Origin: Mucilaginibacter sp.
GTDB taxonomy: Bacteria; Bacteroidota; Bacteroidia; Sphingobacteriales; Sphingobacteriaceae
Direction: 5' to 3'
DNA: 64,000 nucleotides
Assembly (NCBI GenBank): GCA_028288025.1
Contig: JAQBOM010000021.1
Span: 1 to 64,000 of the forward strand
The translations under genes were made by a program, and so were the position numbers. Numbering within the stretch: the first letter of the stretch is position 1; each line of letters opens with the position of its first letter. Shown here piece by piece: positions 1 to 64,000 of the stretch. The notes beneath the pieces are model-generated. The model saw only the letters and a list, made by a program, of their open reading frames with translations, had not been told where the DNA came from and did not search any database.

Positions 1-482
1 ATTAATAATAGAATCTGTAAAAAAAAATTATTCCTTCTACAGTATCCCTCTTTTCTCTTCTTTACATAACTACCTTCCCTTTCGGGTCAGCCGTTACGCT
101 ACATGATTATCTATCTCTTATAAGAACGTTTGTTGTTCTCTGTCGCAGAGAACTTTATTTCAAAAACCTTGCGGTTCTTAATTTCTTGTGTGTTTTGCCT
201 CGTTGTCGAAGCGGCTGCAAAGATGCGGTTTTTTTCAATGCCTGTCAAGTGTTATTTTCACTTATTTTGACATATTTTTTTACCTCTAAAATCTCTGCAG
301 AACAACGCCTTTTTTCTAAAGCGGTCACAAATGTACAGAGTTTTCAGCTGTCTGCCAAAACAATTTTACAAAAACCTAAATCAATTTTATAACTCACTGT
401 AAATTAACATCTATTTAACAATGTCATCTTTATCATTACCCGGTAAACCCCCGCAATTTTTGAAATTGTATCTTTGAAGCTG
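1..482. other. AT-rich intergenic stretch with one hairpin
   Basis: No coding region is supported here. The one clear structure is a perfect hairpin at 135-153 (GTTCTCTG, loop TCG, CAGAGAAC), followed by an AT-rich stretch. It could be the terminator of a gene lying left of the window. The only reading frame of note (186-392) has no family features and low-complexity composition, so I do not call it. A -7 like element near 469 is listed separately. Confidence 0.5.
469..476 (+). promoter_or_regulatory. Candidate -7 element TATCTTTG
   Basis: TATCTTTG fits the Bacteroidota -7 consensus TAnnTTTG and lies only 6 bases before the ATG at 483, so transcription would start almost at the start codon. 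I see no TTG at the expected -33 distance, which weakens the call. Confidence 0.3.
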
Positions 483-1865
483 ATGATAAATGAAAACATT
501 TTTCCAAAAAACTTCCTGGCTTCTTTGTCCGGTGAGCCCGGCTTTGAGGTCGAAAATTTTATAAATGCTCAAAAAAACATTGAGCCGCCTACCTCCATCC
601 GGTTAAATCCGTTTAAAAAATCATCCTCAAAAACCGGAGAACAGGTACTATGGTGCCCGGAAGGTTACTATCTTGACAAGCGCCCGTCGTTCACTTTCGA
701 CCCATTGTTTCATGCCGGGTGCTATTATGTGCAGGAAGCATCGTCGATGTTTATCGGCCATATACTGAAACAGATCAGGCAAAATAACGATGAGCCGATA
801 AAAATCCTGGACCTGTGCGCTGCTCCCGGCGGTAAAAGCACCCTCATCAATTCGGCTTTAAACAGTGATGACCTGTTGGTTTCGAACGAAATTATAAAAA
901 CCCGTGTGCCGGTTTTATGCGACAACCTTAATCGTTGGGGCACTGCCAATGTTATCGTAACGAATAACGACCCCAGGGATTTCAGCAGGCTTACAGGTTT
1001 TTTTGACATTATATTAGTGGACGCACCATGCTCCGGCTCGGGTATGTTCAGGAAAGACACGGCAGCGATGAACGAATGGTCGGAAGCGAATGTGAACTTG
1101 TGCCACCAGAGGCAGGAGCGCATACTCGCGGACATTTACCCCGCTTTAAGAGACGGCGGACACCTTATATATAGTACCTGCTCCTACTCGCATCCTGAAA
1201 ACGAGGATATACTGGATTGGCTGTGCAAGGAATTTGCCATGGAAACCCGGCGTATTCCTGTTAATGCAGATTGGGGGATTGTTGAAACGGAATCGGACCA
1301 GCAAAAAGCATGGGGGTATCGCTTCTATCCCGGAAAGGTAAAAGGCGAAGGCTTATTTGCCGCCTGTTTACAGAAAAACGGGGAAACCGCACAACTGCCA
1401 TCCTTTAAAACCAAAGGCAACCAAAAGCTGGTCGCCAAAGAGATTGAACAGGTAAAATCATATATCACTTCGCCGGATGATTTTTACTTTTTTAAAGTGA
1501 ATGATGACTGGATGGCGATAAACCAGCAACATAAGGATAGCCTCGACACTTTACAGCGCGATTTATATATCAAAAAATCGGGGGTGCGGATCGGCCGGCT
1601 AATGGGCAACGATTTGGTGCCCGACCATGAGTTGGCCTTAAGTATATATATTAATAAGGACGCGGTTTTAGAAACCGAACTGAACTACGACCAGGCAATA
1701 CTTTATTTGCGCCGGGAGAACGTAGAAATTAATACTGCTAATAAAGGCTGGAGCTTAATGACGTTTGAAGGCCACCCGCTGGGTTGGGCGAAGCTGCTGC
1801 CGAATAGGGTGAATAATTATTTCCCGAAGGAATTGCGGATAATGAATGCCGCGCCAACCCTATAA
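483..1865 (+). CDS. RsmF-like 16S rRNA (cytosine-C5) methyltransferase
   Basis: A 460-residue SAM-dependent RNA m5C methyltransferase of the NOL1/NOP2/Sun family. The SAM motif LDLCAAPGGKST is at residues 109-120. The two active-site cysteines lie in DAPCSG (Cys183) and STCSYS (Cys233). The C-terminal region has the GHPLGW and NNYFP motifs typical of the RsmF C-terminal domain, which in E. coli accompanies methylation of 16S C1407; the exact target here is inferred. An in-frame TTG at 474 precedes the ATG at 483, and I prefer the ATG. The 3' end overlaps the convergent gene on the minus strand by 6 bases. Confidence 0.9.
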   Translation: MINENIFPKNFLASLSGEPGFEVENFINAQKNIEPPTSIRLNPFKKSSSKTGEQVLWCPEGYYLDKRPSFTFDPLFHAGCYYVQEASSMFIGHILKQIRQNNDEPIKILDLCAAPGGKSTLINSALNSDDLLVSNEIIKTRVPVLCDNLNRWGTANVIVTNNDPRDFSRLTGFFDIILVDAPCSGSGMFRKDTAAMNEWSEANVNLCHQRQERILADIYPALRDGGHLIYSTCSYSHPENEDILDWLCKEFAMETRRIPVNADWGIVETESDQQKAWGYRFYPGKVKGEGLFAACLQKNGETAQLPSFKTKGNQKLVAKEIEQVKSYITSPDDFYFFKVNDDWMAINQQHKDSLDTLQRDLYIKKSGVRIGRLMGNDLVPDHELALSIYINKDAVLETELNYDQAILYLRRENVEINTANKGWSLMTFEGHPLGWAKLLPNRVNNYFPKELRIMNAAPTL

Positions 1866-2483
1866 GAAGACAGGATAATTTTTTAAGTGTATATTATATC
1901 CTGTCAGGCACTCACTTAAGTTTTTGTAAGTTTTGTATTCATACTCACGAAAATCAAACATATTCTTATTCTTCCCTATCGGGCGGTCATCTTTGTCAGT
2001 CACCCTATTAATCTCGCCGATATTTTTAAACTTATCATTATAAAATCTCATCAAATATTCCTTAACAACGCCACCATCAACATTATCATCAAAAATAGAT
2101 TCCTTTTTGCTAAAAGAAAAAGTCTTGCCATCATCATCGAAATAATGTTTATATATAATACTCCAGTCTCCGCTTTCGCTATAAGGAATCTCAAAAATAC
2201 AGATGATTTTATCTGCTTGATTGTTAAAGATATTATAAGTGCATTCTACGTCCTCAGGCCAATGTTCGTTTTTGATCAGTACCAACTCCCTTTTACCGGG
2301 TACCTTTGCGTATACAATTGCGGATTTTTTATATTTAGATAAATACTTGTCGATAACATCTTTTTTCCTTTTCAATTCTGAGAGAGGCGGGTTTGCCTGA
2401 TAATTGGAATTGATACTGATTGGCCCGCTGAGAGATAAATAAAAACCGGCCAGGCATACTGAGATGAGGAGTAGAGCTTTCAT
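1860..2483 (-). CDS. Hypothetical exported protein
   Basis: A 207-residue protein that I do not recognise. The N-terminus (MKALLLISVCLAGFYLSLSG) looks like a signal peptide or a single membrane anchor. The rest is soluble and rich in Lys, Asp and aromatic residues, with two Cys (around ECTYN and IICIFE) and no catalytic motif I can name. The ATG at 2483 is preferred over a TTG two codons upstream. It converges on the rRNA methylase gene with a 6-base overlap and is probably a single-gene unit. It is likely periplasmic or outer-membrane associated, by inference from the signal sequence only. Confidence 0.65.
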   Translation of the reverse strand: MKALLLISVCLAGFYLSLSGPISINSNYQANPPLSELKRKKDVIDKYLSKYKKSAIVYAKVPGKRELVLIKNEHWPEDVECTYNIFNNQADKIICIFEIPYSESGDWSIIYKHYFDDDGKTFSFSKKESIFDDNVDGGVVKEYLMRFYNDKFKNIGEINRVTDKDDRPIGKNKNMFDFREYEYKTYKNLSECLTGYNIHLKNYPVFL

Positions 2484-2551
2484 TCCCAAATATATAAAAG
2501 AATGAAAACTATACTATGCCAGTGAAAGCTCATACATGATCAAATCCGACC

Positions 2552-2616
2552 GAGACGAAATGCATTGCGTCCCTACAACATTTTTCGTGAGAGACGCAAC
2601 GTATTGCGTCTCTACA
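2552..2616. repeat. Two tandem copies of a palindromic MITE-like repeat
   Basis: Two related palindromes lie head to tail. The first (2554-2571) pairs GACGAAATG with CATTGCGTC, with one mismatch. The second (2590-2613) has a perfect 10-bp stem, AGAGACGCAA with TTGCGTCTCT and loop CGTA. Both are followed by the same tail (CCCTACAACA, TCTACAAAAT). Similar GTAGAGACG palindromes are known as dispersed elements in cyanobacteria and other bacteria. No transposase is nearby. Confidence 0.75.
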
Positions 2617-2660
2617 AAATCTATCGTCTTTATAAACATTTTAAAAAATCGATCCAAAAT

Positions 2661-2710
2661 CTGCACATTTGCACATCTGCATATTTGCACATCTGCATAT
2701 TTGCACATCA
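2661..2710. repeat. 16-bp tandem repeat abutting a start codon
   Basis: The unit TTTGCACATCTGCATA occurs 2.6 times (2668-2709), preceded by a half unit (CTGCACA), and it ends one base before the ATG at 2711. The whole leader of the downstream gene is therefore repeat DNA. Reading frames run through it without stops, so the start of the next gene cannot be set from frame alone. Confidence 0.85.
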
Positions 2711-4009
2711 ATGAGCATGGGTCAATACTTTATTATAGATTTCGACAGTACGTTTACACAGGTGGAGGCTTTGGATGAGCTGGCACGTATCTCGCTAAAA
2801 AATCATCCCGACAGGGAAAATATCTACAAGCAAATTGAGGACCTGACCAATGCGGCAATGGAAGGCAAACTGTCATTTACCGAAAGCCTGGAAGCGCGGG
2901 TGAAACTTTTACAGGCCAACCGCGAGCATTTAAAACAGTTGATCACCCATTTAAAGAAAAAGGTATCGGTTTCCTTTTCGCGGAATACGGAATTTTTTAA
3001 GAATCACCAGGACGAGGTATTGATCGTTTCAGGCGGGTTTAAGGATTTTATTATCCCGGTGGTAACCGAATACCAGATAAAAAAAGAAAATATTTACGCC
3101 AATACCTTTGAGTTTGATGACGAGGGCAATATCATTGGCTATGACCGGAGCAACCCGCTTTCGCAGGAGGGCGGTAAGGTTAAGTTATTAAAAGCGTTGA
3201 ACCTGCAGGGCGACATTTATGGCATTGGCGACGGCTATTCAGATTTCCAGCTGAAGGAATCGGGAATGATCAAGAAATTCTTTGCTTTTACGGAAAATAT
3301 CGAACGTAAATCAATCGCCGAAAGGGCCGACCATATTACACCGAGCTTTGATGAATTTTTGTATATCAATAAGCTGCCGAGGGCCATATCTTATCCGAAG
3401 AACCGCATTAAGTGTTTGGTAGTGGGCGAGATAGAAGAAGAGGCGCTTGCGCAGATACAAAAAGAAGGCTACAACATCCGCCAGCGTGAAACGATTGAGG
3501 ATAAGTACCTGGAAGAAGCGGGCATTGTTTTCTGCGACGAAGCGCATCAGCCTACTGTTGAGCAGGTTCAGAATGCGGGCCGGTTAAAAGTGATCGGTGT
3601 TTTTGGCAAGGTTGCCAGCCGTAAATTAGCCGAGGCCGCTTGCGAAAACGGTATCATTATTTTTGACGATCCGAAGAACAACCCACGCAACGACGATTTT
3701 ATCCCCAAACGGGTAATGGGCTTCATGAACGAAGGCAAAACACATACCAGCTGCAACTTCCCCGACTTGCAGCCGCCACGCGTAAACAATGCACACCGCT
3801 TAATTCACATCCACAAAAACGTACCGGGAATACTGGCTAAAATAAATGAGGTATTTGCCCGCCACAACATCAATATAGTCGGCGAGTTTTTGGTGACCAA
3901 TCCACAGATCGGCTATGTTATCACGGATGTGAATAAGGGTTATGATACCGAAGTCCTAAATGAGCTGAAGGCTATTGACCAGACGATTAAGTTTAGGCTG
4001 CTTTATTAG
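2711..4009 (+). CDS. Phosphoserine phosphatase fused to a SerA remnant with ACT domain
   Basis: 432 residues in two parts. Residues 1-215 are a HAD-family SerB-type phosphatase: nucleophile motif DFDST (10-14), SGG (107-109), a Lys in GGKVK (about 156) and GDGYSD (173-178). It should hydrolyse phosphoserine to serine. Residues 233-432 resemble D-3-phosphoglycerate dehydrogenase SerA at both ends. There is an early substrate-domain part (VVGEIEEEAL to GIIIFDDP) and the SerA tail NEGKTHTS...HIHKNVPG...FRLLY with its regulatory ACT domain. The NAD-binding Rossmann domain that normally lies between them is absent, with only about 20 residues joining the two parts. The tail may act as a serine sensor; this is inference. 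Start: ATG at 2711 or 2717. Confidence 0.85.
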   Translation: MSMGQYFIIDFDSTFTQVEALDELARISLKNHPDRENIYKQIEDLTNAAMEGKLSFTESLEARVKLLQANREHLKQLITHLKKKVSVSFSRNTEFFKNHQDEVLIVSGGFKDFIIPVVTEYQIKKENIYANTFEFDDEGNIIGYDRSNPLSQEGGKVKLLKALNLQGDIYGIGDGYSDFQLKESGMIKKFFAFTENIERKSIAERADHITPSFDEFLYINKLPRAISYPKNRIKCLVVGEIEEEALAQIQKEGYNIRQRETIEDKYLEEAGIVFCDEAHQPTVEQVQNAGRLKVIGVFGKVASRKLAEAACENGIIIFDDPKNNPRNDDFIPKRVMGFMNEGKTHTSCNFPDLQPPRVNNAHRLIHIHKNVPGILAKINEVFARHNINIVGEFLVTNPQIGYVITDVNKGYDTEVLNELKAIDQTIKFRLLY

Positions 4010-4122
4010 TCCATAGACCATGGTCGATAGTCCATGGAAGAATGGGTCGGTAAATTACCGAATTCGCTATGGTCTATGGTCCATCGACTATGGTCCAATC
4101 TTGGTGATCGACTATGGACTAA
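4007..4122. repeat. Inverted heptad repeat (CTATGGT/CCATAGA type) between convergent genes
   Basis: The space between two convergent genes is filled by variants of CTATGGT and its complement. The left arm is 4008-4037, the right arm 4066-4096 with a further copy at 4107-4122, and a central hairpin CGGTAA-A-TTACCG lies at 4048-4060. The left end includes the TAG stop of the plus-strand gene, and the right end includes the stop of the minus-strand gene. It could serve as a bidirectional terminator. Confidence 0.8.
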
Positions 4123-4595
4123 CTCTCTTTAAAGGGCACCACCAGCACCGGCACTTCCGAATGGCGCACTATGTGCTCAGCTACGCTGCCCATCAGCAGG
4201 CGGTCGATGCCGGAGCGGCTGTGCGTTCCTATAACAATGAGGTCGGCTTTGAATTCTTTGCTGCAATTGATGATACCCTCAGCGGTTGAGCCATATTCGG
4301 TGAAATGAGACACCTTTATATCTCTTGCAAATCTCTTTGTCGTACGGTCAAAAATATCTTCCGCCTGGCTTTTGCGAATATCCAACAACTCCATTTCCTC
4401 TACACCCACACCCTGCATCGGCATACCTAAAACCGGGTCGGCACTGGCACCCATCGGCGGCATCATGGTTGGTTCAACAATATTTACCAAACCTACGGAG
4501 GCGTTAAATTTACGGGCAATTTCGAAACCGTAAGCTGCAGCATGCTCGGCAAACTTGCTGTCGTCAACGCCGATAAGTATTTTTTTGATGGTCAT
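4119..4595 (-). CDS. Universal stress protein (UspA family)
   Basis: A 158-residue single-domain Usp protein. It has the family N-terminus (KKILIGVDDS, with Asp11 at the end of strand 1) and the C-terminal nucleotide-loop region VIGTHSRSGIDRLLMGSVAEHI. The ATP-binding Usp motif is G-x2-G-x9-G-S/T. Here the second glycine is replaced by Ser126 (GTHS instead of GTHG), so ATP binding may be weakened, though the final GS (136-137) is kept. It is cytoplasmic, likely a general stress dimer. It is transcribed alone, converging on the SerB-like gene. Confidence 0.9.
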   Translation of the reverse strand: MTIKKILIGVDDSKFAEHAAAYGFEIARKFNASVGLVNIVEPTMMPPMGASADPVLGMPMQGVGVEEMELLDIRKSQAEDIFDRTTKRFARDIKVSHFTEYGSTAEGIINCSKEFKADLIVIGTHSRSGIDRLLMGSVAEHIVRHSEVPVLVVPFKES

Positions 4596-4686
4596 GGTCG
4601 TAAAAGCTGATTATAACGTTATAACAACTTAAACCGAATAAGTTTTGCCATCGTCCAAATAATCAGGTTGCTAAATTGACTCCTTA

Positions 4687-4714
4687 TTGAAAATAGTTTT
4701 CTTTCTTACATTTG
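4687..4714 (+). promoter_or_regulatory. Candidate promoter TTG-N17-TACATTTG
   Basis: A TTG at 4687-4689 and a TACATTTG at 4707-4714, 17 bases apart, fit the Bacteroidota promoter pattern. The -7 element ends only 3 bases before the ATG at 4718, so the mRNA would have almost no leader. Confidence 0.45.
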
Positions 4715-4717
4715 ACC

Positions 4718-5786
<1,069 letters not shown>

Positions 5787-5832
5787 AAAAATTTCCTAAA
5801 TTGCCATTTTTCGAACTAAATACAAACAGGCT

Positions 5833-6897
5833 ATGACTGAGACGCTGGACATCAAGATCACTAAAACCAAACTTTCCCGTTTAAACGAGACGGACTTTGC
5901 TAATTTACAATTCGGGCGCACCTTTTCCGACCACATGTTTGTGGCTGACTATTCAGGTGGCGAATGGAAGAATTTTCAGATTGTCCCTTACGGTGAAATT
6001 GGATTTAGCCCGGCCATTTCGGCGTTGCATTACGGCCAGGCATTTTTTGAAGGTTTAAAGGCTTACAAACATGCCGATGGGCAGGTGTCGGTTTTTCGCC
6101 CGGATAAAAACGCGAGGAGGTTCAATAAATCGGCAGAGCGTTTGTGCATGCCCGAACTGCCTGAAGAAATATTTGTTCAGAGTATTGCTGCTGTAGTCGA
6201 CATAGACAGGAATTGGGTCCCTTCCAAGCCCAATCACTCCTTATATATAAGGCCTTTTATGTTCGCGACTGATCCTTACCTGGGCGTGCAACCGTCGGAA
6301 ACTTATAAGTACATGGTTTTGATTGGCCCGGTAGGCCCGTATTTTTCTAAAACTTTACGCGTAAAGGTAGAAACAAACTTCACCCGTGCTGCCGAAGGTG
6401 GTTTTGGCTATGCCAAAGCTGCAGGTAATTACGGGGGCGGTATGCTTCCGGCTAAAAGGGCTGCCGAAGAAGGTTTTGACCAGTTGATATGGACCGATGC
6501 AAAGGACCATGCCTATATTGAAGAAATGGGCTCGGCCAATGTGATGTTTTTCCTTGATGGCAAGTTGATAACCCCATCAACCCGCGATACGATATTAGAT
6601 GGCGTTACCCGCGATACTGTTTTAACCCTTGCCCGCGAATGGGGTGTTCCAGTTGAAGAGCGCCGGGTTTCGATCGCTGAAATTATTGAAGGCGCCAAAA
6701 GCGGCAAGCTGGCCGATGCGTTCGGTGCGGGGACCGCGGCTACTATTGCGCAGGTCGGCTCAATCAGCTATAATGGTGAGGAATATTTTTTAAGTGATCC
6801 TAAAGAAAGAGAATTCTCTCAAAAAGTATTAAAAACCCTTGATGGTATCCGATATGGCAATTTGCCTGATACACATGGGTGGAATTATATTGTTTAG
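5833..6897 (+). CDS. ilvE: Branched-chain amino-acid aminotransferase
   Basis: A 354-residue class IV PLP aminotransferase of the larger (type II) IlvE form, making or breaking down Leu, Ile and Val with 2-oxoglutarate. The likely PLP lysine is Lys195 in YAKAAGNYGGG. The family motifs HYGQAFFEGLKAYK (66-79), EEMGSANVMFF (230-240) and FGAGTAATIAQVG are present. Length is normal for the family. The ATG at 5833 is the first in-frame Met after the repeat-bearing gap. No other ilv genes are nearby. The stop codon is followed within a few bases by an inverted heptad repeat. Confidence 0.93.
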   Translation: MTETLDIKITKTKLSRLNETDFANLQFGRTFSDHMFVADYSGGEWKNFQIVPYGEIGFSPAISALHYGQAFFEGLKAYKHADGQVSVFRPDKNARRFNKSAERLCMPELPEEIFVQSIAAVVDIDRNWVPSKPNHSLYIRPFMFATDPYLGVQPSETYKYMVLIGPVGPYFSKTLRVKVETNFTRAAEGGFGYAKAAGNYGGGMLPAKRAAEEGFDQLIWTDAKDHAYIEEMGSANVMFFLDGKLITPSTRDTILDGVTRDTVLTLAREWGVPVEERRVSIAEIIEGAKSGKLADAFGAGTAATIAQVGSISYNGEEYFLSDPKEREFSQKVLKTLDGIRYGNLPDTHGWNYIV

Positions 6898-7000
6898 TCT
6901 TAAGTTCTGAGTCGGGAGTCTTGAGTCGGAAGTTTCTATAAGAAAATAAATCCGATTCGGGACTTTGGACTCAAGACTCAGTACGAAAGACTCAAGACTT
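6898..7000. repeat. Inverted GACTCAA/GAGTCGG heptad repeat between convergent genes
   Basis: The 103 bases between the two stop codons are mostly heptads. The left arm (GAGTCGG, GAGTCTT, GAGTCGG) is at about 6908-6931, and the right arm (GACTCAAGACTCAG, GACTCAAGACTT) at about 6968-7000. The arms are complementary and could fold into a long imperfect hairpin serving both convergent genes. Confidence 0.8.
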
Positions 7001-7282
7001 CTATTCAACGCTCACGGTCAAGCCCTCCTGCTGGAGAATTTTTCGGTAGACTTCAACTTCTGTAAACGAGCCTTCCAAAACGGCGCATTTGCCTTCGTTA
7101 TGCACCTTCCAGGCTATTTTTTCGGCCTGAGATTCGGAATAGTCGAGGTACTTCATCATGCAAAATATCACGTGATCAAACGAATTCACATCATCATTCC
7201 ATAAAATAAGCCGGTGCAATTCTTTTAGCCCCACCAGCAGTTCTTCAAGGGTAAAGGTTTCTTCCTGTATCTCAGTTGGCAT
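7001..7282 (-). CDS. clpS: ClpS adaptor of ClpAP-type protease
   Basis: A 93-residue ClpS-type adaptor that delivers N-degron substrates to a Clp AAA+ unfoldase. It has an acidic N-terminal extension and then the core starting LHRLILWNDDVNSFDHVI, where the NDD motif corresponds to the peptide-binding NDD of ClpS. The later EKIAWKVHNEGKCAVLEGSFTEVE matches the family helix and strand with Val-His-Asn-Glu-Gly. The ATG at 7282 is chosen over a TTG four codons upstream. It is monocistronic and converges on ilvE; its clp partner is not in the window. Confidence 0.9.
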   Translation of the reverse strand: MPTEIQEETFTLEELLVGLKELHRLILWNDDVNSFDHVIFCMMKYLDYSESQAEKIAWKVHNEGKCAVLEGSFTEVEVYRKILQQEGLTVSVE

Positions 7283-7362
7283 ATGTAACCACAAATTTAC
7301 GCAAAATCAACAATAAACGCATCAAAATAGTGTTCAAGAGGGCTTAATCCTTAATACAATAT

Positions 7363-8202
7363 ATGAAAACTATTTTTGCCTGTCTTGCTCTTTTTATTAG
7401 CCAGTGTTTTATGTTGAACATAGCTAACGCACAATCCGGTACTTTACAGGCGGCGCCACCGAACATGGTGATAGACGGCGATGCCAAAGAATGGGGCGAT
7501 AGCCTGCGATATTATAATGCCGAAAGGCGGATAAATTTTTCGCTTGCCAACGATAAGGATAATCTGTATATGGCTATCCGCATCAATGACCGCGTGGATC
7601 AAATAAAGGTTTTGCATTCGGGCCTTACCTTCAGCATCGATCCGAAGGGCAAAAAAAAGGAAAGCTTCAGCATTACTTTTCCTCTCAACATCCAGGGAAG
7701 CACAACCATTGATCCCCGGAAACCAGAACCTAGGGAAATTACCAAAGCCGATCGCGAAGAACTAATGCGCGAACAAATAACTACACTTCGGGGTATTAAG
7801 ATTGCTGGCTTTAAAGATATTGAAGGTGATATGATAACCACCTCGAATACTTACGGCATTCAAACCGCTATCAACTACGACGAAAACGGCAACCTGGTAT
7901 GCGAAGCGGCCATCCCGCTAAAGTTTTTCCATACCGGGGATCCGGCTAAAAATGAATGGGCATTTAATTTTAAGATAAACGGCTTTTCACGACCTACAGC
8001 AAATGCCGGCGGCGGTGAACAGGAAGGCGGCGAAGGCCGCGGCGGAAGAGGCGGTGGAATGGGCGGCGGCGGTCGCGGCGGTATGGGCGGCGGTGGTGGT
8101 CGCGGCGGGCGTGGTGGCAGCCACAGTCAGGCGGGCGACCCAGGCCAGAGCGAAATGTTTAAGTCAAGCGATTTTTGGACCAGATTTTATTTGGCGAGGT
8201 GA
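7363..8202 (+). CDS. Secreted CBM9-like protein with Gly-Arg-rich tail
   Basis: A 279-residue exported protein. Residues 1-24 are a signal peptide ending in NIANAQ. Residues 30-210 resemble the family 9 carbohydrate-binding (CBM9/DOMON-like) fold, with a start (MVIDGDAKEWGDS) and a WAFNFKINGFSRP strand typical of that group. Residues 213-252 form a low-complexity Gly/Arg tract (GGRGGGMGGGGRGG). The final SDFWTRFYLAR resembles the short C-terminal end of similar Bacteroidota proteins. Binding partner unknown. It is divergent from clpS and ends at a bidirectional inverted repeat. Confidence 0.7.
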   Translation: MKTIFACLALFISQCFMLNIANAQSGTLQAAPPNMVIDGDAKEWGDSLRYYNAERRINFSLANDKDNLYMAIRINDRVDQIKVLHSGLTFSIDPKGKKKESFSITFPLNIQGSTTIDPRKPEPREITKADREELMREQITTLRGIKIAGFKDIEGDMITTSNTYGIQTAINYDENGNLVCEAAIPLKFFHTGDPAKNEWAFNFKINGFSRPTANAGGGEQEGGEGRGGRGGGMGGGGRGGMGGGGGRGGRGGSHSQAGDPGQSEMFKSSDFWTRFYLAR

Positions 8203-8304
8203 GAGATTAGAGTTTGGAGACTAGAGGTTAGATAGTGTCCAGAATTACGAAGTTTCTAAAACTTCGTAATTCTCTTCTAACCCCAACCTCTAATCACTCA
8301 AAAC
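8203..8304. terminator. Compound bidirectional inverted repeat with perfect 15-bp hairpin
   Basis: The core is a perfect hairpin at 8241-8273 (AGAATTACGAAGTTT, loop CTA, complementary arm). It is flanked by heptad arms: AGATTAG, AGTTTGG, AGACTAG, AGGTTAG on the left (about 8206-8233) and TCTAACC, CCAACCT, CTAATCA on the right (about 8274-8296), which are largely complementary. It fills the gap between two convergent stop codons, which fits transcription termination in both directions. The stem TTACGAAGTTT recurs at 62145-62156. Confidence 0.8.
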
Positions 8305-11022
8305 CTACTCCACTCTATACCTGTAAACCTGCCTGCCAAGGTTGCCGTTGTCATCAACACCTTCCACGACCACCCGGTACGTTCCTTTTGTGTCGGCATT
8401 AAAATATTCAAATGAGGCCGCGCCGTCTTTGTCAGTTATAATGTTGGGATTCCAATAAATAGTGCTACGCAGGTCGGGTACACGTACATTGGTTTTAGGA
8501 TCATCATACTTCGGCGAATAAAAAGTTCGCGCCAGGTAATAGCCTTTCGGACTATATGTTACTATCCCGGGCGCATAGCGCTGAACGTGATAGTCCGAGC
8601 TGCCTCTTTTTGTGGTGATCAGCAAAACGCCGCCGCCGCCACTTGCTCCGTAGATAGAAGTATAACCTATGGTTTTCAGCACCTCGATACTTTCAACATC
8701 ATTTGCATTTAATTCATGCAAAATATCTGAGTCAACAGGTACTCCGTCAATTATTATTTCCATTGGCCAGTTTAACGATCTCATTAAATAGGGTATACCA
8801 TTCGAAAATCGTACGCCGGCTAGTCTGCCCTGTAAACAATCGGCAATTTGAGGGCATGCCATCCTGGCAAACTCTTCGCCGCTAAAAACCTGGTCGGCAT
8901 TGCCCGGGCCGTTTAAGTTTGATGAATGTTCGGCAGGGTTTTTTTTCGCCTTTATTTCAACCTGCTTTAGCAAAACGGAATGGTTGATAAGCCCGTACTT
9001 AAGCTGCCCGGCATACCAGTTTTCGCTATTATGCAAAAAAAAGGAAAGGCCGTCGCTAACATTTACCTGCAGATCAGGCGCGTTTTTATTTTTTCCCGCC
9101 TGTCGCGACGATATATTATCAAGGTCAATCTGCAGGTTTTTCCGGTCTTTGGCGGTCCGTGCCTGTATTACAAATTTCACACTATCCTTAAACACTAAAT
9201 TTCCAACGCTAAACCTTCCATAGTTATCTGATACGGTGTCCATAATAAAACCACGCCCGGTTGTAGTGAATACCGTAACCTTACCGTTAGCAACCGGCCG
9301 GCCTGATAAGGTTTTCAGGTGACCCGATATTTCGAGTGTTTTTTCGGGCTGATATGTAACGGGCAGATAGTTTTCTTTCAATACTTCCTTCCATTCAAAC
9401 CTGTGGTAACCCTGTGTAAGCATCAGTACATCCAGGTCGGTAGCGGTTTTTTCGTTGGGATTAGCAAAATAATATGCGGGATGTTCTACATATCCCCGCA
9501 GATCAGCAGTCAACAGCAAATTGGATAATATCGTGCCTTCGGCAGATTCATCAACCGGCGCATTTGTTTCATCAGTCACTGATACCGAAAAGCTGCCTAC
9601 TACAGGCTGATCTGCCGCATCCTTTGCGCGCAGTTGAATTTTCAGCTTTTGCCTGGGCGAATAAGCCGATTTTCCGGTCGAGATATCCAGTTTAAGCTGA
9701 TCGGCATTTTGCACAAATGCGATCCGCTCGTTCATTGGTTCGCCCGTTGGTGAAAACAACGTAAATTGTGCAATTCCCGACGGGAACTTGCGCTTAGGTA
9801 TAGTAGCCCTGAAAGATTTGCTGCCCGGCGAGCTTTTTGCTGCATAATAAATTATCCCGCCCGACTGGCCAATCAGGCTTAGCTGCCCGGCTTCAGATGT
9901 GGCCTTTGTAACATCTGCTCCAGGCAAAATTTTCACGATGAAATTGTCGCCCGCATTGTAAACACTCAGCGTATAGCCGCTAGTTACCGCTACGGGCAGG
10001 TTAATAGTATTTGATGAACCATCCGCGTATGTGATCATCGCTTTATATACCCGGCCACTTTCGGGTGTAAAATCAAACACGCCCATCCCCAGGTGGGCGG
10101 TGTTAAATGTGGCCACCGGGCTATTCTTATCATCCAAAACAGTTCCTTTTATATTGGCGCCCAATCCGTCAGCACCAACCGCCTTGAAAGCAACTTTTGA
10201 ATCATTGCCGTAAACAAGGTTGCCCCCCTCGGGAAAAAACTGCACATCAACTTTAGCAGAGGCAGCTTTTATAATTATTGATTTTGTTATCGATTTTTTG
10301 TCGCCGAATTTTAGTTCAGTATTGATCCTGCCTGAGTTGAGCAATTGCGGATTTACATCCGAAAAATTAATATTTAAATTTCCTTTATCATCTGTAAGTC
10401 CTTTGCCCTTTGCAATCACCTTTGCGCCAAACTGTACTTCGTAGTTTACATGGCTCCCGGCATACGGCGCTCCGTTTAAATCAGCATAATTAATTACTGC
10501 GTTTACATTTTGCCTGCCGTTTTGAACAGAATAGGTATAATTGGTTTTTGTGAAGACTTTATTGCCGATAGCGTTAACTACCGCGAAGGTTTTGTCGAAA
10601 AAGTAAGCTTCCCCGGCATTGCGCATCCAGTTGGTGTAGGCCCTGATGCGGTAATTCCCGTCTTTAAGGGTATCGGGCAACGAAAAATCGCCCCAGGTTA
10701 AGCCACTTATCACCGGCAGCTTTATTCTTTGCTTAACCGAATCCAGCTCGTCGATCAATTCGACATTCAGCACCCCGCTAACGGCCGACAGGTGGTGTTT
10801 GGCACCGACAACAAGGTAAGCCTTAAACCAGATATCATCGCCGGCGGCGTAATACGCTTTATCCAATTGCAAGTAAACTTTCTCCTGCAGGTGACCCGAA
10901 AGCCACTTATCCAGCTGCGCTGCGATCTTGCTGATCGGATCATCATCAATGCTGATAAATGCCGACAATACAGCAATCATTCCAATAATCAGCAAACTTA
11001 CTATTGTCCGTTTACGGTTCAT
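8305..11022 (-). CDS. MG2-like protein with TonB-dependent receptor plug domain
   Basis: 905 residues. An N-terminal signal or anchor (RKRTIVSLLIIGMIAVLSAF) is followed by an alpha-2-macroglobulin MG2-like region (QLDKAYYAAGDDIWFKAYLV), several beta-sandwich segments (QFFPEGGNLVYG, YSPRQKLKIQLRAKDAADQP) and a carboxypeptidase-regulatory-like segment. A TonB-receptor plug domain lies near residues 730-830 (CLQGRLAGVRF, MEIIIDGVPVD, SIEVLKTIGYTSIYGASGGGG, ITTKRG). No membrane barrel follows the plug; the protein ends with a beta domain. It is likely periplasmic or outer-membrane associated, of unknown role. The ORF opens 50 codons further upstream, in repeat DNA; ATG 11022 places the signal sequence at the N-terminus. 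Confidence 0.75.
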   Translation of the reverse strand: MNRKRTIVSLLIIGMIAVLSAFISIDDDPISKIAAQLDKWLSGHLQEKVYLQLDKAYYAAGDDIWFKAYLVVGAKHHLSAVSGVLNVELIDELDSVKQRIKLPVISGLTWGDFSLPDTLKDGNYRIRAYTNWMRNAGEAYFFDKTFAVVNAIGNKVFTKTNYTYSVQNGRQNVNAVINYADLNGAPYAGSHVNYEVQFGAKVIAKGKGLTDDKGNLNINFSDVNPQLLNSGRINTELKFGDKKSITKSIIIKAASAKVDVQFFPEGGNLVYGNDSKVAFKAVGADGLGANIKGTVLDDKNSPVATFNTAHLGMGVFDFTPESGRVYKAMITYADGSSNTINLPVAVTSGYTLSVYNAGDNFIVKILPGADVTKATSEAGQLSLIGQSGGIIYYAAKSSPGSKSFRATIPKRKFPSGIAQFTLFSPTGEPMNERIAFVQNADQLKLDISTGKSAYSPRQKLKIQLRAKDAADQPVVGSFSVSVTDETNAPVDESAEGTILSNLLLTADLRGYVEHPAYYFANPNEKTATDLDVLMLTQGYHRFEWKEVLKENYLPVTYQPEKTLEISGHLKTLSGRPVANGKVTVFTTTGRGFIMDTVSDNYGRFSVGNLVFKDSVKFVIQARTAKDRKNLQIDLDNISSRQAGKNKNAPDLQVNVSDGLSFFLHNSENWYAGQLKYGLINHSVLLKQVEIKAKKNPAEHSSNLNGPGNADQVFSGEEFARMACPQIADCLQGRLAGVRFSNGIPYLMRSLNWPMEIIIDGVPVDSDILHELNANDVESIEVLKTIGYTSIYGASGGGGVLLITTKRGSSDYHVQRYAPGIVTYSPKGYYLARTFYSPKYDDPKTNVRVPDLRSTIYWNPNIITDKDGAASFEYFNADTKGTYRVVVEGVDDNGNLGRQVYRYRVE

Positions 11023-11034
11023 AAAGAGAAATAA

Positions 11035-11263
11035 AATTGAAAGTACGAAAAAAGTGGGGAAAGTCGGGAAAGTCAGTAAAGTCAGAAAGAAAAAAGTGGG
11101 AAGTGACAAATAACGGGACTCTTTATCAGCCTGATCGCCTCGGCGACGTTTTTCTTTATTAATCACATGCACGTGGCTGTCGCACTGCGACAGTGCGACA
11201 GCCTGCGACAGGCCATGCTATCAGCTAATACATTCTTTCGAACTTTCCGGACTTTCCCGACTC
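11035..11263. repeat. Long inverted repeat enclosing a perfect 11-bp hairpin
   Basis: The left arm (about 11038-11105) stutters GGAAAGTC, GGGAAAGTC, AGTAAAGTC. The right arm (about 11236-11262) is complementary (AACTTTCCGGACTTTCCCGAC). Between them, 11177-11201 is a perfect GC-rich hairpin, CTGTCGCACTG, loop CGA, CAGTGCGACAG, followed by a partial third copy CTGCGACAG. The element lies between two minus-strand genes and would sit in the 5' leader of the MG2-like gene or terminate dcd. Confidence 0.75.
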
Positions 11264-11798
11264 AAAAAACGTTCTTCCACATCATGCTTTCAACCGGGCG
11301 GGTTGTGGGTTTATTGTATTTGGCGTTATCCTTGGTATTATAAAATGTTTCTATTTCGCCCTCGACGGAAAAATAGATGAGCTGGCCTATGGGCATACCC
11401 GCGTAAATTTTTACGGGCTGGGCGCATGATATTTCGAGTGTCCATGTATTGCAAAAACCTACATCGCCTTTGCCGGCGGTGGCATGGATATCTATCCCAA
11501 GCCGGCCCGTGCTTGATTTACCTTCCAGGAAAGGGACATGGCAATGTGTTTCGGTATATTCAACCGTAACACCGAGATAAAGCGTATTGGGCTGTAAAAT
11601 GAAGCCATCTTTAGGTATCTCAAAAAAAACGATCTCGTTATGCAGTTTGGCATCTAAAACCCGGTCGCGGTAGGTGGCTAAATGCTTTCCCAAATGCACG
11701 TCGTATGAATTGGTGCCCAGGCAACTGCGATCGAACGGCTCAATTATGATGTGTTCTTTGTCAATTTCTTCTAAAATGCGCTTATCTGAAAGTATCAT
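11262..11798 (-). CDS. dcd: dCTP deaminase
   Basis: A 178-residue trimeric dCTP deaminase that converts dCTP to dUTP for thymidylate synthesis. It shows the family N-terminus MILSDKRILEEI, the signature EGKSSTGRLGIDIHATAGKGDVGF with the catalytic Glu just before it, and the late TLEISCAQPVKIYAGMPIGQL. Length is standard. The longer ORF starting at 11846 adds 16 residues (MLRTLNSYNL...) that are not typical, so ATG 11798 is used. The stop lies at the edge of the inverted repeat. It is probably monocistronic. Confidence 0.93.
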   Translation of the reverse strand: MILSDKRILEEIDKEHIIIEPFDRSCLGTNSYDVHLGKHLATYRDRVLDAKLHNEIVFFEIPKDGFILQPNTLYLGVTVEYTETHCHVPFLEGKSSTGRLGIDIHATAGKGDVGFCNTWTLEISCAQPVKIYAGMPIGQLIYFSVEGEIETFYNTKDNAKYNKPTTRPVESMMWKNVF

Positions 11799-11992
11799 GC
11801 TAAAGTTTGAGCCGCCTAAATTATAACTATTTAAAGTACGCAGCAACGGGATATTGCCAACATTTGTTTTTTGAAAATGTGGAAAGAAAGGCGGGGTGAT
11901 TTACGATTTAAGAATTACGATTAACGATTAATTGGATAAGCAGTTGGTGGCGTGGTCAATGCGTTTTTCACAATGATACAGCCGGAGTGAGA

Positions 11993-13183
11993 TTATTCCC
12001 GAACATCCCTGGCTACGACTTCGCCCGAAATTTTGTGCTTAAGGATAAGTTTCTGCTCACCGTGGGGCAATATTTCTTTTTTTATGAGATAATAATCGTT
12101 GTCGTAAGAGACAAAGTTTGAACCGTAATCGATGTTCTGGTCGCCGCGCCAACCCTCTATTTGTACCGTTTCCCATTTACCGGATTTGGCAGACAGGTAA
12201 GCGGCGTCAATGATGGCGTTTACAATGTAGCCGTCGTAAAATGATTCCAGTGGTTCAGTCTTATTTTCAATGGCATTGAACATATCGGTAAACATGTTGG
12301 TATAGCCCAGCTCGTGTATTTCGTCCCCGACAGGGAACAACCAGCCGCTATTGCTTTCGGCTTTTTCGGCCACATAGCCGCCCTTGCCTGTGCTGAACAT
12401 TTCAAAGCCGGTGCGCAGGAAGTTATTGAGCCAGATGGTGCCTTCGGTCCCCATTACTTCGTCGCGCAAATCCATTCCCCCGCGGAAGCACCAGCTTACC
12501 TCAAACTGGCCAATGGCGCCATTGGCATATTTTACCAGGCCGATGGCGCTGTCCTCGGCTTGTATGGGGTGTACCTGCGTGGCCGCCCAGCACATCACTT
12601 CAACCGGCCTGATCTCCTTGCCAATATAATTACGGGCAATTTCAATACAATGGCAGCCTAAATCGACCATGGCCCCGCCGCCGGATTGTTCATGATCCCA
12701 AAACCAATCGCTATGCGGGCCGGGGTGTGCTTCGCGCGATTTGGCCCAAAGCACCTTGCCGATATTACCATCCTTTATACTCTTCATTGATTTTAAAAAC
12801 TTGGGGGTATAGCACAGGTCTTCGAGATACCCGCTCATTATGCCAGCCTGCTCTGCTATATCCAGCATGCGCTTGGCTTCTTCAGCATTCCGTCCAAGCG
12901 GCTTGGTACATAACACATGTTTACCGGCTTTGGCACAGGCGGCCACGGCCGCTTCGTGTAAATTATTTGGCAGCGAGATCACCACGACATCTACATCTTT
13001 ACGGCCCACTACTTCATCCATATCATCCGAGAAAAATTCAAGTTTATAATCGTCAGCAAACTTTTTGGCTTTATCGATATTTCTTGAATATACGCTGATC
13101 AAATTATCCTTTGCACGCTGGGCCTGCAAAGCATCTGCGTAAAATCGGGCAATGAATCCCGAACCTAACATGGCTATGTTCAT
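11993..13183 (-). CDS. Gfo/Idh/MocA family oxidoreductase
   Basis: A 396-residue NAD(P)-dependent sugar or inositol oxidoreductase-like protein. The N-terminal Rossmann fold begins MNIAMLGSGFIARFY, with the dinucleotide motif GSGFIA. The family lysine motif appears as HVLCTKPLGRNAEEAKRML. The substrate-side motif GGGAMVDLGCHCIEIARNYIG follows, with the conserved Asp and His expected at the active site. The C-terminal 70 residues are extra compared with a minimal family member. The substrate cannot be told from sequence. ATG at 13183. The next gene upstream on the same strand (PhyH family) could be co-transcribed, with a gap of about 90 bases. Confidence 0.88.
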   Translation of the reverse strand: MNIAMLGSGFIARFYADALQAQRAKDNLISVYSRNIDKAKKFADDYKLEFFSDDMDEVVGRKDVDVVVISLPNNLHEAAVAACAKAGKHVLCTKPLGRNAEEAKRMLDIAEQAGIMSGYLEDLCYTPKFLKSMKSIKDGNIGKVLWAKSREAHPGPHSDWFWDHEQSGGGAMVDLGCHCIEIARNYIGKEIRPVEVMCWAATQVHPIQAEDSAIGLVKYANGAIGQFEVSWCFRGGMDLRDEVMGTEGTIWLNNFLRTGFEMFSTGKGGYVAEKAESNSGWLFPVGDEIHELGYTNMFTDMFNAIENKTEPLESFYDGYIVNAIIDAAYLSAKSGKWETVQIEGWRGDQNIDYGSNFVSYDNDYYLIKKEILPHGEQKLILKHKISGEVVARDVRE

Positions 13184-13272
13184 ATTTAGTTGTAAATGTT
13201 ATAAAACGTTGTAAAATGCTAAAGAATTAAAATCATTTCAATTTTCAAATTATCAAATCAACACATTTCAAA

Positions 13273-14115
13273 TCATTTCTCCCAGCCTGTTTCTTTTAAG
13301 GCAGGATCATTTTCTTTTTTGAGGAAATCAGCCTTTGATAATGATTCGGGCTGCCACTCTAATATGGCATTATCCGGCACGACGTCAACAGGTATTTTCC
13401 ATGAAGTGGAGGTTTCGTTATAAGCCAGGTTGGATTGCAGGCTGTAGCACGAGATCACCGACCACCGCGGTCGGTCGGACAGGTTGGCTTCTGAGCGGTG
13501 AAGGAGATTGCTATGGAAGACAAGCGCGTCGCCGGGTTCCAGTTCAACATATACCAGCTCCATCGTTTTTAATGCATTATTTACCATTTCCATATCGGCG
13601 CCTACCTGTTCGCCGGCGAAGCCGTGGTTCACCCGGCCCAATTTATGCGAACCTTTTATAACCTGCAGGCAACCATTCCCTTTGTTGGCTTCTGTCAACG
13701 CTACCATTACACTGATCAGCTCATCCGGAAACATAAATTGATTTTTATACCAATAGCCATAGTCCTGGTGCCACTCCCATGCCCCACCTACTTTCGGTTC
13801 TTTCTGCATTAATTTTGAATGAAAATGGCAAACCGGCGCATCGCCTTCAAGTAATTGCTTTACTGCACCAATCATTTTTTCGCTGCGGGTGAGGTAGCCA
13901 AAAACATCATTTCCGGGGGTGAACCATAATGAGAGCCGCGTTTTTTTGCCCGACTGATCGTTCAGGTCTAAGGCATTGTTTTGCATGGCCTTATCCTCAA
14001 GCGCGGTCTGGTATAATTTGTTTACTTCTTCAGGCTTGCAAAAACCCTTTACGATGATATATCCCTGCTGCCGGTAAAGCTCCACCTCGGCAGGTGTAAA
14101 TTTTTCTGTTAACAT
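13273..14115 (-). CDS. Phytanoyl-CoA dioxygenase (PhyH) family protein
   Basis: A 280-residue Fe(II)/2-oxoglutarate oxygenase of the PhyH superfamily. Metal ligands are visible as HxD in WEWHQDYGYWY (His116, Asp118) and a distal His in HSNLLHRSEANLS (His206). GNGCLQVIKGSHKLG is a typical family strand, and Arg215 or Arg217 could bind the 2-oxoglutarate carboxylate. The substrate is unknown; the oxidoreductase downstream suggests small-molecule or sugar metabolism (inference). ATG 14115 is preferred because the 16 residues before it (from 14163) are hydrophobic and unusual for the family. Confidence 0.85.
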   Translation of the reverse strand: MLTEKFTPAEVELYRQQGYIIVKGFCKPEEVNKLYQTALEDKAMQNNALDLNDQSGKKTRLSLWFTPGNDVFGYLTRSEKMIGAVKQLLEGDAPVCHFHSKLMQKEPKVGGAWEWHQDYGYWYKNQFMFPDELISVMVALTEANKGNGCLQVIKGSHKLGRVNHGFAGEQVGADMEMVNNALKTMELVYVELEPGDALVFHSNLLHRSEANLSDRPRWSVISCYSLQSNLAYNETSTSWKIPVDVVPDNAILEWQPESLSKADFLKKENDPALKETGWEK

Positions 14116-14213
14116 CAGGTAATTTTTTAGTCGGCGGTTTATAATTGACAAAAAGCAGTACAATTTAGGTTTATTTGCTATAAGTTTGTTATCCTTTTTA
14201 CAATTTTACTTTT

Positions 14214-14867
14214 ATGGCAATAGCATACAGGCAGCAGGTTGATGACGATACAGAATTTGCTATTTGGAAAATTGAAGAAGAAGCTGATGAATTATTCAGT
14301 CAGCTACAGCTGGACGAGCACGAAAAGGCTCATTACGAACAGCTTAGCAAAGGCAAACGTAACCTGCACTGGCTGGGAACACGCGTATTATTACGTAAAA
14401 TGCTGTGCACGGAGGAATATATTGATTTTAAAGTGGACAGCCACGGCAAGCCTTACCTGGTTAATCTTCCTTATCATATATCATTGAGCCATTCCTTTGA
14501 TTATGCCGCGGTAATGATCAGCAAAACCAACCCGGTGGGGATTGATATTGAACAGGTGAAAGAAAAGGTTGAGCGCATAGCCAACAAGTTTATGCGGCGG
14601 GAAGAAATGGCCTTTATTGATGAGCGGCAAAAAATAAATCAACTGTATGTTTGTTGGTGCGCCAAAGAAGCGGTTTACAAATGCTTCGGGCAAAAAGAGG
14701 TGTCGTTTGCGGATAATATTTTGCTGGGGCCTTTTCATTTTGAAGGACATGGCTCGGTAAAAGCAACACTTCACAGGGGAGAAACGCTTATCAACTATAA
14801 TGTGGGCTACCTGCAATATGAGGATTATATGATAGGGTATGTTAACGGTGTAGCGGATGAAAAATAA
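14214..14867 (+). CDS. 4'-phosphopantetheinyl transferase superfamily protein
   Basis: A 217-residue Sfp/AcpS-superfamily enzyme that moves phosphopantetheine from CoA onto a carrier-protein serine. Motifs: GKPYLVNLPYHISLSHS (79-94), GIDIEQV with the Mg-binding Asp111 and Glu113, and WCAKEAVYKCFG (148-159). The size fits the Sfp/Gsp half-molecule type. The last 11 bases overlap the start of lipB, so the two are translationally linked. Whether it serves fatty-acid ACP or a secondary-metabolite carrier is not shown by this locus. Confidence 0.88.
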   Translation: MAIAYRQQVDDDTEFAIWKIEEEADELFSQLQLDEHEKAHYEQLSKGKRNLHWLGTRVLLRKMLCTEEYIDFKVDSHGKPYLVNLPYHISLSHSFDYAAVMISKTNPVGIDIEQVKEKVERIANKFMRREEMAFIDERQKINQLYVCWCAKEAVYKCFGQKEVSFADNILLGPFHFEGHGSVKATLHRGETLINYNVGYLQYEDYMIGYVNGVADEK

Positions 14868-15582
14868 AAAGGTAATTTTTAGTGATTGGGGTTTAATTGA
14901 TTATAAAGAAGCCTGGGAAAAACAGGAAGCTTTATTTGCCGCTACCGTTAACTTAAAAACTGAAATACGTAACCGCCGGGCCTCCATAGAGGGAGACGAA
15001 TACCAGGAATATATAGAAACGCCAAATTACCTCGTATTCTGCGAGCACCCGCACGTATATACGCTCGGCAAAAGCGGCAAGTCAGAACATTTGCTACTGG
15101 ATGAAAAGGGATTAAAGGAAAAGAAAGCATCTTACTACCCGATAAACCGGGGTGGCGATATAACCTATCACGGGCCCGGGCAAATCGTCTCCTATCCGAT
15201 TCTTGACCTCGATAATTTTTTTACAGATATACACCTGTATCTTCGAACACTGGAGGAAGCCGTCATTTTAACCCTGGCCGACTATGGGCTTGCTGCCGGG
15301 CGATATCCCGGTTATACCGGCGTCTGGTTTGATGCCGACAATGATAAGGCCCGTAAAATTTGCGCCCTCGGCGTACGCTGCAGCCGCTGGGTAACCATGC
15401 ACGGGCTGGCATTTAACGTGAATACTGACCTGGACTATTTTAAAAATATCGTTCCCTGTGGCATTGATGACAAAGACGTAACTTCCATGCAAAGGGAGTT
15501 GGGAAGGCCGGTTGATATAAATGAAGTCAAAAAAAACCTAAAACAGCGTATTTCCGTATTGTTTGATATGGAGATTGTATGA
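14857..15582 (+). CDS. lipB: Octanoyl-[ACP]:protein N-octanoyltransferase
   Basis: A 241-residue LipB. It moves octanoyl from ACP to lipoyl domains, the first step of lipoate assembly. Visible motifs: NRGGDITYHGPGQIVSYPI (98-115), ARKICALGVRCSRWVTMHGLAFNV (165-188) with the catalytic Lys167, and IVPCGIDDKDVTSM with the acyl-carrying Cys201. It overlaps the PPTase gene upstream by 11 bases and the SGNH gene downstream by 4 bases (ATGA). A PPTase activates ACP and LipB uses octanoyl-ACP, so the pairing makes biochemical sense. LipA is not in the window. Confidence 0.95.
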   Translation: MKNKKVIFSDWGLIDYKEAWEKQEALFAATVNLKTEIRNRRASIEGDEYQEYIETPNYLVFCEHPHVYTLGKSGKSEHLLLDEKGLKEKKASYYPINRGGDITYHGPGQIVSYPILDLDNFFTDIHLYLRTLEEAVILTLADYGLAAGRYPGYTGVWFDADNDKARKICALGVRCSRWVTMHGLAFNVNTDLDYFKNIVPCGIDDKDVTSMQRELGRPVDINEVKKNLKQRISVLFDMEIV

Positions 15583-16298
15583 GAGGAATTCAAATTGCAT
15601 TTATTTTCTTTGCTGTTATATCAGGATGTACCAAAAAGGCCACATCCATACCGGCTGTGCCGGCTACAACCGTCACTAAAACAACTATGACCGATTCATT
15701 GACCTATCTTGCACTTGGTGATTCTTATACCATTGGCGAAGCCGTATCCCAGGACCAATCTTTTCCTTATCAGCTAAGCCATGCTTTAATCATAGACGGC
15801 TTATCGGTAATGCACCCGGTTATCATAGCCCGGACAGGCTGGACCGCCGATAATTTAATCAACGCCATTGCCGCCAGCAGTATTATCAATGAAAAATTTG
15901 ACTTTGTTACCTTACTAATTGGCGTGAATGACCAGTTCCAGGGATTGAGCCAGGATAATTATAAGGTAAAATTCGCGCAGGTGCTGAATACGGCAATCAA
16001 TTTCGCCCATGGAGATACCACCCGTGTGTTTGTTTTATCTATTCCGGATTATGGCGTAACGCCATTTGCCGGTGGTAATGACAGCATCATTGGCCCGCAA
16101 ATTGACCAGTTTAATGCCATAAATAAAAGTATAAGCCAAAAGGCTGGAGTATCGTACCTGGATATAATCGATATTTCCAGGCAGGCAGCAAATGACCCGG
16201 CGCTAATCGCACCCGACGGCCTTCATCCATCCGGCAAAATGTATAGACTATGGATACAGCGCCTCGAGTCTTTGGTTGCTGCGCGGCTAAAAAAATAG
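15579..16298 (+). CDS. SGNH/GDSL-type esterase, predicted lipoprotein
   Basis: A 239-residue secreted hydrolase. Residues 1-17 form a lipoprotein signal ending in the lipobox VISGC (Cys17), so it is probably membrane anchored. The SGNH blocks are visible: LALGDSYTIGE with Ser49 as nucleophile, the IGVND block with the oxyanion Asn, and DGLHPSGKMY with the catalytic Asp and His. The substrate is unknown; relatives act on acyl or acetyl esters. It overlaps the stop of lipB by 4 bases and so belongs to the same operon, although a link to lipoylation is not obvious. Confidence 0.85.
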   Translation: MRGIQIAFIFFAVISGCTKKATSIPAVPATTVTKTTMTDSLTYLALGDSYTIGEAVSQDQSFPYQLSHALIIDGLSVMHPVIIARTGWTADNLINAIAASSIINEKFDFVTLLIGVNDQFQGLSQDNYKVKFAQVLNTAINFAHGDTTRVFVLSIPDYGVTPFAGGNDSIIGPQIDQFNAINKSISQKAGVSYLDIIDISRQAANDPALIAPDGLHPSGKMYRLWIQRLESLVAARLKK

Positions 16299-16301
16299 AT
16301 G

Positions 16302-17600
16302 TTATTTTCTTGATGCTATCTCATCTATGGCGTGCACCAGCTTATCCAGGTCGGCGGGGGTTGTATAAACATGCGGGGTAACCCGCACGCAGCTGATATT
16401 TTCCCAAACTATGCCAACCGTATGGATTTTATATTTGCTGAACAGCGCATTATCCAGTTCAGCCGGCGTCATACCATCAACACTTACACCACAGATAGCG
16501 CATGAATATTTCGGATTCAACGATGTATGCAGTTTTACCTTCGGTATTTGCTGCACTTTTGAGGCCCAGTAGTTTTTGAGGTATCGTATCCTTTCCTCTT
16601 TGCGCTTGCAGCCTATCCCCTCATGAAAATTAATGGCCTCGCCTATCCCCTGCTCGATCGGGAAGCTACGCGTGCCTATGTCTTCAAATTTGCGGATGTC
16701 GGCGCTATGCGGTTTATCATTGCATAAAAGCGGCCATACCTTTTCTATCTTTTCCTTTTTGATCCATATCATACCGCTTCCAATAGGGGCCGAAAGAAAT
16801 TTATGCAGGCTGGTGCCGAAATAGTCGCAATGCAGATCAGGTATTTTAAAATCCATCAGCCCAAAAGAATGGGCGCCGTCAACAATTACCTCGATACCTT
16901 TCGCATGCGCCATATCACATATCTTGCGCACCGGTAGTATCTGCCCTACCCAATTGATCATATGGGTAACATGCAACAGCTTTGTTTTGGAAGTAATGGC
17001 GTTTTCATAGGCTTTTACAATTTGCTCGTCATCTTCAATCGGGAAGTCAAAGCTGAGCTGCTTATAAACTATCCCTTCACGCATGGCCCGTTGCCGGTAA
17101 GCCTGTATCATGTGCGGATAATCCTGCTTGGTGCCGATCACCTCATCACCGCTTTTTAAATCAAGGCCGTAAATTATAGTGTTTAACGCCTCCGTCGCAT
17201 TACGGTTAATCGCGATCTCATCCGGCAACGCACCGGCAAGCCCTGCCAGCTTTTCGCGCAGCGGTTCGCGGCCCTGGTCCAGGATGCGCCACATGTAATA
17301 AGACGGCCCTTCGTTAGATAGCTGGTTATACCGCTCCACTGCCTGTTGTACCACCAGCGGCGAAGGCGATACACCGCCATTGTTTAAATTAATGATATTG
17401 GAATTTACCGTGTATGACCGTTGTATCACCCGCCAGTAGTCTTCGTCCTCCGCCGCTTGCGCCGCATCCAGGTTTTGGATTCTTTGCAACGCCTTTTGCC
17501 AGTCGGCCGCGTGGGCTTGGTTAAACAGGCTGTTTACCGAAAAAGCACCGGCAAGCGTTGCAGCCTGCTTAAGAAAAATGCGGCGTTCGTTTAAACTCAT
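16302..17600 (-). CDS. Tat-exported class V aminotransferase (isopenicillin-N epimerase-like)
   Basis: A 432-residue PLP fold type I enzyme. A twin-arginine style signal (ERRIFLKQAATLAGAF, ending near AHA at 29-31) suggests export in folded form with its cofactor. The PLP lysine is Lys267 in FGTSLHKFLSAPIGSG. Asp241 and His244 in VDGAHSFG contact the cofactor. NGGVSPSP and NRNATEALNTI are class V substrate-binding blocks. Such proteins are often named isopenicillin-N epimerase or cysteine desulfurase-like. The actual substrate is unknown and no beta-lactam pathway genes are near. It converges on the SGNH gene with a 3-base gap. Confidence 0.85.
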   Translation of the reverse strand: MSLNERRIFLKQAATLAGAFSVNSLFNQAHAADWQKALQRIQNLDAAQAAEDEDYWRVIQRSYTVNSNIINLNNGGVSPSPLVVQQAVERYNQLSNEGPSYYMWRILDQGREPLREKLAGLAGALPDEIAINRNATEALNTIIYGLDLKSGDEVIGTKQDYPHMIQAYRQRAMREGIVYKQLSFDFPIEDDEQIVKAYENAITSKTKLLHVTHMINWVGQILPVRKICDMAHAKGIEVIVDGAHSFGLMDFKIPDLHCDYFGTSLHKFLSAPIGSGMIWIKKEKIEKVWPLLCNDKPHSADIRKFEDIGTRSFPIEQGIGEAINFHEGIGCKRKEERIRYLKNYWASKVQQIPKVKLHTSLNPKYSCAICGVSVDGMTPAELDNALFSKYKIHTVGIVWENISCVRVTPHVYTTPADLDKLVHAIDEIASRK

Positions 17601-17765
17601 AAACGAATTTAGCCTTTTATGTTTAACATTTCAAAGCTTATGTAGCGTTCGCTTTGGGGTTAGCACGAACACCGCGAACACCCCGAACATGGCGCGAACA
17701 CGCCCGAACGCCCGCGAACACGCCATAAATATGTTGATTTTGATATCCCAACGTCCGGGATATTC

Positions 17766-19031
17766 TTAAAATATTTCTCCCACATCAATAAACAAACCTC
17801 GTGAACCCTGCCGGCCAAAGCCGTAATCCACACAAATATTTGTTTTGGAGATAGTGTTGAGCTTTATACGCAGGCCCGGACCATAACCCGGCTGTATGCC
17901 CTGTAGCCGGGTGCCCGGCGCTGCGGAAAACGACTCCGCATTCAAAAAGAATACGCCGCCCAATAAACCGTTATTTAAAATCTTGTAGCGGTATTCCGCT
18001 TCGGCATATACCATTTGAGCGCCGCGGAACCGGCCTTGTATATAGCCGCGGCCGGTCGCCGAGAAAGCGTCCCATTGTGTACTGGGCAGATCCAGGTAAC
18101 CCGGTTTTCCACCCAGTATCAGCCAGTCATAGCTCCACACGGCAAGCACATTATCCGAGCCTTCGGGTAAATTGATATACCTGCGCAGGTCAACGATCAA
18201 TGATTGCCAGCTGCTGGTGCTGCCTAAAAACTTATAATTATCGCGGTACTGGACGGAGGCATAACCGCCTCGATGCGGGTTAATGGCATTATCCCTTGAG
18301 TCCAACAACGCATTTAATGTAAAACCGGTAGCAACGGTGTTTGAAGTTTTACCATAAGCCGCATAATCATTGAATGTATTTTTATCCGTTATATTCCAAT
18401 GATCATCAATAATATACCCCGCCCCGGCATATAAATTACCGCCGATATGCCTTAAAATCGTTTCATAAAAACGGGTATAGGAATAGTCCATCGGATCCTC
18501 ATGCGTGATGTTTGAGCTGCTGCCTAAACCGTAGGTGCTTTGCGGATACCTGTAAAAACGGTAATCGCCGATAAAATTATATTTATTCCCCTTTGTCCAT
18601 ATATCGCTCAGGATGGGAAAGGTGAACTGCTTTCTTTGCGTAAACGACATGTTGGCTACGATAGTTGATATCCTGGCCTTCGCGTCAGTTCTGAAGGCGA
18701 CGTTACCGGCAAGTACGACAGCTAATTTCGAAACAAGGGTATAACCAACCGCAGGCGCAACCGAAAACAAAGGTTTTAAGCCGACAGTGTCAGCCTTCTT
18801 TCCCGGTTTAATGTGAAGCGCGTGTTCAAGCAGATCAGAAATATCTATTTGCCTTACTCCCTTTGCATTTACAATTGTCGTGTCGCTTGAGAGGGTCGTA
18901 TCCTTTTCTATGGGGTTTATTTTCTTTACAGGGATAGATTTACCCGGTACGGGTTTATTTTGCTGGGCGAAAGCCGGAACGGCGAATAGAGCTCCGATAA
19001 AAAATAAAGCAAGTTTTAAAATCAGGTTCAT
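17766..19031 (-). CDS. BamA/TamA-type surface-antigen barrel without POTRA domains
   Basis: 421 residues. The signal peptide ends at VPAFAQ (about residue 22). A Pro/Lys/Thr-rich linker to about residue 75 is followed by a beta-barrel resembling the C-terminal D15/Omp85 surface-antigen domain (GGVFFLNAESFS, RDNAINPHRGGYAS, GRGYIQGRFRG). The POTRA repeats of true BamA or TamA are missing, so it is not the essential assembly factor. Similar barrel-only proteins are common in Bacteroidota and have no firm role. Its start lies 15 bases from the duplicated RemB-like 5' fragment on the other strand. Confidence 0.8.
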   Translation of the reverse strand: MNLILKLALFFIGALFAVPAFAQQNKPVPGKSIPVKKINPIEKDTTLSSDTTIVNAKGVRQIDISDLLEHALHIKPGKKADTVGLKPLFSVAPAVGYTLVSKLAVVLAGNVAFRTDAKARISTIVANMSFTQRKQFTFPILSDIWTKGNKYNFIGDYRFYRYPQSTYGLGSSSNITHEDPMDYSYTRFYETILRHIGGNLYAGAGYIIDDHWNITDKNTFNDYAAYGKTSNTVATGFTLNALLDSRDNAINPHRGGYASVQYRDNYKFLGSTSSWQSLIVDLRRYINLPEGSDNVLAVWSYDWLILGGKPGYLDLPSTQWDAFSATGRGYIQGRFRGAQMVYAEAEYRYKILNNGLLGGVFFLNAESFSAAPGTRLQGIQPGYGPGLRIKLNTISKTNICVDYGFGRQGSRGLFIDVGEIF

Positions 19032-19046
19032 TTATATTGTGCTGCG

Positions 19047-19106
19047 ATGCAAAATAGCGCCTTTTAACCTGTCAAAAAATAACATTATTGCTGGTGGCGC
19101 TTATGG
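19047..19106 (+). pseudogene. Decayed 5' fragment of the RemB/Wzi-like gene
   Basis: About 55 bases from 19041 match the start of the gene at 19952 at roughly 85 percent by eye, counted without a tool. Both copies share CGATGCAAAATA, GCCTTTT, ACCTG, AAAAAATAAC and TTATTGCT. With one base restored, the fragment encodes MQNSAFL...KITLLL, against MQNTAFL...KITLLL in the intact gene. It is frameshifted after six codons and lost after about 20. Together with the intact copy it brackets the PIN toxin-antitoxin genes. Confidence 0.7.
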
Positions 19107-19130
19107 GCACGAAAAGCGCAGACAGATTTT

Positions 19131-19541
19131 CTAAAGTTTACCCAAAAGGTTTAAAAATTCGTCGATGCTGATGACACTTACTTTTGGAAAATCAACAGAC
19201 TTTAGGATTTTAAAATGCTGATCATTTGTGACAATAAAATCGGCCGCACCAGCTATCGCCGCGTCCACATATTTATTATCATCGGCATCTTTGTCAATCA
19301 ATTTCCATTCAAAGTAAACTTCCACTTTGTTGAGATTATCCAGGTTCAATAACATTTCGGCTATGTTATTTGACACCACTGCATTAGCTTTTCGCTCAAT
19401 AACCTCTATGTATTCCGATAAGATTTCATTGCTAAACACCAAATTGAATTTGCCATTAAGCAGCGCATCAAATATTGGCCTGTAAAGTGATTTTGAGGGG
19501 ATTGAAACCAATAGGGCATTCGTATCCAATACAACATTCAT
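19131..19541 (-). CDS. PIN-domain toxin (COG1569-like)
   Basis: A 136-residue PIN-fold ribonuclease. The acidic residues expected for metal binding are in VLDTNALL (Asp6), the YIEVIERK helix, and DADDNKYVDAAIAGAADFIVTND, where several Asp cluster. The family is annotated as putative toxins of toxin-antitoxin systems that cleave RNA. It lies 3 bases after the stop of a small upstream gene on the same strand, the presumed antitoxin. Its stop is about 25 bases from the duplicated RemB 5' fragment, which suggests arrival as a module. Confidence 0.82.
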   Translation of the reverse strand: MNVVLDTNALLVSIPSKSLYRPIFDALLNGKFNLVFSNEILSEYIEVIERKANAVVSNNIAEMLLNLDNLNKVEVYFEWKLIDKDADDNKYVDAAIAGAADFIVTNDQHFKILKSVDFPKVSVISIDEFLNLLGKL

Positions 19542-19544
19542 GAA

Positions 19545-19760
19545 TTATTTCTTTCTTAAATGTTCATTGGCCCATTGCTTCATCGTATCGTTATTCCAAT
19601 TGTTTTCCTGCCATAATTTATCCATTCCGGCGGTCGCGGTTTCCGCGAAATATTTTGCCAGCATGTTTTTAATTTCGGCCAACTGCTTTTCGGGCAAATT
19701 GTATTGAAACAGCTTCAGCAGTTCAATCTGTACGTTGGTTAGTTTTCCTGCGGTTTCCAT
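19545..19760 (-). CDS. Putative antitoxin partner of the PIN toxin
   Basis: A 71-residue protein directly upstream of the PIN gene (3-base gap), which is the usual toxin-antitoxin order. It is mostly helical (VQIELLKLFQYNLPEKQLAEIKNMLAKYFAE) with a basic tail (ANEHLRKK). I see no ribbon-helix-helix or AbrB motif, so the antitoxin role rests on position and size. ATG 19760 is preferred over a longer frame from 19796, whose first residues look like leader sequence. It is divergent from the RemB-like gene. Confidence 0.65.
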   Translation of the reverse strand: METAGKLTNVQIELLKLFQYNLPEKQLAEIKNMLAKYFAETATAGMDKLWQENNWNNDTMKQWANEHLRKK

Positions 19761-19951
19761 AGTAGTAAATCTGTTGTATACGGTGCTGGTATACACAAAA
19801 TTACATAATTTTCAGTTATGATCTATTTTAAACTAAAACCTGGGATAGTCACAAGTACTTTATGCCAACAAGCAGGACGCCCCGCTCCCGAGTGCGGCTT
19901 TTGGAAAATCAAAATTTTTATTTCCCCATAAATAACGCTTATTTTGCTCCG

Positions 19952-21559
19952 ATGCAAAATACTGCCTTTTTACCTGCTAAAAAAATAACGTTATTGCTTG
20001 GAGTTATCTTGTCTTCGGTACAGGCAAGTATATCGCAGGCGGTTTATCTGCCGCTGTCGTACCAGCTTAATCAAAAATTTAATTCAACCCTGTATTCGGT
20101 TAGCAGCTCCCTTCACACGTCGCTTCGTCCGTTTTTGATCGACAGCGCGCTCGCCCCGACCTATAACACGATCATGCAACGCGGGGTTGACAGCAGCCGT
20201 AAGTCATGGGTATTCCGCAAGTTGTTGAATGAACATTTATTTGATGAAAAGAATAAGGATTATACTTTTTTTGGCGACTACCTGCCCGACCTGCAGTTAG
20301 GTCACGACTTCCTGGGCAAAAGCACCACCGATCTCAACACACGTGGTTACCAGTTTGGCGGCACTGTTGGCACCAAGTTTTACTTCTATACCAGCGGTTA
20401 CGAAAACCAGGGCAAGTTTGCAAATTACATGAATGATTATATCAATAAAGTAAATTTTGTACCGGGACAGGCGTATGTACACAATACCATCAACACATCA
20501 AAAGACTGGTCGTATGTTACTGCTATCCTTTCATATACACCCATAAAACAACTGAATATCACGCTTGGCGAGGATAAGACCTTTATAGGCGATGGCTACC
20601 GATCGCTGCTGTTGTCCGATTTTGCAGCTAATTATCCGTTATTGCGCTTAACCGCAAACCTGGGCAAGGTGCAGTATATGATCATGTGGGCCTACTTACA
20701 GGATGCCACGGCAAAACAGTTTGACTCCTTTGGCAACAACCGCCGTAAGTGGGCCGCTTTCCACTACCTCGACTGGAATGTAAGCAACCGGTTTTCGGTA
20801 GGCTTTTTTAATGCGGTAATAACACAGGAGGCTAACGACCAGGGACAGTTTCACGGTTTTGATCTGAACTATATTAACCCGCTGGTTTATTCAAGCTCAC
20901 TGGGCCCGTCATCACAGCCGGATAATGTGCTGGCCGGTTTTACCGGGAAGTATAAAATATTTGATAAGACCGCTATTTACGGCCAGCTGCTGCTCGACCG
21001 CTTTAACGCCGGCAGCTTCTTTTCAAATGGCAACACCAATAATACCAACGGGGTGCAGCTGGGTATCCGCGGGGCCGACCTGCTTAGTGTAAACAGCCTT
21101 AATTTCCTGTTTGAATACAATACTGTTAAACCCTATACCTATCAAAGTAACCAGCTGATAACCAACTATACCGAATACAGTGAGCCGTTAGGCGATCCGC
21201 TTGGCGCGAATTTCAGGGAGCTGATCGGGATATTAAACTATTCGGCAGGCAGGTTTGATTTTATGGGGCAACTGAATTATGCGAAGTATGGCCTCGATCC
21301 CGCGAATATGAATTATGGCCGCGATCTTACCAAACCGTTTACACCTTCTGTAAGCACCACTTCCGTGGGACAGGGGATAGCTACTCACCTGTACTATGCT
21401 GAAGGCACCATATCCTTCCTGGTTAACCCGAAATACAATTTGCGCCTCGAACTCGGCGGCCTCCTGCGTGATGAAGGCAACGACATGGGAAGTAAAAAAA
21501 CCGCGCTCGTAACCTTCGGACTCCGCAGCACCTTCCGGAATTTATATCACGATTTTTAA
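19952..21559 (+). CDS. RemB/Wzi-like outer-membrane barrel protein
   Basis: A 535-residue exported beta-barrel. The signal peptide is about residues 1-29 (AKKITLLLGVILSSVQASISQ). LGEDKTFIGDGYRSLLLSD and NYPLLRL resemble the conserved core of capsule-assembly Wzi-family barrels and of the gliding-motility protein RemB. A role in surface polysaccharide or motility is family inference. The ORF extends 30 codons upstream, but ATG 19952 gives the clean signal peptide and is the codon shared with the decayed copy at 19047. No other gliding or capsule gene is adjacent. Confidence 0.7.
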   Translation: MQNTAFLPAKKITLLLGVILSSVQASISQAVYLPLSYQLNQKFNSTLYSVSSSLHTSLRPFLIDSALAPTYNTIMQRGVDSSRKSWVFRKLLNEHLFDEKNKDYTFFGDYLPDLQLGHDFLGKSTTDLNTRGYQFGGTVGTKFYFYTSGYENQGKFANYMNDYINKVNFVPGQAYVHNTINTSKDWSYVTAILSYTPIKQLNITLGEDKTFIGDGYRSLLLSDFAANYPLLRLTANLGKVQYMIMWAYLQDATAKQFDSFGNNRRKWAAFHYLDWNVSNRFSVGFFNAVITQEANDQGQFHGFDLNYINPLVYSSSLGPSSQPDNVLAGFTGKYKIFDKTAIYGQLLLDRFNAGSFFSNGNTNNTNGVQLGIRGADLLSVNSLNFLFEYNTVKPYTYQSNQLITNYTEYSEPLGDPLGANFRELIGILNYSAGRFDFMGQLNYAKYGLDPANMNYGRDLTKPFTPSVSTTSVGQGIATHLYYAEGTISFLVNPKYNLRLELGGLLRDEGNDMGSKKTALVTFGLRSTFRNLYHDF

Positions 21560-21615
21560 AGGTTGAGTACCTGCCGCCTGGCAATTATCCGGGAACTATA
21601 TATCAATGGGACAAA

Positions 21616-21774
21616 CTATTTATTATGATTTATAGTTGAAGCAAGCGCTTTCAACAATATATACAGAAGCCCGATCAATCCTATTATTATAGCTATTACG
21701 TACTGCCCCAATACGTATAAGATCATACTGATTGATAAAAATAATATTGGAGGTATCGCTAATGAAACTTTCAT
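21616..21774 (-). CDS. Tiny membrane protein (52 aa), second of a coupled pair
   Basis: Too short for routine ORF calling. The frame runs from ATG at 21774 to TAG at 21616. It encodes 52 residues, mostly hydrophobic (ILFLSISMILYVLGQYVIAI then IIGLIGLLYILLKAL), which would form two closely spaced membrane helices with a short polar end (STINHNK). The ATG overlaps the stop of the upstream tiny gene by 4 bases (ATGA), strong positional evidence for a real coupled pair. Function unknown; such pairs can be small toxins, transport subunits or regulators of membrane enzymes. Confidence 0.55.
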   Translation of the reverse strand: MKVSLAIPPILFLSISMILYVLGQYVIAIIIGLIGLLYILLKALASTINHNK

Positions 21775-21911
21775 ATTTTTCTTAGCTCAATTAAATAATA
21801 GATAATCGTTATAGCGGCGGCAATCTCAAGCCACACTATTAAACAAATTACTATTATAACCAATACTCTGTACGCTGTGAATTTTACCGGATCAGGTTCT
21901 TGTGGTGACAT
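21771..21911 (-). CDS. Tiny membrane protein (46 aa), first of a coupled pair
   Basis: From ATG 21911 to TGA 21771, 46 residues: a short polar start (MSPQEPDPVKFTAYR), one long hydrophobic helix with Val, Ile, Cys and Trp, then IELRKI at the end. Its stop overlaps the next start as ATGA, and its own start lies two bases from a perfect 16-bp palindrome. Ordered polar-hydrophobic layout and coupling argue for a real gene. No family recognised. Confidence 0.55.
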   Translation of the reverse strand: MSPQEPDPVKFTAYRVLVIIVICLIVWLEIAAAITIIYYLIELRKI

Positions 21912-21912
21912 C

Positions 21913-21952
21913 AATAATATAAATGTAACAAAAATATTACATTTATATTATT
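21913..21952. promoter_or_regulatory. Perfect 16-bp palindrome upstream of the tiny-gene pair
   Basis: AATAATATAAATGTAA (21913-21928), loop CAAAAATA, then its exact complement (21937-21952). It lies directly before the ATG at 21911. It could be an operator for a dimeric regulator or a leader hairpin blocking translation. It has no T-run on the minus strand where transcription would go, so a terminator is less likely. Confidence 0.7.
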
Positions 21953-22118
21953 ATCACGCTATGTCGACATTAGATTTCGATTAGAATTAAGAAGAATTGG
22001 ATACCAATTCCTCAAATAAGATGTAGTGCCTGCTTGATAAAGATTGACAATAGCCCACACAGCAAGCTTTCAGGCAATTCCGATGGCAATTAGCGGTGGA
22101 TAATATTATAAATTACAC
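21953..22118. other. Non-coding gap
   Basis: Between the palindrome and the phosphate-operon terminator I see no supported gene or RNA. It presumably holds the promoter of the tiny-gene pair. Confidence 0.4.
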
Positions 22119-22142
22119 AAAAAAGGCGGGTACCACCCCGCC
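22119..22142 (-). terminator. Intrinsic terminator of the phosphate operon
   Basis: On the minus strand GGCGGG and CCCGCC pair around a 6-base loop, and the stem is followed by TTTTTT (the A-run at 22119-22124 on the plus strand). It lies 43 bases after the phoU stop and reads in the right direction. Confidence 0.85.
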
Positions 22143-22184
22143 AATTCAATCATCAATCTTAAATTCTAAAATCGTAAATCGTAA

Positions 22185-22871
22185 TTATTCCTCGCCCGCA
22201 ACCCGGCGTTTCCCGCTTTCGAAGTGCTTTAAAATTTTTGCTTCAACATAAAAAATAATCTCCTCGGCTATATTTTTCGACTGGTCGCCCACGCGCTCCA
22301 GCTTGCGAATGATCGACAGCATATACAGCGCCTCGGGCAGGTTGTTCATATCCGCCTTGATCAGCTCTCCTATCACTTCCGGAGCGTTCATATTAATCGC
22401 ATCCAAAACATCATCTCTTTTAAATATACTGCGGGCCAGCACAGTATCTTCTTTTTCAAAAGCTGCGCGGGTATCTATCAATATATTAACCGCTTCGTCG
22501 TACATCCGTAATATCGAGGTGCTTTCCAATGCTTTCACATCAAAATTCACCGCCGATTCCACAACATACAGCGCTATGCCGGCAGCTATATCGCCAATGC
22601 GCTCCAGGTTGGTGTTTATTTTAAGGGCGGCAAGTAAAAACCTCAGATCGACAGCTACAGGGCAATGGAGCGCAAAAATATTTTCACAGTCCCTGTCTAT
22701 CTTCAGCTCAAACGAATTCACTCTTTTTTCTTTAACCAAAACCTCCCGTGCCAAATCCTTATCGAATTGCACCATGGCCTCTTTCGCTTTGTTCAATTGC
22801 GACTGGACCAATATCCACATGCTTATCAATTCCTTTTTTAACGCGCTAAGTTCGTTCTCTAATGGTGTCAT
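22185..22871 (-). CDS. phoU: Phosphate signalling protein PhoU
   Basis: A 228-residue PhoU made of two repeated three-helix bundles. Each repeat has the metal-binding helix: NTNLERIGDIAAGIALYV in the first half and IRKLERVGDQSKNIAEEI in the second. PhoU restrains the Pst transporter and links it to the PhoR-PhoB two-component system. It is the last gene of the operon and is followed by an intrinsic terminator. No phoR or phoB lies in the window. A stutter of AATCAACT/AGTTAAC repeats occupies the 100-base gap to pstB. Confidence 0.95.
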   Translation of the reverse strand: MTPLENELSALKKELISMWILVQSQLNKAKEAMVQFDKDLAREVLVKEKRVNSFELKIDRDCENIFALHCPVAVDLRFLLAALKINTNLERIGDIAAGIALYVVESAVNFDVKALESTSILRMYDEAVNILIDTRAAFEKEDTVLARSIFKRDDVLDAINMNAPEVIGELIKADMNNLPEALYMLSIIRKLERVGDQSKNIAEEIIFYVEAKILKHFESGKRRVAGEE

Positions 22872-22972
22872 AATTTTTTATTTAAAAAATTCAAGTGAGT
22901 AGTGATTTCGTTGATTGAGTGAGCAGTTAAAACCGATAACTTAATCAACTTAGTTAACCTAATCAACTCAGG

Positions 22973-23731
22973 TTAACTAAATCTTCCCGTTATATAATTC
23001 TGTGTGCGCTTATCTTTAGGCGCGGTAAACATTTGCCTGGTGTTATCAAACTCAACCAGCTCGCCCAGGTAAAAAAACGCTGTTTTATCGCTTACCCGGG
23101 CTGCCTGCTGCATATTGTGTGTTACAATGATCAGCGTGTAATTGGCTTTCAATTCATGAAACAAAGCTTCAATGCTCGACGTCGAAATAGGGTCGAGCGC
23201 AGAGGTTGGCTCATCAAACAAGATCACTTCGGGTTCCATAGCAATAGCCCGCGCTATGCATAAGCGCTGTTGCTGTCCGCCCGAAAGGAAGGTACCCTTT
23301 TTGTGCAATGAATCTTTAACCTCGTTCCATAAGGCCGCTGACGTTAATGATTTCTCAACAATATGATCCATCTCGGCTTTAGGTATCTTAAGCCCGTTTA
23401 ATTTATAACCCGCCACCACGTTATCGTAAATACTCAAATTCGGGAACGGGTTTGGCCTTTGAAACACCATACCGATCTTATACCGCACGTAAATGGGATT
23501 CATGGTATAAATATCGTCGGTGTAAAGCTTCAGCGTACCCTCGGTTCGCGCGCCGGGCACCAGTTCGTGCATGCGGTTAATGCACCGTAAAAAAGTTGTT
23601 TTACCGCAGCCCGAAGGTCCCATAACGGCTATCACCTGGTTCTTCTCTATTTTTATCGAAACATCTTTTACCGCGTGATTATCCCCAAACCAGGCATTAA
23701 AATTTGAGGCACTTATAACTGAATGTTCCAT
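22973..23731 (-). CDS. pstB: Phosphate ABC transporter ATP-binding protein
   Basis: A 252-residue ATPase of the high-affinity phosphate transporter. Walker [10 protein letters not shown], the signature [16 protein letters not shown] and Walker [14 protein letters not shown] are all intact, followed by the H-loop VTHNMQQA. Typical PstB features such as [12 protein letters not shown] are present. Cytoplasmic, paired with PstA and PstC. Its start overlaps the end of pstA by 19 bases, so expression is coupled. Confidence 0.97.
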
Positions 23732-24558
23732 TTTCGTGTAATCAACTTAGTAAATATGTTTAATAATAGTACAAACATTAATAAAATAAATGAGGCGCCC
23801 CATGCCAGGTTATGCCACTCGTCATACGGGCTGGTAGCGTAATTAAATATAAGCAAAGGTAAGCTTTGCATTGGTTTTGTGATGGCGGCCGACAAATAAG
23901 GATTGCCAAACGCTGTAAACAATAATGGTGCGGTTTCCCCAATAATGCGGGCCACCGATAGCATAATACCCGATAAAATTCCGGCAAATCCGCAAGGCAC
24001 TATAATTTTCAAGATCACCCGGTGATAAGGTACCCCTAACGAAAGAGCAGCCTCCTTAAGCGAATCGGGAAGTAATTTTAAGGTTTGTTCTGTCGACCGG
24101 ATGACGATAGGCAGCATCATAATGGCTAAAGCTACGCTTCCTGACAATGCTGAAAATGTTCCCAAAGGTTTCACCACCCAAAAATAAACCACCATGCCAA
24201 CAACAATTGAGGGCACGCCCTGCAATATATCAACACATAAGCCGCTATAATACGCCAACCGTGTATTGGCGTTTTCGCTCAGGTAAATACCCGCCAGTAT
24301 ACCCACCGGTATGGCTATTATTGATGATAAGGCGACAATAATTATACTGCCGACAAGCGCGTTGCTGATACCGCCGCCGGTTTCGCCTACCGGCGCGGGC
24401 ACATGGGTTAAAAAATGCCAGTTCACTTGTGTTACACCCTGCTTAATAATGTACAGCAAAATAATAATTAACGGGATGGTGATAACAAATGCCAAAAAAA
24501 CAATTACCGATTTAAATATAATGCTCTTGGTGTTTCTTACTTTTAATCGTGCGTCCAT
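23713..24558 (-). CDS. pstA: Phosphate ABC transporter permease PstA
   Basis: A 281-residue inner-membrane permease with about six helices. It contains the PstA-type [16 protein letters not shown] segment and the EAA loop [30 protein letters not shown] that contacts PstB. It lies 4 bases after pstC and overlaps pstB. Standard length. Confidence 0.95.
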
Positions 24559-24562
24559 TCTG

Positions 24563-25477
24563 TTAATTATTAGTATAGCTCATAATGATCTTTTTTCCGA
24601 TCAGGTTAATTATCACTGTAACAACAAACAATACCAGGCCGAGCTCAATGAGCGCAGATAAGTATACGGTATGGTCGGCTTCGGTAAATTCATTGGCGAT
24701 AACGCTGGCCATGGTATTACCCGGGCCAAAAAAGGCATCCTTTATCGAATGTGCGATTGCGCTGGTATTACCTATCAGCATGGCCACGGCCATGGTTTCG
24801 CCAAGGGCGCGGCCCAGCGACAAAAGTATGCCGGCAAATAACCCCGAACGGGTATAAGGCAAAATTACGCTCCTGATAACTTCAAACCGGGTTGCACCAA
24901 GGGCGTAGGCCCCCTCTTTTAAGGGTGAGGGCACCATACGGATCAAAGATGTCCCTAATGACGCGGCGTATGGGATGATCATGACCGCCAATACAAGCGA
25001 CGACGTAAAAACACCCACCCCATAAGGCGCCACGCCAATTTTCGCTTCAAACACCCGTATGATAGGCACCAACACAGATAACCCCCAGAAGCCATATATA
25101 ACCGATGGTACAGCCGCTATCAGTTCAATAGTGTTTTTCAGCAAATTTGACAGCCAGCCTTTGGGGTTATACTCTCCAAGGTAAATAGCAATAGCGTATG
25201 AAAAGGGTATTGAAATAATTAAGGCTGTAAATGAAGTAAGTATGGTGCCGATTAAAAAGGGGTAGGCGCCGTAAATATTATTAACCGGGTCCCATATTTT
25301 GCCCCACAAAAATTTTATTCCCAGCGATTTGATTGAAGGCATGGATTGAACGATAAGCGTTGCCAGGATACCGATAACCAATACCAATAAAATTGCGCTC
25401 ATTATCCATAGTATGCGCTTAAAAACGGTCTCCCACCGCAGTTGGCTGTATGAAAGGTCTAATCTTTTATGTTTCAC
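24563..25477 (-). CDS. pstC: Phosphate ABC transporter permease PstC
   Basis: A 304-residue inner-membrane permease. Features include TM1 near 25-45, the PstC-type region KFLWGKIWDPVNNIYGAYP, and the EAA-type loop EGAYALGATRFEVIRSVILPYTRSGLFAGI. The start codon appears to be GTG at 25477 (MKHKRLDLSY); the next internal Met lies inside TM1, so GTG is the better choice. pstS lies 108 bases upstream, a gap with no terminator that I can see. Confidence 0.95.
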   Translation of the reverse strand: MKHKRLDLSYSQLRWETVFKRILWIMSAILLVLVIGILATLIVQSMPSIKSLGIKFLWGKIWDPVNNIYGAYPFLIGTILTSFTALIISIPFSYAIAIYLGEYNPKGWLSNLLKNTIELIAAVPSVIYGFWGLSVLVPIIRVFEAKIGVAPYGVGVFTSSLVLAVMIIPYAASLGTSLIRMVPSPLKEGAYALGATRFEVIRSVILPYTRSGLFAGILLSLGRALGETMAVAMLIGNTSAIAHSIKDAFFGPGNTMASVIANEFTEADHTVYLSALIELGLVLFVVTVIINLIGKKIIMSYTNN

Positions 25478-25585
25478 AAATTTGGGTTTTGTTATTCAAC
25501 ACAAATACCAGCCCCCTGTTTTATGGGAACTGGCAATTGCTTTATTACTTAAAAACTGATAAACAGATGTTTCAGCAAATTAACG

Positions 25586-26635
25586 TTATAATATCGCTTT
25601 TCCACCGTAGGTGGCTGACTTTAATAGTTTTTCAGCAACCTTTAACGCTGATTTTGAAAGCGGTGCATAATTTAAAGGCTCACAATTTTTTTGTCCTTCG
25701 TGAATGTTATACCACATTAACTGTAGCAGCATCTTAGCCCTTGCCGCTGAGCGGTCGCTGTATTTCTGGTCTTTATAAATAAGGGCCCAGGTAAAGCTGG
25801 TAATAGGATAACCTTTTGGATTATCTGTATTTGTTAATGATACTTCGGCATTCGGAGGCAATTCAACATTGCTTGAAGCCGTAGTGGTAGCAAGTGTTGG
25901 CGTGATAAATTTGCCTGATTTGTTTTGCACAGATGCATAAGGCATTTTGTTTTGTATAGCATATGCCAACTCGTTATAACCAATTGCTCCCGGAGTTTGT
26001 TTAACTAAACCGGCAACGCCTTCGTTACCTTTGCCGCCTAAACCGGCAGGCCAGTTAACCGCGCTGGCTTTACCTACCTTTTTTGCCCATTCTTCATTTA
26101 CTTTGGTTAAATAATCGGTAAAAATGAATGAGGTCCCGCTGCCGTCTGAACGGTGAACAACAACGATCGGAACGTCAGGTAGTTTAACGCCTTTGTTGGC
26201 AGCAGCAATTTCGGGGTTGTTCCAGTTAGTGATCTTACCTAAATAAATATCAGCAAGGTCCTTGCCTGTTAATTTTAAAGCACCATTAAATCCGGGGATG
26301 TTGTAAGTAATTACCACAGCGCCTGAAGCCATTGGGATATGTAAAACCGGTGCGCCGATCTTTTTAGCTTGTTCTGCATTTAAAGGAGCATCCGATCCGC
26401 CAAAATCAACCGTTTTGTTGGTCAGCTGCAGTATACCGCCGCCCGATCCGATTGACTGGTAGTTAACCTTTACATCGTGAGTTTTACCATATTCGGCAAA
26501 TATCTTCGAAAACAGGGGATACACAAATGTACTGCCTGCACCTAACAGGGTGTTGTCCTGGGCCGAAGCGGATAATGCCAGGCAGTTTGCAGCTAATGCT
26601 ACAACTGCGAACTGTAAACTTTTTAAAACTTTCAT
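25586..26635 (-). CDS. pstS: Periplasmic phosphate-binding protein
   Basis: A 349-residue PstS. The signal peptide ends at SASAQ (about residue 26). The mature start NTLLGAGSTFVYPLFSKIFAEY holds the Thr/Ser phosphate loop. VDFGGSDAPL and HRSDGSGTSFIFTDYL are the other anion-binding segments. It delivers phosphate to PstCA. The ATG at 26635 is preferred over a start 11 codons upstream. It lies 36 bases after the porin gene, so phosphate would cross the outer membrane through the porin and then be captured by PstS. Confidence 0.96.
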   Translation of the reverse strand: MKVLKSLQFAVVALAANCLALSASAQDNTLLGAGSTFVYPLFSKIFAEYGKTHDVKVNYQSIGSGGGILQLTNKTVDFGGSDAPLNAEQAKKIGAPVLHIPMASGAVVITYNIPGFNGALKLTGKDLADIYLGKITNWNNPEIAAANKGVKLPDVPIVVVHRSDGSGTSFIFTDYLTKVNEEWAKKVGKASAVNWPAGLGGKGNEGVAGLVKQTPGAIGYNELAYAIQNKMPYASVQNKSGKFITPTLATTTASSNVELPPNAEVSLTNTDNPKGYPITSFTWALIYKDQKYSDRSAARAKMLLQLMWYNIHEGQKNCEPLNYAPLSKSALKVAEKLLKSATYGGKAIL

Positions 26636-26671
26636 GGTTTTTTTGTTTGCTTTTATAATGGTGAACAACGT

Positions 26672-28069
26672 TTACTTACCAAAAGTGAAGTAGAATGTCA
26701 ACCTGTAAACCAGGGTATGGTTATTAGTCAGGTACCCGGCTGTTGAAGCCGACCGGTTATCCTGGTAATAAATGGCCCATATATTCGGCATAAAGTGCAC
26801 GTTCTTGGTTGGGTTATAATCTAAACCGGCTGTATAAAACTGCTCCTTATAGCTTGGATTATATGAGCTATAGTTAGTGTTAACTGTATAAGAGTCGGCA
26901 GTGTTATAACTGGTGCTGGGGTTATAGCTATCGTAACGGGCAAAGTAGTTCCAGTTTTTAGCCAGTGTGCCTTTTACCCAAACTGACAGTCCGTTAACAG
27001 TAGCATCTTCCGGTAATTTGGTTGTTGTGTTGGTTACACCGCTTGCAACATTCTGAGTGTACGCTTCGACACCAATAGTAAGGGGCTTTGTGTTGTAAGA
27101 CGCGAATACCTTCAGCATGTTATGCTCCTGGCCGGGTATGGTTGCAGTAGCTGCGGCTGTTTTAGCATAATCAGCATAAATATCCACATAAAGCTTTTGG
27201 TTAAGGAACTTAGCCCAAAGATCTCCGTAAAATATTTTGTAGAAACCTGTATTTGCGTTAGTTGCAGATAATAAGCTGGATTGGCTATTGTTACCCACCA
27301 TTACAACATAACCATAGTTTTTGGTTGCCGGGTCAAATGTTCCCTGTAAGGCAGCACCAACATCGTATGAATTGTTTTTGTGAAAGTCGGTTATGGTTTT
27401 TTCGATCGAACGGTATCCCCAGGCTGCTTCTGATAAACTTACCGGAGCATTTGTGCCAGGTTCATTTAACGCGAAGCCGGGAGTGCTCATTTCACCGATA
27501 ACGAAGTCAGTTCCAGTCCAAACATCTCTTACTCTTAGATTAAAGTTCTTTATCCAGAACGCCATTTTACCATCAACAAGGTTATCGCCATTCTGAATTG
27601 ATGTAGTACCATTAACACCCGTATTGGCATTTGGCTCGCTTGATAACAACATCTCGGCTTTGAATTTCTTTGTTATCTCGTAGTCATAACCTAAGTAAAG
27701 ACGACGGAACTGGAATGCATTCCTGTATTGAGGAACACCATTATACATTGTTTCCGGTCCTCTGTTAAATGCGTCAGCATGCCCTTCATAATAAAAATCA
27801 CCAAAACCATAGCCCCACACCCTTCTTTGAGGTTTCCAGGCCGTATCAGGGTCGGCAGCTTTTGCAGCGGTTTTAATTTCTGTTTTAGGATCAGTTGTTG
27901 TTGTTTCAGGATATACAGTCGCTTTCGAAGTGGTTGCGGCTGTAGTTGCGGCAATTGTTGTCGCGTTAGTATTAGTTAGTGACGAGGTTTGCGCTTTAAC
28001 GGCAAAACTCATAATCGCCAAAACGATTGCCATGCTCGCACTAAAAAATTTTGTAGACATTTTTTTCAT
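26672..28069 (-). CDS. Outer-membrane porin of the phosphate operon
   Basis: A 465-residue beta-barrel with a signal peptide (ends at FAVKAQ) and an Ala/Thr-rich linker (residues 28-75) before the barrel. Strand-rich segments such as FQFRRLYLGYDYEITKKFKAEMLL and the aromatic C-terminal strand (LVYRLTFYFTFGK) fit an OprP/OprO-like phosphate porin. It is the first gene of the pst operon, which supports phosphate uptake as its role; the sequence alone would only say porin. The Thr/Ala linker is unusual in composition. Confidence 0.8.
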   Translation of the reverse strand: MKKMSTKFFSASMAIVLAIMSFAVKAQTSSLTNTNATTIAATTAATTSKATVYPETTTTDPKTEIKTAAKAADPDTAWKPQRRVWGYGFGDFYYEGHADAFNRGPETMYNGVPQYRNAFQFRRLYLGYDYEITKKFKAEMLLSSEPNANTGVNGTTSIQNGDNLVDGKMAFWIKNFNLRVRDVWTGTDFVIGEMSTPGFALNEPGTNAPVSLSEAAWGYRSIEKTITDFHKNNSYDVGAALQGTFDPATKNYGYVVMVGNNSQSSLLSATNANTGFYKIFYGDLWAKFLNQKLYVDIYADYAKTAAATATIPGQEHNMLKVFASYNTKPLTIGVEAYTQNVASGVTNTTTKLPEDATVNGLSVWVKGTLAKNWNYFARYDSYNPSTSYNTADSYTVNTNYSSYNPSYKEQFYTAGLDYNPTKNVHFMPNIWAIYYQDNRSASTAGYLTNNHTLVYRLTFYFTFGK

Positions 28070-28470
28070 ATCAATAAGGATTAAATTATTTGCTCCAAAG
28101 GTGCGGGCTTCGCATTACCCCAATGTTAAGGAATGATTAATCTTTGGTGATATTATTTAAATATTAACTTGATGCTAAAAACCTTTTAAATCGGGTAAGA
28201 AAATGACTTAGCATCGCATATAGGATACAATTGGACTGTAAATCAACGTATTAAATTAATAGTTGAATTCACACAATCCGGTAACATATACTTAACATAG
28301 GCTGGTATTTCCTTTATACATCGTTAACATTGCGCTTTTTTTAGCTATGAAAAAAGGCTATTAACGAGCAAAATAACAAATGAGGTAAAAATAGTATGAC
28401 GATAAGCAAACCAGGGGAAGAATTATTGCTTTTACGAGACGATCAATCCGAACTGCAACTTAATCCACCA
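28070..28470. promoter_or_regulatory. Upstream control region of the phosphate operon
   Basis: On the minus strand TTG (28121-28123) and CACCTTTG (28096-28103) are 17 bases apart, one mismatch from the Bacteroidota promoter consensus, with a leader of about 25 bases to the ATG. Further upstream, 28282-28299 holds two identical heptamers TATGTTA spaced 4 bases apart (11-bp period), which is the layout of a Pho box though not its E. coli sequence. No gene is seen in this gap. Confidence 0.4.
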
Positions 28471-28554
28471 GCAATGAACCAACTGAACCAACTGAACCAA
28501 TGAACCAACTGAGCTAATGACCAATGACTAGTGACTAGTGACCAATGACCAACC
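28471..28554. repeat. GAACCAACT and GACCAAT/GACTAGT stutter repeats
   Basis: Units of GAACCAACT/GAACCAAT occur about four times, then heptads GACCAAT, GACTAGT, GACTAGT, GACCAAT, GACC, ending at the stop codon of the XRE-type gene. The heptad part is itself symmetric. Confidence 0.8.
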
Positions 28555-28917
28555 TCACCCCGCTTTTTGAGATGCGGCAAAGCCATGCTCCTTCAATTCC
28601 TTAATCTCTATTTCGTACGCGCGCATCCTGGCATGCAGAATATCCAGTTCGGTGCGCATCATCTGTATCTCCGTTATAAGCTTCGCTGATTCAGGTTTGT
28701 TGATCTTCTTTTCACCTGTTCCCAGTATCAGCCACTCGGGCGAGTATTTTAACTGGAAACAAAGCTTCCGGATAAGGTAGTAGCTAACATCCTGCTTTTT
28801 ATTGATCACTTTGCTGATAAAGCCCTGGTCAACGCCGATAAGGCCGGCTAACCCCAGCTGGCCACCATGCTCTTTAACTATTACCTTTAACCGTTTTATT
28901 AATGCTTCGTCCGACAT
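28555..28917 (-). CDS. XRE-like HTH protein with coiled-coil tail
   Basis: 120 residues. Residues 5-65 form a lambda-repressor-like helix-turn-helix (GGQLGLAGLIGVDQGFISKVINKKQDVSYYLIRKL), followed by YSPEWLILGTGE, a phrase typical of phage-type repressor-like regulators of Bacteroidota. Residues 77-113 look like a coiled coil (EIQMMRTELDILHARMRAYEIEIKELK), probably for dimerisation. The target is unknown. It stands alone, flanked by stutter repeats on both sides. It is not part of a visible prophage. Confidence 0.8.
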   Translation of the reverse strand: MSDEALIKRLKVIVKEHGGQLGLAGLIGVDQGFISKVINKKQDVSYYLIRKLCFQLKYSPEWLILGTGEKKINKPESAKLITEIQMMRTELDILHARMRAYEIEIKELKEHGFAASQKAG

Positions 28918-28965
28918 TTGATTGCAATAATAAGCAAACTAGCGGAATAGTCAATAGGTAATCAT

Positions 28966-29132
28966 GCGAATCAAGAGTCAAGAACCAAGAGTCAGGAAAA
29001 TAGCCTCAGGAGAGAAAAAAATTCATAAAAAGAAAACATTTCAGCAGAATATTTCAGCTCAATGCTATAAAAATGAATTGGTTTTTTCTTTTTGTCTTGA
29101 TTCTTGGTTCCAATATCTTGACTCTTTAATAA
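28966..29132. repeat. Inverted CAAGAGT/CTTGATT heptad repeat
   Basis: The left arm (28966-29000) reads CAAGAGT, CAAGAAC, CAAGAGT, CAGGAAA. The right arm (about 29093-29130) reads CTTGATT, CTTGGTT, CCAATAT, CTTGACT, CTTTAA. The arms are largely complementary across about 90 AT-rich bases that contain an inner ATTCAT/ATGAAT pair. It lies between the XRE-type and GNAT genes. Confidence 0.8.
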
Positions 29133-29140
29133 CGATTTAA

Positions 29141-29650
29141 TTACACAGTATCTAATCGTTTCTCGTAGCAGTAAAACCGCAAATTTGGCCTGAAACTAAG
29201 CCCTATCTCCCCGGCAAATTTATAGCCAAGTTTGGGGAACAACCTTTGGGCTGCCGGGTTTTCGGTATTGGTGTCGATGCGTAATGTATTGATGCCGCGG
29301 GTTATAGCCTCGCGCTCAGCCTGCATCAGCAGGGTGGCGGCAATGCCCCCACCCCTGTATTTTTCACTAACGGCAAGCCGGTGGGTAACAATAGCCTGTT
29401 CGGTAATATCCCAGCCGGCGTCTGCATATTCCGGCTCCTGGTCGGTAGTAATGGCGGCTACGCCCGCAATTGCCCCGCCAACTTCCGCAACCCAAAGCTG
29501 CTGTAACCTAATGTCGTTTTCGAACACTCCGGCATTGGGATAAGTACTGTCCCACTGAAAATTCCCCGCGGCATTTAATGCAGGTACAACCTCATTGATC
29601 AGTTGCATAATGGCAGGAACATCGTCTGAGTGAGCGCGCCGGATAATCAT
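29141..29650 (-). CDS. GNAT-family N-acetyltransferase
   Basis: A 169-residue acetyltransferase of the GNAT fold. The acetyl-CoA motif A is HRLAVSEKYRGGGIAATLLMQAE, with the RGGGIA pyrophosphate loop. IDTNTENPAAQRLFPKLGYKF is motif B with the usual Asn and LGY. The acceptor substrate is not predictable. Monocistronic. Confidence 0.88.
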   Translation of the reverse strand: MIIRRAHSDDVPAIMQLINEVVPALNAAGNFQWDSTYPNAGVFENDIRLQQLWVAEVGGAIAGVAAITTDQEPEYADAGWDITEQAIVTHRLAVSEKYRGGGIAATLLMQAEREAITRGINTLRIDTNTENPAAQRLFPKLGYKFAGEIGLSFRPNLRFYCYEKRLDTV

Positions 29651-29771
29651 GGTATAGATTTTCTTCGAAAATAGCTTAATTCTGTATTACTGTAAAAACC
29701 ATTTGCATTGTTCAAATAAATTTATTTACTTTGATTTACAAAGTACTTTTTATTTAATCAAAATTACAACC

Positions 29772-30335
29772 ATGAACTATTTAACCATTTTCAGAAACTG
29801 GCTGCCTTATGCGGCTATTATCACTTTATTGTGTGGTATAATTTTCATTGCAACCCAGCAAAGCTTTCGGTCGACCGCGGACGATCCGCAGTACCAGCTG
29901 ATTGAAGACGATGCGGCCGCGATCAACAACGGCGCCGACCCTAAATCACTTGTTAACCCGGTACCGGCAATTGAAACCTCAAAAAGCCTCGCCCCTTTTA
30001 TGATAATATACGATGCGTCCGGCAATCTTATCGCATCAAATGCCAACCTGGATGGCAAGGCGTTAACGATACCCAAGGGTGTGCTGAGTTATATTGAAGA
30101 GCATGGCTCCGACGCTGCTACCTGGCAGCCCCGGTCCGGCGTGCGACTGGCGATGGTTGGCATGAAATCGAACGCGGGCAAGGTTGTTATAGCGGGCCGC
30201 TCGCTGCGCAAGGTAGAAGAACGGATAGCCCGTCTTGGCGAGCAGGTTTTATTTGGCTGGGGGTGCTCACTGTTCGGCTTATTGATCGTGGTAATATTCC
30301 AGGATTGGCTGACAAAAAAATATATCCCGGGTTGA
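29772..30335 (+). CDS. Membrane protein with extracytoplasmic sensor-like domain
   Basis: 187 residues. TM1 (about 10-28) is followed by an external domain of about 130 residues (FMIIYDASGNLIASNANLDG, VRLAMVGMKSNAGKVVIAGRSLRKVEERI) that resembles the PAS/Cache-like sensor part of histidine kinases. TM2 (about 160-178) and a short basic tail follow, with no kinase, HAMP or other output domain. It could be a stand-alone sensor or inhibitor. ATG 29772 is chosen because the upstream extension is not membrane-signal-like. Convergent with the next gene (3-base gap). Confidence 0.6.
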   Translation: MNYLTIFRNWLPYAAIITLLCGIIFIATQQSFRSTADDPQYQLIEDDAAAINNGADPKSLVNPVPAIETSKSLAPFMIIYDASGNLIASNANLDGKALTIPKGVLSYIEEHGSDAATWQPRSGVRLAMVGMKSNAGKVVIAGRSLRKVEERIARLGEQVLFGWGCSLFGLLIVVIFQDWLTKKYIPG

Positions 30336-30338
30336 TCT

Positions 30339-30806
30339 TTAGCTGTCTGCGACAGTATCCGGAATTTCACGGTTAAAATAGGCAATCACCATGTCATAAA
30401 TTTCAGCGTCTTTACCTTTAACCCATCTTAGCGGGAGATTGATTTGCTTGCCATACTCCGATTCCCATTTTAGATTAATGCGCAGCATGGATGCGCTGCG
30501 GCCGGGGATCAGGCTGATATCTTCGATATCGATCCAGTTCACGCTGATATCGCGGATATAATCGCTGATGCCTTCCGCATCCAGCTCAAGGGCAATGTCG
30601 CCTTTTAAGGCCGGTATCAGCCGCTTAACGATCAGCAAGGTTAACAGGGAAAGAAATAAAAAAGCAGATATTCCATGCACTGCCCAGCTTAGCGTGCTGT
30701 TGGCCCCGCGTACATTCGAAAACAGCATCCACATTAATATCACCATCAGTAAAATGGTACCCAGGCTAAAGTTCAGGCTATAGCGATATCGCGTGGTTGC
30801 GGTCAT
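30339..30806 (-). CDS. Hypothetical membrane protein, STM3941/bPH-like
   Basis: 155 residues. Two N-terminal membrane helices (about 13-30 and 42-63) are followed by a soluble beta-rich domain (IALELDAEGISDYIRDISVNWIDIEDISLI, SMLRINLKWESEYGKQINLPLRWV) with the look of bacterial PH-like domains in the STM3941 group. Function unknown. Confidence 0.6.
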   Translation of the reverse strand: MTATTRYRYSLNFSLGTILLMVILMWMLFSNVRGANSTLSWAVHGISAFLFLSLLTLLIVKRLIPALKGDIALELDAEGISDYIRDISVNWIDIEDISLIPGRSASMLRINLKWESEYGKQINLPLRWVKGKDAEIYDMVIAYFNREIPDTVADS

Positions 30807-30838
30807 GTTTATAAATATACATCATTCTTTATAAATGT

Positions 30839-32941
30839 TTAGTTATAAAACGACCAGGACACGCCGAATTTTAGCAAATGGTCCATTTGCGGGTACTTGT
30901 TCACGGTATAAAATCCCTTGCTCAAAAGTCCTTGGTTGGCATAATCGTACATGATAAACAGGTTAGTACGCTGCAGGGTGGCTTTAAAAAATACGGTGGC
31001 GATGGGGTATGAAGAAAAAGTAACATTCGCCCCGTTATAAAACTGGCCCAGCCCGGTCGCATACGAAGGCGCCACGTATGGCGAATTATACCGCACATCC
31101 ACACCCAGGTTTGAATACAAAACATTAAACAGGAACATCTTATAATATAAACTGGTGTAGTTATAAACCTGTGGTATCCGCAACGTCGACTGGTAATCGG
31201 TTTTTTCGTATACTAAAAAGTCGTCCAGGTGCCACCTGCGCCAGGCTATGCTTTTTCCGAAGCTCACTTTAAGCAGATTGATCGGCGTGCCCAGCTGCAC
31301 CGGATGCGCATCGATACCGCCCGCTTGTGCAGCGAAGTATAAGTAATCTGTAATTAAAAAATATTCCACCTTTAAATCCAGCTTCAGTGGGTTATTTACA
31401 TAGTTGAACGAAATACTGTTGGTTTTTTGATTATTGAATTTATTGTGAAAAATATAATGGTTGGATATCCAGTTGGTATAAACCATTGCAGGCGTGCTGC
31501 TTTGGGTGTAGCCCTCGAATACGATCCTGCCTGCCTTTTGGTTACCGGCCAGGATAACCTTGGCGTCGTACAAAAAATCCCCGGCATCACGCCCCTGCGC
31601 AACCTGCTGGAAATCGCCTTCAAGCCCTATCCTATCGCTGAACCGATAACTCAGTTTAGCCTTCAGGGTGATGTCCTGGAAGGATGAAGCCTGCATCCGA
31701 ACGCTCTGGTTAACTTTAAGGCCGTACTGGTTAAGTATCGTATCCGCTACATATTGTGAATAATGATAATAATCCTGCGACAGGCCCAGGTCAAGCTTTA
31801 CCTCGTTCTTTACAAATTTCACAGATTTGCTTCTCAGGTAAAAACTGTAGGAAAATTCATTTTGAAGATGCTGTACCGCAAGCGAATCCCTCGAATAATT
31901 TGACGCAAAATAATAATCCGGGAAAACCTGGTAGGGGTCAGGGTCGTTTTGTAAGAAATTATATTTACGCGTGTTGTAGCTAAAAGTATAGGCGATCCGT
32001 TGCGTCGGTAAAATATTGGATGTGCCGGTTGTTTCCTTCTTCAGGCTGTCAATCCGCCCGATATAATAAAACTGTTTCAGGTATATCCCGCCGCTGGTCC
32101 AGTTTTCATAAGTATGTGCCAAACGTACCGGTTCATCAAGTGAGCTAAGCGGGTTTTTTTCTACAAAAATAGTATCGTTTGCTAATATCGACCCGGTTTC
32201 GGGCGCTTTCAGGTTATTGTATATCAGGTTGGCCAATAAATTATACCGCTTGTTCTTTGACTCGTACCAGGCAAACGCCGCTGCATTTACATCGCTTACA
32301 TTTTGCGCCAGCAGGTTGCTGCTGTAAAACCCCTTCGAACCGGTAAAATTCAAGTTAAAGCCGATGTTAAGCCGGGGGTTAACATTTTGCGTATGCAGCA
32401 CCTTAAAATACTGCTCCTTTAAACCGCCTACAAACAGCGACAACTGGGTATAAGGCACCCGGGCGCGGTAATAATTAACATCCTGCGGGTTAAACATATA
32501 AGCGTCAAGGGCATGTAAGCCCGCATCAAACCCAATGGTGTGCGATGGTTCGTATAAAAGGCTCCTTTCTGCCAAACCCAGGTTACCCAAATGTATTTTC
32601 GGGCTTCGGGGCTGCATCAGCGGGCTGTAATTTTCGTAATTATAAATACCTGTATCTAAAGGAAAAAGCTGCGTACTATCCTTTAAAAACCGTTCGCTGG
32701 TTACCCTTATATACTTCGAATTAAAAATAACTGTGTCTTTCCTTCTGTCCTGTTGCTTGCGCAGCGAATCCATTTGTTGCTCATCAGTCAGTTTGGGCAC
32801 GTTAGTACGTCCCGTATCACGCAGGTTCGGGCGAAACGGCTGCTGCCCGGGATAATTCGGATTCGTCCGCGATTGCCCGACAACGGATTGCACCCCTGCC
32901 AGGAATAGGAGGATGAAGATATATTTTAACTTTTCAGGCAT
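30839..32941 (-). CDS. Putative porin (PF14121-type)
   Basis: A 700-residue outer-membrane beta-barrel. The signal peptide ends at SVVGQ (about residue 23), then comes a Pro/Asn-rich linker. The N-terminal plug-like part contains RSPKIHLGNLGLAERSLLYEP and TIGFDAGLHALDAYMF, phrases typical of the putative porin family of Bacteroidota. Many alternating aromatic strands follow, ending FGVSWSFYN. The cargo is unknown. Its ATG at 32941 lies 8 bases inside the 3' end of the purine phosphorylase gene, so the two are co-transcribed. Confidence 0.82.
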   Translation of the reverse strand: MPEKLKYIFILLFLAGVQSVVGQSRTNPNYPGQQPFRPNLRDTGRTNVPKLTDEQQMDSLRKQQDRRKDTVIFNSKYIRVTSERFLKDSTQLFPLDTGIYNYENYSPLMQPRSPKIHLGNLGLAERSLLYEPSHTIGFDAGLHALDAYMFNPQDVNYYRARVPYTQLSLFVGGLKEQYFKVLHTQNVNPRLNIGFNLNFTGSKGFYSSNLLAQNVSDVNAAAFAWYESKNKRYNLLANLIYNNLKAPETGSILANDTIFVEKNPLSSLDEPVRLAHTYENWTSGGIYLKQFYYIGRIDSLKKETTGTSNILPTQRIAYTFSYNTRKYNFLQNDPDPYQVFPDYYFASNYSRDSLAVQHLQNEFSYSFYLRSKSVKFVKNEVKLDLGLSQDYYHYSQYVADTILNQYGLKVNQSVRMQASSFQDITLKAKLSYRFSDRIGLEGDFQQVAQGRDAGDFLYDAKVILAGNQKAGRIVFEGYTQSSTPAMVYTNWISNHYIFHNKFNNQKTNSISFNYVNNPLKLDLKVEYFLITDYLYFAAQAGGIDAHPVQLGTPINLLKVSFGKSIAWRRWHLDDFLVYEKTDYQSTLRIPQVYNYTSLYYKMFLFNVLYSNLGVDVRYNSPYVAPSYATGLGQFYNGANVTFSSYPIATVFFKATLQRTNLFIMYDYANQGLLSKGFYTVNKYPQMDHLLKFGVSWSFYN

Positions 32942-33755
32942 CAAAACCAGCTATCAATTCTTTAAGTATCAATGTCAATTTAGGCTCCGCTTCGGTGGCG
33001 ACAGCCAGTATCTCCTCAACCGAAACCGGGCTCAGCACATCGTTAAAACCTTCATCAGTAAGCACCGATATGGCAAACACAGGCAACCCCATATGGTTCG
33101 CCACAATTACTTCGGGCACCGTGCTCATCCCCACCGCGTCGCCGCCGATTATCCGCAAATAGTTATACTCAGCTTTCGTTTCCAGGTTCGGGCCGGTTAC
33201 CGCAACATAAACTCCCTTGTTGCATATAATATTGTTAGCCTTCGCTATAACCAAAGCTTTATCTATCAGCACGCGGTTATAAGGCTGACTCATATCCGGA
33301 AAACGCGGCCCCAGGTCGGTTTCATTTCTGCCGATCAGCGGATTTTGCGGCTGCAGGTTAATATGATCCTCAATCACCATCAGGCTCCCCTTTTTAAAAT
33401 CGGGGTTCAGCGCGCCGCTGGCATTCGAAACAAAAAGCGTTTTTATGCCCAGCATTTTCAATACCCTTACCGGGAAAGTGATCTGCTGCATGCTATAACC
33501 CTCGTAATAATGTAACCGGCCCTGCATGGCAACAACTTTTTTACCCGCTAGTTTGCCAAAGATTAATTTACCCGAATGAAACTCCAAAGTCGAGATCGGG
33601 AAATCAGGTATATTGGAGTACATCAGCTGTTTTTCAACTTCCACTTCCTTCACCAGGCCGCCCAAACCGGTACCCAGTATAATTCCTATCTCAGGTTCAA
33701 AATCGCCGATACGGCTTTTAATATATGCTGTTGTCCGTTCTATACTCTCTAACAT
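32934..33755 (-). CDS. Purine-nucleoside phosphorylase
   Basis: A 273-residue trimeric-type PNP, which splits inosine and guanosine with phosphate. Family motifs: GIILGTGLGGLV (phosphate loop), MQGRLHYYEGY, VSNASGALNPDFKKGSLMVIEDHINL, TGPNLETKAEYNYLRIIGGDAVGMSTVPEVIVA and the purine-site FAISVLTDEG. Cytoplasmic. It overlaps lpxK upstream (38 bases) and the porin gene downstream (8 bases), forming an lpxK-PNP-porin operon. Confidence 0.93.
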   Translation of the reverse strand: MLESIERTTAYIKSRIGDFEPEIGIILGTGLGGLVKEVEVEKQLMYSNIPDFPISTLEFHSGKLIFGKLAGKKVVAMQGRLHYYEGYSMQQITFPVRVLKMLGIKTLFVSNASGALNPDFKKGSLMVIEDHINLQPQNPLIGRNETDLGPRFPDMSQPYNRVLIDKALVIAKANNIICNKGVYVAVTGPNLETKAEYNYLRIIGGDAVGMSTVPEVIVANHMGLPVFAISVLTDEGFNDVLSPVSVEEILAVATEAEPKLTLILKELIAGFDA

Positions 33756-34875
33756 ATTCAGTAATTAATTGATCGAACAGCCGCCCACTTTCGTTTAAAA
33801 ATTCCACCCTTATAGGTATGGTATAAACGGGCAGTTCCTCAGCACCTGCCGCACCCGGTTTAAACCACGAATTATCTAAACGCTGTGCATCCTTTTCTGT
33901 TGTAACGATTATTTTTTTCGCAGATGCGCAGGCCGCAAATTCACCGGCAAGTTTAGCGATATTTTTTAAGGTAAACGGGTGGTGGTCGGGATATTTATGA
34001 TGAATGATAGTGGTAGTGCTACGGCTTAAATGCTGCACAAGCGGTTCGGCGTTAGCTATGCCAGTCAATAAAAATATGGTAGTGTCCTTATCTATCGTTA
34101 ACCCGGCTGCTTCACCATCCAAATTCTGCAATCCCTGGTAAGCTATGGACGTAAAAAACAAGTGCTGGTAAGGCAGCGGATCTATTTTACCTGCAACAAC
34201 AGCCTGCTCATCGGCGGTAAGTTGTGCCGGGCATTTGCTCACAACAATCACTTGCGCCCGCCACCTGCCACTGAAAGGCTCACGCATATTGCCTGCCGGC
34301 AGTAACAAGTGCACATCATCAATACGGTTATAATCAAACAACAAAATATTAAGCCCCGCTTCAACAGCCCTGTGCTGGTAGGCATCATCCAGCAGGATAA
34401 GGTTATGATCCGGTAAAAGGCGTTCTATCCCCTTAACCCTGTCCTCGCAAACGGCTACTGTAATATCCGGAAATTTATGTGCAAACTGTGCCGGCTCATC
34501 GCCTATTAGTTGTGAGTTGTAAGTTGAAGGTTGTAAGTCAATCCCGGTACCTGATACTTGATACCCGATTCCTGATACCGCTTCCCGGCTTTTGACTTTT
34601 GAATTTTGAATTTTGACTTCAAAAAACCCTTTGGTACTCCGCCCATAACCCCTGCTCAAAGTAGCCAGTTTATTGTGTTCTTTTAATAAACGGATAAGAT
34701 ACTCCGTCATCGGGCTTTTCCCCGCGCCGCCGACTTCAAGATTGCCAACTGAAATAACAGGAATTTTAAACCGGCGACTTTTAAACACCCCCGCATCATA
34801 ACACCAGTTGCGGATAATAACCACCAGCCCGTAAAGCAACGAAAAGGGAAATAAAAGCCAGCGCAGGTATTTCAT
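33718..34875 (-). CDS. lpxK: Tetraacyldisaccharide 4'-kinase carrying a repeat-derived insert
   Basis: A 385-residue lipid A kinase. An N-terminal membrane-associating segment (LRWLLFPFSLLYGLVVIIRN) is followed by the P-loop VGNLEVGGAGKSP (43-55), LSRGYGRSTKGF (73-84) and IGDEPAQFAHKFP. It phosphorylates the 4' position of the lipid A precursor at the inner membrane. Between GRSTKGFF and IGDEPAQ sit about 38 extra residues (86-123) encoded by heptad repeats, kept in frame. The segment falls where related LpxK proteins have a loop, so activity may be preserved. ATG 34875 is preferred over a longer frame from 34932. Confidence 0.92.
   Translation of the reverse strand: MKYLRWLLFPFSLLYGLVVIIRNWCYDAGVFKSRRFKIPVISVGNLEVGGAGKSPMTEYLIRLLKEHNKLATLSRGYGRSTKGFFEVKIQNSKVKSREAVSGIGYQVSGTGIDLQPSTYNSQLIGDEPAQFAHKFPDITVAVCEDRVKGIERLLPDHNLILLDDAYQHRAVEAGLNILLFDYNRIDDVHLLLPAGNMREPFSGRWRAQVIVVSKCPAQLTADEQAVVAGKIDPLPYQHLFFTSIAYQGLQNLDGEAAGLTIDKDTTIFLLTGIANAEPLVQHLSRSTTTIIHHKYPDHHPFTLKNIAKLAGEFAACASAKKIIVTTEKDAQRLDNSWFKPGAAGAEELPVYTIPIRVEFLNESGRLFDQLITEYVREYRTDNSIY
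34504..34617. repeat. Three heptad-repeat blocks inside lpxK
   Basis: In plus-strand order: GTTGTGA, GTTGTAA, GTTGAAG, GTTGTAA (about 34508-34537); CTGATAC, TTGATAC, CCGATTC, CTGATAC (about 34550-34579); TTTGACT, TTTGAAT, TTTGAAT, TTTGACT (about 34591-34619). All have a period of 7, each block has its own core, and all are translated as part of LpxK. Confidence 0.85.
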
Positions 34876-34932
34876 ATCGCTGTAAAGATATAAAAAGGGT
34901 TTAACAGCGGTTTCAGCTTGAATTGTAAACAC

Positions 34933-35301
34933 TTATATCAATTCAATACCGGGTACAAATTGGAAATGTTTTTTATTATAAGTGTAAAGCGGCAAATGAT
35001 AATATAATGCTGTTGCTGCAATAAGTGTATCTGCGATCCCGGGTCGATGACTTAAAGTATGTGTCCTGAAAAGGTCAAGGAAAATATCTGTTATATCTGC
35101 ATTAATTGGAATATGGGTATATTTACTCAATTGTTTTTCAATTCTTTTAAGGTCAGCCTTATCCCTTGCTCCGACCATAAATTCAGCGACGGTAATACTG
35201 CTTATATAAAAAACATTTGATCTTAACTGTTGAATCTCGTCCTTTACAGTAAGATTTCCCCTGTAAAGTTCAATAAGAATATTGGTATCGAAAATTACCA
35301 T
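34933..35301 (-). CDS. VapC-type PIN toxin
   Basis: A 122-residue PIN-domain ribonuclease toxin. Acidic catalytic residues: Asp5 in IFDTNILIELY, Glu in VAEFMVGARDKAD, and Asp in GIADTLIAATALYYHLPLYTYNKKHF. VapC toxins typically cleave tRNA or rRNA. It overlaps the antitoxin gene by 7 bases. The stop lies 57 bases upstream of lpxK on the same strand, so the module sits in front of an essential lipid A gene and could share a transcript with it. Confidence 0.88.
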   Translation of the reverse strand: MVIFDTNILIELYRGNLTVKDEIQQLRSNVFYISSITVAEFMVGARDKADLKRIEKQLSKYTHIPINADITDIFLDLFRTHTLSHRPGIADTLIAATALYYHLPLYTYNKKHFQFVPGIELI

Positions 35302-35543
35302 TTAGAAGGCCATGTTTTATCCCTGATTTCATCCCCTGAAGGAAAATCAGGCGCAGCACCAAAATTTTCAAACAACTCATTCACCGCAACCTCTTTACCT
35401 ACAGGTGGTACAGGATGTACATTTTTTGCAGAATCAGCTAATTCAACCACAATAACTTCTACTTTCTTGCCAAAAAATTTTTCAGGCATCTCAATACTGT
35501 GATTTTTTTTGTCAGGAACTAAAATCTGCTTATGCATCATCAT
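35295..35543 (-). CDS. Antitoxin partner of VapC-type toxin
   Basis: 82 residues from the first of three consecutive Met codons (35543, 35540, 35537). The N-terminus MHKQILVPDKKNHSIEMPEKFFGKKVEVIVVEL looks like an AbrB/MazE-like DNA-binding swapped hairpin. The C-terminal half is acidic and disordered (ELFENFGAAPDFPSGDEIRD) and ends in TWPSKW, suited to wrapping the toxin. It overlaps the toxin start by 7 bases. Confidence 0.8.
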   Translation of the reverse strand: MMMHKQILVPDKKNHSIEMPEKFFGKKVEVIVVELADSAKNVHPVPPVGKEVAVNELFENFGAAPDFPSGDEIRDKTWPSKW

Positions 35544-35618
35544 CGTCGTTTTGCTATCAAACAAATATACAAAATTGATGAACAATTTAAAACCGGTGAC
35601 CAATAACGATTGACTAAT

Positions 35619-38048
35619 TCACTCGCTTTTCAACGCCTTGATCGGATTAGCTATTGCCGCCTTAATTGATTGAAAGCTTACAGTTAGCAATGCAATCGCA
35701 ATGGAAACCATCCCGGCCAGCACAAATATCCACCAACTAATTGGTGCACTATAGCTAAAGCCCTGCAGCCATTTGTTCATGGCCCACCAGGCAATTGGAG
35801 AAGCTATCAGCATAGCAATGGCTACCAGTTTTATAAAATCAAATGATAAAAGCCGGGTAATACTTTGCACGCTTGCACCCAATACCTTGCGAATACCTAT
35901 TTCCTTACTGCGCTGCTCGGCCATAAAGGCGGCTAAGGCAAACAGGCCCAGGCAGGCTATAATGATGGCAAGCATGGCGAAGCTGGTAAATATATTGCCC
36001 ATACGCTGCACATCGGCATACATATTGGCAAAACGTTCGTCCATAAAGGTATAGCGGATGGGTTGTGATGGGGATATGCTTTTCCACAAGGATGATATTT
36101 GAGCGATGGTATTTTGCATATCACCGCCGCTTACTTTTACCGAAACAACGGACGGGCTAATGCCATAAACCATCGCCAGCGCGCCAATTGGTTGCCTGAG
36201 TGATTCGAAGTTAAAGTCCTTTACGACGCCAATGATCCTCATTTTATCATCCCCATGGGTAATATTCTTGCCGATAGGGTTTTTAAGGTTTAATCTTTTT
36301 ACCATAGTCTGGTTTACGATCACGCCGCCGCTTTTGTCATTAACAGCGAAATTGGCCCCTTCCAAAAGCTTTATGCCAAATGTTTTCAGGTAGTCATTAT
36401 CAATGACCCAAAATTGGGAAAACTCGCCGGTTTCAACCTTTGATTTACCCTCGTTGTAAAGGGTATTGCCATTGCGTTTAGTCCCTTCAATCGGTAAATA
36501 ATCACTTACGGAAACACTTTTTACCGACGACAGTTTAAGCAGTTCATCTTTAAGGTTTTTCACCCCGTTATCGCCCAGCGTATTGGCACCCTGTAACATT
36601 ACTAACTGGTCTTTATCAAAACCTATATCCTTATTAAGGATGTATTTCATCTGGTTATAGATAACAAAAGTGCTGATGATCAAAATAATAGAAGCTGTGA
36701 ACTGAAACACAACCAGGCCATTTCTTAATACAGAGTTTTTACTTCCGGCGCTTATAGACCCCTTCAGCACACTCGCCGGTTTAAATGATGAAAGGTAAAA
36801 TGCGGGATAGATCCCCGCCAATGTGCCAACTACTACCGATGATATTAATATAACCGGCATAAACCAGGGACTTAGCCATGGCATAGCTAATGTTTTTGAA
36901 GCTAAAAGATTAAAATATGGCAGCAACGCCCAGGTCAGCAAAATCCCAACCATAAAAGAAAGAACGCTATAAAGCATTGATTCGGCAAGAAATTGATTAA
37001 TAAGGCTGAAACGGGTTGACCCAACCACCTTTCTAAGCCCGACTTCTTTGGCACGGTTAGCAGATTTAGCAGTAGAAAGATTGATAAAATTGATACATGC
37101 AATGGTTAAAATAAACAATGCCACAGCGCCAAACAGCCAGATAAACCTTATATCGCCATGCTTAAATTCATCCTGTATATCGTACGAGTACAAATGCATT
37201 TCGCTGATAGGCTGCAGCTTAAATGATAACTTTTGCAGCTCCTTTGCCGCGTCTTTATAACTTATACTTAGCAAAGCCGGCAAAAGGTAATTTTTATTTA
37301 TATCAGCGGTTATCTTTTTATTTAGTTGATCAATATTTGTTCCGGGCCGGAGCAATATGTAGTCGGGATAATTACTGGCATTCCAGTTAGTTTGTTCGCC
37401 CTTATAAAATTCAATGCCGTTAAGGGTCAATAAAAAATCATACTGAAAGTCGGAAGTTTTAGGTGGGTTTTCCATCACACCGCCAATTTTATAGGGCTTG
37501 GTTTGATCGTTATTCAGATACATCACTTTGCCCACCGGGTTTTGATTTGGAAAATACTTATCCGCCTTCCGTTTGGATATCACCATGGTATTAGGTTCGG
37601 TGAGCGCGCGGGTCCTGTCGCCATAAACCATAGGCATCTTCAAAATGTTCAGCAGGTCCTCGTCGGCATAAGTAAACCCTTCTTCGTGGGTGTTTTCCAT
37701 CTGGTCGGCACGCCTTAATTCGTTGCTGCCCGCCCCCGGAAAAAGGGAATTAGGCATTAAACGGGCAGATTTCTCTATCTCCGGGAAATCAGCTTTTAAA
37801 GCGTTCGAGATCGGCGCGGGGTAATCATCACCCTTTTCTACTTTTCCGTCATGCGCATAATACTCAACAAGCCGGTAAATACGGCTGGTATCCGGGTACG
37901 ATTTATTATAGCTAAGCTCGTCCCTAATATAAAGCCCGATCAATAAACACGCAGCAATGCTCAATGCAAAGCCGCCGATCTTTATAGCCGCATACATTTT
38001 TTGTTTGCGAAGCTGCCTTACGGCGATTTTTATGTAGTTCTTTATCAT
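35619..38048 (-). CDS. ABC transporter permease, FtsX/MacB type (copy 1)
   Basis: An 809-residue permease. TM1 near residues 22-42 is followed by a MacB-like periplasmic core, an FtsX domain (about 290-420, with NLSTAKSANRAKEVGLRKVVGS), a second periplasmic domain, and a second FtsX domain near the C-terminus (EQRSKEIGIRKVLGAS, ending NPIKALKSE). This double-FtsX form is typical of Bacteroidota and relates to MacB/LolC-type efflux or lipoprotein-handling systems. No ATPase gene is adjacent. It is paralogous to the next gene upstream. Confidence 0.88.
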   Translation of the reverse strand: MIKNYIKIAVRQLRKQKMYAAIKIGGFALSIAACLLIGLYIRDELSYNKSYPDTSRIYRLVEYYAHDGKVEKGDDYPAPISNALKADFPEIEKSARLMPNSLFPGAGSNELRRADQMENTHEEGFTYADEDLLNILKMPMVYGDRTRALTEPNTMVISKRKADKYFPNQNPVGKVMYLNNDQTKPYKIGGVMENPPKTSDFQYDFLLTLNGIEFYKGEQTNWNASNYPDYILLRPGTNIDQLNKKITADINKNYLLPALLSISYKDAAKELQKLSFKLQPISEMHLYSYDIQDEFKHGDIRFIWLFGAVALFILTIACINFINLSTAKSANRAKEVGLRKVVGSTRFSLINQFLAESMLYSVLSFMVGILLTWALLPYFNLLASKTLAMPWLSPWFMPVILISSVVVGTLAGIYPAFYLSSFKPASVLKGSISAGSKNSVLRNGLVVFQFTASIILIISTFVIYNQMKYILNKDIGFDKDQLVMLQGANTLGDNGVKNLKDELLKLSSVKSVSVSDYLPIEGTKRNGNTLYNEGKSKVETGEFSQFWVIDNDYLKTFGIKLLEGANFAVNDKSGGVIVNQTMVKRLNLKNPIGKNITHGDDKMRIIGVVKDFNFESLRQPIGALAMVYGISPSVVSVKVSGGDMQNTIAQISSLWKSISPSQPIRYTFMDERFANMYADVQRMGNIFTSFAMLAIIIACLGLFALAAFMAEQRSKEIGIRKVLGASVQSITRLLSFDFIKLVAIAMLIASPIAWWAMNKWLQGFSYSAPISWWIFVLAGMVSIAIALLTVSFQSIKAAIANPIKALKSE

Positions 38049-38049
38049 G

Positions 38050-38123
38050 GCAAACCAATTATTGAATTAGTGATTTATTGAATTAGTGATTTTTAACTGC
38101 TAACTGCCACTGCCAACTGCCTA
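38050..38123. repeat. Stutter repeats between the two permease genes
   Basis: A 16-bp unit (TGAATTAGTGATTTAT) occurs twice at about 38063-38093. ACTGCTA, ACTGCC, ACTGCCA, ACTGCCT heptad-like units follow and run into the stop codon of the upstream permease gene (38121-38123). Confidence 0.75.
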
Positions 38124-40547
38124 CTCACTTTTAAGGCTCTTCACCGGGTTCATAATAGCTGCCTTTATCGCTTGCGAACTTACGGTAACCAGGGCAATGA
38201 TAACAGCCACAGTCCCCGCCAGGGCAAACATCCACCAGCTAAGCGGTATACGGTAAGCAAAAGCCTGCAGCCATTTGCCCATACCATACCAGGCTATCGG
38301 TGTAGCGATAATAAACGATATGATGACCAGCTTTAAAAAATCAATCGACAGCAAACTCACAATACCTGAGACACTTGCACCCAAAACTTTCCGGATACCG
38401 ATTTCCTTGTTCCGTTGTTCGGCGCTGAAAGCTGCCAGGCCAAACAGCCCCAGGCAGGAAATGAGTATAGCTACCAGGGTAAATGAATTAATGATCTGCG
38501 ACAGCACAATTTCACTCTCATATTGCTTTTGCACTTCCGAATCAAGGAACGTGTATTCAAACGGCACTGCGGGCATATCTTTTTTCCATATGCTGCCAAT
38601 ACTGCTCAATAATGATTTATAATTTGTGCTGCTGACAGATACGATCATACTCGTAAAATTGCCCGGGTTATTATCATATACCAGCATAAACGGGCGGACA
38701 TCATCATGCAGGGAATTGTAATTAAAGTCTTTCATCACACCTGCAACAGTTACAAATACGGCAGGACCGCCATATTGGGTGTAAAGCCGCGCCCCGGGAG
38801 CGGTCTGCGCATTAAGGTTCAGCCTTTTTGCCAGCGTTTGGTTAATGAGCACCTTGCCCGAGTCGCCGCGCATAAAATCGCGGCCGCTCACCAACTTTAT
38901 ACCGGTGGTTTTTACAAAAAACTCGTCGCAGGCAATATTCTGGGCATCAATCGCGGTAGACATATTACCCCCGGCAGGGTAGACGCCATGGTCGTGCATT
39001 ACAAACTGGCTAAGATAATTGTCGGCACTTGTAACGGTTTTTACACCTGCCAGATGTTTTAAATCGTTGGCCATGGCCGGCATTTTGCTTTGCGCATCGC
39101 TGGTATAAAAATTAAATACCAGCTTTTGATCTTTATCAAAGCCCAGGTCCTTCGACTTAATATAATTGAGCTGACTGTAAATAATGATGATACCGGTTAT
39201 CATTACAATGGATAATACAAATTGAAAAACAACCAGCGATTTTCGTATCCCGGCTGCCGAAATTTGGCTGTTAAAGTTTCCCTTAATAACCTTTATGGCT
39301 TCGAACGCGGATAAATAGAATGCCGGGTAGCTTCCGGCGACCAGGCCGGTCACCACTATCAGCCCTGTTAACATCAGCCACAAGCGGTAATCACCTAAAA
39401 AAGTCAAATGGATATCGGTATGTGTGATACCGTTAAGATAGGGCAGCACTACCCACAATAAAGGAATAGCAATGATGACACCGATAAACGACAGCAAAAA
39501 TGATTCGCCCAGGAACTGTTTGACCAAATCATACTTTCCGGCACCTATTACTTTACGTACGCCTACCTCCTTGGCCCTTTTTGACGCGCGGGCGGTCGAC
39601 AGGTTCATAAAGTTGATACAGGCAATAACCTGTATGAGCACTGCTATCAGGATCAGCATAAAAAGGAAAGAAGGGTCGGCAGTTTTGGTTGGCTCTACGT
39701 CGAATCCTCCTGTAGTATGAATTGACCTGACAGATTGTAAATGCAGCTCTTTTTGCATGCCAAGCTGTTTCATCTGCGGCCCCGCATACTTTTTCAGGAA
39801 TGCGGAGAATTTCTTTTCCAATGTCTTTGGGTTTGCATCAGGGCGCAGCACGATATAGGAAAACAGAAAATTATTGCCGGCCCATTCGGGATCATTGGCA
39901 ATTGAATTTCCGGTATTGCCGCTTTTCATCGAAATAAACATGTTACCCTCGAGATGCGATTTGCCGAGGCTCTGGTCAACGACACCGGTTACTTTAAAAT
40001 CGTGCTTGCCGTACGAGTCATTGATATTTACAAACTTGCCGACCGCGTTATCGTTTCCGAAAAGTTTAACGGCGGTAGGTTTTAATAACACAACGGAATA
40101 AGGTTCATTTAAAGCGTGTGCAGCATGGCCTTCAACAAAATGATAGCTGAAAATATCAAAGTAAGTAGAGTCCACATACAAGGCGCCGGTTTCATAAAAC
40201 GACTGCTCCTTATAGCGCAACAGGTGCTGTTTAGCGCCCAGCATATCCGTTTTTACTACCCTTGTATATTTTTGCACCTCCGGGAAATCCCTTTTGATTG
40301 CCGGTGCGATGGGCGGAGATGACGCCGCGCCATGGTGTTTATCGCCGGTCAGTGCCAGGTCGGTAGTTATCCGGTATATATTGTTAACGTTTTTATGCTG
40401 CTTATCGTAACTGTATTGTTCCTGCACATACAGTAAAATATACAGGCAGCACAAAGTGCCGGCAGCAAGTCCAAAAATATTGATAAAGCTGAAGGTCTTA
40501 TTTTTCAGCAAAAAACGGAACGCGGTTTTAAGATAACTTTTTAGCAT
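38121..40547 (-). CDS. ABC transporter permease, FtsX/MacB type (copy 2)
   Basis: An 808-residue paralogue of the preceding permease with the same order of parts: TM1, MacB-like periplasmic core, FtsX domain (NLSTARASKRAKEVGVRKVIGAGK), second periplasmic part, second FtsX domain (EQRNKEIGIRKVLGAS, ending NPVKSLKSE). The two genes are tandem on the minus strand, separated by repeat DNA, and may form a heterodimer or work separately. No ATP-binding protein gene is in this cluster. A TTCATTAG/TTCATTGG stutter lies just upstream (40553-40583). Confidence 0.88.
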   Translation of the reverse strand: MLKSYLKTAFRFLLKNKTFSFINIFGLAAGTLCCLYILLYVQEQYSYDKQHKNVNNIYRITTDLALTGDKHHGAASSPPIAPAIKRDFPEVQKYTRVVKTDMLGAKQHLLRYKEQSFYETGALYVDSTYFDIFSYHFVEGHAAHALNEPYSVVLLKPTAVKLFGNDNAVGKFVNINDSYGKHDFKVTGVVDQSLGKSHLEGNMFISMKSGNTGNSIANDPEWAGNNFLFSYIVLRPDANPKTLEKKFSAFLKKYAGPQMKQLGMQKELHLQSVRSIHTTGGFDVEPTKTADPSFLFMLILIAVLIQVIACINFMNLSTARASKRAKEVGVRKVIGAGKYDLVKQFLGESFLLSFIGVIIAIPLLWVVLPYLNGITHTDIHLTFLGDYRLWLMLTGLIVVTGLVAGSYPAFYLSAFEAIKVIKGNFNSQISAAGIRKSLVVFQFVLSIVMITGIIIIYSQLNYIKSKDLGFDKDQKLVFNFYTSDAQSKMPAMANDLKHLAGVKTVTSADNYLSQFVMHDHGVYPAGGNMSTAIDAQNIACDEFFVKTTGIKLVSGRDFMRGDSGKVLINQTLAKRLNLNAQTAPGARLYTQYGGPAVFVTVAGVMKDFNYNSLHDDVRPFMLVYDNNPGNFTSMIVSVSSTNYKSLLSSIGSIWKKDMPAVPFEYTFLDSEVQKQYESEIVLSQIINSFTLVAILISCLGLFGLAAFSAEQRNKEIGIRKVLGASVSGIVSLLSIDFLKLVIISFIIATPIAWYGMGKWLQAFAYRIPLSWWMFALAGTVAVIIALVTVSSQAIKAAIMNPVKSLKSE

Positions 40548-40751
40548 AGTTTATTGGTTCACTTGTTCATTAGTTCATTGGTTACAGACTTTTAGCTTAG
40601 CTTTCTACCTTTCACCTGATTCGCAGGCTAACAAAATGCCAAATTGATATAACTCTAATAATCAACAAGTTGAGTTAATCTTATCTAAATTATTCGTTCG
40701 GTTTCGATACAGTGAATGTTCGGTTATGGATGGAGATTGGGCACGATCGCT

Positions 40752-41924
40752 TTATAAAGCTTTGATCAGCAAGCCAATAACGGCCGCTGCGGCAATGATG
40801 ACCGGTTCGTTGATTTTTTTGATGTATACCATACCTATAATCGCCAGGGCAGCGATCAGGGCGGTAGGGATATCGATAATGGACCGCATGCCAATTACGA
40901 TAACGGAGCCTGCCAATGCGCCGATCACGGCTGCTGTAATACCTTCGACAAATGCTTTGATACTTGCATTTTTGACGATCTTTTTGAATGACGGCGCCAG
41001 CATAACCGTAAATAAATAGCAGGGCAAAAAAGTAGCCAGCGCAGCAACACACGCGCCGGGAAAGCCTGCGGCCAGGTAACCCACAAAGCCAACGGTAATT
41101 ACCACGGGGCCGGGCGTTATCATGGCCACGGCCACAGCATCAACAAACTGGTGCTCGGTTAGCCAGCCAAATTCTTTTACTACGCCGCCGTGCAGGAAGG
41201 GGACTATTGCCAGCCCGCTGCCAAAAACAAAGGTGCCTGCTTTCAAAAAGAACCAGCCAATTTGCAGCAGCGTTTTCCCGTTATAATTCCAGAATCCGAT
41301 GCTCAGAAAAATAATCCCCGGTGCAACAGCCGGTTTTTTAAGCCATGCGGGTGGGGCTTTGATGAGCATGTATAAAATGCCGCAGATAATAAATAACAGT
41401 ATCTCTTCCCGCTCCGTAACTACTGTAATTACAATCGCAGTAATGTAAAAAAGCCACAGCATCCACTTCGACCTTATCGCACTTAACTCAAGCTTGCCAA
41501 TTGATTTGATGGTAAGCTTATACGCGCTTATCGCGATGATGCCAATAACTGCCGCGCCAACGCCATAAAATACAGCCTGCATCCACGGTAACCCGCCATA
41601 AAGTTTATAGGCCATGCCCAGCAGTACAACCATAATAAACGAGGGTAAAACAAATGTTAAACCGGCAAGCGTGGCACCGATCAATCCGTAATGTACAAAA
41701 CCGATGTAAATACCCAGTTGCGCCGCCAGGGGGCCGGGCGCTAGTTGGGCCAGCGCGAGGCCTTCTTTATATTCATCTTCGGTTAACCATGCTTTATCTT
41801 CCACCAGGTCGCGGTGCATATAGCCTACAAGGGCCACAGGACCACCGAACCCCCAGGTTCCCAGTTTCAGAAAATAGACAGCAAGTTCCCTCCTGGTGTA
41901 AACAGGCGGAATAGCATTTTCCAT
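40752..41924 (-). CDS. chrA: Chromate transporter ChrA
   Basis: A 390-residue two-domain CHR-family transporter. Each half carries the CHR signature: LGTWGFGGPVALVGYMHRDLV and LALAQLAPGPLAAQLGIYIGF in the first, and LKAGTFVFGSGLAIVPFLHGGVV and AVAMITPGPVVITVGFVGYLA in the second. About ten membrane helices. The family exports chromate, by a proton-linked route in studied members. A DUF1259 protein gene lies 27 bases upstream in the same direction, a pairing seen in other genomes as far as I recall. Confidence 0.93.
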   Translation of the reverse strand: MENAIPPVYTRRELAVYFLKLGTWGFGGPVALVGYMHRDLVEDKAWLTEDEYKEGLALAQLAPGPLAAQLGIYIGFVHYGLIGATLAGLTFVLPSFIMVVLLGMAYKLYGGLPWMQAVFYGVGAAVIGIIAISAYKLTIKSIGKLELSAIRSKWMLWLFYITAIVITVVTEREEILLFIICGILYMLIKAPPAWLKKPAVAPGIIFLSIGFWNYNGKTLLQIGWFFLKAGTFVFGSGLAIVPFLHGGVVKEFGWLTEHQFVDAVAVAMITPGPVVITVGFVGYLAAGFPGACVAALATFLPCYLFTVMLAPSFKKIVKNASIKAFVEGITAAVIGALAGSVIVIGMRSIIDIPTALIAALAIIGMVYIKKINEPVIIAAAAVIGLLIKAL

Positions 41925-41951
41925 AATTACCCCCTGTTTTTAGTTTATCAC

Positions 41952-42932
41952 CTACATGTGCATCGGCTCTTTGGCTTTCCCTAACTCATTCAGCGCAGCC
42001 CTGAATCCTTGCGCAAGCGTGGCGGCAGGGCCGCGGCCGTAATAATGCAAAAAGATCATATGCGGACTATCCATCAACATGTGGTTATGCACGGCCACCA
42101 CCTCAAGGTTATGCCTGCGCAGCACCCTTATCACATCGTTCACTTCGCTTTGCAGCATGGCAATATCACCGGCAATATGCGCGTCATCCTGCTTTCCGGC
42201 GAAAGATGCCCAGCTATTTAACCCGATATTTGTGGTCATCTCAACGCCCATGGCTGTTACTTTCAGGTCGCTGCGGCCAATGGTGTATTTGTAGGTTGGC
42301 CCGTTTACGGTGCCGGTATATTTAACAATGGCATCCAGTGCGGGCAGATCAAAATTCTCTTTCCCGGTCATTGCAGGCGCTGGTCCCGGCGCAGGCTGGT
42401 TGGCGGGGAACAATTTGCTGTCGCGAATGGTGTTGGCATATTTTTTTGCCAGCTCAGCCACGCTGCCCATGCCGTGTATGTGCATGTAAAACATCCTTGG
42501 CTCTTCATAAAAAAAATGGTTATGGATGGCCGCTATTTCTAACCCGTTGGCGTGCGCGGCAGATATCAGCGAATTTACTTCATCCTGCTGCAAAACATTA
42601 TCGCTCATCACCATAGCCGATTTGCCGTCCATCGTTTTTTTGAATGACACCCAACCTCCAAAGCCAAACGGGATAGGCACGGGCTCGCCCTTTATTTTCA
42701 TTTTCAGATCATTGCGCGGTATGGGTGTGGTATGTACGGCTTCGGCTTCTTTATAAGCGCCTTTTTTACCCAAAGCGCCTTCTATGGCAGCTATTTCTTC
42801 AGGTGTAAGTGCCGGAGTTTTTCCCGGCAGCGGCGTCATAGCTTCTAATTTGTTTAAAGGTAAAAGTAATGAGGTACCTAGTACCGCTGTCGCCTGTAAT
42901 ACCTGCCGGCGGCTTAAATTGGGTGTTTTCAT
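41952..42932 (-). CDS. Exported DUF1259 (LppY/LpqO-like) protein
   Basis: 326 residues. A Tat-like signal (SRRQVLQATAVLGTSLLLPL) is followed by two copies of the DUF1259 domain. Both copies have paired His-rich strands: AIHNHFFYEEPRMFYMHIHG (about 160-179) and AVHNHMLMDSPHMIFLHYYG near the C-terminus. The repeated His residues suggest metal binding (inference). It is likely co-transcribed with chrA and may help metal or oxyanion resistance. ATG 42932 places the twin arginines near the start; the frame extends to 42998. Confidence 0.85.
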   Translation of the reverse strand: MKTPNLSRRQVLQATAVLGTSLLLPLNKLEAMTPLPGKTPALTPEEIAAIEGALGKKGAYKEAEAVHTTPIPRNDLKMKIKGEPVPIPFGFGGWVSFKKTMDGKSAMVMSDNVLQQDEVNSLISAAHANGLEIAAIHNHFFYEEPRMFYMHIHGMGSVAELAKKYANTIRDSKLFPANQPAPGPAPAMTGKENFDLPALDAIVKYTGTVNGPTYKYTIGRSDLKVTAMGVEMTTNIGLNSWASFAGKQDDAHIAGDIAMLQSEVNDVIRVLRRHNLEVVAVHNHMLMDSPHMIFLHYYGRGPAATLAQGFRAALNELGKAKEPMHM

Positions 42933-43145
42933 ATGATGGTTAAGTAAATCGCTAGTGTTGTTATTGACAATTGCCTGGACTGCATTGGGCATCATCAAGT
43001 TTTCAATAACAACATTTAAATATACGGAAGAAAGTCAAAAACGTTGGCTGTATCATTAATTTACTATTCAACAATCACCTAATGAGGACAGGAACGCAGC
43101 ATTATCCAATTCCGTTTTATACCTTTAGATAAAACCTTTCCCGAT

Positions 43146-44054
43146 ATGAAGTATAAATTATTGCCTTTCCTGTTGCTGTTCACTTGCGTGGGATTCGCGC
43201 AAACCGATAAAAAGCTAACGGCTAAATTAGACGACCTTGTAAAAGGCTTTAACGGACAGGTGGGCATTTACGTCCAAAACCTGAAAACCGGCAAAACGGC
43301 AGCTATCAATGCGGACACGCTGTTCCCCACCGCCAGCATGATCAAAGTAAGCATACAGTGCGGGTTGATGGATAAAATTGAAAAGGGCCAGATGCAGTAT
43401 AACCAAAAACTGGTTTACCGCGATTCGCTGCTTTATAAAGGTGAAGATATTTTAGGCTCGTTTAAAGATAAGGACACTATTGAAGTAAGCAAAGTGGCCC
43501 TGCTCATGATCACGATGAGTGATAATACCGCGAGCGTTTGGCTGCAAAAACTTGTCGGCGGGCCTTATATCAACAACTGGCTGGAGCAGAATGGTTTTAA
43601 AATAATGCGGGTAAATTCAAGGGTTCCCGGGCGCGAGGCTATTCGCAAACGATACGGATGGGGCGTAACAACGCCTTACGAAATGTGCCGTTTATTTACC
43701 ATGATCCGCGAAGGAAAGGCTGTGAGCGCCGCGGCCAGCGAACGCATGTACCGCAACATGGGCCGCATTTTTTGGGATGATAAGGCCATATCGCAAATAC
43801 CGCCTTACATACAAACCGCTTCCAAACAAGGCGCGCTTGACGAATCAAAATCAGAGACCGTATTGGTGAATGCACCGCATGGAGATTATGTATTTTCTAT
43901 CATCACCAATAACAACAAAGATCAGCGCTGGGTGCCCGATAATGAGGCTTATGTGCTCATCCGGAAAGTATCCGCGCTTTTATGGCATTATTACGAACCC
44001 AAAAGCGACTGGAAGTCGGCTGAAGGGATTGAGAAATATATGTTGAATGAGTAA
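43146..44054 (+). CDS. Class A beta-lactamase-like serine hydrolase
   Basis: 302 residues. The signal peptide ends at VGFAQ (19). The class A fold motifs are visible: SxxK as Ser64-Met-Ile-Lys67, and SDN at 125-127. The third motif, usually KTG, reads KQG (TASKQGALD). I cannot place the Glu of the omega loop with confidence; RVPGREAIRKRYGWG may contain it. It could be a beta-lactamase or a peptidoglycan or ester hydrolase of the same superfamily. Resistance activity should not be assumed. It stands alone. Confidence 0.8.
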   Translation: MKYKLLPFLLLFTCVGFAQTDKKLTAKLDDLVKGFNGQVGIYVQNLKTGKTAAINADTLFPTASMIKVSIQCGLMDKIEKGQMQYNQKLVYRDSLLYKGEDILGSFKDKDTIEVSKVALLMITMSDNTASVWLQKLVGGPYINNWLEQNGFKIMRVNSRVPGREAIRKRYGWGVTTPYEMCRLFTMIREGKAVSAAASERMYRNMGRIFWDDKAISQIPPYIQTASKQGALDESKSETVLVNAPHGDYVFSIITNNNKDQRWVPDNEAYVLIRKVSALLWHYYEPKSDWKSAEGIEKYMLNE

Positions 44055-44093
44055 ATTGGAAGGGTTAATGAATGAATAAGCTATCTTAGTATT

Positions 44094-44810
44094 ATGAAAA
44101 TTCCGGTTATAACAGGGGTAATAGACAGGCGTATGTTGGTTAACTACACCGTTGACCCTGAAGTTGCAAAAAAAATATTACCTGCTATGTTCTATCCCAA
44201 GATCATTAATGGAAAAGCTATTGCCGGGATATGTTTAATCAGGTTAAGCCAGGTCAGACCAAAAGGTTTACCTGCTTTCCTGGGTATTGGCTCCGAAAAT
44301 GGTGCACACCGAATAGCCGTTGAATGGGATGAGAAAGGCCAATTAAAGGAAGGAGTTTACATACCGAGAAGAGACACCTCTTCGAGATTTAATTCATTAG
44401 TAGGCGGACGACTATTTCCCGGCAAGCACTATCATGCCAAATTCGACATCAAAGAGGAAGCCGGTAATTACCATATAGCTTTTGAAAGTTCGGACCAAAC
44501 TACCATTAAGGTGGATGCTAAAGTGACGAATACATTTAAAAAGGATTCAATATTTAAAGATTTTTCAACAGCTTCAGCTTTTTTTAAATCAGGATCTACC
44601 GGGTACTCGCCTAACGGCAATGGCTATGACGGGCTACTCCTTACCACTCAAAAATGGGAAATGGCGCCGTTGGAAGTAAGCGATGTACAGTCAAGTTATT
44701 TTGAAAATGAACTTCTATTCCCTAAAGGGTCGGTTCAGTTTGACAATGCGTTGCTTATGACTAATATAAATCATGAGTGGTCATCGTTACCAAATAAACA
44801 ATGCATTTAA
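44094..44810 (+). CDS. DUF2071-like protein
   Basis: 238 residues with RRMLVNYTVDPEVAKKILPAMF, GICLIRLSQVRPKGLPAFLGIGSENGAHRIAV and PRRDTSSRFNSLVGGRLFPG, which match the general shape of DUF2071/YqjF-like proteins (acetoacetate-decarboxylase fold). No catalytic lysine can be assigned. Cytoplasmic. Function unknown. It lies 22 bases before the alpha/beta hydrolase and may be co-transcribed. Confidence 0.65.
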   Translation: MKIPVITGVIDRRMLVNYTVDPEVAKKILPAMFYPKIINGKAIAGICLIRLSQVRPKGLPAFLGIGSENGAHRIAVEWDEKGQLKEGVYIPRRDTSSRFNSLVGGRLFPGKHYHAKFDIKEEAGNYHIAFESSDQTTIKVDAKVTNTFKKDSIFKDFSTASAFFKSGSTGYSPNGNGYDGLLLTTQKWEMAPLEVSDVQSSYFENELLFPKGSVQFDNALLMTNINHEWSSLPNKQCI

Positions 44811-44832
44811 TACACAATGAAATACTGAGGAT

Positions 44833-45648
44833 ATGCTAACACGAAAACGAATTTTAATAACAGTGGTATTTAGCATTTCCCTGTTATCGGCACTTCGCAT
44901 TTTTGGTCAATCGTCATCGCAAGGCCAATTCTTTACATCTTTCGATACCACGAAGATATATTACGAAGTTAAGGGCACCGGTTACCCGGTAATATTAATT
45001 CACGGTTTTTCGGGCACGGGCCAGGGCTGGAAAAGGGCAGCCGTTTACACTGATTTGCTCAATGCTGGCTACCAGGTGATTTTAATAGACCAGCGCGGCA
45101 ATGGCCGTTCGGATAAACCGCACAATGAAATGGCCTACGCACACGACGCCGAAGCAAAAGATATTATGGGCCTCATCTCTTATTTAAAAATCAAACAATA
45201 CGATGCAGTGGGATATTCGCGCGGGTCAATTATCGCTTCGCGGCTTTTAGTGCTGGATAAAAGGATCCGCCGGTTGGTAATGGGCGGTATGGGCGAGGCC
45301 TATACCAACCCAGATTGGCCGCGCCGTGTGCATGCCTATCGGGCGTTAATGGGCGATACGACACTGCACGACGTAGATGATATGATAAAATATATTCATA
45401 GTCAGCATTTCGATGAGCTGGCGCTGGCCTACCAGCAAAAGTACCAGCCATCAACCAGTACAGCCGAATTAGCATTGGTGCGTAAACCCGTACTGATCAT
45501 CCGCGGTACAGAAGACAAGGAAAATGGCTCGGAAAAGCGGCTAACAAATCTTATTCCGCACTCAACCCTGGTGTATGTGCCTGGTAATCATAACACAGCG
45601 ATCAGGAACGCCGAGTTTTCTTCGACCGTATTAAAGTTTTTGCAATAA
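44833..45648 (+). CDS. Exported alpha/beta hydrolase
   Basis: 271 residues. A signal peptide or anchor covers residues 1-25 (ISLLSALRIFGQ). The alpha/beta-hydrolase motifs are the oxyanion loop VILIHGFSGTGQGW, the nucleophile elbow AVGYSRGSIIA (Ser), an acid in IIRGTEDKENG and a His in VPGNHNTAI. The substrate is not predictable. Confidence 0.82.
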   Translation: MLTRKRILITVVFSISLLSALRIFGQSSSQGQFFTSFDTTKIYYEVKGTGYPVILIHGFSGTGQGWKRAAVYTDLLNAGYQVILIDQRGNGRSDKPHNEMAYAHDAEAKDIMGLISYLKIKQYDAVGYSRGSIIASRLLVLDKRIRRLVMGGMGEAYTNPDWPRRVHAYRALMGDTTLHDVDDMIKYIHSQHFDELALAYQQKYQPSTSTAELALVRKPVLIIRGTEDKENGSEKRLTNLIPHSTLVYVPGNHNTAIRNAEFSSTVLKFLQ

Positions 45649-45731
45649 TATACTATACGCCTCCTTCGATATTGTTTGGCGTGTTATTTGCATATATAAT
45701 GTATATCACATAACCGTATTAAACAAATTTT

Positions 45732-46061
45732 ATGAAAAACTTAATCATTTCTGCCGGTATCATGTTAGCCACTTTGGTAACGGCCGGTAACGTAGCCCAA
45801 GCACAAACACATAAAAAAATAAGCGACCAGGGTAAAGGCGCAATAATCGGCGGCGCCGGCGGCGCTGTTGCAGGCGGTTTAATTGGCCACGGCCTTAAAG
45901 GTGCACTAATTGGCGGCGCTATAGGTGCCGGCGGCGGATATATTGTCGGTAACGAGCACCATAAGCACGAAGTAAAAGAACAGCGGGCTACCGAAAGGGC
46001 AGCCTATCTGCGCGAACGCCGCAGACATGTTTACGCCGCAAACCACCATATCAAATATTAA
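45732..46061 (+). CDS. Glycine-zipper exported small protein
   Basis: 109 residues. The signal peptide ends at NVAQAQ (about residue 25). Residues 36-73 form a glycine zipper (GAIIGGAGGAVAGGLIG, ALIGGAIGAGGGYIVG) that could insert into or span a membrane. The tail is highly charged (KHEVKEQRATERAAYLRERRRH). This resembles YMGG-like or Gly-zipper proteins that are often stress induced; the role is unknown. It is followed by a strong terminator. Confidence 0.75.
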   Translation: MKNLIISAGIMLATLVTAGNVAQAQTHKKISDQGKGAIIGGAGGAVAGGLIGHGLKGALIGGAIGAGGGYIVGNEHHKHEVKEQRATERAAYLRERRRHVYAANHHIKY

Positions 46062-46072
46062 ATTCACCAGAT

Positions 46073-46105
46073 AAAAAACCCGTAACCAAAAGTTGCGGGT
46101 TTTTT
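46073..46105. terminator. Bidirectional intrinsic terminator
   Basis: AAAAAACCCG-T-AAC pairs with GTT-G-CGGGTTTTTT around a CAAAA loop. A T-run follows on the plus strand and an A-run precedes, so it can work both ways. It lies 12 bases after the glycine-zipper gene. Confidence 0.88.
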
Positions 46106-46316
46106 GTTTAGTGGAATTACGAAAATAGTGTAGTAAAGTATATACACTTCTTAGCTGCGCTGTGATTTTCTGTACACCGTCGGTAACATTATTTACACAA
46201 TCCCATTTATAAAAAAAATACGCTACTTTTGCATTACCCGATTAAGTTTAAGCCCAAACGATTCTTTGCAAGCTGCACCCGTGATAGCTTTTTCGGCCTG
46301 TTGATTACTATTGTGT

Positions 46317-46676
46317 ATGGGAAAGCGTATTTTAATATTGGACGACAACGAGGATATACTTGAAATAGTTCAGGAAACTTTAACTTATGAAGATTTCGAA
46401 GTGGAAAGCACTTCACGCAGCGATGCCGTTATTCCTTTGGTTGAAAAATTTATCCCCGACCTGGTTATTCTGGATTACCGCGTTGCAGGTTTAAACGGCG
46501 GCGAGTTGTGCCGGCAAATAAAAGCGCACCCCGATTTTTGCAATACCCCGGTTATCATTTTCTCGGCCTATATCAATCACAACGACGAACTATTCTCCTA
46601 TGGCTGCGACGCCATCATAAACAAGCCTTTTGATCTCACCGAGCTTGTCGAGAAAGTCAATAGCTTGATTTTGTAA
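46317..46676 (+). CDS. Single-domain response regulator (CheY-like)
   Basis: A 119-residue receiver domain only. The acidic pair is Asp9/Asp10 (LILDDNEDI), the phosphate acceptor Asp53 (LVILDYRVAG), the Thr/Ser switch is in IIFSAY, and the Lys is in IINKPFD. With no output domain it must signal by protein contact. No histidine kinase is adjacent. ATG 46317 is chosen over a TTG two codons upstream. A TACTTTTG -7 like element lies at 46224-46231. Confidence 0.9.
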   Translation: MGKRILILDDNEDILEIVQETLTYEDFEVESTSRSDAVIPLVEKFIPDLVILDYRVAGLNGGELCRQIKAHPDFCNTPVIIFSAYINHNDELFSYGCDAIINKPFDLTELVEKVNSLIL

Positions 46677-46870
46677 AAAAATCTTTTTATTGGAAAATTT
46701 TTTTATATTGCCTATAATTAAAGCAGGGCGACTCATTCTATATCTTTTCTACCAAATTTTTAATAACACATTAACTGCTTGTTAAACAAGTTGTTATTAA
46801 TTAATTGTTATGTAATTATAGAATTATGTTTTTTATTTCCTGCATCGTTCAATTATCTTAAAATAATTCA

Positions 46871-47104
46871 ATGGTTACGGCAATAGACAATACAAACCCG
46901 AAGGGTATTTTTCAGATGGAAAACAAACTCCCGCTCTGTCCAAAATGCAACTCGCAATTTGATTACAGGGTTCATAGAAGCTTTTTTGTAAAAGTCTTTT
47001 TATTCTGGCTTCCATTAAGAAGGTATGCTTGTTATAATTGCAAACGCAAATATTATATTTTGCACGGCAGGCCGTTTACAAATCTCTCACAACTAAAAAG
47101 TTAA
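46871..47104 (+). CDS. Small zinc-ribbon protein
   Basis: 77 residues. Two CxxC pairs, LCPKCNSQF and ACYNCKRKY, about 28 residues apart, form a likely zinc ribbon. The segment between them (RSFFVKVFLFWLPLRRY) is hydrophobic and basic and could bind the membrane face. A second possible start is ATG 46916 (MENKLPLCPKC), which removes 15 residues of low conservation value. It lies between two single-domain response regulators. Function unknown. Confidence 0.6.
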   Translation: MVTAIDNTNPKGIFQMENKLPLCPKCNSQFDYRVHRSFFVKVFLFWLPLRRYACYNCKRKYYILHGRPFTNLSQLKS

Positions 47105-47397
47105 TTTCCTGATATATATGGTATCCCATTGCTTGTAAATCAGTCTATCGCTGTATTTTTTGGCAAATTCTTTTTTGTGCGTTATTCAAAAAGTTTATGT
47201 TTGCAAAATATCAGTTCAACCGTTTGAACTGATATTTTGAGGCAAAGGATAAATTATTAAACTTATTGACGCCAACTCGGTCATAAGTATAACTGCCGGC
47301 AGGAATTATTATAATAACCTCACCCTGGTTAAAAAACAGGGGATTACAGGTTATAACAGTTCTTAATCGGTCAAACATGTTCTGGTAAACGAATTTT
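47105..47397. other. Gap with a perfect 16-bp palindrome
   Basis: A 293-base gap. 47204-47239 is a perfect inverted repeat, CAAAATATCAGTTCAA, loop CCGT, then its complement, with no T-run after it. It could be an operator or a leader structure for the receiver gene at 47398. A weaker ACCCTG/CAGGG stem lies at about 47322-47343. Confidence 0.6.
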
Positions 47398-47766
47398 ATG
47401 ATGCAAAAGATTTTAGCGGTTGATGACGACCAGGATATATTGGAAGTATTGCGATTTGTACTTGAAGATTCAGGCTACGAGGTGGAAACACTTTCTGATG
47501 GAAAGTATTTATTTGATAAAATTAAATCAAATACGCCGGATTTAATATTGCTTGACATTATGCTTGGTAACCTCGACGGGCGCGAATTGTGCAAAGATGT
47601 AAAAGCCAAAAAAGAAACGCACGAGATTCCCGTTATCTTAATCTCGGCCAGTCACAACATAGCCGATTCCATGACACAGAAAGGCGCCCCGAATGCCTTT
47701 ATCGCAAAACCCTTTGATATTGACGTGTTGTTAAGCACCATTCAAACACATTTGCGGGCAGCTTAG
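47398..47766 (+). CDS. Single-domain response regulator (CheY-like)
   Basis: A 122-residue receiver domain. Asp9-Asp11 (LAVDDDQDI), acceptor Asp53 (LILLDIMLGNLDGREL), Ser in VILISASHN, and Lys in AFIAKPFD. There is no output domain. It is similar in layout to the receiver at 46317 and probably a distant paralogue. It starts at ATG 47398, just before a second Met. The stop is followed by an inverted GCAAACT-type repeat. Confidence 0.9.
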   Translation: MMQKILAVDDDQDILEVLRFVLEDSGYEVETLSDGKYLFDKIKSNTPDLILLDIMLGNLDGRELCKDVKAKKETHEIPVILISASHNIADSMTQKGAPNAFIAKPFDIDVLLSTIQTHLRAA

Positions 47767-47769
47767 AGG

Positions 47770-47888
47770 GAAGTTTACAGTGGGCAGTTTGCAGTCGACT
47801 ATTTAAGAGTTAACTTGATCCGCCCTTTCTGCAAACTGCAAACTGCAAACTGCAAACTGCAAACTGCAAACTGCAAACCGCAAACTCA
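47770..47888. repeat. Eight-unit GCAAACT tandem array with inverted left arm
   Basis: 47831-47886 holds eight heptads GCAAACT (one variant GCAAACC). The last unit enters the stop codon of the minus-strand gene. The left arm at about 47773-47800 reads GTTTACA, GTGGGCA, GTTTGCA, GTCGACT and is complementary to the array. The element fills most of the gap between convergent stop codons. Confidence 0.9.
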
Positions 47889-49013
47889 CCTCACGCCAAG
47901 CTTTCTTAATTCTTTATCAATATACACGCTCCATCTTGCTTGCGCCGACTCGTTAGCGCCATGCCTGGTTTCGTCATCATACAGTTTTTGCATATCGGTC
48001 ATTTCCCTATACGATTCCAGGTAATCAACATTGACCGGGCCGTCAAAATTGCCGGGAGGCAACTGCTCGCTTAATATTTTTTGCTTAAACCGCTCTGCGG
48101 CTATTTTAGCAATATCAAAGTGCCGTTGCTCGTGGTTTAATGCATAAGCGGTACGGCTCCCCTCCTTTACCCAGCTGGCGCTTTTCGGCAAACATACCTT
48201 CATTAAAAGATGTACGTTCACCATCCCATTATTAACCGTGTTATGTTCATCATATCCAAAAGACGGGTATATTTCGGCATCGTACCTGCTGTTGGGTGTT
48301 TTCGCCTGAAAATCATTCCAGGTAAGGGGCCGGCCAATTGAGTAATATATACTATCGCCTTCTGTTTTCTCACGGTAATCTTCAAACGTTACCTTAACTG
48401 CCTTTGCCAGTTTAATATTGGTGGCGGCCTGGCGGTTCATCCAGGTATTTAAATAAACAAATCCATTTTCAAGCACATGCCGCAGCGTGGGCTCAACATC
48501 CTGTGGCGGCCCGGTGTTACGTGTGTAGGTAGCGCTGCCGTTGTAATCCGTAAGGTGCAGGCCCCCTTCCGGCACATCATCCCGGTCCTCAAGATCAAAC
48601 GACATAACCAGGCTGACATGCCCTTCCACTCCTCCGCTCAATGCTGACTCAGTCACAACGCATTTTTTAAGGCTGGCAATAACCGGGCGCAAGGCTGTAT
48701 TTCGCGATAAATTATGCCGGATAAACTGCTTGATGGCTGCAAAGCCTCCGCCCTGCAAATCTACAGGGATCAATTTAGACTGGTTTCTTTCATTGGCGCC
48801 GGCAGGTACCAGCCATGCCACCGCAGCGCGGTTCTCGCGCTCATCAATTACATTGGCTATATAAAACTCTTTGGGGGTAATGGCAATGCGTTCATCCTGT
48901 AAAATAATATCCCCGGGTGGTTTGGGCACGGATTGAAATGCGCAAAAAACCAACGTACCGTAAATCAACAATAAATTGAGCAATGTTTGCCGGAAAAAAG
49001 CAGACTTTATCAT
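47886..49013 (-). CDS. DUF922-like exported protein with HExxH motif
   Basis: 375 residues with an N-terminal signal or anchor (LLNLLLIYGTLVFCAF). The C-terminal half matches the DUF922 style, GRPLTWNDFQAKTPNSRYDAEIYPSFGY, followed by ALNHEQRHFDIAKIAAERFK, where HEQRH is an HExxH zinc-protease motif. The N-terminal half is of unknown type. It is a candidate periplasmic metallopeptidase; activity is not proven by the motif alone. Monocistronic and convergent with the receiver gene. Confidence 0.78.
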   Translation of the reverse strand: MIKSAFFRQTLLNLLLIYGTLVFCAFQSVPKPPGDIILQDERIAITPKEFYIANVIDERENRAAVAWLVPAGANERNQSKLIPVDLQGGGFAAIKQFIRHNLSRNTALRPVIASLKKCVVTESALSGGVEGHVSLVMSFDLEDRDDVPEGGLHLTDYNGSATYTRNTGPPQDVEPTLRHVLENGFVYLNTWMNRQAATNIKLAKAVKVTFEDYREKTEGDSIYYSIGRPLTWNDFQAKTPNSRYDAEIYPSFGYDEHNTVNNGMVNVHLLMKVCLPKSASWVKEGSRTAYALNHEQRHFDIAKIAAERFKQKILSEQLPPGNFDGPVNVDYLESYREMTDMQKLYDDETRHGANESAQARWSVYIDKELRKLGVR

Positions 49014-49248
49014 TATGATTATAACGCTAAAATAAGATAAGCTATTATTATCATTTATCCTTACATAACCTTAAACTTATACTTTTCCAGCCTTCGTTCA
49101 CCTGCCCTCATACCGCAAAAGTTTTCAACAGGCATACAATCCCAGATTTTTATCCGTTAAAAAAACATGTTCTCCACACGTTGTGAATTATTAATGTGAA
49201 TTACATTTTTACGATTCACTACTTTCGCCAATCGTTAGTTCGCCTTAT

Positions 49249-52200
49249 ATGACCAAACTTAAATACATTGCCTTTTTTATACCGGTATTTTTTGTTTTAT
49301 CTACAAGCGCCCAGCAAAACTCGTCGTTCCAGGTTTACCGTACCTGGCATACAGCTACGGAATTGCTGGACAAAGGCAAGTATGCTGCGGCAGCCGAGCA
49401 GTTCCGCCTGGTTGAACAGTACAAGTATAAAACCACTACCCAGTCGCAGTTTGAATCCGAGCTATCATTAATAAAAGAAAACGCACAATACTACGAAGCA
49501 TTATGCGCCCTCGAGCTTGGTAATGATGATGCCGAAAGCATGTTTCTGCGGTTTATCAAAGAGCACCCCGAAAACCCGCTTACCAAATTGGCATACTTCC
49601 AGGTGGGCCGATATTATTCAAAACAGGAAAAATATACCGACGCGCTGGTTTGGTTTAACAAAGTGAGCGCCGGTGACCTGGCCGGGAGCGAAAATACCGA
49701 GTATAAATTCCGGAAAGGTTATGCATACTTTGCGACCAACGATTATAAAAATGCCCAGCAACTGTTTAGCCAGGTAAAAAACATGCGGTCGCCATTTACA
49801 GATGACGCCACCTATTATTTCGCCTACATAGCTTACCTCAACAAAGACTATCATTTAGCCCTCGTAAATTTTGAAAAACTAAAAAAGTCAAAGAAGTACG
49901 AAAGCAGCTATCCTTATTATATCACCGCGGTCTATTTCCTGGATAACCGGTATGATGATGTGATCAATTACGCCATTCCTATTTTAAATACCACGCACCA
50001 GCAGCACGAAACCGAGATGCTGCGCCTGGTAGCTGCTTCATATTTTGCTAAAGCCGATTATCAAAATGCGGCAAAATATTACGCCCGTTTTGAGGATGAG
50101 GATCAGGGCAAAACCCAGAACACACAGGATAGCTACCAAATGGGATATACCTATTTCCGCATTGCCAATTATCCGAAAGCTGCATCTGAGCTGGTAAAGC
50201 TTCAGCAACAAAACGATATTTTCAGCCAGAATGGTAATTATACTTTAGGCGAGGTCTTCCTGAAAATGGATAACAAACAAAGCGCTCGCAACGCCTTCCT
50301 TGCAGCATCTAAACTTGATTTTGATAAACAATTGCAGGAAGACGCGCTATACCAGTACGCCAAGCTATCGTACGAACTTGACTTTAATACCCAGGCACTT
50401 GATGCCACCCGTTTATATTTAAAAAATTATCCTAATTCAAAACGTAACGACGAGGTCAAGACCTTATTGGGTGAGGAATTGCTGAACTCGCATAATTATA
50501 AAGAGGCTGTTGAAATACTTGAACCGATCCCGAATAAATCGGCCAGTGCCCGGGCGGCTTACCAAAAGGTTACTTACTACCGCGGGCTTGAATTTTATAA
50601 CGAGCGCGCGTTTGAAAATGCTATCGGGATATTCATGCGGTCGCTTAAATATCCGGTCGATACCAAAGTTGAAGCGCTCACTACTTACTGGATGGCCGAG
50701 TCAATGTACGAGGTTCGTAAATACAGCGAATCGGTTGAGACGTTTAAAAAGTTTTTGGACCTGCCTGATGCCGGCGAGACCGACGTGTACAACTATGCAA
50801 ACTATGCGCTTGCTTACGCAGCTTTCGGCGGCGAAGAATATAAAACAGCTGCCAATTACTTCCAAAAGTTTTTACGCGGCGACGAAAAGGATGCCAATAC
50901 AGTAAACGATGCGATAACCCGCCTCGCCGACAGCTACTTTGTGCTGAAAAACTACGCAACCGCATTAGAATATTATAACCGCATTATCGAACGGCGCAGC
51001 CAGGCGGAGGATTATGCCTTATTTCAGCGCGGTATGATACAAGGCTTGCAGGGTTCGCCGGATGCTAAAATAAGCACGCTGAACCAGGTGTTGAGCAAAT
51101 TCCCGAAATCGGACTATGCTGATGATGCGTCCTTTGAGATCGCATACACGTATTTTCTGCAAGGTGACGGCGAAAAGGCTAAAACCGGTTTGCAGGATAT
51201 GATCCAGCAATACGCGCATAGCAGTTACATACCGCGGGCGCTGGTTACCATTGGATTGATCGATTACAATGCCGGGCGCGAGGACCAGGCCGTTGAATCG
51301 TTCAAGAGGGCGATACAGGAATATTCGTCGACCGATGAAGCTAAACTGGCGCTGAAACAGATCGAAAAAATATATACCGATAAAGGCGATGCTCAAACCT
51401 TTATCACTTATGCGGCTACCACGCCAATAGGTAATTATACCGCAGCCGACCAGGAAAATATTATGTACACCGCGGCAAATAATCTGTATTTAAAGGGTAA
51501 CTGGCAAGGTACGGTAGGCGCTGTAAATGCTTATTTCGATAAATTTCCGAATAAGCCTATTTATGATAAGCAGGCCCGATTTATACGGGCGCAAAGTTTG
51601 GTTGCTCTTAACCGCCCGGATGAAGCTGTTACAGATTACAACGTTATTTTGAACGACTGGACAAGCGCTTACAGCGAGCAGTCGCTCATCAGCATGGCCC
51701 GGCTGTATATCGCTCAGAAAAAATATAACGACGCGGTTGTGTTCCTGAAAAGGCTTGAAACCAATTCGGAATATAAAGCCGATTATACTTTTGCCATCAA
51801 TAACCTGCTGTTGTGCTACACGCAAATGGGGGCTGCCGACGATGCGCTGAAATATGCCAAGCTGGTGCGCGGTAACGAAAAAACGGCCCAGGAAGATAAA
51901 TTTAAAACGGGCCTGTACGCGGGCCAGGCTTACCTCCAAAAAGGTGATACCACCAGCGCGGTAAAAGAATTTGACTATACCGTGGCCAATACAAAAACCA
52001 TTGCCGCCGCCGAGGCGAAATATAATATTGCACGGGTACAATATTTAAAGGGCCAATATAAGGCCTCGCAAAAAACATGTTTTGATTTGGTTAAGAACCT
52101 GCCGAACTATGATTACTGGGTAACCAAGACATTTATTTTGCTCGCAGATAATTATGTAGCGCTGAATGATACCTTCCAGGCGAAAGCTACCCTGCAAAGT

Positions 52201-52311
52201 ATAATTGACAACTACAAGGCCGATGATGATATTTTGCCAACCGCCAGGCAAAAGCTCGATCAATTATCATCGCCAGGCACCGATACTAAGAAACAGGATA
52301 ACAAAGAATAA
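49249..52311 (+). CDS. Large exported TPR-repeat protein
   Basis: 1020 residues. The signal peptide (FFIPVFFVLSTSAQ) is followed by tandem tetratricopeptide-like repeats through nearly the whole length (for example ALVWFNKVSAGDLAGSE, AIGIFMRSLKYPVDTKVEALTTYWMAES, AVESFKRAIQEYSSTDEAKLALKQIE). The later repeats resemble YbgF/BamD-type TPRs. It is periplasmic and probably a scaffold. It is the first gene of a seven-gene cluster with an outer-membrane barrel, an HU/SPOR protein, ExbB, ExbD, a TonB-like protein and FolC, and the barrel gene follows after 12 bases. Confidence 0.88.
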   Translation: MTKLKYIAFFIPVFFVLSTSAQQNSSFQVYRTWHTATELLDKGKYAAAAEQFRLVEQYKYKTTTQSQFESELSLIKENAQYYEALCALELGNDDAESMFLRFIKEHPENPLTKLAYFQVGRYYSKQEKYTDALVWFNKVSAGDLAGSENTEYKFRKGYAYFATNDYKNAQQLFSQVKNMRSPFTDDATYYFAYIAYLNKDYHLALVNFEKLKKSKKYESSYPYYITAVYFLDNRYDDVINYAIPILNTTHQQHETEMLRLVAASYFAKADYQNAAKYYARFEDEDQGKTQNTQDSYQMGYTYFRIANYPKAASELVKLQQQNDIFSQNGNYTLGEVFLKMDNKQSARNAFLAASKLDFDKQLQEDALYQYAKLSYELDFNTQALDATRLYLKNYPNSKRNDEVKTLLGEELLNSHNYKEAVEILEPIPNKSASARAAYQKVTYYRGLEFYNERAFENAIGIFMRSLKYPVDTKVEALTTYWMAESMYEVRKYSESVETFKKFLDLPDAGETDVYNYANYALAYAAFGGEEYKTAANYFQKFLRGDEKDANTVNDAITRLADSYFVLKNYATALEYYNRIIERRSQAEDYALFQRGMIQGLQGSPDAKISTLNQVLSKFPKSDYADDASFEIAYTYFLQGDGEKAKTGLQDMIQQYAHSSYIPRALVTIGLIDYNAGREDQAVESFKRAIQEYSSTDEAKLALKQIEKIYTDKGDAQTFITYAATTPIGNYTAADQENIMYTAANNLYLKGNWQGTVGAVNAYFDKFPNKPIYDKQARFIRAQSLVALNRPDEAVTDYNVILNDWTSAYSEQSLISMARLYIAQKKYNDAVVFLKRLETNSEYKADYTFAINNLLLCYTQMGAADDALKYAKLVRGNEKTAQEDKFKTGLYAGQAYLQKGDTTSAVKEFDYTVANTKTIAAAEAKYNIARVQYLKGQYKASQKTCFDLVKNLPNYDYWVTKTFILLADNYVALNDTFQAKATLQSIIDNYKADDDILPTARQKLDQLSSPGTDTKKQDNKE

Positions 52312-52323
52312 ACGCAACTAGCA

Positions 52324-54132
52324 ATGAACTTAAAATACATATATACGCTGCTTACTTTAATAATTGCCTTATGCTTTGTTCCTGCCTATGCACAAACAAA
52401 CCGAAAGGCAAAAAAACCGGCTGCGGTTGTTAAAAAGAAGCCGGCAAAAACCATTGCGAACCAGCAAAAAGCAAACGCCAAAAGCCTGGGGGATGCCGCT
52501 GTGAAGGCTACCCGCGATACCATTAAAAAAGGCGGGCAAAATACAAGCGCCGGCGCAAGCCTGTCGGAAGAGATTGTGGTAACAACCGCTTATAAACCCG
52601 TATTGGCCGATGCGGTTAAAATACGCCGCAACCCCGACCTGGAAGACAAAACACCGTTTAAAGCGCCCTTAACTTATTTCCCCATTGATAAAAGGCTCGA
52701 ATTAAATAGCTCGATAAAACCGCTGGAAGCCATGAAGCGGCCTGCGGAGCGTGATTCGGCACTAACTAACAATTACATCAAGGCCGGCTTCGGTAGTATG
52801 AAAACCACCTACGGCGAAGGCTATTTTAGTACAGGTCGTGACCCGGGATTACAATTTGGCGGTTATTTAAAACATTTTGCCCAGCAGGGAACAATGTACA
52901 AACAGAACTCAGCTAAAGAAAATGCGGGTATGTTTGTTAAAAGCATAGGCGCCGAAAACGAATTCACCGGCCGTATCACTTATAACTATAACAGCAATTA
53001 TTTTTATGGCTACGACCCGGCAAACCCGGTTAAAAACCTGCAGGTAAACCAGCAGCATTTCAGCACTATAGCCGGCGAGGCTGAATTTGCTAAAAACTAT
53101 AAAGATGTTGAAAATGATTTTACCTATGCCTTCAAATTAAAAGGCTATAGTTTTCAGGATGCTTTCCAGGCCAAAGAAAACAACGTAGTGCTGTCTGGCT
53201 TCTTAAACGAAACCATTAACCAGTTTTATGCCGGTTTAAGCGGGTCGTTAGATTTCAGCACCCAGCAGGACAATCTTTATAATTATAACAACAGCCTCAT
53301 CAGGCTTAATCCGTATATCAAATTCCAGGGCGACAGTTATAAAATTGATGCGGGTATCAGTATAGTCGACCAGTTTGGCTTCTCATCTGCCTTCTACATC
53401 TTCCCAGCAGCAAAGGCCGAGCTCCAGGTGATACCGACTTATGTACGCATATTCGTTGAGGCAAAAGGCGACGTCAACAAGTCGTCCCTGCTTGATTTTT
53501 CAACGGTCAATCCCTTCTTAGGCCAAAACCTGCAGATCAAAAACTCAATCGACCAGTTAGACCTCAGCGCCGGCTTGAAAGGCACGATTGCGCCCGGGCT
53601 GGGATTTAAAGCGTGGGTATTCCGCAACAGTGTTAAAAACATGCCGTTATTTGTAAGCGATTTTGATTTTTCAAAAGGATATAATCGGTTCAAAGTAATA
53701 TATGACGGCGGGCGCTCACGCGTGAACGGCTTTACCGGCGAACTCGATTTAAAAGCATCCGACGACCTCGACCTTTTCGGCAGGGTTGAATTCAAGGACT
53801 ACCAGATGGCAACAGTCGCCCAGCCCTGGAATTTGCCAAAATTTAAGCTTACTGCCGGTACGGTAATTCACATCAGCAACCTGGTTGATGTAACCGGCTC
53901 GTTAATGATACGGGGCAATGCGTTGGATCCGCACCCAATATCGGCAACCAACTCTGCGCCAACAACGATCGGTTCATTTGCCGACCTGAGCGGCGGCGTA
54001 CAATACAAAGCCAGCAGTCGGTTTATTGTGTTTGTTCATGTAAACAATCTGCTGAACGGCACCAATCAAACATGGTTATATTATCCCGACTACGGATTTA
54101 ACGTATTCGGCGGCGTTGGCTTTAGTTTTTAA
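52324..54132 (+). CDS. TonB-receptor-like outer-membrane barrel without plug
   Basis: 602 residues. The signal peptide ends at VPAYAQ (about 24). A Lys/Ala-rich linker (RKAKKPAAVVKKKPAKT) leads to a short TonB-box-like region (EEIVVTTAYKPVLADAVK). The barrel follows, with NNYIKAGFGSMKTTYGEGYFS near its start and a C-terminal strand NVFGGVGFSF. A classic plug domain is lacking, so it may be a partner contacted by the downstream TonB-like protein and not a nutrient receptor. Co-transcribed with the TPR gene. Confidence 0.8.
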   Translation: MNLKYIYTLLTLIIALCFVPAYAQTNRKAKKPAAVVKKKPAKTIANQQKANAKSLGDAAVKATRDTIKKGGQNTSAGASLSEEIVVTTAYKPVLADAVKIRRNPDLEDKTPFKAPLTYFPIDKRLELNSSIKPLEAMKRPAERDSALTNNYIKAGFGSMKTTYGEGYFSTGRDPGLQFGGYLKHFAQQGTMYKQNSAKENAGMFVKSIGAENEFTGRITYNYNSNYFYGYDPANPVKNLQVNQQHFSTIAGEAEFAKNYKDVENDFTYAFKLKGYSFQDAFQAKENNVVLSGFLNETINQFYAGLSGSLDFSTQQDNLYNYNNSLIRLNPYIKFQGDSYKIDAGISIVDQFGFSSAFYIFPAAKAELQVIPTYVRIFVEAKGDVNKSSLLDFSTVNPFLGQNLQIKNSIDQLDLSAGLKGTIAPGLGFKAWVFRNSVKNMPLFVSDFDFSKGYNRFKVIYDGGRSRVNGFTGELDLKASDDLDLFGRVEFKDYQMATVAQPWNLPKFKLTAGTVIHISNLVDVTGSLMIRGNALDPHPISATNSAPTTIGSFADLSGGVQYKASSRFIVFVHVNNLLNGTNQTWLYYPDYGFNVFGGVGFSF

Positions 54133-54161
54133 TTTTTATAATAAAGCGTACTTTTAGCGAA

Positions 54162-55220
54162 ATGAATTTAGCCGATTATTTGAGCGAACTACTGGTACAG
54201 CGTAATGAAGTGAGTATTCCCGGGCTTGGCCATTTCGAACGGGTACGTATAAACGGCTATTATAATGACCAGGAGGCAAAATTTTATCCGCCCGGTCACC
54301 AGGTAAAATTTGTGCCTGACGAAAAGGACGACGATACTTTCGCCGAATATATCGCCGGGAAAAAGAGCATATCGCTGGCATCATCTAAATATTTCACCGA
54401 AAAGTTTGTTAGTAAGTTAAGAGAAGATGCAGCGGAAGGCAGCGTTGCATTTTCGGACCTCGGCTCGTTTCAAACCGAAGGCGGCCAACTGGTTTTTATA
54501 CCCAATGATAAAATAAGTAACGACCCGTCTTTTTATGGCTACGAACCGGTTGGTATAAGCAAATCCGTGCAAACACCTGCAGATGAACCGGCTTTTACAA
54601 TTTTATCCGAACCCGAACCTGCCGAAGCCCATGTTTCGCCCGTTGCTGAAACAACCGGAGAACAGCAATATATTGAGGGAGAAGCCGAAGGCAAAAAGCT
54701 GCTGAATATATGGCTGGTATTGTTGATCGTGATAACCATAATTTTATTCGGCATTTTCGGTGCGTACCAGTATTACCCTAATGAGCTTAACCGCATTAAT
54801 CCTTTTTATCATAAAACAGTCTTAAAAAAAACTGTAGTTGTTCCGGTAGTAATTCCAAAAGCGGATAACGATACGACTAAAAAAAATGCGGCTGTTGCAG
54901 ATACCTCGATAAAAACAAATGCTATTACAACTCCCGCGGCAACGCAGGAAGTAAAAATCACGGACACGCTTAATCAAACCGGTTATGCCATACGTGTGGA
55001 CGCATTTAAAGCAGGAAAAATGGCAGACGAAACCGTTAACCTGTACAAAAAACGTGGCTTGGATGCCCGGATAATGCCCCGCGCACCGCGCAAGTTATAT
55101 AAAGTAATAGTTGGCAATTATTCAACCCTTAAGGATGCTGAAATAGCTAAAGAGGAATTGGTAAAAGCGAAAAAAATCAGGAAAGATTCTCAGATAACAT
55201 TAATAAACCCTAAAAAATGA
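54162..55220 (+). CDS. HU-CCDC81 and SPOR domain protein
   Basis: 352 residues. Residues 1-125 match the HU-CCDC81 pair of domains (LADYLSELLVQRNEVSIPGLGHFE, VSKLREDAAEGSVAFSDLGSF). One membrane helix lies at 183-203, then a Thr/Lys-rich periplasmic linker. A C-terminal SPOR domain (about 275-350, YAIRVDAFKAGKMADE, YKVIVGNYSTLKDAE) would bind denuded peptidoglycan. It therefore links a cytoplasmic HU-like part to the cell wall. The stop overlaps exbB by 4 bases (ATGA). Confidence 0.88.
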   Translation: MNLADYLSELLVQRNEVSIPGLGHFERVRINGYYNDQEAKFYPPGHQVKFVPDEKDDDTFAEYIAGKKSISLASSKYFTEKFVSKLREDAAEGSVAFSDLGSFQTEGGQLVFIPNDKISNDPSFYGYEPVGISKSVQTPADEPAFTILSEPEPAEAHVSPVAETTGEQQYIEGEAEGKKLLNIWLVLLIVITIILFGIFGAYQYYPNELNRINPFYHKTVLKKTVVVPVVIPKADNDTTKKNAAVADTSIKTNAITTPAATQEVKITDTLNQTGYAIRVDAFKAGKMADETVNLYKKRGLDARIMPRAPRKLYKVIVGNYSTLKDAEIAKEELVKAKKIRKDSQITLINPKK

Positions 55221-55927
55221 CATTATTATTTTTACAGGCAGTCGATACCGCGCACAAATTATTAGATACAGCCAACCATGCCGGCCAGCCGGGCCCTATT
55301 CCCGATCAGGAGCTTCGCTTTGGCGATCTGCTCATAAAAGGCGGCTGGGTGATGGTGCCAATAGGTATTTTAGCTGTATTGGGCCTGGTTATATTTTTTG
55401 AACGGTATTTCACTATTCGAAAGGCATCTAAAAATGAATCGAACCTGATGATACAGGTGCGGTCGAGCATAATGACCGGTAATCTGGAATCGGCGATAGC
55501 TATTTGCCGCAACAGCAATACGCCGTTGGGCCGCATGCTGCAAAAAGGTTTACTGCGTATTGGCAGGCCGATTAAGGATATTGAAGGCGCTATTGAAAAC
55601 GTTGGCAAGCTGGAAGTATCCAAACTGGAAAAAAACATCGGCATCCTGGGCATCGTTGCAGGTATCGCACCCATGTTTGGTTTCCTGGGTACCATTGCGG
55701 GGGTGATCAAAATTTTTTATGATATATCAAAAACGGATAACATCAGTATGGGCGTTATATCAGGAGGGTTATATGTAAAAATGGTTACCTCGGCTGCGGG
55801 CTTGTTTGTCGGCATCATTGCTTATGTGGGCTACCATATTTTAAATATGATGGTAGATAAGATCATATTAAGACTGGAAACCGATGCTATTGAGTTTATT
55901 GACCTGTTAGAAGAACCAAGCAAATGA
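55217..55927 (+). CDS. MotA/TolQ/ExbB proton channel protein
   Basis: 236 residues with three membrane helices (about 42-61, 140-165, 185-215). The conserved channel phrase APMFGFLGTIAGVI and the pore-lining third helix region are present. It forms the proton-driven stator with the ExbD-like protein downstream. Overlaps its neighbours by 4 bases on both sides. The name ExbB or TolQ cannot be chosen from sequence alone. Confidence 0.93.
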   Translation: MTLLFLQAVDTAHKLLDTANHAGQPGPIPDQELRFGDLLIKGGWVMVPIGILAVLGLVIFFERYFTIRKASKNESNLMIQVRSSIMTGNLESAIAICRNSNTPLGRMLQKGLLRIGRPIKDIEGAIENVGKLEVSKLEKNIGILGIVAGIAPMFGFLGTIAGVIKIFYDISKTDNISMGVISGGLYVKMVTSAAGLFVGIIAYVGYHILNMMVDKIILRLETDAIEFIDLLEEPSK

Positions 55928-56322
55928 ATTTAAGAAAAAGAAAAAGAGGCGTTTCCGCCGAGGTGCACACCTCAGCGATGAACGATATCATGTTTTTCCT
56001 GCTTTTATTTTTCCTCATCGCGTCAACGGTAACTAACCCGAACGTGATCAAATTGCTGCTGCCTAAATCATCGTCAGGTAAATCGGTATCGAAAAAAACA
56101 ATCGTGGTTTCGGTAACTAAAGACCTGAAATACTATGTGAACAGGAAAGAGATAACCATCGCCGACATGCCGAAAACCCTGGCGAGCTATAAAACGCTCG
56201 CGACTGAATTGACCATTGTATTGTATGTAGACAAAACAGTTGCCATACAGGATGTGGTACAAATAATGGATATATCGCAAAAATTAAACATAAAACTGGT
56301 ATTGGCTACGGAGCCCAAGTAG
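55924..56322 (+). CDS. ExbD/TolR family protein
   Basis: 132 residues: a short basic cytoplasmic start, one helix (about 19-38) with the proton-carrying Asp21 in SAMNDIMFFLLLFFLIAST, and a periplasmic domain ending MDISQKLNIKLVLATE. It pairs with the ExbB-like protein (ATGA overlap). The stop is followed at once by a GGCAGTT-type repeat. Confidence 0.93.
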   Translation: MNLRKRKRGVSAEVHTSAMNDIMFFLLLFFLIASTVTNPNVIKLLLPKSSSGKSVSKKTIVVSVTKDLKYYVNRKEITIADMPKTLASYKTLATELTIVLYVDKTVAIQDVVQIMDISQKLNIKLVLATEPK

Positions 56323-56412
56323 GCAGTGGGCAGTTATTAGTTGGCAGTTATCAGGTTGAAACTGTCAATTAAAAACGACTGCAAACTGCAAACCAGCAAC
56401 TGCAAACTGATA
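56320..56412. repeat. GGCAGTT and ACTGCAA heptad repeats
   Basis: Starting in the stop codon of the exbD-like gene, heptads GGGCAGT, TATTAGT, TGGCAGT, TATCAGG run on. After a short spacer, ACTGCAA, ACTGCAA, ACCAGCA, ACTGCAA, ACTG lead up to the ATG of the TonB-like gene. The two blocks are partly complementary. Confidence 0.8.
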
Positions 56413-57219
56413 ATGAATCTCGAAGAAGAAAATAACTACCCGAAAGCGTTTTTAGCAACAGGCATTATAATGGCTGTACTGATAGCGCTGTGTTATTTTA
56501 TTGTGTTTCATAATCCGCCGAAGCAGGAAGACGGCTCGGGTGGTATACTGGTCAATTACGGAACTGTGGATGAAGGTATGGGTAACGATATTTCAAGCAC
56601 CGAACAGCCATCCGTATCTCCAAAAGCCAACCATACCCAACCAAACAAGGTTACTGAACAGCAGCCAACCGAGCAAAAAACACAGGTGGATAACAGCGAC
56701 AAAAACGTAACCACCCAAAATACCGAGGATGCGCCTACAGTGGCCGCCAATTCAAAAAAGCAAAGTCAGTCCATAGCCACGGCGCCCGCTAAGCCGGTTA
56801 AAAAACAGGTAGTCAACACCAATGCATTGTATAAAGGGCCGTCAAGCACCGGGGCTGGCGCAGGGGACGGCACAACAACTACGCCCGGCAACCAGGGCAG
56901 CCCTAACGGTTCGCCACTGAGTGACAATTATGGCCCGGGCGGCACCGGCGGCGGCCTTAAGGGTACACAATGGAGCTTTGTTAACCCGCCCAATGTAAAA
57001 AATGTGCACCGTGTTGCCGGCCGCGTGGTCATCAACGTTACCATCGACCCCAACGGCAATATTATCAGCGCGGAGTACGACCGAAAAAAAACCACCAATC
57101 CCGACCTCGACCTGATACTTAAGTGCGAAGCGGCAATTAAAAACTCAAAGCTGTCATCGCCCTCCCCCGCTAACGGCAATCAAAAAGGTCAGGTTGTTTT
57201 CCAATTTAATATCGATTAA
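56413..57219 (+). CDS. TonB-like energy-transducing protein
   Basis: 268 residues: a cytoplasmic start (MNLEEENNY), one membrane helix (about 11-32), a Gln/Thr/Lys-rich periplasmic spacer, a Gly/Thr tract (about 153-190), and a C-terminal TonB domain (VAGRVVINVTIDPNGNIISAEY, ILKCEAAIKNSKLS, GQVVFQFNID). It is expected to be driven by the ExbB/ExbD pair. The spacer lacks the long Pro-Lys rod of E. coli TonB. A longer frame reaches back into the upstream repeat; ATG 56413 is used. Confidence 0.88.
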   Translation: MNLEEENNYPKAFLATGIIMAVLIALCYFIVFHNPPKQEDGSGGILVNYGTVDEGMGNDISSTEQPSVSPKANHTQPNKVTEQQPTEQKTQVDNSDKNVTTQNTEDAPTVAANSKKQSQSIATAPAKPVKKQVVNTNALYKGPSSTGAGAGDGTTTTPGNQGSPNGSPLSDNYGPGGTGGGLKGTQWSFVNPPNVKNVHRVAGRVVINVTIDPNGNIISAEYDRKKTTNPDLDLILKCEAAIKNSKLSSPSPANGNQKGQVVFQFNID

Positions 57220-57279
57220 TTCATGGTTCATGATTAGGAAATCTAATCATTTTATATTTTCACCAAAAAGATTGACCTA

Positions 57280-57326
57280 AATTTGCCATGGTCTATGGTC
57301 CATCGACTATGGGACTACAACCAACC
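57280..57326. repeat. CTATGGT heptad repeat before folC
   Basis: CCATGGT, CTATGGT, CCATCGA, CTATGGG lie at about 57287-57315, the same family as at 4007-4122. The reading frame of folC is open through it, so an annotator could wrongly start the gene inside the repeat. Confidence 0.75.
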
Positions 57327-58649
57327 ATGAACTACAAAACCACGCTCCAATACTTATACAGCCAGCTTCCACTGTTTACCCGGGTAGGCCAATCGGCATA
57401 TAAAGCGGATCTGGTTAACACGCTCGAGCTTTGCAAACGCCTGGATAACCCGCAGCATAAGTTCAGGAGTGTACATGTGGGCGGCACAAATGGTAAGGGT
57501 TCCACTTCGCATATGCTGGCGGCTATATTGCAGGTAGCCGGGTACAAGACCGGGCTTTATACCTCGCCTCATTTAAAAGATTTCAGAGAGCGTATCCGTA
57601 TCAACGGCAAAATGCTAAAAAAACAGGAAGTGGTTGATTTCGTTGCTGCGCATCAACCTGATTTCGACGAGATAAAGCCATCCTTCTTCGAGATGACGGT
57701 GGCTTTGGCGTTTGATATTTTCGCCAGAGAAAAAGTTGACATAGCAATTGTAGAGGTGGGCCTTGGCGGGAGATTAGATTCAACCAATATCATTACCCCA
57801 TTCCTCTCGGTTATTACCAATATAGGCTGGGACCACATGAATATGCTGGGCGATACCCTGCAGCTGATAGCCGCCGAAAAGGCCGGTATAATTAAACCCG
57901 GCATCCCTGTGATCATCGGCGAACATCAGCCGGAGGTGGCACAGATATTTATAGATAAAGCAAAACAAATTAATAGCCCGATAACCTTTGCGTCCGGATT
58001 GTTTGAGATCAGTGATCGGAGGTCAAGGATCGGAGATCAGAGATTAGAAAAATTACTTAATGAATTTTTAGACATCCAAATTATCCCGACTCAGGACTCA
58101 GGACTCAAGACTCTAGACTTAAAACTCGATCTCCCCGGTATCTACCAGCTTAAAAATGTAAAAACGGTACTGGCCGCTGTGGACGAGTTACGCCGACAGG
58201 GCTTCGGGATTACAGACAACCATATTAAAACTGCACTACGACAGGTTAAAACCTTAACCGGCCTGCACGGCCGCTGGGAAATAATAAATAAAGATCCGTT
58301 GACTATTTGCGATACCGGCCATAACCCCGAAGGTATAACGGAGGTATTAAAAAATATCGCGGCGATACCTTATGGGCATCTTCACTTTGTAATAGGCGTG
58401 GTAAATGATAAGGACATCAGCAAAATGCTGGCTATGCTCCCAAAGGATGCCACTTATTACTTTTGTAAGCCAAATATACCACGTGGACTTGAAGCAGAAA
58501 GCTTAAAGCAGAAAGCTGAAAGCTTTGGCTTGCATGGCGAAACATATCCTTCAGTTAAAGCAGCATTCGATACTGCGCAGCGGCGTGCCGGAAAAACCGA
58601 TTTGGTCTTTGTTGGCGGCAGTACATTTGTGGTTGCCGAGGTGGTTTAA
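57327..58649 (+). CDS. folC: Folylpolyglutamate/dihydrofolate synthase with repeat-derived inserts
   Basis: A 440-residue FolC, which adds glutamate to (dihydro)folate in the cytoplasm. The ATP loop is HVGGTNGKGSTSHML (50-64). VEVGLGGRLDSTN (143-154), GWDHMNMLGDT and the C-terminal ICDTGHNPEG are family signatures. Two stretches are repeat-derived: residues about 227-268, from AGATCAG/TGATCGG heptads and GACTCAG/GACTCAA heptads, and about 388-402, from AGCAGAA/AGCTGAA heptads. All keep the frame. It lies downstream of the TonB-like gene, an arrangement common in the phylum as far as I recall. Confidence 0.93.
   Translation: MNYKTTLQYLYSQLPLFTRVGQSAYKADLVNTLELCKRLDNPQHKFRSVHVGGTNGKGSTSHMLAAILQVAGYKTGLYTSPHLKDFRERIRINGKMLKKQEVVDFVAAHQPDFDEIKPSFFEMTVALAFDIFAREKVDIAIVEVGLGGRLDSTNIITPFLSVITNIGWDHMNMLGDTLQLIAAEKAGIIKPGIPVIIGEHQPEVAQIFIDKAKQINSPITFASGLFEISDRRSRIGDQRLEKLLNEFLDIQIIPTQDSGLKTLDLKLDLPGIYQLKNVKTVLAAVDELRRQGFGITDNHIKTALRQVKTLTGLHGRWEIINKDPLTICDTGHNPEGITEVLKNIAAIPYGHLHFVIGVVNDKDISKMLAMLPKDATYYFCKPNIPRGLEAESLKQKAESFGLHGETYPSVKAAFDTAQRRAGKTDLVFVGGSTFVVAEVV
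58008..58128. repeat. Two heptad-repeat blocks inside folC
   Basis: Block one (58008-58047): AGATCAG, TGATCGG, AGGTCAA, GGATCGG, AGATCAG, AGATTA. Block two (58089-58128): GACTCAG, GACTCAG, GACTCAA, GACTCTA, GACTTA. Both are translated within the linker region of FolC. Block two shares its core with the intergenic repeat at 6898-7000. Confidence 0.85.
58491..58530. repeat. AGCAGAA/AGCTGAA heptad block inside folC
   Basis: AGCAGAA, AGCTTAA, AGCAGAA, AGCTGAA, AGCTTTG in frame, giving the peptide EAESLKQKAESFG near the C-terminal domain of FolC. The period is exactly 7. Confidence 0.8.
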
Positions 58650-58650
58650 C

Positions 58651-58872
58651 TCACAATTTCGTATCCTGCTGGATTACTTTACAGGTCGAACTGCCATTTT
58701 TTCTCAGTAAAATTAATCCATATATCTCCAGGCCTATACCCGCTCCCATCAGCAAACCCCTGAAAAAATCCGGCACAGCAATAAAATGGTTAACCAGGCT
58801 TGGGGTTACCACAACCAGCATGCCTATTGGTATAAGTAAGCGGGCGGGGATCAATGATTTTAATGATTTCAT
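58651..58872 (-). CDS. Small membrane protein
   Basis: 73 residues with two membrane helices (about 9-29 and 38-57) and a polar tail (RKNGSSTCKVIQQDTKL). It is the last gene of a minus-strand group sigma factor, membrane protein, this gene, with a 2-base gap from its neighbour. Function unknown; a role with the sigma factor is only suggested by position. Confidence 0.6.
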   Translation of the reverse strand: MKSLKSLIPARLLIPIGMLVVVTPSLVNHFIAVPDFFRGLLMGAGIGLEIYGLILLRKNGSSTCKVIQQDTKL

Positions 58873-58874
58873 AT

Positions 58875-59459
58875 TTAGTTCAGTTGTTTTGATACTATTT
58901 CAAGTTTTTTAATGGTGTCGTTTAATTTTGCGGCCTGTTTTCTGAATACCCGCGGCCTTACTATAAACCCGAGCACACACAAATACAGGATGATGAAGGC
59001 ATACACCGCAAAAAATAAAACCGGGCTGGTATAAAGCATTTCAAAAGGATAAAGCAACAGTCCTATCGAGCAAAACACGAACGCGGTAACCTGCGTTTTT
59101 TTGTAATAATAAATTTGATTTAACCGCGTTTGCTCCAAAAAAGCCAGGAACTCTTTGTTGCTGAAGTCATTAAACCGGTAAAACCGGCCGATGGAGTTGG
59201 CATTGGTTAATAGCAGAATAGTGCCGGCAATAACGATAAAAGCCTCACCGATGCGGGTGGTAAGCATAGTTGATTTATAAACAAAAACTACCCATAGCTC
59301 AACGCACACGAGAAGGAACGCGGCTAATATAAGGGCAGCCTTTTTCCGCAGTTTTTGATTGCGAAATTTTTTTGCAGCCTGCATAACTTCCTCCGGGCTC
59401 GGCAAATCGTCGGTTCCGGCGCTATGCCATATCTTTTTTAGATCAATCAAATTGTCCAT
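58875..59459 (-). CDS. Membrane protein encoded with ECF sigma factor, possible anti-sigma
   Basis: 194 residues. A cytoplasmic N-terminus of about 38 residues (MDNLIDLKKIWHSAGTDDLPSPEEV) is followed by about four membrane helices, arranged as two pairs split by a polar loop (RFYRFNDFSNKEFLAFLEQTR), and a basic tail. Its start overlaps the sigma gene by 17 bases, as expected for an anti-sigma partner, but no zinc anti-sigma motif (HxxxCxxC) is present. Confidence 0.6.
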   Translation of the reverse strand: MDNLIDLKKIWHSAGTDDLPSPEEVMQAAKKFRNQKLRKKAALILAAFLLVCVELWVVFVYKSTMLTTRIGEAFIVIAGTILLLTNANSIGRFYRFNDFSNKEFLAFLEQTRLNQIYYYKKTQVTAFVFCSIGLLLYPFEMLYTSPVLFFAVYAFIILYLCVLGFIVRPRVFRKQAAKLNDTIKKLEIVSKQLN

Positions 59460-59919
59460 GCTGTTTAAATTTAGCGGCCAGCTTCTCCTTTATCCGGTGA
59501 ATTTTAACGCGCGTGTTAACATTGCTTAAACCCACTATTGTCGCAATTTCGGCCTGAGGCAGATCTTCCAGCACCAGTGAAATAATGATCCGGTCGGTCT
59601 CATCGAGCCTGGCAATACAGTTATATAAAAAGGCCAGTCTTTCTTCGGGTGCATCCTCTTCCGGCGAGGGCAAATTGTATGGTAATTCTGTTTTCATTAC
59701 CCGCTTTGACTTTTCAATCGCTCTAAGGCAATTATTGGTGGCGATACGGAATATCCATGTACTTATTTTCGACTGGCCTTTAAATGACGAAAGATTTTGC
59801 CAAACGGAGATAAAGGTTTCCTGTGTAAGATCCTTTGCCTGCTCGTGGTCATTTATATATCCCATGCATACGCGGAATATCTGCGGCGAATACAAGGCAT
59901 ATATTTCTTCAAATTCCAT
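59443..59919 (-). CDS. ECF-type RNA polymerase sigma factor
   Basis: 158 residues. Sigma-2 region: FRVCMGYINDHEQAKDLTQETFISVWQNLSSFKGQSKISTWIFRIATNNCL (about 14-64). Sigma-4 region: LVLEDLPQAEIATIVGLSNVNTRVKIHRIKEKL (about 113-145) with its helix-turn-helix. It is first in a three-gene unit with membrane proteins that may control it. Target promoters are unknown. Confidence 0.92.
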   Translation of the reverse strand: MEFEEIYALYSPQIFRVCMGYINDHEQAKDLTQETFISVWQNLSSFKGQSKISTWIFRIATNNCLRAIEKSKRVMKTELPYNLPSPEEDAPEERLAFLYNCIARLDETDRIIISLVLEDLPQAEIATIVGLSNVNTRVKIHRIKEKLAAKFKQHGQFD

Positions 59920-60053
59920 TCAACCTATCCTTATTTTGCAATTTACGCCGGATTAGATACGGTGGGTATAAAAATGTTACACCTCTGAAACACAAACAAC
60001 TTCCGATAATTCATTTATTCGTTTAATTTTGATTCTTGCAAAACGCAACTTTT

Positions 60054-61043
60054 ATGACCTACCAACCCTCAGCCGACAGATATAAAAATATGCAATACCG
60101 CCGCTGCGGCAAAAGCGGCATCAAGCTCCCGGCAGTTTCGCTGGGCTTATGGCATAACTTCGGGCACGTCGACGTGACCGAAAATTATCGTAAGATTTTA
60201 CACCTGGCTTTTGACAGCGGCATTACCCATTTTGACCTGGCAAATAATTACGGCCCGCCGCCGGGATCGGCCGAGGAGAATTTTGGCCGCATCCTGAAAG
60301 AGGATTTTCGCGGTTACCGTGATGAGATGATCATCTCCAGCAAAGCCGGTTATACAATGTGGGATGGCCCTTACGGTGATTGGGGTTCAAAAAAATATTT
60401 GGTATCCAGTTTAGACCAGAGCTTAACAAGGATGGGGCTCGATTACGTGGATATATTTTATCACCACCGCCCCGATCCCGAAACACCTTTAGAGGAAACC
60501 ATGGGTGCGCTCGACCTGATCGTTCGCCAGGGCAAGGCCTTATATGCCGGCATTTCAAATTATCCCGCAGAGGAAGCGGATAAAGCTATCGCGATATTAA
60601 AGAAACTGGGCACACCTTGCCTGATCCACCAGCCGAAATATTCGATGTTTGAGCGTTGGGTTGAGGACGGTCTGCTTGATGTGCTCGAAAAAGACGGCGT
60701 AGGCTGTATCCCGTTTTCGCCGCTGGCGCAGGGGCTGTTGACCAATAAATACCTGCATGGCATTCCCGAAGATTCGCGGGCGGCGAAATCAACCGGTTTT
60801 TTGCAAAAAGACCAGGTTACCGATCAGCGTATCAGCCAGGTAAGAAGGTTAAACGATATAGCTATAAAGCGCGGGCAAACGCTGGCGCAAATGGCATTGG
60901 CCTGGTTATTAAAAGACCACCGGGTAACATCCGTTTTAATAGGTGCCAGCCGCCCCGAACAACTCGCCGATTCATTGAAATGTTTGGATAATATCCAATT
61001 TTCGGCAGATGAATTAACTAAAATTGAAGAAATATTAAAGTAG
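60054..61043 (+). CDS. Aldo-keto reductase, L-glyceraldehyde-3-phosphate reductase type
   Basis: 329 residues, TIM-barrel NADPH reductase of the YghZ/Kv-beta-like group. The catalytic tetrad is visible: Asp in FDLANNYG, its Tyr, Lys in SSKAGYTMWDGPYGDWGSKKYL, and His in DIFYHHRPD. The long GYTMWDGPYGDWGSKK segment is typical of L-glyceraldehyde-3-phosphate reductases. ATG 60054 (MTYQPSADRY) is chosen; a TAATTTTG -7 like element is at 60024-60031. Divergent from the sigma factor gene. Confidence 0.88.
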   Translation: MTYQPSADRYKNMQYRRCGKSGIKLPAVSLGLWHNFGHVDVTENYRKILHLAFDSGITHFDLANNYGPPPGSAEENFGRILKEDFRGYRDEMIISSKAGYTMWDGPYGDWGSKKYLVSSLDQSLTRMGLDYVDIFYHHRPDPETPLEETMGALDLIVRQGKALYAGISNYPAEEADKAIAILKKLGTPCLIHQPKYSMFERWVEDGLLDVLEKDGVGCIPFSPLAQGLLTNKYLHGIPEDSRAAKSTGFLQKDQVTDQRISQVRRLNDIAIKRGQTLAQMALAWLLKDHRVTSVLIGASRPEQLADSLKCLDNIQFSADELTKIEEILK

Positions 61044-61162
61044 AGGCAGAGGAAAGAAGCAAGACATAAAGATGCAAGAGGCAAGAAAAAAATAAAGACA
61101 AGCTGCTTCTTTTCTTGCTTCTTGATATCTTGCTTCCTGGCTCTTGACTCTTGATTCTAAAA
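61042..61162. repeat. Inverted GAAGCAA/CTTGCTT heptad repeat
   Basis: From the stop codon of the aldo-keto reductase gene the left arm reads GAAGCAA, GACATAA, AGATGCAA, GAGGCAA. The right arm (about 61109-61160) reads CTTGCTT, CTTGATA, TCTTGCTT, CCTGGCT, CTTGACT, CTTGATTC. The arms are complementary and fill the gap between two plus-strand genes. Confidence 0.85.
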
Positions 61163-61164
61163 AA

Positions 61165-62142
61165 ATGGGCATTATCAACTGGGGAATAATTGGCTGCGGC
61201 AATGTAACCGAAAAAAAAAGCGGCCAGGCTTATAATAAAATACCGAACAGCAAGCTCGTAGCAGTAATGCGCCGCGATGCGGCTAAAGCTGCCGATTACG
61301 CCAAACGGCACGGTGTAGGTAAATGGTACAGCGATGCCAACGAATTGTTAAACGACCCGGAAGTAAATTCCGTGTCCATTGCTACACCGCCCGCCTTTCA
61401 CCTCGAATATGCGATAGCAGCCTTAAATAAAGGATTAAATGTATATGTTGAAAAGCCTGTAACCCGCACCGCAGCCGAGGCCAGGCAAATGGCCGAAGCC
61501 GTTAAGCAAACTGGTGGCAAGTTAACTGTTGCTCATTACCGGCGTGCGTTGCCGATGTTTTTAAAGGTGAAGGAACTGCTGGAGAACGAAACCATTGGCG
61601 AGGTGAGGACTGTTCAGATCAGGATGTGGAAAACGTCAACCCCCGATTTGGTAGCTGATTCCGAAACAAACTGGCGGGTGAACCCCGAATTGTCCGGCGG
61701 CGGCTATTTCCACGACCTGGCGCCACATCAGCTCGACCTGATGCTCTATTATTTTGGCAGGCCCGAGCGCTATCACGGCTTTTCGTTAAATCAATCCGGG
61801 CTGACCCCGGCGGATGATCATGTATGCGGGGAAATCCTGTTTAAAAACAAAATAGTTGTAAATGGTTCGTGGTGCTTTAATGTAGCCGAAAGCGAAACTA
61901 CAGATACCTGCGAAATTATCGGCACAAAAGGAAAGATCACCTTCCCATTTTTCGGCACATGGCTTAAATGGAGAAACGAAACCGGTGAAGAAACCCTGAA
62001 CTTCACCCATCCGGAACATATTCAGCAACCCATGATCGCGAAAATAGTGGCTTATTTTAATGACGAAGGGCCTAATCCCTGTTCAATTGACGAAGCAATT
62101 GTGCTGATGGATATTATGGACGCGTTTACGCTGAAACGTTAA
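61165..62142 (+). CDS. Gfo/Idh/MocA family oxidoreductase
   Basis: 325 residues. Rossmann start INWGIIGCGNVTEKKSGQAY, the catalytic-lysine motif YVEKPVTRTAAEARQM, and GGGYFHDLAPHQLDLMLYYFG with the conserved Asp and His. The motif order matches the oxidoreductase at 11993, but the sequence is distinct. The substrate, probably a sugar derivative, is not predictable. ATG 61165 is used instead of a TTG inside the repeat upstream. Confidence 0.9.
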   Translation: MGIINWGIIGCGNVTEKKSGQAYNKIPNSKLVAVMRRDAAKAADYAKRHGVGKWYSDANELLNDPEVNSVSIATPPAFHLEYAIAALNKGLNVYVEKPVTRTAAEARQMAEAVKQTGGKLTVAHYRRALPMFLKVKELLENETIGEVRTVQIRMWKTSTPDLVADSETNWRVNPELSGGGYFHDLAPHQLDLMLYYFGRPERYHGFSLNQSGLTPADDHVCGEILFKNKIVVNGSWCFNVAESETTDTCEIIGTKGKITFPFFGTWLKWRNETGEETLNFTHPEHIQQPMIAKIVAYFNDEGPNPCSIDEAIVLMDIMDAFTLKR

Positions 62143-62222
62143 AACTTACGAAGTTTTTAAACGGCGAAGCCCTCAACGAGGCCGTTGAAAGCAAACAACT
62201 CCGAGTTAAACTTCGTAAGTTT
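62142..62222. terminator. Nested inverted repeat between convergent genes
   Basis: Outer perfect 15-bp arms AAACTTACGAAGTTT (62142-62156) and its complement (62208-62222) enclose inner pairs AACGGC/GCCGTT (62159-62164, 62181-62186) and a small AACT/AGTT stem (62197-62207). The outer left arm begins at the stop codon of the oxidoreductase. The stem matches that at 8241-8273. Confidence 0.8.
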
Positions 62223-62232
62223 GATTTCGAAA

Positions 62233-62406
62233 TTATTTCTTCTTAGGCACCTTCGCACCTTCTTTACGGGCTTCTGATAAACCTATCGCAACAGCCTGCT
62301 TTTTACTTGTAACTTTTTTACCGCTGCCGCTTTTAAGCTTGCCTTCTTTCATTTCGTGCATGGTGTCATGCACCTTTTCCTGGGCTTTTTCCGAATATTT
62401 TGCCAT
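62233..62406 (-). CDS. DUF6496-type small basic protein
   Basis: 57 residues, too short for routine ORF calling. It begins MAKYSEKAQEKVHDTMHEM and continues with GKLKSGSGKKVTSKKQAVAIGLSEARKEGAKVPKKK, the layout of the small DUF6496-type proteins. Highly basic and Lys-rich; its C-terminal SGSGKKVT..QAVAIGLSEARK phrase is the conserved part. Function unknown; nucleic-acid binding is plausible from charge only. Convergent with the oxidoreductase. Confidence 0.85.
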   Translation of the reverse strand: MAKYSEKAQEKVHDTMHEMKEGKLKSGSGKKVTSKKQAVAIGLSEARKEGAKVPKKK

Positions 62407-62528
62407 GATACTATTGTTTTAATAATACCCATACTGAGCAAAATTTTTGCCAATTATTCCCTTCTAAAAACAATATTCGTCGATTATGCTTATCTTCAAA
62501 CGAAAAAATATACGTCATATAAAGCTTT

Positions 62529-63638
62529 ATGAGCCTGAAAAAAGTTACGGCCCCATTTTACGAACGGCTTTCGCTGGTCCTTATCGGGCTGCTGTCCCTG
62601 GGTTATATTGTTATAATGGGCAAAGAGCTTCTTGATCCGTTAATATTTGGTTTTTTGTTTGCGATATTGCTGTTGCCGATCGCTGCTTTTTTTGAAAGGC
62701 GGCTTCGCTTTCCCCGTGCCCTGGCGTCTTTTTTTTCAATCGTTTTATTGATATCGTTTATCTATGGTGTCGGATACCTGGTAGGTTCTCAAATATCCAA
62801 ACTTGCCGGCGACTGGCCGATGCTCAAAAGCCAGGTGGGCCAATCGCTCGAGGACCTGTCGCAGTGGGTACAGCACGCCTTCAATATCAACGCCGCCAAA
62901 CAAATGACCTACGTGCATGATACCACCAAAAAAATCATGGCGTCGGGCAGTGGTGTTGTAGGGCAAACATTTGGCGCCATATCGTCGCTGGCATTGTTTT
63001 ACCTGTTTATCTTCATCTTCACCTTTTTTATATTGCTTTACAGGCGCATCCTGCTTCATTTTATCGTTTGGGTTTTTAATGATGAAAACGCGCATATCGT
63101 TTTTGATATCGTTGAGAATGTGCAACGCATATTAAGACAATATATCCTTGGTCTGCTGTTGGAAATGTTTGTTGTATCATGCCTGGCCTGTACAGCTTTT
63201 TGGATAATCGGCGTTAAATATGCGCTGCTGCTTGGTATTATCGTCGGGCTATTTAACCTGATACCTTACCTCGGGATTTTTACTGCCCTGGTATTAAGCA
63301 GTATGATAACGTTTGCCACCGGCACAATTAATCAAGCCTTAACAGTAGCCGCCTGCGTATTGGGTATACACGCGCTCGATTCAAATTTTTTGCTGCCCAC
63401 CATCGTTGGCTCAAAGGTCAAGCTCAATGCGCTCATTACCTTTTTAGGGATCATATTGGGCGAAATGATATGGGGCCTTTCGGGGATGTTTTTATCTATC
63501 CCCATTATGGCTATCATGAAGATTGTTTTTGACCGGGTTGAAAGCCTCAAACCATGGGGATTCCTCCTTGGTGGTGGCCAGGAAGAAAATAAATCCACCA
63601 TGAAAAAAATGAGTGCGGTTAAAGCCGATAAAAGCTGA
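62529..63638 (+). CDS. AI-2E family transporter (PerM-like)
   Basis: 369 residues with about eight membrane helices in the AI-2E/PerM arrangement: a helix pair at the start (LSLVLIGLLSLGYIVIMGKE, PLIFGFLFAILLLPIAAFFE), a soluble helical region (about 95-145), then the conserved second half with GLFNLIPYLGIFTALVLSS and GSKVKLNALITFLGIILGEMIWGLSGMFLSIPIMAIMK. Members transport diverse solutes or ions, and the name does not prove autoinducer export. Confidence 0.9.
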   Translation: MSLKKVTAPFYERLSLVLIGLLSLGYIVIMGKELLDPLIFGFLFAILLLPIAAFFERRLRFPRALASFFSIVLLISFIYGVGYLVGSQISKLAGDWPMLKSQVGQSLEDLSQWVQHAFNINAAKQMTYVHDTTKKIMASGSGVVGQTFGAISSLALFYLFIFIFTFFILLYRRILLHFIVWVFNDENAHIVFDIVENVQRILRQYILGLLLEMFVVSCLACTAFWIIGVKYALLLGIIVGLFNLIPYLGIFTALVLSSMITFATGTINQALTVAACVLGIHALDSNFLLPTIVGSKVKLNALITFLGIILGEMIWGLSGMFLSIPIMAIMKIVFDRVESLKPWGFLLGGGQEENKSTMKKMSAVKADKS

Positions 63639-63647
63639 ATTTCTGCT

Positions 63648-63953
63648 TTAGCTTAAATGTGCAATGCGGATAAAAATAGCAATCCCATAAGCCGTTAATA
63701 TTACCGTGTTTAATACCAGCAGCCAGTTGAGATCAAGGTCCCTGTATTTTTTTGAGACGCAAATGATCAGCAGGCTAATAAATCCCAGGATCAATATAGC
63801 CGGAAATATCATTTCCCATTTATGATGAAACGCCAGGTATATATGCTGCAACTTCGCCTGGTCACCCATTAAATACGGGGGAACAATGGCCATCAGCAGC
63901 AATAAAAAAAAGAGACGAACAACTATCTTCGTTACAACCCGGTTAACTTTCAT
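63648..63953 (-). CDS. Small membrane protein, unknown
   Basis: 101 residues with three predicted helices (about 11-29, 47-66, 75-96) and short polar loops (KKYRDLDLN). I do not recognise a family. Convergent with the transporter (9-base gap). Confidence 0.6.
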   Translation of the reverse strand: MKVNRVVTKIVVRLFFLLLLMAIVPPYLMGDQAKLQHIYLAFHHKWEMIFPAILILGFISLLIICVSKKYRDLDLNWLLVLNTVILTAYGIAIFIRIAHLS

Positions 63954-64000
63954 GGAGCGCTAAATTACTGAATAGGTTATCTATCGCTCAAAACATCAAT

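Follow-up and report, generated by a model that had tools for sequence, protein, structure and literature searches.

The window (the whole 64,000-nt stretch of Mucilaginibacter DNA that was analysed) carries an lpxK gene on its minus strand whose single open frame contains three blocks of seven-base repeats (heptads), flanked by a GYGRSTKGF motif on one side and by GDEPAQ on the other (Table 1). Among named matches to the window, the closest is a Mucilaginibacter MAG, at 82% in its best segment, and most of the 55 named loci bear that genus name. The lpxK product belongs to the LpxK family. In particular, PF02606 matches it with an E value of 6.8e-70 and 236.2 bits (cut-off 27), in two stretches of which the better one begins at residue 104, within the repeat-bearing loop, and the TIGR00682 profile scores 117 bits against 91.95. 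Its predicted structure aligns with Aquifex LpxK (4ehy) with a Z of 30.4 and an rmsd of 2.7 over 301 residues. In this model, the insert is a low-confidence loop upon an intact LpxK fold, with a pLDDT of about 48-55 across residues 91-120 and mostly high confidence in the surrounding enzyme. A single residue, Gly125, separates the end of the loop from D126/E127. Across 37 sequences, neither this pair nor the P-loop residues G52 and K53 vary; the four residues were placed by alignment to 4ehx. In Aquifex LpxK, D99 makes a hydrogen bond to His261, the catalytic histidine, and kcat is reduced when D99 or E100 is mutated (PMC6286764). Since the insert is modelled with low confidence and the enzyme around it with high confidence, we infer an active LpxK that probably works with a flexible loop adjoining its active site.

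Table 1. Positions within the window of lpxK, folC and the heptad arrays.
Feature	Position	Strand	Basis or remark
lpxK, tetraacyldisaccharide 4'-kinase	33718..34875	minus	385 codons from ATG; open reading frame
GDE of the GDEPAQ motif	34495..34503	minus	directly 3' of the loop; D126/E127 align with Aquifex D99/E100 (4ehx alignment)
Expanded 40-aa LpxK loop, residues 85-124	34504..34623	minus	12 aa in 103/140 genus genomes
LpxK heptad block 1, coding strand AAGTCAAAATTCAAA..., unit AAAAGTC, purine-rich	34589..34619	minus	not in sister genome G108
LpxK heptad block 2, coding strand GGTATCAGGAATCGGGTATCAAGTATCAGGTA	34548..34579	minus	array scan
LpxK heptad block 3, coding strand TTACAACCTTCAACTTACAACTCACAACT	34508..34538 (34508-34533 in second scan)	minus	homologous block in G108
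Array pair between genes, inverted order	4009..4095		
Heptad array, CCATAGT x 5	5675..5709		at/after the 3' end of ORF 4718-5680
Intergenic heptad array, AATGACC/AGTGACT	28516..28552		array scan
Intergenic heptad array, CTGCAAA x 8	47829..47886		array scan
folC, second gene in the window with in-frame heptads	57288..58649	plus	TIGR01499, E 2.4e-111
folC heptad block, GAGATCA type	58005..58048	plus	array scan
folC heptad block, GACTCAA/GACTCAG type	58088..58127	plus	array scan
folC heptad block, AAGCTGA type	58492..58524	plus	array scan
Intergenic array pair, AGAGGCA type then TTCTTGA type (purine-rich then pyrimidine-rich), inverted order	61042..61158		array scan

Self-matching of the 120-nt LpxK loop reaches 0.64, 0.58 and 0.49 at lags of 7, 14 and 21 nt, respectively, and stays at 0.18-0.36 over the remaining lags from 2 to 20. 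The lag-7 local score of 20 is reached neither by any of 500 dinucleotide shuffles nor by any of 1000 sequences that encode this peptide with synonymous codons; the loop is thus a heptanucleotide direct-repeat array, with 7-base tandem units beyond chance. A preliminary description of this DNA had placed three period-7 blocks inside lpxK without a stop or frameshift, and both the open minus-strand frame and the shuffles confirm it. It had also credited the blocks with about 38 added residues, a figure that holds as the length of the repeat-bearing stretch but overstates the net gain, which is about 28 residues (40 aa vs 12 aa).

The loop was then read across relatives, with one genome per species. 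From 149 genomes of the genus, 140 remained after the omission of five without a match, of G038, G012 and G043, and of G069, which starts inside the loop. The loop is 12 residues long in 103 of these genomes, 11 in one, 13-16 in seven and 19-47 in 29, and it is 12 residues long in all 11 outgroup loci (Pedobacter, Pararcticibacter and others). Outside the genus, the matches listed for 201 family genomes mostly comprise two stretches in open frames of about 350-390 codons, which would fit short loops. In all 140 lpxK genes, the reading frame stays open through the loop and continues for 247-261 residues beyond it; where in-frame stops had been flagged (G037, G077, G147 and G041), they proved to be the gene's ordinary C-terminal stop. 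Further, an assembly artefact was ruled out, as heptad loops also occur in the one-contig genomes G027 (6.3 Mb) and G037 (6.0 Mb) and in many separate assemblies.

All 36 loops with at least 13 residues were tested, and in 17 of them the period-7 score exceeds that of each of 500 shuffles; among the 29 loops with at least 19 residues, there are 12 where it does not. Arrays scoring at least 9 are concentrated in the loop: across the 140 lpxK open frames, 27 lie within it (17 genomes) and five weak ones (score 9) lie elsewhere. A period of 6 is found in the loops of G068, G067 and G084, where it resembles the ordinary Thr-Ala loop. Nine-base repeats are clear in G117 (L040; GTTCCAGGC; GVPGVP peptide) and weaker in G102 (L043, p 0.03) and G018 (L046, p 0.02), and the nine-base loops of G117 and G102 have an inverted copy of TGGAAC.

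As the preliminary description had anticipated, an alignment of LpxK from relatives shows that both the length of the loop and its heptad content vary between species. The nearest relative, G108, has a core identity of 87.5% and a loop of 63 nt vs the window's 120 nt, in which block 1 is missing and block 3 is kept. Between G016 and G095, the loops differ by a single 21-nt gap, and between G104 and G127 by 42 nt (aligned as 6 + 36); these lengths equal three and six heptads, which are the two shortest whole-heptad steps that preserve the frame. In contrast, the 57-nt difference between G000 and G108 falls into pieces of 53, 1 and 3 nt, and the 45-nt difference between G077 and G147 into pieces of 41, 2, 1 and 1 nt, neither being made of whole heptads. 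Whole-heptad steps are therefore not the sole path, and the earlier proposal that only certain lengths are tolerated agrees with the two close pairs, although the gaps of the others are mixed.

Heptad arrays are also found well beyond lpxK. A scan of 140 loci (2.62 Mb), which are syntenic and hence non-independent, returned 121 arrays of period 7, alongside 0, 6, 34, 18, 0, 1 and 8 arrays of periods 5, 6, 8, 9, 10, 11 and 12, respectively. The 121 arrays comprise 50 distinct units, and 67 of them lie inside open frames, where 'coding' follows our own crude and approximate frame calls. The density of heptad arrays is 12 in 218 kb for the genus (lpxK included) vs 0 in 55 kb for the outgroup, whose sample is too small. 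Between genes, there are 0.41 arrays per kb in convergent, 0.56 in tandem and 0.29 in divergent intervals; across these 140 loci, there is no clear enrichment by gene orientation of the kind that a terminator role would suggest. A search of the window against Rfam returned no RNA family at the gathering score.

Several other proteins are affected. The folC gene of the window has three heptad blocks in frame (Table 1), and in G011 and G110 the gene contains heptads as well, but different ones and at two positions, with G109 similar by eye. The leucyl-tRNA synthetase of G147 also has heptads in frame, as the sole copy flagged by the scan among five seen. In that gene (L052:16183-18123, minus strand), the heptad-coded insert stands directly before STMPGWAGSS, where G046 and G115 have other inserts. 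Moreover, heptads encode the signal-peptide-like N-terminus of a putative secreted protein, which has no NCBIfam match, in 59 of its 113 copies and in 53 of 101 genomes, and no other period between 4 and 12 scored in more than one copy. The gene for this protein (L043:6220-7542), where CACCTTT is read as the hydrophobic HLSPFTF, lies about 5-9 kb from lpxK in many loci of the genus. The suggestion that the repeats can invade an essential gene thus holds for LpxK and extends to FolC and one leucyl-tRNA synthetase, with essentiality taken from E. coli.

The blocks in lpxK had also been classed with the intergenic repeats, which is supported for most of them. Of 10 distinct units from LpxK loops, six are also present in arrays outside lpxK. 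In the genome that the window comes from, the 18-base patterns of two of the three LpxK block types exceed their reversed controls, with 31 matches vs 12 for GTTGTAA and 17 vs 4 for TTTTGAC; these counts include the copies within the window itself as well as matches that overlap within a single array. The unit of the middle LpxK block does not follow, with 9 matches vs 15 for a reversed control that resembles the CCATAGT family.

Neighbouring arrays are frequently complementary to each other in noncoding DNA. Such hairpins account for 20 of 35 noncoding pairs and 0 of 21 coding pairs (Fisher p 5.5e-6), excluding the pairs that are neither clearly coding nor noncoding, three of seven of which are hairpins. 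Five hand-picked noncoding heptad stretches have fold z scores of -5.4 to -9.4. By eye, both arms of a hairpin bear the same variants, which suggests that the arms are copied from each other; coding pairs may lack complementarity because a mirrored arm would often bring a stop. Hairpins with shared arm variants are located outside genes or at their edge at L064:258-352, L207:4640-4712, L201:16378-16453, L152:1535-1609 and L134:11680-11745. Outside lpxK, paired blocks run from purine to pyrimidine in 24 cases vs 7 for the reverse at the loosest cut, and in 18 vs 1 under a strong skew, counts that mix coding and noncoding pairs. The inserts of LpxK and FolC likewise often have a purine-rich block followed by a pyrimidine-rich block.

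The hairpins, their shared variants and the order of the blocks could all be expected if the LpxK insert were a mobile palindromic heptad element that had inserted in frame, akin to the Rickettsia palindromic elements, and the loop of the sister genome G108 does fold somewhat better than shuffles (z of -2.74). However, the window's own insert folds no better than its shuffles (z of -1.19), none of the coding pairs is complementary, and the units vary by species, as the many distinct units among the 121 arrays attest. A mobile element of this type is distinctly unlikely to be the origin of the insert.

Within the heptad loops, codon usage departs sharply from that of the host genes. In 17 such loops (627 codons), AGA accounts for 82% of the Arg codons vs 13% in the rest of those genes; likewise, CAC accounts for 90% of the His codons vs 31% elsewhere in the same genes, GTC for 38% of the Val codons vs 7%, and CTC for 18% of the Leu codons vs 3%. 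Deviations from the unit consensus are spread over codon positions 1, 2 and 3 in numbers of 39, 34 and 41 (p 0.68), and they comprise 69 transitions and 45 transversions. Further, in each of nine heptad genes tried (of 17), none of 1000 synonymous recodings reaches the period-7 score of the natural sequence. The preliminary description had named a conserved insert with normal codons as the case that would speak against it; we found instead that the insert is absent from 11/11 outgroup loops and 103/140 genus loops, that its content is species-specific, and that its codons are abnormal. An old conserved loop is thereby ruled out, and the LpxK insert is, as judged from these sequences, repeat DNA.

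The same loop could alternatively be viewed as a rapidly changing part of the protein on which diversifying selection acts, exerted for instance by phage or envelope pressure, with the heptads being incidental. It is variable across the genus and close to the active site, and its expanded forms include loops with a period of 9 or 6 and long loops without a significant period. Yet selection on the peptide is hard to reconcile with within-unit changes that fall evenly over codon positions, with codon use that tracks the heptad and not the host, or with the failure of synonymous recodings to reproduce the period in the nine genes tried; we consider this explanation highly unlikely.

The arithmetic of the repeat imposes its own constraints. 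Because seven and three are coprime, translating a single-unit array yields one cycle of seven residues whichever frame of a given strand is used, and the array's freedom from stops is consequently set by the unit and the strand alone, whatever the phase of insertion. Among 27 arrays of LpxK loops, the consensus unit contains a stop on the coding strand in 2/27 and on the opposite strand in 24/27. A few coding readings recur in distant species (ESRVKSQ-like from GAGTCAA and TTHHSPL-like from ACCACTC), and the stop filter can explain this sharing. Seven-base units shift the reading frame, as in known phase-variable genes. Nevertheless, a contingency switch, in which heptad slippage toggles lpxK on and off, is scarcely conceivable here, since the arrays are short and degenerate, the loops of 140/140 genomes stay open and lead in frame into the C-terminal domain, and in E. 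coli the pathway has no absolutely required step after LpxK, which itself is required (PMC6286764).

A tree built from LpxK minus its loop and the neighbouring purine nucleoside phosphorylase places the significant heptads in two clades (supports of 0.993 and 0.994), which are separated by nodes of 0.88-0.90 on a weak backbone. The heptad-bearing G027 groups with G136 and G120, whose loops have 12 residues (support of 0.999), and G062 and G072, which have heptads, group with the 12-residue G130 (support of 0.942). Fitch parsimony counts eight changes vs a mean of 16.3 in 500 shuffles. With a gain weighted at five times a loss, heptads are already present at the root in the most economical history, and the number of gains is therefore uncertain; taken alone, the tree may be compatible with few gains and many losses. 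The 12-residue relatives have the Thr-Ala loop that is common in the genus, and G072 retains an old-style TATATAT tail behind its heptads, which argues for insertion over loss and rebuilding.

Overall, we think it very likely that the heptad arrays change by tandem copying and that tolerant protein sites keep those that pass filters of frame, stop and folding. Mucilaginibacter genomes contain numerous degenerate heptanucleotide arrays, and according to this explanation these would arise and change through tandem copying, for which we infer slippage or hairpin-templated copying as the process. An array would come to lie in a protein's surface loop that tolerates indels, either by arising there or by being copied in, and it would be retained if the total change in length is a multiple of three and if its heptad is stop-free on the coding strand; together with folding, these filters would leave arrays only at tolerant protein sites. 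The LpxK loop before the catalytic Asp-Glu pair would be one such site, colonised and remodelled repeatedly, and FolC, one leucyl-tRNA synthetase and a signal peptide would provide others. The comparison of genomes suggests that noncoding-type repeat DNA has repeatedly been turned into protein sequence where it is tolerated. A far-reaching extension, in which the heptads are a frame-blind peptide generator, with a genus-wide, hairpin-propagated pool that seeds loops, signal peptides and essential enzymes, appears unlikely; if true, it would make heptads a standing source of novel protein sequence and not an occasional accident.

The tandem-copying explanation would make the LpxK loop a natural experiment across many species, in which a noncoding-type repeat becomes protein at a fixed and structurally known site of an enzyme that is essential in E. 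coli, and in which rates, filters (frame, stop and fold) and cost are directly measurable. Annotators are also warned that what looks like a variable 'insertion' in a gene of this type can be repeat DNA. The occurrence of arrays as hairpins points to an unexplained copying process in Mucilaginibacter.

Both heptad arrays and in-frame elements are already known from other systems, and it is their recurrent form in a catalytic loop that is without a report among the literature matches listed. Those matches, in which subscription journals are thinly covered, include no paper that treats heptads, either for Mucilaginibacter or for LpxK. The G-rich heptamers of Xanthomonas and Nostoc, of the quadruplex-forming GGGAATC type, are described in PMC4692102 as under-represented in coding regions, and they share with the present arrays an over-representation between genes. 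Borg tandem repeats are fast-evolving, lie partly in open frames and are often disordered, and their units in open frames are divisible by three (PMC9879509), unlike the seven-base unit of Mucilaginibacter. The Rickettsia palindromic elements are about 150 bp long and palindromic, with a family-conserved peptide (review PMC10969869, which cites Ogata 2000 and 2002). They place repeat DNA in frame in unrelated metabolic genes, where it is translated into the product, and heptads likewise lie in frame in the unrelated LpxK, FolC and leucyl-tRNA synthetase genes; in contrast, the Mucilaginibacter heptad arrays are non-palindromic in the coding copies examined and are not conserved. The nearest parallel in unit length is provided by the TAACTGA direct repeats of Beggiatoaceae, Cyanobacteria and some Bacteroidetes, which, according to MacGregor 2015 (PMC4679880), are mostly intergenic, include 11 ORFs with 'reverse' repeats, and, in genes of assigned function, mostly occur at protein ends, with an RNA polymerase beta prime-like ORF as the exception. 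The same source earlier described a strand effect of stop codons and a reading into heptapeptides, and these features, as well as the seven-base tandem arrays, are common to both systems. The TAACTGA family accounts for 0/121 arrays, and the 2.62 Mb contain no perfect TAACTGA dimer. Unlike the TAACTGA repeats, those of Mucilaginibacter have 50 units, a strong degeneracy and hairpin pairs, and their inserts recur within a housekeeping enzyme, at a single internal position next to its active site.
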